The notes under the pieces are model-generated. The model was not told the origin of the DNA. It was given only the letters and a program-made list of their open reading frames with translations, and ran no database searches. From a virus, in the IMG/VR virus record IMGVR_UViG_3300046311_000087, positions 1 to 23,543 of that record: 23,543 nt of DNA. One strand, written 5' to 3'. The position numbers and the translations under genes are program-made. Positions within the stretch are counted from its first letter, which is position 1, and each line of letters opens with the position of its first letter. This document shows, in pieces, positions 1 to 23,543 of this stretch.

Positions 1-2
1 CT

Positions 3-251
3 CGTACACCAGGTGGTGGAGATAACTATGATGAAACCATCAAACGTGAGAGAGACCTTAAGGCAAAAGGAATGATGAAAAAAGGTGGAGCAGTTAAGAA
101 AGCTGAGAAAGGTACAAAGTTTGGTATGCTATCGGTTAAGGCTAAAGTAGATAATAATCCTGGCATTACAGCTGCTGATCGTATTGCTGGTGCTAAAGGA
201 TTAGCTAAGAAAGGTGCATCTATGAAGAAATGTAAATATGGCTGCAAATAA
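3..251 (+). CDS. Lys/Gly/Ala-rich small protein, C-terminal part (5' cut by window edge)
   Basis: An open frame enters from the left edge and stops at 249-251; 82 codons are visible. The protein is very basic and low in complexity, with GMMKKGGAVKK near the middle, AGAKGLAKKGASMKK near the end and a cysteine-bearing tail KCKYGCK. An internal Met pair at positions 72-77 could be the real start, but the frame is open upstream and its composition continues (KRERDLKAKG), so I treat it as partial. It is followed, with a 14-base overlap, by another Lys-rich small gene on the same strand. Both lie at the end of a rightward block that faces the replication genes. Lys/Gly-rich short proteins of this kind are common near the virion genes of Bacteroidota phages as I recall; a minor virion or DNA-binding role is inference. 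No known domain recognised. Confidence 0.6.
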   Translation, partial: RTPGGGDNYDETIKRERDLKAKGMMKKGGAVKKAEKGTKFGMLSVKAKVDNNPGITAADRIAGAKGLAKKGASMKKCKYGCK

Positions 252-408
252 AAAGAAAAAGCCTGTGCTAAAAATGCACAAGCCTGCAAAAGCTCCTAAG
301 GTTGCTGCTCCTAAACCATTGGATGGTAACTATATGAGAGAAAGTGATACTCCTAGTAGACGTAAGAGTCCTATGCTTCCTATGAAGCAGAAGCGACTAT
401 CTAAATAG
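238..408 (+). CDS. small basic Lys/Pro-rich protein, 56 aa
   Basis: The frame runs from ATG at 238 to TAG at 406-408 and encodes 56 residues. The N-terminal half is almost all Lys, Ala and Pro (MAANKKKKPV, then KPAKAPKVAAPKP). The C-terminal half carries RRKSPMLPMKQKR. There is no membrane segment and no Cys. The start lies inside the last codons of the upstream gene (14-base overlap), the same overlap length as at two minus-strand gene pairs in this window, which supports translational coupling. It is the last gene before a hairpin terminator at 444-470. It could be a minor structural or nucleic-acid-binding protein by charge alone; I do not recognise a family. Confidence 0.62.
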   Translation: MAANKKKKPVLKMHKPAKAPKVAAPKPLDGNYMRESDTPSRRKSPMLPMKQKRLSK

Positions 409-443
409 TTTTGTTCATTTCATAATTGTGATTCACACCAAGT

Positions 444-470
444 AAAAAGGAGACCATTGGCCTCCTTTTT
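444..470. terminator. bidirectional terminator between convergent gene blocks
   Basis: The arms AAAAAGGA (444-451) and TCCTTTTT (463-470) form a perfect 8-bp stem, extended by G-C, one mismatch and two C-G pairs around a 3-base ATT loop. The A-run on one side and T-run on the other give a U-tract on both strands. It sits between the rightward gene ending at 408 and the leftward gene ending at 476, so it can stop transcription from both sides. Confidence 0.8.
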
Positions 471-475
471 CTTTG

Positions 476-1165
476 TCATCTATGCCATGCATATGGTTTG
501 GGTATTTGATCGTAATAGGGTTTGTCAAAATGAGGAACTAGTTCTATGACTCCTTCTTCAGAATGTAACACTGCATCTGTACGTTCTAACACTTCTTTGC
601 TTGGAAGTATACCCATACCAGATATGTGTAGAGTATTCATACCCCATCGATATATCATTGTAGGTTCTGAGAACATATGAATATTTGCATTATGTCCAAA
701 TGTTATATCAGCATCCTCATCACCACTCTTATCAGGCCAGGTGATCCTGTCTAGATAAGCTTTAATGTAGCAATTTCCATTATTGATATTGTCTTCTTTC
801 TTTTCATATTTATTATTAACAAAGAAGTAATGGTGATTACTTCTGTATATCTCATGTCCAGGGTTATTTACAATTGCATTAGTTAGTAAGGTTAACCCTC
901 GCTCAGCAATTAAATCATCATCGTCTAATCTGTATACATAATCGTACTTACATTGTTTGTAGCCCCACTCTAGCTTAGCTGCTATAGATGGAAATCTTTC
1001 CTCACAGTTAATGATCTTCACTCTAGGATGATCGTATGTGTATTTCACTTTAGGACTATCATTTATTACCACCATCTCAAAGTCTTCACTTTGTCGTAGA
1101 AATGATTCAATAGCCTCTTCTAAAAAGTGATGGCGTTGATAAGTTATTGTTAATACAGATATCAT
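476..1165 (-). CDS. family 2 glycosyltransferase (GT-A fold)
   Basis: The 229-residue protein starts MISVLTITYQR, the usual first beta strand of GT2 enzymes, followed by VVINDS near residue 32 and an acidic run DDDD at residues 81-84 (YRLDDDDL), the DXD-type metal and nucleotide-sugar site. These enzymes move a sugar from a nucleotide donor to an acceptor. There is no transmembrane segment, so it should be cytosolic. Its ATG overlaps the stop of the upstream glycosyltransferase gene by 4 bases (ATGA), so the two are probably translated together and may act in sequence. It is the last gene of a nine-gene unit beginning with recA. The acceptor is unknown: host surface glycan, virion protein and modified DNA base are all possible. 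Family is clear, substrate is not. Confidence 0.87.
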   Translation of the reverse strand: MISVLTITYQRHHFLEEAIESFLRQSEDFEMVVINDSPKVKYTYDHPRVKIINCEERFPSIAAKLEWGYKQCKYDYVYRLDDDDLIAERGLTLLTNAIVNNPGHEIYRSNHHYFFVNNKYEKKEDNINNGNCYIKAYLDRITWPDKSGDEDADITFGHNANIHMFSEPTMIYRWGMNTLHISGMGILPSKEVLERTDAVLHSEEGVIELVPHFDKPYYDQIPKPYAWHR

Positions 1166-2136
1166 TTGTTGATTTGTTTTTTAATTTCATCATATATCCA
1201 TGTGGATACGTTGTACTTTTGAGTTTCATCTAGTTCATCTAGTAACCAGTCTTCTTTCATATCTTTAGAATGAAGCCACATATGTGATAGATAAGCGTAC
1301 TTATTATAAACTTCTTTATAGAAAGACATTGCTGTTTCTCTGTCACATTTATAAAATCCCCAATCGTAATCGTCTACATTAGGAAGTGTTTTCCACATAT
1401 CACACATTTCACCACCATACGCACATCTATCCCAAGGAGAAGATGCTGAAATAAAGTCTTCATACAAATACAATAGTGTAAGACCAAGTGTATAGTCTAC
1501 ATTGATTTGTGTTTGCTTACATGTTTCTAGTGTAAGAGATTGCCAAGATACTCCATCTCCAATATATAACTCTTTATCAGCTTCTATTATCTTTGGGTTT
1601 GATAGTAGTGTATGAATAAACTTACTCCTTGGTTCAAAGTTTAACCAACAATCATTTCGAGGGAATATAGAAATATGATCATATCCTGCTATATCTCTAA
1701 AGTCTCCTGGTAAACAATCTTCTGGAGTGAGGTTATTATAATGACACGTATGCGGATCATATGATCTACATATAATGTTCTTACTAATTTCAGGTATAGG
1801 TTTTATAGCAAGATCATCAGTATCTATATAGCTACCACCAAACTTGTATAATAATATCAATCTAATTAGATCAGAACGTTCCCTAGGATGTGCATTGACG
1901 TAATGTTTTTCTAAATGTTCTTTAGGAACAGGAAGACCTTCAAACAAAGAAAGATCCCAAGTACGAACTAATATTCTATACTTGGGATCAAAGTCTTCTT
2001 TCTTTAAGCTATTTGATACAATAATTATTTCATGATTGGGATTGAATACTCTTGTTGAGTATACACAATCGTTTAATATCTTTCTACGAGAATCGCAAAT
2101 ATTACCATCCCAATAGAAAAATATTATATTTACCAT
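1162..2136 (-). CDS. GT32-like glycosyltransferase with DXD motif
   Basis: In this 324-residue protein the stretch from residue 86 to 108 holds the hallmark of the DXD sugar-binding family (Gly_transf_sug, GT32-like): RSDLIRLILLYKFGG then YIDTD with DTD at 105-107. The N-terminus (IIFFYWDGN) fits the nucleotide-binding Rossmann-like start. The remaining 200 residues are rich in Trp, Tyr and Asp, as in capsule-type sugar transferases. No membrane helix is evident. It overlaps the GroES-like gene upstream by 7 bases and the GT2 gene downstream by 4. A pair of different GT-A enzymes at the end of one transcript suggests a short two-step glycosylation, but the acceptor cannot be read from sequence. 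Confidence 0.82.
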   Translation of the reverse strand: MVNIIFFYWDGNICDSRRKILNDCVYSTRVFNPNHEIIIVSNSLKKEDFDPKYRILVRTWDLSLFEGLPVPKEHLEKHYVNAHPRERSDLIRLILLYKFGGSYIDTDDLAIKPIPEISKNIICRSYDPHTCHYNNLTPEDCLPGDFRDIAGYDHISIFPRNDCWLNFEPRSKFIHTLLSNPKIIEADKELYIGDGVSWQSLTLETCKQTQINVDYTLGLTLLYLYEDFISASSPWDRCAYGGEMCDMWKTLPNVDDYDWGFYKCDRETAMSFYKEVYNKYAYLSHMWLHSKDMKEDWLLDELDETQKYNVSTWIYDEIKKQINK

Positions 2137-2417
2137 ACAAGAATAACATCAAACGGTGATACTAATAACTTATTCTCCCCATTGATAGGAATCACTGGTG
2201 CTTTACCTAAAGATGCTGGATCTACCAAGATCTCATCTCCTGCCTTGATGTCTGTAACTAGATCACCTACAGAGTATACAGTGAGCTTGTTAAGCTTCTG
2301 CATCATCTCTTTCTCAAGAGCTTCTTTTGTGTTCTCATCCACAATAAGTTTACCTTCGTCTTTCTTAGGAAGGTCTAGCAATAATCTATTGCCGCGTAGT
2401 AATTTGAAGTCTGCCAT
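2130..2417 (-). CDS. GroES/Cpn10-like co-chaperonin
   Basis: The 95-residue length matches the usual 90-100 of GroES. The N-terminus LLRGNRLLLDLP matches the first strand of the Cpn10 barrel. The middle has a region of charged residues where the mobile loop would lie. The C-terminal half follows the Cpn10 pattern: VGDLV, then IKAGDEILVDP, then a final strand LLVSPFDVILVW. Phage co-chaperonins such as T4 gp31 partner with host GroEL to fold capsid protein, so a similar role is likely if the call is right. The match is by pattern, not by strong identity, and the mobile loop is not obvious. It starts one base into the stop of the 92-aa gene upstream (TAATG). Confidence 0.65.
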   Translation of the reverse strand: MADFKLLRGNRLLLDLPKKDEGKLIVDENTKEALEKEMMQKLNKLTVYSVGDLVTDIKAGDEILVDPASLGKAPVIPINGENKLLVSPFDVILVW

Positions 2418-2695
2418 TATGCTATCTCAGTTAAGTTTTTAAATCTTACCATGTCTTCACCTGTTAAGTGAATCTCTGACTGATATACATCACGCTTACG
2501 TGTTACGCCAATCATCTTGTTAGTCTTAACATTGATGTTAGGTGTTTCAATAACACGCTCATGGATGTCATCTAATAATACTAAGAGATCATCAGCATCC
2601 ATCTGTACTGTACGAATCACTTTATTGATGTTGAAAGAATCTATAAAGTGACTACCGTTCTCCTCTTTACGAGAGTAAAAAAATTGATTTGTCAT
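2417..2695 (-). CDS. uncharacterised protein, 92 aa
   Basis: No family recognised. The 92-residue product is soluble and mildly acidic, with an aromatic N-terminus (TNQFFYSRKEE), an Asp-rich helix-like centre (DADDLLVLLDDIHERV) and a charged second half. There is no Cys, signal peptide or membrane segment. It has a 4-base overlap with the NinG-like nuclease gene upstream and a 1-base overlap with the GroES-like gene downstream. The tight packing on both sides is the main evidence that it is real. Confidence 0.72.
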   Translation of the reverse strand: MTNQFFYSRKEENGSHFIDSFNINKVIRTVQMDADDLLVLLDDIHERVIETPNINVKTNKMIGVTRKRDVYQSEIHLTGEDMVRFKNLTEIA

Positions 2696-3102
2696 TGGTT
2701 TATTTTATTTAAAAGTTCAATACGTCTTCTATTAACTTCTTCAAATCTGTACATATCGTTCTCTACAGACTCGTGTTCTAACAAAGATAATAGAATAATA
2801 TTAGATTTATCATACTCTAGCTCAGGATATTTACTCTTAGGGAGGATATGATGAAAGAATGTTGATAATGGTTCACTTCCCAGATAGTCACCGCTCACCT
2901 CAGAGTAGTGTTTACGCTCTTTCCAGATCTCTAAGAACAGGTTTCTCATGGTTTCTATCTTAGTCTTCTTGACGAACATATCACGCTTAGCTACTAAGAG
3001 TCCTCCACGCTTTGGTGTGATGGGCTTACGCTTGATGTGATTCAAGCATAAACCCTTTCCCCACACCCGATTCTCACAACCCTCTACACTACAGCTCTTC
3101 AT
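2692..3102 (-). CDS. NinG/HNH-like nuclease with N-terminal zinc finger
   Basis: The 136-residue protein has two parts. Residues 4-22 form a C-x4-C-x9-C-x2-H zinc-binding knot (C4, C9, C19, H22). Residues 82-110 read FFHHILPKSKYPEL, then an N at 101 and H at 110, which is the HNH-like core of phage NinG/Rap-type recombination nucleases (His pair, Asn, distal His). Such enzymes cut branched or nicked DNA during recombination. Placement between dUTPase/RecA and the rest of the unit fits a repair role. The gene overlaps its upstream neighbour (DUF3310) by 14 bases. Exact substrate is inferred from the family only. Confidence 0.78.
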   Translation of the reverse strand: MKSCSVEGCENRVWGKGLCLNHIKRKPITPKRGGLLVAKRDMFVKKTKIETMRNLFLEIWKERKHYSEVSGDYLGSEPLSTFFHHILPKSKYPELEYDKSNIILLSLLEHESVENDMYRFEEVNRRRIELLNKINQ

Positions 3103-3439
3103 CCTTTGAATAAGTTATCTCTCGTTGAATATACCAGAGAGCTTTCTGAAGGTCTTGATTTTTGTTATCCTTCTTATCTGATCTAAGAATATACTTAATA
3201 GCATTTCCTAAATTAAATCCTAGCTCATAGTCTTCAATGATATCAATAACTTCAAACCTATTACCCTGGTAATGATCAGGATGATTAACCATCTCTCTTT
3301 CTAGTATCTCTTTCATAACTTTACGTGCTCCGTATGGATCATCTCCTAATGCTTTTATTTCTTCTTGTAACACTTGTTTTCTTCGAGCAATCTCTGCTTG
3401 ATTTGCTTGATACATTTCTTCTTCTAATTGATCAATCAT
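3089..3439 (-). CDS. DUF3310 family protein
   Basis: The C-terminal 65 residues hold the DUF3310 signature: VNHPDHYQGN (51-60), FEVIDIIEDYELGFNLGNAIKYILR (62-86) and a conserved DLQKALWYIQRE. The first 50 residues are a Gln/Glu/Lys-rich helical extension, probably coiled coil. The family is widespread in phages and is sometimes annotated nucleotide-kinase-like, but its reaction is not established to my knowledge. Its neighbours dUTPase, HAD phosphatase and RecA make a nucleotide-related role plausible. The start overlaps the HAD gene stop by 8 bases (ATGATTGA). Confidence 0.85.
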   Translation of the reverse strand: MIDQLEEEMYQANQAEIARRKQVLQEEIKALGDDPYGARKVMKEILEREMVNHPDHYQGNRFEVIDIIEDYELGFNLGNAIKYILRSDKKDNKNQDLQKALWYIQREITYSKDEEL

Positions 3440-3899
3440 GTTCTGCTGTGTTTTCTGTTTTTGATAAAATATTACGTTCTTCTAACATTTCTTCAACCTT
3501 AACCCAATCTACAAAAGGTTTTGATGATAAATTAAGATCAATTTTTAATGGGCATCCTATGGCACTGTCATCTATCATTAAAGGAGCATAACTTTTAGGG
3601 GATTCTGTCCATGTAGATTGTGTAGGATTTGTTTGTACTCCATATAAAGGAATATCATTATCCATAAACCATTTTATAGCATCATTTAAGAAATGACCAT
3701 TGGTATCAGGCGTAAGATCTCCTTCAATTTCTTTAAAGGTGATCATGTTGCTTCTCATAGTAAAGAGGATCAATTGATGACCCTCTTCTACTAATCTCTT
3801 TAATACAGGAATTGCTCCTATATCTTTACCTATTTCTGGAAAACTGTGTGTTACACATGTTCCATCAAAGTCTATGTTGATTGCTATAGGTTTTATCAT
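3432..3899 (-). CDS. HAD-superfamily phosphatase-like protein
   Basis: This 155-residue protein has the HAD motifs in order: motif I DFDGTC with the two catalytic Asp at residues 10 and 12, motif II FTMRS near 46-50, a motif III Lys in SPKSYAP and motif IV LMIDDSAIG with the acidic pair. It resembles the small stand-alone HAD proteins of Bacteroidota annotated as BT0820-like hydrolases. The expected reaction is hydrolysis of a phosphate ester; the substrate is unknown, though its position next to dut suggests a nucleotide. ATGA overlap with dut upstream, 8-base overlap with DUF3310 downstream. Confidence 0.85.
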   Translation of the reverse strand: MIKPIAINIDFDGTCVTHSFPEIGKDIGAIPVLKRLVEEGHQLILFTMRSNMITFKEIEGDLTPDTNGHFLNDAIKWFMDNDIPLYGVQTNPTQSTWTESPKSYAPLMIDDSAIGCPLKIDLNLSSKPFVDWVKVEEMLEERNILSKTENTAEHD

Positions 3900-4336
3900 A
3901 ATCCTGTAGATCCGTGACCTCCTTCACCACGTTCTGTTTCTGATAATTCATCTACTTCTACATACTGTGCCAATGGTACAGGCATGATGATTAACTGAGC
4001 AATACGATCACCTACATTATAGATTTTATACGGTTCTTTATAAGCCGCTTGATCTCTGTTAATCATATTAAATGTAACCATAATCTCACCTCTGTATCCT
4101 GAATCAATAACACCAACACAGTTAGCCATTGATAAATCATAGTTACGTACAGAGGAACGTGGGAACACGAGTCCTACCATTCCTTCTGGTATTTCTACAG
4201 CTAATCCTGTACCATAAAATGCCTGATGTCCAGACATATCAACTGATGTAGCTACAAGATCTGCACCTGCATCTCCTGGCTTACCAAACTTAGGCTTCTG
4301 TGCCTCTTGTACTAACTTCTTAAATTGAATCTTCAT
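3896..4336 (-). CDS. dut: dUTP diphosphatase (dUTPase)
   Basis: dUTPase splits dUTP into dUMP and pyrophosphate, keeping uracil out of DNA and feeding dTMP synthesis. All five trimeric dUTPase motifs are present in 146 residues: DAGADL (22-27), PRSSV (59-63), VGVIDSGYRGE (74-84, catalytic Asp 78 and uracil-stacking Tyr 81), VGDRIAQL (108-115) and a C-terminal P-loop-like arm RGEGGHGSTG (136-145). The arm usually reads GGFGSTG; here His replaces the Phe that normally stacks on the uracil ring. Length is normal for the family. The gene overlaps the end of recA by 17 bases. Confidence 0.95.
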   Translation of the reverse strand: MKIQFKKLVQEAQKPKFGKPGDAGADLVATSVDMSGHQAFYGTGLAVEIPEGMVGLVFPRSSVRNYDLSMANCVGVIDSGYRGEIMVTFNMINRDQAAYKEPYKIYNVGDRIAQLIIMPVPLAQYVEVDELSETERGEGGHGSTGL

Positions 4337-5363
4337 TTTCTGTTTCGATTGTTTCGTTTACAACTTCTGTATTATTGATAGCATCAATGATGTCTTGACG
4401 TAATTTATCAGAGAACTCATCATTGTCTTCTAGTAATGTTCTGAATTCATCTGCTGAATATTTAACATCTGCATAAGTGATAGTCTTACCGTATTTACGT
4501 AAGATGTCATGATCACCACCTAAGCTCATTATCTCATTGAACTTATCGATACCTGTACCGAATACGATCTCAAAATCTATTGCTTTGAATGGAGGAGCCA
4601 TCTTGTTCTTGATAGTCTTAATCTTAGTGATATTACCATAAGCTTCTGTACCTTCCTTAGCAAGAGTCTTGCTTACCTCGATACGTACATCAGCATAGAA
4701 TTTCAATGCGTGACCGCCCTGAGTTGTTCTAGGATCACCAAACATCATACCAATCTTCTCACGATACTGACTTACAACAATAACACATGTATTGTTTCTA
4801 GATAGAGCACCTTTTAACTTAGGATATGAATCACTATTAAGCTTAGCTTTTCTACCAATAGAACTATCACCAATGTCACCATCTAGTACCTTCTTAGGAA
4901 TCAATGAACTATCTGAATCTATGATAACCAGGTCAACTTCTCCAGTCTCGATCATATCAAGAGCAATCTGAAAACCCTCCTCGCCATGTGATGGCTGAGC
5001 AATTAACATATCAGAGATGTTTACGCCTAATGCAGTAAAGTAATTAGGATCAACAGCATGCTCGCCATCTATGTATAACACTTTACCACCTGTCTTCTGA
5101 CAGTTAGCAGCAGCGTGACCACAGATAGTAGATTTACCTGAACCCTCCCAGCCTACAAGTTCGTAAAGTTTCCCTTTAACGAAACCTCCTACGCCTAAAG
5201 CAATGTGATCAAATGCAATAGATCCTGTAGAAATAAGATCATATTCATTGTGATTCTTATCTCCTAATGATAAGATTGTACCCTCACCATATTTTTTATT
5301 GAGAGCATCTAATGCCTCCTGGAATTTGGATTTTCCAGTGTTAACCTCTTGTTTCTTAGCCAT
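4320..5363 (-). CDS. recA: RecA-type recombinase
   Basis: A bacterial-type RecA rather than a T4 UvsX: collinear with E. coli RecA through YIDGEHAVDP, QPSHGEE, VDLVIIDSDSSL (Walker B region), IGMMFGDPRTTQGGHALKFYADVR (loop L2 and Q-region) and KIKTIKNKMAPPF. Walker A is GWEGSGKST, where bacterial RecA usually reads GPESSGKTT. The C-terminus is acidic, as in cellular RecA. I place the start at ATG 5363 (MAKKQEV, 347 aa), preceded by an A-rich leader; a GTG at 5384 would add seven residues. RecA forms filaments on ssDNA and drives strand exchange. First gene of a nine-gene unit running to 476, just after the reductase terminator; a weak promoter-like box lies at 5394. Confidence 0.94.
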   Translation of the reverse strand: MAKKQEVNTGKSKFQEALDALNKKYGEGTILSLGDKNHNEYDLISTGSIAFDHIALGVGGFVKGKLYELVGWEGSGKSTICGHAAANCQKTGGKVLYIDGEHAVDPNYFTALGVNISDMLIAQPSHGEEGFQIALDMIETGEVDLVIIDSDSSLIPKKVLDGDIGDSSIGRKAKLNSDSYPKLKGALSRNNTCVIVVSQYREKIGMMFGDPRTTQGGHALKFYADVRIEVSKTLAKEGTEAYGNITKIKTIKNKMAPPFKAIDFEIVFGTGIDKFNEIMSLGGDHDILRKYGKTITYADVKYSADEFRTLLEDNDEFSDKLRQDIIDAINNTEVVNETIETENEDSI

Positions 5364-5393
5364 TTCATTATGTTTTTTGTTCACTTAAATTTA

Positions 5394-5401
5394 CAAATAT
5401 T
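5394..5401 (-). promoter_or_regulatory. possible -7 box for the recA unit (weak)
   Basis: On the minus strand this reads AATATTTG, one mismatch from the Bacteroidota -7 consensus TAnnTTTG. It lies between the terminator (5407-5444) and the recA start, where a promoter is expected. No TTG element occurs at the usual 17-23 base distance, so the call is weak. Confidence 0.25.
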
Positions 5402-5406
5402 TCATC

Positions 5407-5444
5407 AAAAAAGAAATAGCCTAGACGCAAAACATCTAGGCTAT
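5407..5444 (-). terminator. intrinsic terminator after the ribonucleotide reductase unit
   Basis: A perfect 10-bp stem, ATAGCCTAGA (5416-5425) with TCTAGGCTAT (5435-5444), closes a 9-base loop. On the minus strand it is followed by a T-rich run (5407-5415). It lies just after the 48-aa gene that follows nrdJ and before recA, separating the two units. Confidence 0.85.
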
Positions 5445-5467
5445 CTGAAACCAAACACAATTTAAAT

Positions 5468-5614
5468 TTAACACAACGTTAAATCTTTAGTCTCTTTAAT
5501 CCACTTGGGATTATAAGGACAATTTTTACATTTGTTACCGCAGCATTTGCCTCGACTTGCTAAGAATTCTTTAGACAAGCTCGCAGGCACCTCCTCCGCA
5601 GGCAACTGATTCAT
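5468..5614 (-). CDS. 48-aa Cys-rich protein overlapping the nrdJ tail (DUF5522-like)
   Basis: A short frame in another phase from nrdJ runs from ATG 5614 to TAA 5468-5470. Residues 15-36 read KEFLASRGKCCGNKCKNCPY, with Cys 24, 25, 29 and 32. This CCGNxCxxCPY pattern matches, as I recall it, a family of very short Bacteroidota proteins annotated DUF5522, function unknown; the cysteines look able to bind a metal. The gene shares 44 bases with the end of nrdJ, so the first 15 residues are coded by the same DNA as the reductase's C-terminal redox tail. A TTG at 5578 would give a 36-aa form starting just before KEFLASRG, with an 8-base overlap like several other pairs here; which start is used is uncertain. 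It is the last gene before the terminator at 5407-5444. Confidence 0.7.
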   Translation of the reverse strand: MNQLPAEEVPASLSKEFLASRGKCCGNKCKNCPYNPKWIKETKDLTLC

Positions 5615-7436
5615 TGAAGTTAACTGTGTCATCTACTTCTTTAATCTTAGTAATATCAATTTCTTTTAATTCACTAATAAGTGAATTGTATTTCTCTTCA
5701 GTGATGTCCTCGAAAGGAGCTTGCTGATATGAACCACCCCAATAAGGTAGTACAGATAAACCGTTATAGAACTCACGGTTGTCCCACATCCAGTCTCCTA
5801 CCATTTTCCATTCATCTTGTTGAATAGAGATAGTAGCGCTTACGTTATGTGTATTGTCACCGTTAACGTGTCCAGAGTTAATCCAATTGGTAGAAAAATG
5901 CTTCACACGCTCAAGCGTATCGATAGCTGTTTCAGTACGTAAGATAGAACCTTCTGGTGCTTTCACTGGAATACGTACACACACTGTATCATTAGGGCGT
6001 AATACATCATCTTCACATAGCTCAGGATGATTCTCCATTAAGTACATTGCAATGTCTTCGTTCTTGTTGAAGCGCATTGTACGTAAGTAATAGTCATTAT
6101 GCCAAGCATGGATACCAGATGCAGTTCCTAATACTAGAGATGTAGTACCTGAAGGTTTAACACATGTAATACGTGCTGCTTCATTGATACCAGTCTTCTC
6201 TGTAATTAGTTGATTCACCTTCTTAGCAATGTGAGCTGCTATTTCTAGTTTGTATTTCATGATTTCTCCTGAACCAATACCAGTCATACCAATACCTAAC
6301 AATGCATCTTTCTGTGTAGTTGCAGCCCAGATAGGACGCAAGTAGTGAAAGTTTGTAAATCCTGCTTGTAACGTACCAAAGAATGCAGCTGCTGCTACAC
6401 GCTCATTAAGATCTTCTTGGCTAGTTACATCACTCACATTCACTTCACATAGATTACAGAATTGGTATGGACGTAATGCAATCTCACAACATGGGTTAGT
6501 TCCCCAGTCTTGATTGTTACTCCAATACAAACCTGGTTCTCCAGATCCTGATGCTTCTACACGCTTCCATAATTCCATGAACTGCTCTTCTGTCACTTCA
6601 CCACGAGGTAACACTGCAGAGTTGTTAGAACGACCACGCTGCTCATTAAGCTCCCACCAGTTACCATACTTACATGTAATCATCTCTTCGTCCGTGTAAT
6701 CAAACAAACAGATCATAGCTGATCTACGGATACCACCAGCTAACACTGAGTTAGCAATGTGACATAGGATATCATGGCATTCTAAGGGAGATAATGTCTC
6801 TCCTGGTTGCTTTCTATCTAAGACAGCCTGAACGTGTGTGAGGCAAAGCTTAAGAGGCTCTGGGCCTGGTGCTTTACCACCTGCTGTTACAAGACGTGCA
6901 CCTTTTTCACGAATAGCACGGAAATCAAACTTAGGCATGAACCCACCTTCTAGGTAAGCTTTCATTAACACCTTCACAGCATCAGCCCAGCCCATGATAC
7001 TATCCTCAATAAGGTAGGTGCGAGCTTTGCCTGGCTTAGTAATATCTGGTAGTTCACTTACGTGATGTGATTGTACTGAGTATCCTACACCTGTACCTCC
7101 TAACAATAAGAACATTGTCTCAGAGAATGAATGGATACTATCAATTGGTAAGAAACAACAGTTGTAGATACGGGCGTTGTTTACTTCAGCTGCAGCACCT
7201 GCAAACTGTAATGCTCTCATAGAAGGCAAGATTTTCTTGTCTCTAATCATTGGGATTGAAGTCTTGATAGATTCCTCTAAATAAGGGTACTTCTTGATCA
7301 TCATTGTTTCGTAACGATCAACAATCTCATCCCACGTTTCTCTTCGTTTTAGCTCTGGAATGTACTTTGCGTACTTGCTAAAAACCGTGATAGAACTTAA
7401 TGCCTGGAGTCCTAAATCTGTACTTGTATTATTCAT
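5571..7436 (-). CDS. nrdJ: class II (adenosylcobalamin-dependent) ribonucleotide reductase
   Basis: Reduces ribonucleotides to deoxyribonucleotides using a B12-generated thiyl radical. The match is to the monomeric Lactobacillus leichmannii type (RTPR). NPCCEI (314-319) supplies the radical Cys 316 and catalytic Glu 318. Cys 327 (QFCNL) lies 11 residues after Cys 316, the same spacing as C408/C419 in RTPR. Its redox partner is in YNCC (93-94). VKPSGT and a swinging C-terminal tail CGGGAC (Cys 613 and 618) are also present. At 621 aa it is about 118 shorter than RTPR; most of the loss is between the first redox Cys and the active site, where the allosteric insertion lies, so regulation may differ. 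The enzyme needs host B12 but no oxygen or NrdB partner. The start overlaps the upstream orphan by 8 bases. The tail is read in a second frame by the 48-aa gene. Confidence 0.95.
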   Translation of the reverse strand: MNNTSTDLGLQALSSITVFSKYAKYIPELKRRETWDEIVDRYETMMIKKYPYLEESIKTSIPMIRDKKILPSMRALQFAGAAAEVNNARIYNCCFLPIDSIHSFSETMFLLLGGTGVGYSVQSHHVSELPDITKPGKARTYLIEDSIMGWADAVKVLMKAYLEGGFMPKFDFRAIREKGARLVTAGGKAPGPEPLKLCLTHVQAVLDRKQPGETLSPLECHDILCHIANSVLAGGIRRSAMICLFDYTDEEMITCKYGNWWELNEQRGRSNNSAVLPRGEVTEEQFMELWKRVEASGSGEPGLYWSNNQDWGTNPCCEIALRPYQFCNLCEVNVSDVTSQEDLNERVAAAAFFGTLQAGFTNFHYLRPIWAATTQKDALLGIGMTGIGSGEIMKYKLEIAAHIAKKVNQLITEKTGINEAARITCVKPSGTTSLVLGTASGIHAWHNDYYLRTMRFNKNEDIAMYLMENHPELCEDDVLRPNDTVCVRIPVKAPEGSILRTETAIDTLERVKHFSTNWINSGHVNGDNTHNVSATISIQQDEWKMVGDWMWDNREFYNGLSVLPYWGGSYQQAPFEDITEEKYNSLISELKEIDITKIKEVDDTVNFNESVACGGGACELV

Positions 7437-7773
7437 TATTATCTTGTTTTAAATAGTTACTAATCCAATCATGAAGTAAATTAATATCATACCAACTGTT
7501 TACTGATATAATAAGACAATGGCCAAATGTTTTATCACTTGAAATTGCTATATCCTCTACAAAACTTGGTATATTATACTTTGCTCTCTTTTCTTTGTCA
7601 GGAACAAATACTGGTATAATATCCTCAACAGAACCTCCAGTATATTCTATATGGTCATATTTATGCAGATTGAATACAGGTTCAAATTTATCTACATCAT
7701 CTACAAACACTCTTAACTGTGCTGAGTCAAGACTAATGTACTGTGTCTTGATTAAGTCTTCTATATTACTCAT
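7429..7773 (-). CDS. uncharacterised protein between HNH nuclease and nrdJ, 114 aa
   Basis: No family recognised. The protein is acidic, soluble and 114 residues long, with a Val/Asp/Phe-rich first half (RVFVDDVDKFEPVF) and a hydrophobic strand in CLIISVNSWYDI near residue 85, giving a mixed alpha/beta look. It overlaps the HNH gene upstream and nrdJ downstream by 8 bases each, so it is locked into the reductase transcript. It could be an accessory factor of the reductase or cargo brought in with the endonuclease gene; neither can be shown here. Confidence 0.72.
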   Translation of the reverse strand: MSNIEDLIKTQYISLDSAQLRVFVDDVDKFEPVFNLHKYDHIEYTGGSVEDIIPVFVPDKEKRAKYNIPSFVEDIAISSDKTFGHCLIISVNSWYDINLLHDWISNYLKQDNNE

Positions 7774-8317
7774 TGTTTAAATAATTTATTGCGTTCTTCA
7801 AAAATTCTACACTGTCATCAAACTGACCTAATCCTTTGTTACACTTTCCACATAGAATACCTCTAACCTTTCCAGTTGCATGATCATGATCAATATGAAT
7901 CTCAGAACTTAACTCTCTATTACATATTGCACATTGATTGTTTTGATCATCAACCATCTGATTAAACTGTTCTTTTGTTATTCCGTATCTCTTAAATCTA
8001 CCTGTACTCTTTGCGTAGTTCTTGAATCTTTCTTTTGAACAACTTTTACAAACAGATGTTTTTCCAGACTTATTGTTATAGTATTCTGAGTCAGGTTTGT
8101 GTTGTTTACAATCAATACAACATCTTTGATTATTCTTATCATACAAAACCATTCCTAAACCTCCTGCATTCAACGAATTAGAGCAAGATTTACAAGCATG
8201 ATTGTATTTCTTAGCTTTATAAAAATAAGATTTACTTGCAAATTCTCTATCTTTTTTACAGATTGGACAGGCTAATTTGTAAGTAATTTTACTCAAGGCT
8301 TCTAGTCCTAAATCCAT
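7766..8317 (-). CDS. endonuclease VII-type HNH (homing-like) nuclease with reductase-like N-terminus
   Basis: The 183-residue protein has three Cys-rich parts. C17/C20/C42/C45 and C67/C70/C90/C93 form two zinc-ribbon-like modules. The C-terminal nuclease is of the recombination endonuclease VII family: C129-x2-C132, IHIDHDHATGKVRGILCGKCN with DHDH at 143-146, and C156-x2-C159. The first residues DLGLEALSKIT nearly repeat residues 7-17 of NrdJ (DLGLQALSSIT), and the likeness stops exactly there; 11 bases of DNA (GATTTAGGACT) are also identical. Free-standing HNH genes near phage reductase genes are often homing endonucleases, so this is probably a selfish gene that captured the 5' end of its target. 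It is the first gene of the reductase unit, behind the promoter at 8357-8387. Confidence 0.88.
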   Translation of the reverse strand: MDLGLEALSKITYKLACPICKKDREFASKSYFYKAKKYNHACKSCSNSLNAGGLGMVLYDKNNQRCCIDCKQHKPDSEYYNNKSGKTSVCKSCSKERFKNYAKSTGRFKRYGITKEQFNQMVDDQNNQCAICNRELSSEIHIDHDHATGKVRGILCGKCNKGLGQFDDSVEFLKNAINYLNNE

Positions 8318-8342
8318 ATAGTTGATTATTTTAAATGTTGAA

Positions 8343-8376
8343 AATTAAAGGGCTACAAATGTAACTTTGTAGCCCC
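8343..8376 (-). terminator. intrinsic terminator after the 135-aa gene
   Basis: A perfect 10-bp stem GGGCTACAAA (8351-8360) with TTTGTAGCCC (8367-8376) encloses a 6-base loop. On the minus strand the stem is followed by TTTAATTTTC. It ends the unit that begins at 11178. The same DNA carries the -7 box of the next promoter. Confidence 0.82.
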
Positions 8377-8387
8377 CAATAAACAAT
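8357..8387 (-). promoter_or_regulatory. Bacteroidota-type promoter for the reductase unit
   Basis: On the minus strand TTG (8387-8385), a 20-base spacer and TACATTTG (8364-8357) match the Bacteroidota vegetative consensus TTG-N17-23-TAnnTTTG exactly. Transcription would start near 8350 and give a leader of roughly 30 bases before the HNH gene's ATG at 8317. The -7 box lies in the loop and distal arm of the terminator hairpin, so terminator and promoter share sequence. Confidence 0.55.
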
Positions 8388-8405
8388 CAATTGCAAAAAT
8401 TAAGT

Positions 8406-8813
8406 TTAACTATTTTCCTTATCAATAACTGATTCAGTTAGTTTTTCCTCAAGCATCTCCATTGCGGTGTATACTGCATCTCTTTCAGCATCTTTTCTAC
8501 GTGCAGAAGTTGTACCACCCATCTCTCCATTGACTATAGGAACAAACTGTCCTGTCATTGGTAGATCATACATAAAAGTCATTTCAATAATGATGTTATG
8601 CTCATCAAAGAAATAAAACAATGATGCTGGGTTTGCCTTAATGACTGCTACAATAGTGTCATCAATATGGGTAGAACCGTGCTCTCTTATCATCTGCTTG
8701 AATTCCTCAGTGGCGTCACTTGTGTTATCAATTGACTCTTCTAACTTATTTGTGTAATGTATTCTTAATGCATCTAATACATTAGGATACTGTTGTAACT
8801 CCTCTAGTGTCAT
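8406..8813 (-). CDS. uncharacterised acidic protein, 135 aa
   Basis: No family recognised. The 135-residue protein is acidic and helical at the N-terminus (TLEELQQYPNVLDALRIHY), with a hydrophobic beta-like centre (SLFYFFDEHNIIIEMTFMY) and a charged C-terminal helix (RRKDAERDAVYTAMEMLEEKL). It starts in the stop of the 185-aa gene (ATGA overlap) and is the last gene before the terminator at 8343-8376. Its ATG follows the leader AAACAACAAG, which recurs before two other starts in this window. Linkage to the PD-(D/E)XK nuclease gene suggests a role in DNA processing, as inference only. Confidence 0.73.
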   Translation of the reverse strand: MTLEELQQYPNVLDALRIHYTNKLEESIDNTSDATEEFKQMIREHGSTHIDDTIVAVIKANPASLFYFFDEHNIIIEMTFMYDLPMTGQFVPIVNGEMGGTTSARRKDAERDAVYTAMEMLEEKLTESVIDKENS

Positions 8814-9367
8814 ATTAATTCTTGTTGTTTAATTGTTGTTAAATTTAATGTTTCATTCTCTATTTCAAAACCATCCCATACTTCCATTTCATCATCGAAC
8901 TCTATACCGAGTCTGTCTTCCCAGTACTGACGCAAGTCTTCAGCCTTCCTAAAGATTTTGTGCTGCAAAGCTACCTGATCTTTGTGTAGACCATTCTTTA
9001 GTATCTTTAAGACCTTGGGGAATAACTCTTGAAATTCTTTGGAAGTTTTAGAATATTTACCCTGCTTAATAAGAATGAAATCAGCTTTCCATTTGTTGTC
9101 TAGTTTATAAACAACCACTACAAAACCATCTTCATAATCATAATCATCAAGCAGAGACTTAGTTCTTATAGCCTCACTGTCTAAGAACTCTCTAAATTTA
9201 TCCAGGTTGTCTGGTTTAAACAGGAGATATACAGCATTTTTATACTGTACATCTCTTCTGTCATCACTCAAATATCCATTTAGATACCCGTTGTCCTTAA
9301 GTTTATCTCGATTAATCTTAAGAGTAGGTACAATGAATATACTTGTTATTGTTTTTCTTAACTCCAT
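8810..9367 (-). CDS. uncharacterised protein next to a PD-(D/E)XK nuclease, 185 aa
   Basis: No family recognised. The 185-residue protein opens with a hydrophobic strand (KTITSIFIVPTLKI) and has a Tyr/Asp-rich middle (SDDRRDVQYKNAVYLLF, DDYDYEDGFVVVVY), a Lys-rich segment (KQGKYSKTSKEFQELFPKVL) and an acidic C-terminus. There is no Cys, signal peptide or transmembrane helix. Only one base separates it from the nuclease gene upstream, and it overlaps the 135-aa gene by 4. Order and tight spacing suggest that the nuclease and these two orphans form one functional set. Confidence 0.75.
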   Translation of the reverse strand: MELRKTITSIFIVPTLKINRDKLKDNGYLNGYLSDDRRDVQYKNAVYLLFKPDNLDKFREFLDSEAIRTKSLLDDYDYEDGFVVVVYKLDNKWKADFILIKQGKYSKTSKEFQELFPKVLKILKNGLHKDQVALQHKIFRKAEDLRQYWEDRLGIEFDDEMEVWDGFEIENETLNLTTIKQQELI

Positions 9368-9368
9368 A

Positions 9369-10415
9369 TTATCCTTTAACGTTTACAATACCACCACTTA
9401 AATAATTGTTTCGAGATATATTCCATTTGTCATTTGCAATGGCCCACTTCAAGTTGTCAATAGTTTCTAACACGCCAGGATACTTATATCCCTTAAGTTC
9501 GAAACCATCTCTAGCATTTGTCATGTCTTCTGTATCTAGTGTATAGATGAGAGGACTAAGATAGTTAGTACTATCGCAGACAATGAACATAGGATATTCA
9601 ACTTTGTATCCTAGATCTACTAGCTCTTTGAAATGATAATGTGCAGCATGCCAATACAAGAATGCTTGGATGTATGCTCTTCTATAAAGATAATATTCTT
9701 TGAAGAAACCTTCAACACTCCATGTACATTTAAGATCATACACTTGAATAATTTTATTCTCATGATCTACAATCACCTTATCCATCATACTCTTGAATAG
9801 ATGACCATGTACTGTATAACCTTCTACCTGTAATTGGTTATGTACATCAATCTTGGCAGTCCTGGTTTGATTAACAATAGATGCAGTGATAGGATTGTTT
9901 TGCAACTCTTCTACAATGCGCTCAGCATTAGTTACATCTCTTACAGATACAACTGTCAAACCCTTGGTTCTCACCTCACGTATTTCTTGATAGTACACTT
10001 CAGCCTCAGAGCCCATGAACTTCTTCATGACAGCTTCGTACGCAATCTTGTATCCTGAATCAGCATATGCATCTCTAGATATCTCTTCAAACGTACGTGA
10101 TACTTCACCAAACTCATCTGTAGCCTCTTTTGTATGTTTGTACAAAGCTTCTACAAATTTCAACATACCCTCTGTTGGAGTAGTCTCGCACACAGATGGA
10201 AAGAACTTGTCATCAAACAATTCTGGTTCCATCAACTTAGTCTCAACAATTCTACCCATAGTGGCAGCTTTTGTTTCATCATCTTCAATCTTCTCTCCAA
10301 GTACATATCTACGATAGTACTTCTTGCGGTCCATTGAAAACTCTTTTAGACTAGAAGAGCTATCCATTAGGATAGCTCGGTAACTTGCTTCTGTTCTATT
10401 CGGTCCCTTTATCAT
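9369..10415 (-). CDS. PD-(D/E)XK (RecB/Cas4/RecE-like) nuclease
   Basis: The 348-residue protein shows the phage RecB-like exonuclease pattern. An N-terminal SSSLKEFSMDRKKYYRRYVLGE is followed by MGRIVETKLMEPELF (53-67, the GxxxE/H helix). Then comes the catalytic core with D212 in FKSMMDKVIVD and DLK (227-229) in IIQVYDLKCTW, and the downstream YRRAYIQAFLYW helix typical of the PDDEXK family. Such enzymes degrade or resect DNA ends and often work with a recombinase and SSB. No iron-sulphur Cys cluster of the Cas4 kind is seen. It overlaps the 84-aa gene upstream by 20 bases. Nuclease fold is well supported; polarity and partner are not known. Confidence 0.85.
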   Translation of the reverse strand: MIKGPNRTEASYRAILMDSSSSLKEFSMDRKKYYRRYVLGEKIEDDETKAATMGRIVETKLMEPELFDDKFFPSVCETTPTEGMLKFVEALYKHTKEATDEFGEVSRTFEEISRDAYADSGYKIAYEAVMKKFMGSEAEVYYQEIREVRTKGLTVVSVRDVTNAERIVEELQNNPITASIVNQTRTAKIDVHNQLQVEGYTVHGHLFKSMMDKVIVDHENKIIQVYDLKCTWSVEGFFKEYYLYRRAYIQAFLYWHAAHYHFKELVDLGYKVEYPMFIVCDSTNYLSPLIYTLDTEDMTNARDGFELKGYKYPGVLETIDNLKWAIANDKWNISRNNYLSGGIVNVKG

Positions 10416-10650
10416 TTTGTAATTCTATAAATGAGTTAACTATTTCTTCATGCATTCTTCTTACTTCCATTGGTACTTGCTTGAACCACCATCTCACCTC
10501 TATCTCATACTCTCTACCTTGTTCATCACGTCCTCTTGGATTAATCAACCAGAAGTTATGTGTCTTACCATCAAACTCTACTGATCCTTCATGCCACACC
10601 TCTGTAAACGAGGGTGTTCTATTAATCGATACTTGCACTTTCTTTTCCAT
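10396..10650 (-). CDS. uncharacterised small protein, 84 aa
   Basis: No named domain recognised, though the pattern (strand-rich VEFDGKTHNFWLINPRGRDEQGREYEIEVRWWF, then a helix RRMHEEIVNSFIELQ) recalls short conserved phage proteins of Bacteroidota. At 84 residues it is soluble and mixed alpha/beta. Its ATG touches the stop of the 44-aa gene by one base (TAATG), and it runs 20 bases into the nuclease gene. It may be an accessory of the nuclease; that is inference from position. Confidence 0.72.
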   Translation of the reverse strand: MEKKVQVSINRTPSFTEVWHEGSVEFDGKTHNFWLINPRGRDEQGREYEIEVRWWFKQVPMEVRRMHEEIVNSFIELQNDKGTE

Positions 10651-10784
10651 TATTCTTCTTCTATACGTAAAACAATACCAGCTTTAAAATTAGCAGCTGC
10701 TTCTTGTGATGATTTAGCTTGTACATACATCCACTCTTTATCTTCTCTTCCATGAGGAAGATATATTACTCTAAACTTTTTCAT
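10650..10784 (-). CDS. uncharacterised very small protein, 44 aa
   Basis: A 44-codon frame from ATG 10784 to TAA 10650 fills what would otherwise be a gap. The product starts MKKFRVIYLPHGREDKEW, followed by MYVQAKSSQEAAANFKAG and ends with an acidic IEEE. This beta-beta-alpha layout (strand, strand, Ala-rich helix, strand) is typical of small phage domain proteins. It begins 14 bases inside the HNH gene upstream and ends one base into the next start, so its junctions match the other coupled genes. Function unknown. Confidence 0.68.
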   Translation of the reverse strand: MKKFRVIYLPHGREDKEWMYVQAKSSQEAAANFKAGIVLRIEEE

Positions 10785-11178
10785 TTCTTTCTGATTTTGT
10801 TTTGAAATTGTGACACGATTCGCATAATACTTGTAAATTATCTACTTCACAAAACAGCCTCTCAATGAAATCAGGCAGGTTTTGTGCAGATTTAAGACTT
10901 CCTGCTGGGCAAATATGATCCACATTAATCTTCTTATCAGGAAACCAATTCTTACAATGGTTGCACTGGTATTCAAACTTCTGTCTCTTTAAAGGTCCTT
11001 TGTATGGACGCCTTGCATTAGCCTTGGCTTCAGAGATAGGCTTCCAATATCTTGACTTCTGTCTTAATGCACTTCTAATAAAGGACCAAAACGCTGATTC
11101 TGTCATAGTTCCAGAGTTCCTTGTTTTAGGAACCCTGGATCTTTTTACTGGTATCTTTCTTACTATTCTCTTAGCCAT
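10771..11178 (-). CDS. HNH endonuclease
   Basis: The 135-residue protein has a long, very basic N-terminal arm (first 65 residues, many Arg/Lys) followed by a compact HNH domain: C72-x2-C75, VDHICPAG with D87-H88, Asn 114 in EVDNLQVLC, and C119-x2-C122-H123. This is the zinc-bound HNH form common in phages. Free-standing HNH enzymes nick or cut DNA and can act in packaging, homing or recombination. No terminase lies nearby, so homing or repair is more likely here. It is the first gene after a -7-like box at 11197-11204 and leads the unit ending at 8406. Confidence 0.88.
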   Translation of the reverse strand: MAKRIVRKIPVKRSRVPKTRNSGTMTESAFWSFIRSALRQKSRYWKPISEAKANARRPYKGPLKRQKFEYQCNHCKNWFPDKKINVDHICPAGSLKSAQNLPDFIERLFCEVDNLQVLCESCHNFKTKSERNEKV

Positions 11179-11196
11179 AAGGTGTTATATATGTCA

Positions 11197-11204
11197 CAAA
11201 TATA
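11197..11204 (-). promoter_or_regulatory. candidate -7 box upstream of the HNH gene
   Basis: On the minus strand this reads TATATTTG, a full match to TAnnTTTG, 18 bases before the ATG at 11178 and within the 45-base gap after the rIIB-like gene. The nearest TTG lies 24 bases upstream, one base outside the usual range. A 6-bp inverted repeat (GTGTTA at 11182, TAACAC at 11215) flanks it. Confidence 0.42.
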
Positions 11205-11223
11205 CATAGAATTGTAACACTTA

Positions 11224-12663
11224 TTACACAATGACTACTCTACCACCAATTACTTGCTTCATATCTTCAAGACTAGAGATGATATTCTGCACAGTTTGAG
11301 GATTGATAGTAGGGAAGTTGAAGTTGTACTTCTTAGCCTCAGCTGCGAATCCTTCTTTAACCTTCTCTGCTAAACCCTCAAGCTCCTTGATAGCATAAGA
11401 ATCATCCAACTGCATAGTATCAAAGTCTAGATCATGCAATATAGATGTAGCCTCATCACGTGGTACAGTCATGATTGGTAAATACTCATAACATCTACCC
11501 TTATGCTGACCAATACCTACTACCTTCATAGGATTGATTAACACTAACATAGACTGATCACCACATCCTACATAATGAATCTGATCTGCAGTGAAGTGTA
11601 AACCTGCTGCTGCACAATCCTGTGTAGACCAGTTACACTCTTCCATAGGCATGCTAACAGGAACACCTACACGAATGTCAAACGTCTTAGTCCAATCATC
11701 TGTAAAGCGATTCTCTGCACGATTAGGTAGGTCAAGATACAACTCTGTCAAGTCACCAATGAATTCACCATGTTCTTTCTCAACAACATCATTGTATCCA
11801 CCTTCTCCATCACATGTTGGACATCCGCAATCCTCGTCATCACAATTCTCACCATAGCAATAACTACACTCTACCCACTCCTCAGTTGTCAAATCGTCCT
11901 CATGCACAAGCTTGTACTGACCATTCTCTAGATATACATCATAGTCATGGGGACTCTTCTTCCATACAGCTTTCACCTTGTTGTAGCTGTTGCTTACAAA
12001 GTGTACAAGTTCTGCACCACCATGTAATGTAACTACGTTACGTAATGCAACAAAGAAACCTTGCTTAGTGATTCTGAAGCTATTGTCTTTCAAGAAACGG
12101 AATAGCTCATCAGCTACCTCAGCACGTGGATTTAAACAACACCACATCCAGAAACGCTTCAAGCCTTCCCAACGCTCATTGACGTCTGAAAAAGGTCCTT
12201 CTTCATAATTAGCTAGAAGAATGAACTCTTCAATCAATAATTGAGGCATGCTACGATCAATACCTATCATATACAAAGCACCTTCGCGCTCCTCAAACTC
12301 ATCTGGAGCAAACTCAAGAAGAGTTTTGATACCTGCAGTCAATGCTGCGTTACGTTTAACTTCTTCCTCAAACTTACGCTTCTCTTGCAAACCTTCAGAA
12401 GAACTACATACAGTAAACAACTCAATCTCACTCTTTGCTTCACGAGCAAGATTAAAGTGATCGATTGTAGCTGGGTGCTTACTGATGATATTACCATCGT
12501 TCAAGATGACAGTTAGTACATCATTAACAAACTTGATGTTTGCATAAGGCTTACCGCTGCTCTTGATAACATCATTAGATGTTACGACATCATTTATCAT
12601 GTCTAACACTGCCTTATCACGATCTAATAAGGACTTAAAGAACTCTAAACTTGAATTGTTCAT
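11224..12663 (-). CDS. rIIB: rIIB-like protein
   Basis: The call rests on position directly after an rIIA-like gene and on the rIIB-like segment FRITKQGFFVALRNV (near residues 197-210), where T4-type rIIB proteins have a similar 'T..G.F.A.+.V' block. I place the start at ATG 12663 (MNNSSLEF, 479 aa) because the longer form from 12720 would translate through the hairpin at 12680-12717. A Cys cluster at about residues 266-284 (C-x2-C-x4-C-x4-C-x-C-x2-C) looks like a zinc-binding insert. T4 rIIA/rIIB affect lysis timing and phage exclusion by an unsettled mechanism. The family match is moderate. Confidence 0.68.
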   Translation of the reverse strand: MNNSSLEFFKSLLDRDKAVLDMINDVVTSNDVIKSSGKPYANIKFVNDVLTVILNDGNIISKHPATIDHFNLAREAKSEIELFTVCSSSEGLQEKRKFEEEVKRNAALTAGIKTLLEFAPDEFEEREGALYMIGIDRSMPQLLIEEFILLANYEEGPFSDVNERWEGLKRFWMWCCLNPRAEVADELFRFLKDNSFRITKQGFFVALRNVVTLHGGAELVHFVSNSYNKVKAVWKKSPHDYDVYLENGQYKLVHEDDLTTEEWVECSYCYGENCDDEDCGCPTCDGEGGYNDVVEKEHGEFIGDLTELYLDLPNRAENRFTDDWTKTFDIRVGVPVSMPMEECNWSTQDCAAAGLHFTADQIHYVGCGDQSMLVLINPMKVVGIGQHKGRCYEYLPIMTVPRDEATSILHDLDFDTMQLDDSYAIKELEGLAEKVKEGFAAEAKKYNFNFPTINPQTVQNIISSLEDMKQVIGGRVVIV

Positions 12664-12679
12664 TTTGTGATTGTTTATA

Positions 12680-12717
12680 AGAATGTCCAGTAAATTACAC
12701 AATAAACTGGACATTCT
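12680..12717 (-). terminator. strong hairpin between rIIA-like and rIIB-like genes
   Basis: The arms AGAATGTCCAGT (12680-12691) and ACTGGACATTCT (12706-12717) pair perfectly over 12 bp with a 14-base loop. The run that follows on the minus strand (TATAAACAATC) is only weakly T-rich, so it may be a terminator, a processing site or a partial block that lowers rIIB relative to rIIA. It lies 17 bases before the rIIB ATG. Confidence 0.6.
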
Positions 12718-12755
12718 CAAGTTGAAAATACTATTTAACTAATTGATAATCAGAA

Positions 12756-15074
12756 CTATGCAGCCTCATCTAAAACTTCCACCACCTCTGGTTTTACCTC
12801 TGTGGTGATGTTGTAATTAGGCTTACCCATACGTGCTTTCTTGTAACGACACATATCTTTAAGAACAGTTATCATTGGGTCTACATTAACGCCAGGATAA
12901 GTTTTCATGTGATATGCAATTGTTTCTATAAATGGAAACTTTGTAACAAGCTTATCTACTTTTAACAACAATGGATATAGTTCTACATCATACTTGTTAT
13001 TCTCTGAAGCAAACTTATCAATATTGAACGTTTCACATGTAGTTGATGTAGCATAATCATTATGATATAGCTTTTTAAATCTAACTAATGTATCCACATC
13101 TTTTGTAAGTTCAGGTAACACTTCTCTCATTCCTGGTTTAGCATTAAACGTAGCATCATAAACACCCATCATCTTCTTGATAAGTCTTGCTATAACTACA
13201 CGTCTGAATGGTTTGTTATCACCTTTCAAGAATGTTTCTAGGCTCATAAAGTTATGAAGATTGTACATCTCCAACACTTTAATTTCTCTATCAGACATAA
13301 TTACCAAATTAACATGGTTCTTAAACATACCAAATAGATAATCTAACACTGGACGATCAGACTCCTTACCATAAACAGTCAAACTCTTTCTTGTGTGAAG
13401 AGTTTTACCACTTAGTATGATAGGTGTAAACTTAGCATTGGATCCTGTATAACGTTCAGGAGTCTCAGCTATCTTACAATTGACATCACCTTTCTCTTTT
13501 ACGCCACCATTTTTAGAAGCTTTAGGCTTAGGTTTGTAGTTCTTAGCTTTATCAGCAGCAATCCATGCTTCTGGTATCTCAATAGCATCAAGATCAATAA
13601 ACTCTTCAACTATCTTATTGACACAAGATTGAAACTCTGTAATGATCGCTCGCCACTGCGTCTTAGGATAGTTGTACAACTTCAATAAATCAAAGTAGGA
13701 AGACATATCTGGACTACCAAGAATTGTATTTCTCTTTGCTTTATCTTTAGAGAATAAAGTGAAGTCTGTAACCTTCTTGACAAACTTTACAGATTTACCT
13801 TTCCATATCTCTTTAATGTAACGACGTTTACGATCACCAAATACACCAGTGAATATAGCAAGCTGAGCACTTGATCTATTTCTACTAATGTTAACTTGCT
13901 TATCCCAATGACCTCTAGTTTCAGATAGTCTACTTCTGTAACTATTAAGTTCATACTTTGCTTCATACTCAAACATCATATAGTCTTTAACTTTGAAAAG
14001 ACTTTCTGCTGTGAAATATGTACATCCTATCAACGTTGGTTTACGCATTGGAATCGTAGCATGCTTCAAGATTTCAGTAACTTCCATATCATCACCATTG
14101 TGGTTCTTGATATATCTAGCACTTGAACTAAAATACTCAATAGCTGTACGTACATCGTCTGTATCTACAATAGTTTCATTGTATTTAGCCATGAATACAT
14201 TAGCTACAGTTGCAATCTTAGCAAGGATGATCTGCTTAGCTTCCTGAGTGTATCTCAATGCCTCTCTGTTAGGAGTTGGAAATATACCATCTGTAAGACT
14301 AAACTTAAGACCAAGGCGTACATCGATACGTTTGATACCAAGCTTGTCAAAGTCTAATGGATAGTAAACGTTATCAAGACATACATGCAGATTGTGATCT
14401 GGACATAATTCAGACTTCTGATAGTGCTCACTTCTGAAGATGGTGAACTGGTTGTTCATATCATCAACATCAAAGTATACGCTTTCAAAATATGCTAGCT
14501 GCTCTTTAATCTTAGTCTTGAAGTCATAGCTATCTGACCACTTAACAGGGATGGTAATCTTGATGCCATTACTCTTATCAGTAGGTCCTTCATGTAACAA
14601 GTCGATAGAATTTACATCTTCTCCTTCGTACATCATATACTTACGTTCCACACCATTCTTACGTGCTGTAAAATAAAAGCTAGATGCGTAAGCTAATGGA
14701 GCCTTAAAACCAAGGCCCATCATACCTAATTCTGTAGTGCTATTACGCTTTGTACTCTTACCATACTTACTGATAATGTTTTCTACATCATCAGCATCTA
14801 AGCCTGTACCAAAGTCCTCAACAGAGAACTCATAGTTATTAGATACCTTAGTGAGCTTAACAATAATAGGTGTATCAACACCAGCCCTACGATGTGAGTC
14901 TAGTGCATTACTAGCACACTCGCGTATTGTTGAACCAATAGCATCTGAATAAAGATTCTTACTTAACATCTGCATCAATACTTGTGCAGAGTCTAAGTCT
15001 AACGACATACCAATAGTAGCTTGTGTACTATTGACTTCATGTATTAAAGATTGTGTTTGTTTTTCTAAGATCAT
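12756..15074 (-). CDS. rIIA: rIIA-like GHKL ATPase
   Basis: The N-terminal third is a GHKL ATP-binding domain. The N-box is TIRECASNALDSH (counting from the longer start, residues 61-73), box G1 is VEDFGTGLD (97-105) and box G2 is GMMGLGFKAPLAY (129-141), as in rIIA, MutL and Hsp90 proteins. The remaining 500 residues are Lys/Tyr-rich with no motif I know. I start it at ATG 15074 (MILEKQTQSL, 772 aa), 11 bases after the ung stop and after the leader ACTAGAAATC; a start at 15110 would overlap ung. With rIIB it affects lysis or exclusion in T4; the role here is inferred. Transcribed after ung and before the hairpin and rIIB-like gene. Confidence 0.85.
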   Translation of the reverse strand: MILEKQTQSLIHEVNSTQATIGMSLDLDSAQVLMQMLSKNLYSDAIGSTIRECASNALDSHRRAGVDTPIIVKLTKVSNNYEFSVEDFGTGLDADDVENIISKYGKSTKRNSTTELGMMGLGFKAPLAYASSFYFTARKNGVERKYMMYEGEDVNSIDLLHEGPTDKSNGIKITIPVKWSDSYDFKTKIKEQLAYFESVYFDVDDMNNQFTIFRSEHYQKSELCPDHNLHVCLDNVYYPLDFDKLGIKRIDVRLGLKFSLTDGIFPTPNREALRYTQEAKQIILAKIATVANVFMAKYNETIVDTDDVRTAIEYFSSSARYIKNHNGDDMEVTEILKHATIPMRKPTLIGCTYFTAESLFKVKDYMMFEYEAKYELNSYRSRLSETRGHWDKQVNISRNRSSAQLAIFTGVFGDRKRRYIKEIWKGKSVKFVKKVTDFTLFSKDKAKRNTILGSPDMSSYFDLLKLYNYPKTQWRAIITEFQSCVNKIVEEFIDLDAIEIPEAWIAADKAKNYKPKPKASKNGGVKEKGDVNCKIAETPERYTGSNAKFTPIILSGKTLHTRKSLTVYGKESDRPVLDYLFGMFKNHVNLVIMSDREIKVLEMYNLHNFMSLETFLKGDNKPFRRVVIARLIKKMMGVYDATFNAKPGMREVLPELTKDVDTLVRFKKLYHNDYATSTTCETFNIDKFASENNKYDVELYPLLLKVDKLVTKFPFIETIAYHMKTYPGVNVDPMITVLKDMCRYKKARMGKPNYNITTEVKPEVVEVLDEAA

Positions 15075-15085
15075 GATTTCTAGTT

Positions 15086-15802
15086 TTAAATGTCTATTTT
15101 CTTTAGCCAATCAATAGTGTAACCGTTGTTCTCCTTGATTAGCATGTTAACTTTTGTAAATACTCCCTCTGTACTCCAATCACCATTCCTATAAGAAGCT
15201 GAAGCTGGATGACTAATTGGAAACTGCCAATCAAATCCTGTTAGATACTTTCTAACCTTTGATGCTTCTTTACCTAAGAATATTGTAGGAATTCCTGAAA
15301 ATGCAAATATGTTAGTGAATAGATAATCATTAAATGAATCCCATAATTCTAAATGAGCTCCTGCTTTATTGATTTCTGTTGTTAACGCTGCATTATACAT
15401 GAGCACTCCCTGGTGTGCTAGATAGCTGACATCTGGATCCTTAGCTCTATCAAGAGCAAACCCATTGTACAATTCTCTTTCTATACCACCATAAAACTGC
15501 TCCAAGCTTGGCTGTAATGCACCTGTTGTGCTACAGCCCATCAGTAGACCGTCGGCTACTGGAACTCCACTCCTTAGTACATGATAAGGACACATGCCTA
15601 CAATGATAACCTTCACTTCATTAAGGGGTGTTTCTTTAAAGCATCTAAACACATCATGAGAGAAAGGGACAATCATCTTGCCCCTTTTACTCTCTGATTT
15701 TAAATGTGCATAGATCTTATCGCACTCCTCGCTTTCAATGAATGGTCTCATCTTGTCATGCCAACTCTCATGAAACATGTCTTTGAAATTGTCCCAAATC
15801 AT
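15086..15802 (-). CDS. uracil-DNA glycosylase family 1-like protein with altered catalytic motif
   Basis: The 238-residue protein is collinear with UNG through most of the fold: VKVIIVGMCPYH (63-74), PSLEQFY, GVLMYNAALT (the active-site Asn), AHLELWDSFND, IFLGKEASK, the SHPASASYR loop and TIDWL near the end. The water-activating motif GQDPYH reads GMCPYH here, so catalytic Asp is Cys 71 and Gln is Met 70. The leucine-loop motif HPSPLS reads HPASAS. The His (HP) and the Tyr of PYH are kept. The family is clear; activity on uracil is doubtful, and a binding or processivity role such as poxvirus D4 has is one alternative. It overlaps the DUF932-like gene by 4 bases and is close to rIIA. Confidence 0.86.
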   Translation of the reverse strand: MIWDNFKDMFHESWHDKMRPFIESEECDKIYAHLKSESKRGKMIVPFSHDVFRCFKETPLNEVKVIIVGMCPYHVLRSGVPVADGLLMGCSTTGALQPSLEQFYGGIERELYNGFALDRAKDPDVSYLAHQGVLMYNAALTTEINKAGAHLELWDSFNDYLFTNIFAFSGIPTIFLGKEASKVRKYLTGFDWQFPISHPASASYRNGDWSTEGVFTKVNMLIKENNGYTIDWLKKIDI

Positions 15803-16581
15803 AATGATAATTCTAATTGTTGAGTTAATTGTGGTGCACTAATGATTGCAGGTTTTCTCTGTGTAATAAGCTCACCTTGAGCATTGACAAAGAAACTGTG
15901 AGCACTCATGTGATCTGTCATCCAATTGGTAGGATGTGTCTCCTTCAAAGAGAATGTAGTGTGCTGGTATAACTCCCATAAACTGCTCTCAGCGCCATAA
16001 TTGTGTGTAGGATGCTGTAGTTCCTTACGAATGATATTTAACTCACTAGAGCTAATAAATCCTTCTTCTACAATCATACGTCCAATCAATTCACCTTGCT
16101 GTCTTTTGGTAAGCTCTACCTGCTTCATCAACTCACGTTGAATCTGCATCTCACGGAATGAATCACCTGCACTCTTGATGTACTCAGTGATAGACTGTGG
16201 TGTGAATTCTTGGATATCACCCACATGCTTGCGCTTGAATGTACCCATGTCACCATTAACCATACCGTTAGCACAAATGAATACATGGATACCAATAGCA
16301 AACTTCAAGCTCACTTGCTTGTTGTAGCTATTCTGCCATGCAATCTGGATCTGCATCTCACTGTCTGCAACGTTACTAATGGTATACTTACCAGTAGCAA
16401 CTTGACCTTCACCTGCCCAAGTATAAGCTTGTTTGTCAAGCTTAAAGCCTGACTTCTCTATACTGTTTAAGGTGGTGTCAATTAACTGTCCGTGACTAAC
16501 TGGCTTGTAACGCTTAGTCTGCTCTGGTAACTTTACAGCTACCAAGTCTTGTAATGTTGTGTTATAAACTGGTCTTTTCAT
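15799..16581 (-). CDS. DUF932-like phage protein
   Basis: The 260-residue protein shows the layout of the DUF932 family of phage and plasmid proteins: a PVSHGQLIDTTLNSIEKSGF segment, then an NSYNKQVSLKFAIGIHVFICANGMV core near residue 84-107 (compare 'R-NSyDk.....G..vFvCsNg') and a long helical region rich in Gln/Glu. The family's biochemical function is not known to me; it often lies near replication genes, as here between primase and UDG. Overlaps of 4 bases (ATGA) on both sides show coupling with the 57-aa gene and ung. Confidence 0.65.
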   Translation of the reverse strand: MKRPVYNTTLQDLVAVKLPEQTKRYKPVSHGQLIDTTLNSIEKSGFKLDKQAYTWAGEGQVATGKYTISNVADSEMQIQIAWQNSYNKQVSLKFAIGIHVFICANGMVNGDMGTFKRKHVGDIQEFTPQSITEYIKSAGDSFREMQIQRELMKQVELTKRQQGELIGRMIVEEGFISSSELNIIRKELQHPTHNYGAESSLWELYQHTTFSLKETHPTNWMTDHMSAHSFFVNAQGELITQRKPAIISAPQLTQQLELSL

Positions 16582-16751
16582 GATTGTGATAGTTTGATTT
16601 TAATTCCAAAAAATGATGATAATATTCCTTCTAGGTTCTCAATGCCTATGCATTCAATAGAGTCTCCTTCTGTAGTCTCTAACCATTCTGTCTCTTGTTG
16701 TATCTCATACACAAGATCTTCCAGCGCTACTGCTAATTGTTCAATATTCAT
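16578..16751 (-). CDS. uncharacterised small acidic protein, 57 aa
   Basis: A 57-codon frame fills the gap between primase and the DUF932-like gene. It starts at ATG 16751 inside the primase stop and ends with TGA inside the next start: ATGA overlaps of 4 bases at both ends, which is strong support. The protein is acidic (EQLAVALEDLVYEIQQE, then TEWLETTEGDS), probably helical, with a Leu/Ile/Phe-rich C-terminus (LSSFFGIKIKLS). No family recognised. Position suggests a cofactor of the replication proteins, but nothing in the sequence shows it. Confidence 0.72.
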   Translation of the reverse strand: MNIEQLAVALEDLVYEIQQETEWLETTEGDSIECIGIENLEGILSSFFGIKIKLSQS

Positions 16752-17761
16752 ATTAATTCTTTCTCTTTAAGATAATCCTCTATTGCTTGCATACCATGAG
16801 CTTTTGCTAAATCAGCCCAATCCTTAATGCCCTCAGATAAATACTTCCTGGGCACATTACAATAATCAAATCCAAACATCTGTGTGATCTGTTGTGAATT
16901 CTCTACGCCTGTTACATCGCTATCAAAACTGAGAATCTGACTAGCAGAATTACTCTTGATATACTCAACGTTCTCAGGAGAGAAACAACCTATGCCCTCA
17001 TTCTGTACAGCACAGCTGCACGGGAATAGTTTCTTCATGACCATGTAGTCTTTCTTTGATTTGTTGATAAATGCTACATCACATAGTTTGATGTCATCTT
17101 TACCATCCATTGCAGTAATGGGTACATTATTTGGTACCCACTTGTTCCTTTTGTCTTTAGCATGTGGACGATATATCTTCCACTTGTCATCATATAGATA
17201 ACCAAATCTAAGCTCATCTATACCTGCTGGAAACAGCTGCTTGTTTAGAAATACCTTAGACACACTATAGACATTGTTAGCTTTTAGATCTTCTATGTCT
17301 AGATGATACTGAGCCCAATACGCCAACTCTTCCTTTGTAAACTTCTTTACTACTACCTGGATATTAGAATAAGTCTTAGCCATCTTTACAGGTTGTTTAT
17401 ATTCTGTAATGATACGCTTATACTCTTCTGTATTTGTGGTTTTAGAAAAGCCCAGTCCAAGATCTCTATCGATAATTTCTAGTGTCTGTCTTAAATCTCT
17501 GAGATTAAATAACATTCTAACAAAATCAAAACATGATCCTCGTTTACTAGTGTCTGCAAAATCAATAAAGGTCAATCTTCCTTGCTTGTTACCAATCATG
17601 AAAGATGGATTGTTCTCGTTTCGAAATGGAGAAAAGGTTATAACATTAGGCACCCAATCAGTATTAGGCATATAATATCTAAAAACATCATACTCACTCA
17701 CTTTGTCAAGCACCTTCTCTGGAGTGATAATAGAGGGACGCTTCATTCCGTTAATTGCCAT
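16748..17761 (-). CDS. DnaG-like primase
   Basis: Residues 40-80 correspond to the CHC2 zinc domain of DnaG by pattern (FSPFRNENNPSFMIG, LTFIDFADTSKRGSCFDFV), but most zinc-ligand Cys/His are gone. The middle region (to about 255) holds the RNA-polymerase part. A TOPRIM site follows with NEGIG (Glu near 256) and LSFDSDVTG (Asp 280 and 282), which bind Mg2+. At 337 aa it is shorter than DnaG (about 580) and lacks a DnaB-binding C-terminal domain. It makes RNA primers for lagging-strand synthesis with the DnaB-like helicase at 20534. It leads the unit that runs to rIIA, starting after the SSB terminator. Confidence 0.85.
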   Translation of the reverse strand: MAINGMKRPSIITPEKVLDKVSEYDVFRYYMPNTDWVPNVITFSPFRNENNPSFMIGNKQGRLTFIDFADTSKRGSCFDFVRMLFNLRDLRQTLEIIDRDLGLGFSKTTNTEEYKRIITEYKQPVKMAKTYSNIQVVVKKFTKEELAYWAQYHLDIEDLKANNVYSVSKVFLNKQLFPAGIDELRFGYLYDDKWKIYRPHAKDKRNKWVPNNVPITAMDGKDDIKLCDVAFINKSKKDYMVMKKLFPCSCAVQNEGIGCFSPENVEYIKSNSASQILSFDSDVTGVENSQQITQMFGFDYCNVPRKYLSEGIKDWADLAKAHGMQAIEDYLKEKELI

Positions 17762-17771
17762 TTTGGTAGTT

Positions 17772-17813
17772 TTTAGATAATAAGAAAGCCCAATCTAAGA
17801 TAGACTGGGCTTT
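17772..17813 (-). terminator. intrinsic terminator after the SSB-like gene
   Basis: The arms AAAGCCCA (17785-17792) and TGGGCTTT (17806-17813) pair over 8 bp, with an inner TCT/AGA pairing after one mismatch. The minus strand continues TCTTATTATCT (T-rich, 17772-17784). It divides the SSB/Sak4/helicase unit from the primase unit. Confidence 0.78.
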
Positions 17814-17846
17814 TCTGGTTTCACTAAAACAAATTATGGTACAATC

Positions 17847-18710
17847 TTAATAATCTGCTCCTTCTGTAGAAATTACTTTATCAGTTTCTACTAAGTTAGA
17901 TGTAGAATCATAATCTTGAAGATCTTTGAATGTATAGTAATCTTTACATCCGTACTCTCCTGTTACATTAAGAACAAAACGTTCGTGTTGTTGTAACTCT
18001 TTAGACTTCTTGAATGAAACTCCTCTGATTACAGCAGCATCGTTATAGTTAACTAAGCGCATCTTCTTGATAGAATAACCTGGGAAGAATGCTTTGTTGT
18101 AAATGTTCTGATAAGACACTGGTCCTTCTTCTTTCTCCACAGTTTTAACTGTAGCCAAGACACCAACGCTAGCACACCACTCACCACCAATCTCATCTTT
18201 CCATTCTTTCAAGTTACCAGCGATAACCTTTTTCCAATCCAAAGTTACTTCGCAGTCATCTTTAGAGAAATCTAAGTTACCTAACCAAGTACGGAAGAAT
18301 GTGATTAACTCCTCCTCACCTGTATATGCTACACGATAGTCACGCTTAGCAAACCAGGTAGGAAGATTGTCCTCACTAGTAGCCCAGCTACACATACCGA
18401 TATTATTAACATATTGTTTCTTTGTACCATCCTTGTTAACACGCTTTGTGTCTTCCAAGAAGAATGTTACCTTATCAATGAAATCACTCTTAACATCTTT
18501 TAACCAGATGTCAACACGCACTTTTGCTACACCATCTTTCTCATAAAGATATTCTGTAGCCTTGCTGTCTTCCTTAAGCTCACGTCCAAGTATATCTTTA
18601 TACTCTTCTGCTGTTGGGTTGATAGCAATTACGTCTGCTTCAAAGATTCCTACTTTCTTTGTGAATTCTTTTGTTGTTGTTACTTCTCTTTTCTGTCCTC
18701 CAATGGCCAT
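17847..18710 (-). CDS. probable single-stranded DNA-binding protein
   Basis: I do not see a classic bacterial SSB OB-fold signature. The call rests on position (just before a Sak4-like ATPase, helicases and primase), a strand-rich aromatic core (KVRVDIWLKDVKSDFIDKVTFFLED; GMCSWATSEDNLPTWF; ITFFRTWLGNL) and an acidic, flexible C-terminus (LVETDKVISTEGADY) of the type SSBs use to contact partners. In related Bacteroidota phages the gene at this place is annotated SSB, as I recall. It has 287 residues. The ATG follows ACTAGAAATC, the same 10-base leader as rIIA. A terminator follows, and strong expression would fit an SSB. It could instead be another recombination mediator. Confidence 0.55.
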   Translation of the reverse strand: MAIGGQKREVTTTKEFTKKVGIFEADVIAINPTAEEYKDILGRELKEDSKATEYLYEKDGVAKVRVDIWLKDVKSDFIDKVTFFLEDTKRVNKDGTKKQYVNNIGMCSWATSEDNLPTWFAKRDYRVAYTGEEELITFFRTWLGNLDFSKDDCEVTLDWKKVIAGNLKEWKDEIGGEWCASVGVLATVKTVEKEEGPVSYQNIYNKAFFPGYSIKKMRLVNYNDAAVIRGVSFKKSKELQQHERFVLNVTGEYGCKDYYTFKDLQDYDSTSNLVETDKVISTEGADY

Positions 18711-18736
18711 GATTTCTAGTGTTTATTTGTTAAAAA

Positions 18737-19408
18737 TTATTTGTAATACTCGTCAATTGTGTCTACTACTGTTTGTAAGTTATTAGGAATCTTGATGTTA
18801 GTAAACATTCCATCAGGACTCTTTGCAGGAAACTTCTTAAACCTATTGGTTACAAAGTTATACGTACAAGTGCCATCTTTATTCTCCTCTACAAATGTGT
18901 AAAGACAAATAGTCAATAAGCCCTCTAATACAATTTGGTTATCGATCAACTTACCTGCTGTCTTGATCTTGTATCCTGTTACTTCACCACCTTCTTCAAT
19001 AGTTTCTGGATGTGTGAAATAGAACACTTTCAAATCTTCACGCAATTTACGAGCTTCTTGAAATAAAGCCACCATATCTCTAGCCATAATGCTAAATTTA
19101 GTGAAGCCAACTTCTGTAGCTCGTGACACAATGTTAAAACCCATGATGTAGTTTGAATCCTCAATCACAATGTTCTTAATGTGTGGTGCTTTCTCAGAGA
19201 TTACATGCAACAATCGAGTGATCTCGACTGCGTCATCTAACTCTTTGTAGTTTTTCTTTTCAGCGTTGTACAAAGACTCAGCTCCTTTGAATGGTAACTC
19301 TTTCTTTGCTACATTAATGATGTACGTTTCTTCTGGATTTAGGTGTTTTACTGACGTTGATTTACCTGTTCCAGTGGACCCTACGATCCCAATCAATTTG
19401 CTTGCCAT
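18737..19408 (-). CDS. Sak4-like RecA-fold ATPase (AAA_24)
   Basis: The 223-residue protein has a Walker A GIVGSTGTGKST at residues 7-18 and a Walker B NIVIEDS at 79-85, followed by LREDLKVFYFTHPE (sensor region). This is the pattern of the phage nucleotide-binding family that includes Sak4, a short RecA-core single-strand annealing or recombination ATPase that usually works with an SSB. The neighbour directly downstream is the SSB-like gene, which is the classic Sak4 pairing. The phage therefore has both a full RecA and a Sak4-like protein. Soluble, cytosolic; no C-terminal extra domain. Confidence 0.82.
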   Translation of the reverse strand: MASKLIGIVGSTGTGKSTSVKHLNPEETYIINVAKKELPFKGAESLYNAEKKNYKELDDAVEITRLLHVISEKAPHIKNIVIEDSNYIMGFNIVSRATEVGFTKFSIMARDMVALFQEARKLREDLKVFYFTHPETIEEGGEVTGYKIKTAGKLIDNQIVLEGLLTICLYTFVEENKDGTCTYNFVTNRFKKFPAKSPDGMFTNIKIPNNLQTVVDTIDEYYK

Positions 19409-19451
19409 GTTATAATATTTAGTTGTTATTTAATACTCTAATTTACGGATT

Positions 19452-20537
19452 TTATGTGACATTTACAACATTGATTTTGTCTCTATCGAAGAATTCCAAC
19501 GCCTTATTTAACCATTTTTCCTCTACAGATTCATCAGTGGACAGTATGTATATAACAGCTTTCTTATCTGGATTATTATACTCCATAGCCATACATCTAT
19601 TTATCTTTTGTGCCAAGTTCTCTGCATTACTATCGAAATAGTTAATTATCACTTTGTTTAATGGTTTGTATGTAACACCTGTATTACCAATCTTTACAAC
19701 AGCCATGTGATTACCTTCTCCTTCAGCAAACTTTTTGAAGCCCTCTTTGTCGGGCGATTTGCTGTGGTGTGATGGAATACCTAGACTGTCTGCACTATCA
19801 GTAGTACCACAAAATACAAGAACACGTTCGTCCTTATACTTATCTAAAATAGCTTTGGTTAATCTAACCTTGGCTATAGATGATTGAATAATCCTCATAC
19901 GTTTCAGACGTAACATCATTGTGTTCTTGCCTTCACGTTCTAGTTGATCAATTACCCATGAACATGCATCAAAGTGCTTCTTCTCAGTTCTAGCTTTACC
20001 CTTAATGGTTTGAACTATCTTGTTATCTAGAGGAGTCTTAATCACTGTGATTTTATAATCAACAATAACTCCTTCTTCAATAGCTTGTTCAATAGGATAA
20101 TGAGCTAACACTGGTAAATCTAGTCTTTGATGTAGTTCTGCTTCTGTCCATGAGGACAGCGTACCTGTCAATCCTAACACTTGATTATTAAACAATGTTA
20201 AATCATACGCAGCATCCAGCTGTGCATCAGATAACAAATGTATCTCATCTATAATCACTATATCATATTTGTTTGCAATATGTTTGTGCATAGATAGATG
20301 TGTTGTATAAGTGATGTTAGAATTCTTATACCCTCTTGTTTCAAAATCTTGTTCCCAAGAGTCTTTGATCTTAGCATCTGGATAAGCTATCAAGATAGAT
20401 ATATCTTTAGGCATTTGTTCCAAGATGTTAATGGTTGTATAGATTTTACCAAATCTAGGACATAGATTGAGGATACCCCATTTCTTTTCCATCCACACCT
20501 GTGCAAACTCCTTTTGTCTCTGGTTTCTTAAACTCAT
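19452..20537 (-). CDS. superfamily 2 helicase, UvsW-like, with unusual Walker A
   Basis: The 361-residue protein has the SF2 motifs in order: motif I LCPRFGKIYTTI (near 25-36), Ia ILIAYPDAK, motif II DEIH (DEAD-box class), motif III LTGTLS, motif IV VLVFCGTTDSA and motif VI QKINRCMA. UvsW-type helicases unwind branched DNA and resolve recombination intermediates and stalled forks. In motif I the usual GK[T/S] is GKI, so the Mg2+-binding Thr/Ser is Ile. At 361 aa it is smaller than T4 UvsW (about 500). It overlaps the DnaB-like gene upstream by 4 bases and precedes the Sak4-like gene. Confidence 0.86.
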   Translation of the reverse strand: MSLRNQRQKEFAQVWMEKKWGILNLCPRFGKIYTTINILEQMPKDISILIAYPDAKIKDSWEQDFETRGYKNSNITYTTHLSMHKHIANKYDIVIIDEIHLLSDAQLDAAYDLTLFNNQVLGLTGTLSSWTEAELHQRLDLPVLAHYPIEQAIEEGVIVDYKITVIKTPLDNKIVQTIKGKARTEKKHFDACSWVIDQLEREGKNTMMLRLKRMRIIQSSIAKVRLTKAILDKYKDERVLVFCGTTDSADSLGIPSHHSKSPDKEGFKKFAEGEGNHMAVVKIGNTGVTYKPLNKVIINYFDSNAENLAQKINRCMAMEYNNPDKKAVIYILSTDESVEEKWLNKALEFFDRDKINVVNVT

Positions 20538-21598
20538 GATAAGAAATAAGTTTTATTTACTACTGATTGATAATCGGACTCTGTCATCTCTTTAAGACGT
20601 GGTAGTTCTTTGAACATACCTATCTGACCTAAGAAACCTAGACCGATTCTAACATCGTCTTCACCATAACTATTTTTAATTAGTCGTAATGATCTAAAAT
20701 ACTTAGCGCCATATTCATCTTTAAGCTTATCTAGTTGATAACCACTAGGGTCTTCCACTTTATATCTCATAGGATCAAATAATGCCACTACAACATCAGC
20801 ATCGTTCTGTGTGCTTGAACTATCAGCAAAGTCTTCTAGCTGCGGTTCTACATCACCATTCTTAATCCTCATAGGGCTAGAGATATCACGATTAAACTGA
20901 CTGACAACAACAGGCGTATATCCAAAGAAGTCACGAGCATATCTCAGCTCATCAGACATCTTGTCGATGGACGCTTTCTTTGTAGGATAGTCTTTAGTAG
21001 TCTTTAACAAACCAATGTGATCGATAACAACAATAGTGATAGTATTACTATCATTAGGTTCATACACTCTATTGTATTTGTCTATCTCACGTATCACACC
21101 ATTCTCTTCTGCATGCTCTTTGAGCTGTTTAGCTATACCCACTGGGTTCTCTGGACCATCAATGATTGTAATAACATCTTTCATCCTGTCAACATATGAT
21201 TCATATGTTAAGAATAGATCGTGCTCATCATGAGTCATCTTCTCCTTTTGCCAGCCCAATAGTTTAGGTACAGATATAATCATACCATGATCCATAAAGA
21301 TCTTTCTACTCACCCACTTTGCAAACTTATATGTTCTACTACGCTCCATGGATCTATATATAATCTTCAGCTTAATGTCTGTATTATTAGCCTTAGAGAT
21401 ATACCAATCAAATGGATTGAGAACATACGCATCATCAATGAAACTTGTCTTACCTGAACCAGTTAAGCCACCCACCAATGTGTACATAGACTTACGGATA
21501 CCAATGTATCTATTGAGTCTATCAAATCCCATAGGAATACCATTGTTCCTACCATCAAGTCCATTCTGAACTTCTTTTGCCAAATCTTGAAAACTCAT
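20534..21598 (-). CDS. DnaB-like replicative helicase
   Basis: The C-terminal RecA-like motor of DnaB is complete: Walker A GGLTGSGKT (43-51), RSMERSRTYKFAKW (H1a-like, with Glu), Walker B TIVVIDHIGLL, VVVSQFNRD (H3/Gln sensor) and the DnaB marker DFADSSSTQNDADVVVAL. At 354 aa it lacks most of the N-terminal domain that binds primase in cellular DnaB (about 470 aa). As a ring it would unwind dsDNA ahead of the fork. The gene overlaps the putative loader gene by 4 bases upstream and the SF2 helicase by 4 bases downstream. Confidence 0.92.
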   Translation of the reverse strand: MSFQDLAKEVQNGLDGRNNGIPMGFDRLNRYIGIRKSMYTLVGGLTGSGKTSFIDDAYVLNPFDWYISKANNTDIKLKIIYRSMERSRTYKFAKWVSRKIFMDHGMIISVPKLLGWQKEKMTHDEHDLFLTYESYVDRMKDVITIIDGPENPVGIAKQLKEHAEENGVIREIDKYNRVYEPNDSNTITIVVIDHIGLLKTTKDYPTKKASIDKMSDELRYARDFFGYTPVVVSQFNRDISSPMRIKNGDVEPQLEDFADSSSTQNDADVVVALFDPMRYKVEDPSGYQLDKLKDEYGAKYFRSLRLIKNSYGEDDVRIGLGFLGQIGMFKELPRLKEMTESDYQSVVNKTYFLS

Positions 21599-22221
21599 AT
21601 ATTTGTCCCTCCTACTGGTTTAGTTGATTCTTTAATTGTAATACCTTCTCTAACCAACTCAATGAATGGTTCAAAGCTACGTTGTGTGAGATATGTCAAA
21701 CTGTTCTGCATGTATTTAAGCTTGTTACTGTTGTTCTTTACAGAGTTCTCTTTCTTCTGTAAGATATCAAACTCTAATGCTCCTATTAGATCATCAGCTG
21801 TATACTCTCCTTCTGATAAAATAGCATTGAACTTAAGCTTACAGTTTTCTATATCTCTACGTAAAGCTCTTGTACCTGAGAACGTCTTACCTGCATGTTT
21901 AAATGTATCAGTACCTGGATAAGCTTTCCACCATCTATCAAAGTCTTCGCTTACAGGCTTGTTCTTAATGATCTTTTCAGTGGGTGCTTCTTCTTTGAGA
22001 AACTTCAATACATTCTTACCTGTAAGTGTTAGTTTATTCTCTCCTGATACCAGTCCTTTACGATAAACACCTTGACATATGATTTCAAGCTTAGCATCAC
22101 CTTTAGACAACTCTTTAATATCATGGCCTTCCTCCACTAGTTTGAGGAGAAAGACCATGTCAAGAGTGAATCCAGATTTAAGAAGTTCTTTGAAATGATA
22201 AAGTGTTAATTTTACGTTCAT
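21595..22221 (-). CDS. probable helicase-loader / replication protein
   Basis: No strict family match. The first 80 residues look like a winged-helix-type region (YHFKELLKSGFTLDMVFLLKLVEEG, VYRKGLVS, LTLTGKNVLKFL). The second half holds the striking segment FDRWWKAYPGTDTF, then GTRALRRDIENCKLKF and KLKYMQNSLTYLTQRSFEPF, which I recall from phage proteins next to DnaB. The gene directly precedes dnaB with an ATGA overlap, the usual place for a loader. Start at 22221 overlaps the 92-aa gene by 44 bases, which is long; an internal Met (residue 22) would remove part of the winged helix, so I keep the long form. Confidence 0.6.
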   Translation of the reverse strand: MNVKLTLYHFKELLKSGFTLDMVFLLKLVEEGHDIKELSKGDAKLEIICQGVYRKGLVSGENKLTLTGKNVLKFLKEEAPTEKIIKNKPVSEDFDRWWKAYPGTDTFKHAGKTFSGTRALRRDIENCKLKFNAILSEGEYTADDLIGALEFDILQKKENSVKNNSNKLKYMQNSLTYLTQRSFEPFIELVREGITIKESTKPVGGTNI

Positions 22222-22456
22222 AATTTCTAATTATTCTTTTATCTATTTTAGCAATTAAACTTTCAGGAATACAAACATTGATTCTAGCTTTCTCTTGTAG
22301 AATTTCTAGATCATTAAGATTGATTTTATCGCTCATAAAAACTTCAATTTGAGCCTTACCAGGATCATTTAATGAGTGATAAAATGCATGCATTTCTTCT
22401 TGTAAATATACTAAATCTTTCTGAGCCTCGTGCTCATAATCTTCGATGTGTATCAT
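22178..22456 (-). CDS. uncharacterised protein, 92 aa, helical
   Basis: No family recognised. The 92-residue protein is charged and probably all-helical (EDYEHEAQKDLVYLQEEMHAFY, then LNDLEILQEKARINVCIPE), with a basic C-terminus (KRIIRNYERKIN). There is no zinc motif and no membrane segment. It overlaps the Cys-motif gene upstream by 4 bases and the loader-like gene downstream by 44 bases. It is part of the coupled run of small genes before the replication proteins. Confidence 0.7.
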   Translation of the reverse strand: MIHIEDYEHEAQKDLVYLQEEMHAFYHSLNDPGKAQIEVFMSDKINLNDLEILQEKARINVCIPESLIAKIDKRIIRNYERKINTLSFQRTS

Positions 22457-22659
22457 GATTTTTCTTTTTCGTACTCTCTAAATTTTACATCTAATGTGTG
22501 TCCTGTGTTATTCCAGAACTGGTCACAATAAAACTTACCCTCTTCACGAGGTGATTCAGCAAAGAACGATTGTCTCCACGGATTCTCTGGTGCTGTGAAC
22601 CTATAGCAGTCATACTTCATAGGACACTTCTTGTCTCTACACATTGCGATATCAGCCAT
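22453..22659 (-). CDS. small Cys-motif phage protein, 68 aa
   Basis: The N-terminus has C7-x4-C12-x5-C18 (CRDKKCPMKYDCYRF), followed by APENPWRQSFFAESPR and a last Cys in YCDQFW, a four-Cys layout that could bind zinc or an iron-sulphur cluster. I recall this CxxxxCP...CYR...A...RQ pattern from many small phage proteins without known function. The 8-base overlap (ATGGCTGA) with the 86-aa frame upstream and 4-base overlap downstream support it. Confidence 0.76.
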   Translation of the reverse strand: MADIAMCRDKKCPMKYDCYRFTAPENPWRQSFFAESPREEGKFYCDQFWNNTGHTLDVKFREYEKEKS

Positions 22660-22885
22660 CGATTTCTATTTCTTTAATAACCTTGCTGTAATCATTTTTC
22701 TTTTCTTGAAGATGCTCAACATATGCTTCAGCAGCCTCCCTGCTATAAAATGTTTTTATTGTGCCTCCTAGTTCGCCACCTTTTATATACACTTCATATT
22801 CAGTATGTATATGCTTATTATGAGCAGGTATTGAAGGATTATAACTAAATCTAGCTTCTCTAATTTCTGTTACTGTTACTTTCAT
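22652..22885 (-). CDS. uncharacterised small protein, 77 aa
   Basis: I start this at ATG 22885 (MKVTVTEIREARFSYN, 77 aa), because the leader AAACAACAAGAC directly before it is repeated before another start at 23072; a start at 22912 would add nine residues and lengthen the overlap. The protein reads as strand, strand, helix, strand, with EYEVYIKGGELGGTIKTFYSREAAEAYVEHLQEKK in the middle. No family recognised. It overlaps the 70-aa Cys-rich gene by 26 bases. Confidence 0.68.
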   Translation of the reverse strand: MKVTVTEIREARFSYNPSIPAHNKHIHTEYEVYIKGGELGGTIKTFYSREAAEAYVEHLQEKKNDYSKVIKEIEIDG

Positions 22886-23072
22886 TGTCTTGTTGTTTTG
22901 ATATTTGTTCAAGGTATTCCCATTTTACTATTTTAACGATTAAACCACATCCCGTGATAGAACATCTCCATTCTGCACAATATGGATCTTGGCAATTACA
23001 TCTAAAACAATATACCTTCTCACCATTGGAAGTTATTCCCTCAATATCCTTACCTTTAATCGGAAGTTCCAT
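22860..23072 (-). CDS. small Cys-rich protein, 70 aa
   Basis: Six Cys in 21 residues: C22, C25, C27, C32, C37 and C42 (YCFRCNCQDPYCAEWRCSI). The spacing suggests one or two zinc sites. The first 20 residues are an Ile/Gly/Lys-rich strand region. The C-terminus ends KQQDNESNSNRN, and its KQQDN is shared with the end of the upstream gene product because both overlap a repeated translation-start leader. No named family recognised; a nucleic-acid-binding role is possible. Confidence 0.7.
   Translation of the reverse strand: MELPIKGKDIEGITSNGEKVYCFRCNCQDPYCAEWRCSITGCGLIVKIVKWEYLEQISKQQDNESNSNRN
22883..22898. repeat. 16-base direct repeat, copy 1 (start-codon leader)
   Basis: CATTGTCTTGTTGTTT is identical to 23070-23085. 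On the minus strand each copy is the last 13 bases before an ATG plus the ATG. It acts as start leader for one gene and codes KQQDN at the C-terminal end of the previous one. Confidence 0.8.
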
Positions 23073-23424
23073 TGTCTTGTTGTTTAGCTATCTCAATAAG
23101 TTTATCTATACAAGCATTCTCTGCTTCTTCGTATGTTTTAAACGCTTCGCTTGTCCATAAACCATATTCAGCTATGTAAACATTTGGCAAAATTCTACGA
23201 GGATGAATATGAGCACCATACATCTCCCTAAACCATCTAAATACTTGTTGTTTAAGTGGCGCAATAAAGGACTGATTGTTTGGGTAAACAGGCGAATTCA
23301 TATTCCTGTAATGGAAGTCTTTGTTGCTAGAATACCAAGCTAAATAATCATCTCCATAATGCTCGCCGTACAATAGTTTTTTTAATTCTACTGCTTGCTC
23401 GTATGTTACAAATTCTTTATTCAT
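23056..23424 (-). CDS. conserved Bacteroidota-phage protein, 122 aa
   Basis: I start it at ATG 23424 (MNKEFVTYEQAVELKKL), which gives an 8-base overlap with the stop of the upstream gene; ATG at 23430 or 23451 would extend it slightly. The segments FVTYEQAVELK, FIAPLKQQVFRWFREMYG and FKTYEEAENACIDKLIEIAK match a small protein type I recall as very common in Bacteroidota phages and prophages, of unknown function. Soluble; one Cys, no membrane segment. It overlaps the 70-aa Cys-rich gene by 17 bases. Confidence 0.75.
   Translation of the reverse strand: MNKEFVTYEQAVELKKLLYGEHYGDDYLAWYSSNKDFHYRNMNSPVYPNNQSFIAPLKQQVFRWFREMYGAHIHPRRILPNVYIAEYGLWTSEAFKTYEEAENACIDKLIEIAKQQDNGTSD
23070..23085. repeat. 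16-base direct repeat, copy 2 (start-codon leader)
   Basis: Identical to 22883-22898 and placed the same way, immediately before the ATG of the 70-aa gene (23072) on the minus strand. A related AAACAACAAG leader lies before the ATG at 8813. Confidence 0.8.
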
Positions 23425-23542
23425 TGTCATATTCCTTAAAGTTATTTTCAAAATAATGATTGGGTCTAAAGTGGTGTCTTACTCGCATATCCTCTAACCC
23501 ATCTTTGTATGCTTTGACAATCTGTTTCTGTTCGGCATATAG
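23417..23542 (-). CDS. C-terminal fragment of a gene cut by the window edge
   Basis: An open frame enters from the right edge and stops at TAA 23417-23419; 41 residues are visible, ending HHFRPNHYFENNFKEYDNE. The residues are charged and helical (AEQKQIVKAYKDGLEDMRV). No family can be named from this piece. It overlaps the next gene by 8 bases (ATGAATAA), as at nrdJ and its upstream orphan. Confidence 0.6.
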   Translation of the reverse strand, partial: LYAEQKQIVKAYKDGLEDMRVRHHFRPNHYFENNFKEYDNE

Positions 23543-23543
23543 A

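Follow-up and report, generated by a model that had tools for sequence, protein, structure and literature searches.

A probable end-swapping homing element in the ribonucleotide reductase gene nrdJ of a phage

We found that the phage ribonucleotide reductase gene nrdJ very probably harbours a free-standing homing element, which lies within the coding sequence between codons 12 and 13 and appears to have swapped the end of the gene. The window, which means here the whole 23,543-nucleotide stretch of the virus record IMGVR_UViG_3300046311_000087, carries an HNH nuclease gene, a small gene (orf114) and nrdJ in series on the minus strand. The features of the locus are listed below.

8318..8405 (-): native leader of nrdJ, which now precedes the HNH gene; it aligns with the nrdJ leaders of HNH-free relatives
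8375-8350 (-): terminator-like hairpin GGGCTACAAAGTTACATTTGTAGCCC in this leader
within 8318..8405 (-): Bacteroidota-type promoter-like pattern TTG-N20-TACATTTG, present in most, not all HNH-free relatives
8282..8317 (-): displaced native nrdJ codons 1-12 (MDLGLEALSKIT), now HNH codons 1-12; 32/33 bases after the ATG match nrdJ of L007-L010
7383..8281 (-): inserted unit, consisting of HNH from codon 13, orf114 and the rebuilt nrdJ 5' end through Val (native codon 13)
7766..8317 (-): HNH gene, 183 aa, with an EndoVII-type nuclease (residues 109-182) and an additional N-terminal zinc domain (C17/C20/C42/C45)
7429..7773 (-): orf114, putative cargo gene, between HNH and nrdJ and overlapping both
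7383..7436 (-): rebuilt nrdJ 5' end, MNNTST-DLGLQALSSIT-V, whose codons differ from those of the native end
5571..7382 (-): nrdJ body of the phage's own lineage, 89-94% identical in protein to HNH-free L005-L011

The borders of the inserted unit were drawn from a second carrier (L098) and from empty sites, and the unit is missing in syntenic relatives. The complete nrdJ ORF (7436-5571, minus strand) runs uninterrupted in a single frame, and its body matches the ribonucleotide reductase family phrog_367 (4e-127). Four separate IMG/VR records of the window phage have identical junctions, which excludes an assembly slip. The gene orf114, an extra gene absent from the earlier sequence-only reading of this DNA, overlaps the HNH stop by 8 bases (ATGAGTAA) and the nrdJ start by 8 bases (ATGAATAA), which suggests translational coupling from HNH through orf114 to nrdJ.

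In the nrdJ leaders of most relatives, the conserved hairpin overlaps a promoter-like pattern TAnnTTTG about 45-51 bases before the start, and possibly acts as terminator and promoter at once. The promoter is only suggestive, since several relatives, including the lineage of L098, do not have the pattern. The host probably belongs to the Bacteroidota, to judge only from the leader pattern and from what kinds of small genes surround the homologues of orf114.

The HNH protein starts MDLGLEALSKIT-YKLACPICK and the NrdJ of the window starts MNNTST-DLGLQALSSIT-VFSKYAK. As the sequence-only reading had noticed, DLGLEALSKIT (HNH residues 2-12) and DLGLQALSSIT (NrdJ residues 7-17) match at 9/11 residues, 11 bases are identical (GATTTAGGACT at 8314-8304 and 7418-7408), and the match ends at a single point, T|Y in HNH and T|V in NrdJ. 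The best 11-residue match between the N-termini never exceeded 7 in 20,000 shuffles, so the shared head is far beyond chance.

Which of the two heads is native can be read from phages without the nuclease. We retrieved 80 nrdJ relatives for comparison. Among the nearest ones that reach the 5' end, nrdJ starts MDLGLEALSKIT|VFSKYAK or a close variant, and the gene order is orf348-orf185-orf135-nrdJ-recA, with neither HNH nor orf114. Their nrdJ is uninterrupted and the site is intact at the exact codon boundary of the insertion. Because both the leader and the head of the HNH gene match these HNH-free relatives, HNH occupies the original nrdJ start, and it is the 5' end now found on nrdJ that is the newcomer. 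In native numbering, codons 2-13 of the window nrdJ are 69% identical to L008 and codons 14-25 are 89% identical, so that identity to kin jumps at codon 14. Over the same codons 2-13 the rebuilt end matches L098 at 36/36 bases; the closest native ends are those of L016 and L019 (29/36 bases). No remnants of past elements were found upstream of nrdJ in non-carriers at a level of 7/11 residues.

These comparisons, together with carriers in three nrdJ lineages, support the earlier proposal that a homing gene entered the 5' end of nrdJ and kept its first codons. That proposal also held that the reductase had kept or regained its own start. A regained start agrees with the data, with one refinement: the head of HNH, not that of nrdJ, is the native nrdJ start. 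The earlier reading anticipated neither a foreign rebuilt end that two divergent phages share almost unchanged, nor the return of the design in other genes.

The HNH protein belongs to PF02945 (Endonuclease VII) with an E-value of 2.6e-26 and 91.7 bits against a cut-off of 23.6 bits, and it also matches EndoVII PHROGs. Its nearest solved relatives, both by sequence and by fold, are Hpy99I and T4 EndoVII; the structure model is of moderate confidence (pLDDT 74). The catalytic residues D143, H144, H146 and N160 and the zinc cysteine pairs are invariant, as in members of the EndoVII family, and are consistent with an active enzyme. We scanned IMG/VR with the pattern of the N-terminal zinc domain and obtained 14 contigs, in all of which nrdJ adjoins the nuclease gene. 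They comprise the carriers at the 5' site and eight contigs in which a different HNH overlaps the nrdJ 3' end. A scan of bacterial genome contigs for the HNH gave no match.

The HNHs of these eight contigs (L127-L134) share the zinc domain and have a different catalytic part. Most of them start V[KS]FNLACPTCGK, and they do not have the DLGL segment, which therefore does not belong to the zinc domain as such. The earlier reading had named a segment general to this HNH family in phages without nrdJ as the finding that would speak against it, and these 3'-end proteins do not refute it. At the 3'-end HNHs of L127-L134, neither a displaced nrdJ tail nor a terminal copy was found.

The second carrier, L098 (IMGVR_UViG_3300032323_001252), was found by a search with orf114 and has HNH-orf114-nrdJ at the same codon as the window. 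It is a different phage, with protein identities to the window of 83% for nrdJ, 71% for recA and 30% for orf135. Its HNH head agrees at 32/33 bases with the nrdJ start found in its own lineage (L090, L092, L095), and not with that of the window. Its nrdJ is 53% identical to L095 over codons 2-13 and 100% identical over codons 14-25; 7/9 residues shared with L095 in codons 2-13 use different codons, and these codons are 100% identical to those of the window. The left border of the insertion is codon 12|13, and the right border lies within native codons 13-15.

From 7804 to 7378 the window differs from L098 at 3 positions in about 427 bases, and identity then falls inside nrdJ. The two HNHs are only 67% identical, although the downstream block is nearly identical. 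It means that the unit was not always moved in one piece, and that the nuclease and the rescue and cargo part were once exchanged separately. When the HNH gene of the window (7766-8317) was compared with L098:4460-5008, the front two thirds had about 53-76% DNA identity, and from the last part onward it was 90-100%. This mosaic looks as if the target-finding part had been swapped.

A third carrier, L108/L109, was found with a profile of the window and L098 HNHs, and its HNH is 58% identical. The HNH head of L108, MDLGLEQPTEII, has drifted, its HNH overlaps nrdJ by four bases, orf114 is missing, and nrdJ starts MNKLKE-DLGLSALSSLT-VFGKYAK. Having only distant kin, it gives a weaker insertion boundary. 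In a tree of the nrdJ body, the window, L098 and L108 fall in separate clades, and well-supported branches force three separate changes. The element is thus present or absent at one site, inside its target gene, with neither intron nor intein, as is characteristic of free-standing homing genes.

The protein of orf114 is identical in L098. Homologues with 75-88% identity occur in L100-L103, where neither HNH nor nrdJ is nearby and the neighbours are ordinary small genes; orf114 is a widely shared small gene. We read it as a gene captured as cargo by the element of the window. We considered orf114 as an obligatory part of the element and rejected this, since L108 is a carrier without it; the minimal unit is HNH plus the rebuilt 5' end. 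No confident fold match was obtained for orf114, and it has no homologue among named phages.

The same design was seen at other gene ends. A mirror-image case is the cultured Gordonia phage SteveFrench (L139, MG770214), in which the capsid gene (1652-2851) is followed by the HNH gene gp16 (2998-3453). RoyalG (L150), a near-identical sibling, and Adgers (L151) have the empty site without HNH. The gene gp16 finishes with the native capsid 3' end: its last 27 bases are those of the RoyalG major capsid gene end, and the flank beyond matches at 79/80 bases. Against RoyalG, the SteveFrench capsid gene differs by eight synonymous codon changes and no amino-acid change in the final 14 codons, counting the stop. 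In the 300-base stretch ahead of the last 9 codons, 296 bases match RoyalG, and the four mismatches are confined to three of the eight changed codons. The other case is the nrdJ 3' end of L098 (L098:7150-7900), which has a replaced tail (CSGGACETNI), an HNH of a different type (about 7248-7811) and, from 7813, the displaced native tail (AGGACATE) with native flank. This tail lies outside the HNH reading frame and is not fused to it. HNH-like ORFs of this 3'-end type were also observed downstream of nrdJ in L021, L032 and L092.

We also examined 19 further loci of EndoVII type in named phages and found no terminal copy of the neighbour gene at any of them, which counts against the element. It means that the end-swapping design is uncommon among EndoVII-type genes, or that it erodes.

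Separately, an HNH-like part was seen within an intein-like insertion that lies in frame at the P-loop of recA (GWEG|C...VVHN|SGKST) in L024 (8100-9250) and L025.

How might such an arrangement arise? In the mechanism that we propose, the EndoVII-type HNH would cut uninvaded nrdJ near codons 12-14, and the invaded genome would serve as template for repair, the homology arms being the native 5' end plus leader on one side and, on the other, nrdJ from codon 14 onward. The native nrdJ start would then turn into the start of the HNH gene, which would acquire the nrdJ leader and probably its promoter, while nrdJ would be completed by the 5' end that the element carries. Since this end is coded differently, the reductase would survive, the target would not be recreated, and recombination between the two copies would be discouraged. 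The rebuilt end may be near enough in protein (9/11 residues) to function and distant enough in DNA (69%, 36 bases) to keep the target from arising anew; the recoding probably protects the rebuilt gene against the nuclease of the element. Cleavage at the nrdJ site and repair-driven homing are what we infer from the invaded and empty sites.

The main competing explanation needs no cutting by HNH. An HNH-orf114-nrdJ series could have been joined to the nrdJ start of another phage by an illegitimate crossover, and the resulting cassette could have spread by homologous recombination. The mosaic nature of phage genomes would favour this, and so would the limitation of the near-identical block between the window and L098 to the 3' part of HNH, orf114 and the nrdJ end. 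It has to face, however, the same insertion codon in three carriers with diverged HNHs, a nuclease that has stayed intact, and the same design with different HNHs at other gene ends. We regard it as unlikely, at odds of the order of one in several.

A decayed group I intron in nrdJ, with its ORF fused to the upstream exon, was the alternative named by the sequence-only reading. In-frame fusion of an HNH ORF to the first exon is a known pattern of introns. But no Rfam intron model matched, nrdJ is complete in one frame so that splicing is unnecessary, and an intron would leave unexplained why a second, foreign and differently coded copy of the first exon stands right before codon 14. This alternative did not hold up, and we consider it very improbable. 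An intein was rejected as well, since HNH, orf114 and nrdJ each form an ORF that ends in a stop of its own, and no Pfam intein domain was detected.

If the nrdJ 5' end had been duplicated in tandem at its own locus, with HNH arriving later in one copy, the presence of the 11 residues twice in the same phage would be accounted for. Under this reading, the nrdJ copy should not equal L098 at every base and yet stand so far from close kin, nor should identity change so sharply at codon 14; the comparison with L098 largely refutes duplication, to which we give hardly any weight. Least probable of all, and already refuted, is that the two heads are alike by chance or that the segment belongs to the HNH family in general, against which stand the shuffle test, the HNH-head DNA whose identity to native nrdJ follows lineage, and the zinc-domain HNHs elsewhere without the segment.

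The homing element with a swapped gene end may not be a single case. We lean towards the view that end-swapping homing elements form a general class in phages that has gone unrecognised, in which an HNH gene inserts in an essential gene, often takes over the severed native start or stop, and carries a recoded replacement. Such elements would have arisen apart from the WHO elements of yeasts and with more than one HNH type, sometimes with cargo like orf114. End replacement would then be a further route into essential coding sequence beside introns, inteins and gene splitting, and it would account for short gene-end copies in phage genomes which annotation has overlooked. Engineered homing drives with a recoded rescue are the counterpart of such elements, and if the reading is true, the phage elements are a natural precedent for them. 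As SteveFrench is a cultured carrier and RoyalG an empty-site sibling, invasion by a selfish nuclease without killing of conserved genes can be tested directly.

Several known systems resemble the nrdJ element in part. MobE in nrdA of phage Aeh1 is likewise a free-standing HNH inside a working phage ribonucleotide reductase gene, but it splits nrdA into two functional pieces, whereas nrdJ stays whole by replacement of its end (PMC2988022). In ShiLan, an HNH-bearing homing insertion, neither intron nor intein, lies in the coding sequence of a phage DNA methylase; the methylase reading frame continues through it, its HNH is in another frame, and end replacement is not described (PMC11855218). 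F-CphI of cyanophage S-PM2, annotated as a homing endonuclease adjoining psbA, belongs to the same superfamily (41.9% identity over residues 65-180), and no terminal copy of the neighbour gene was found there. A survey of phage homing genes from 2023 names WHO only in connection with HO (PMC10448857). In the literature searched, which covered few subscription papers, no phage homing element that replaces a gene end was reported.

The closest parallel is found in yeast. In Torulaspora and Lachancea, WHO elements home into FBA1, whose 3' end they exchange for a resistant version (Coughlan et al. 2020, eLife, PMC7282813), and both cleavage and resistance were demonstrated experimentally (PMC7282813). 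As in WHO, a nuclease gene sits in an essential gene, one gene end is replaced, splicing is not involved, and the old end is displaced beyond the nuclease gene; this unit of nuclease, replacement end and displaced old end was found at the nrdJ 5' end and at two 3' ends. The differences are that WHO replaces the 3' end in yeast with an intein/HO-type nuclease, while the nrdJ element replaces the 5' end in a phage with an EndoVII-type HNH. Unlike WHO, the nrdJ element has made the displaced end into the beginning of its nuclease gene, and its cleavage and resistance are predicted. The nuclease of WHO is HO/intein-like with zinc fingers and is unrelated to the EndoVII-type HNH, so the phage elements would work like WHO but are not members of that family.
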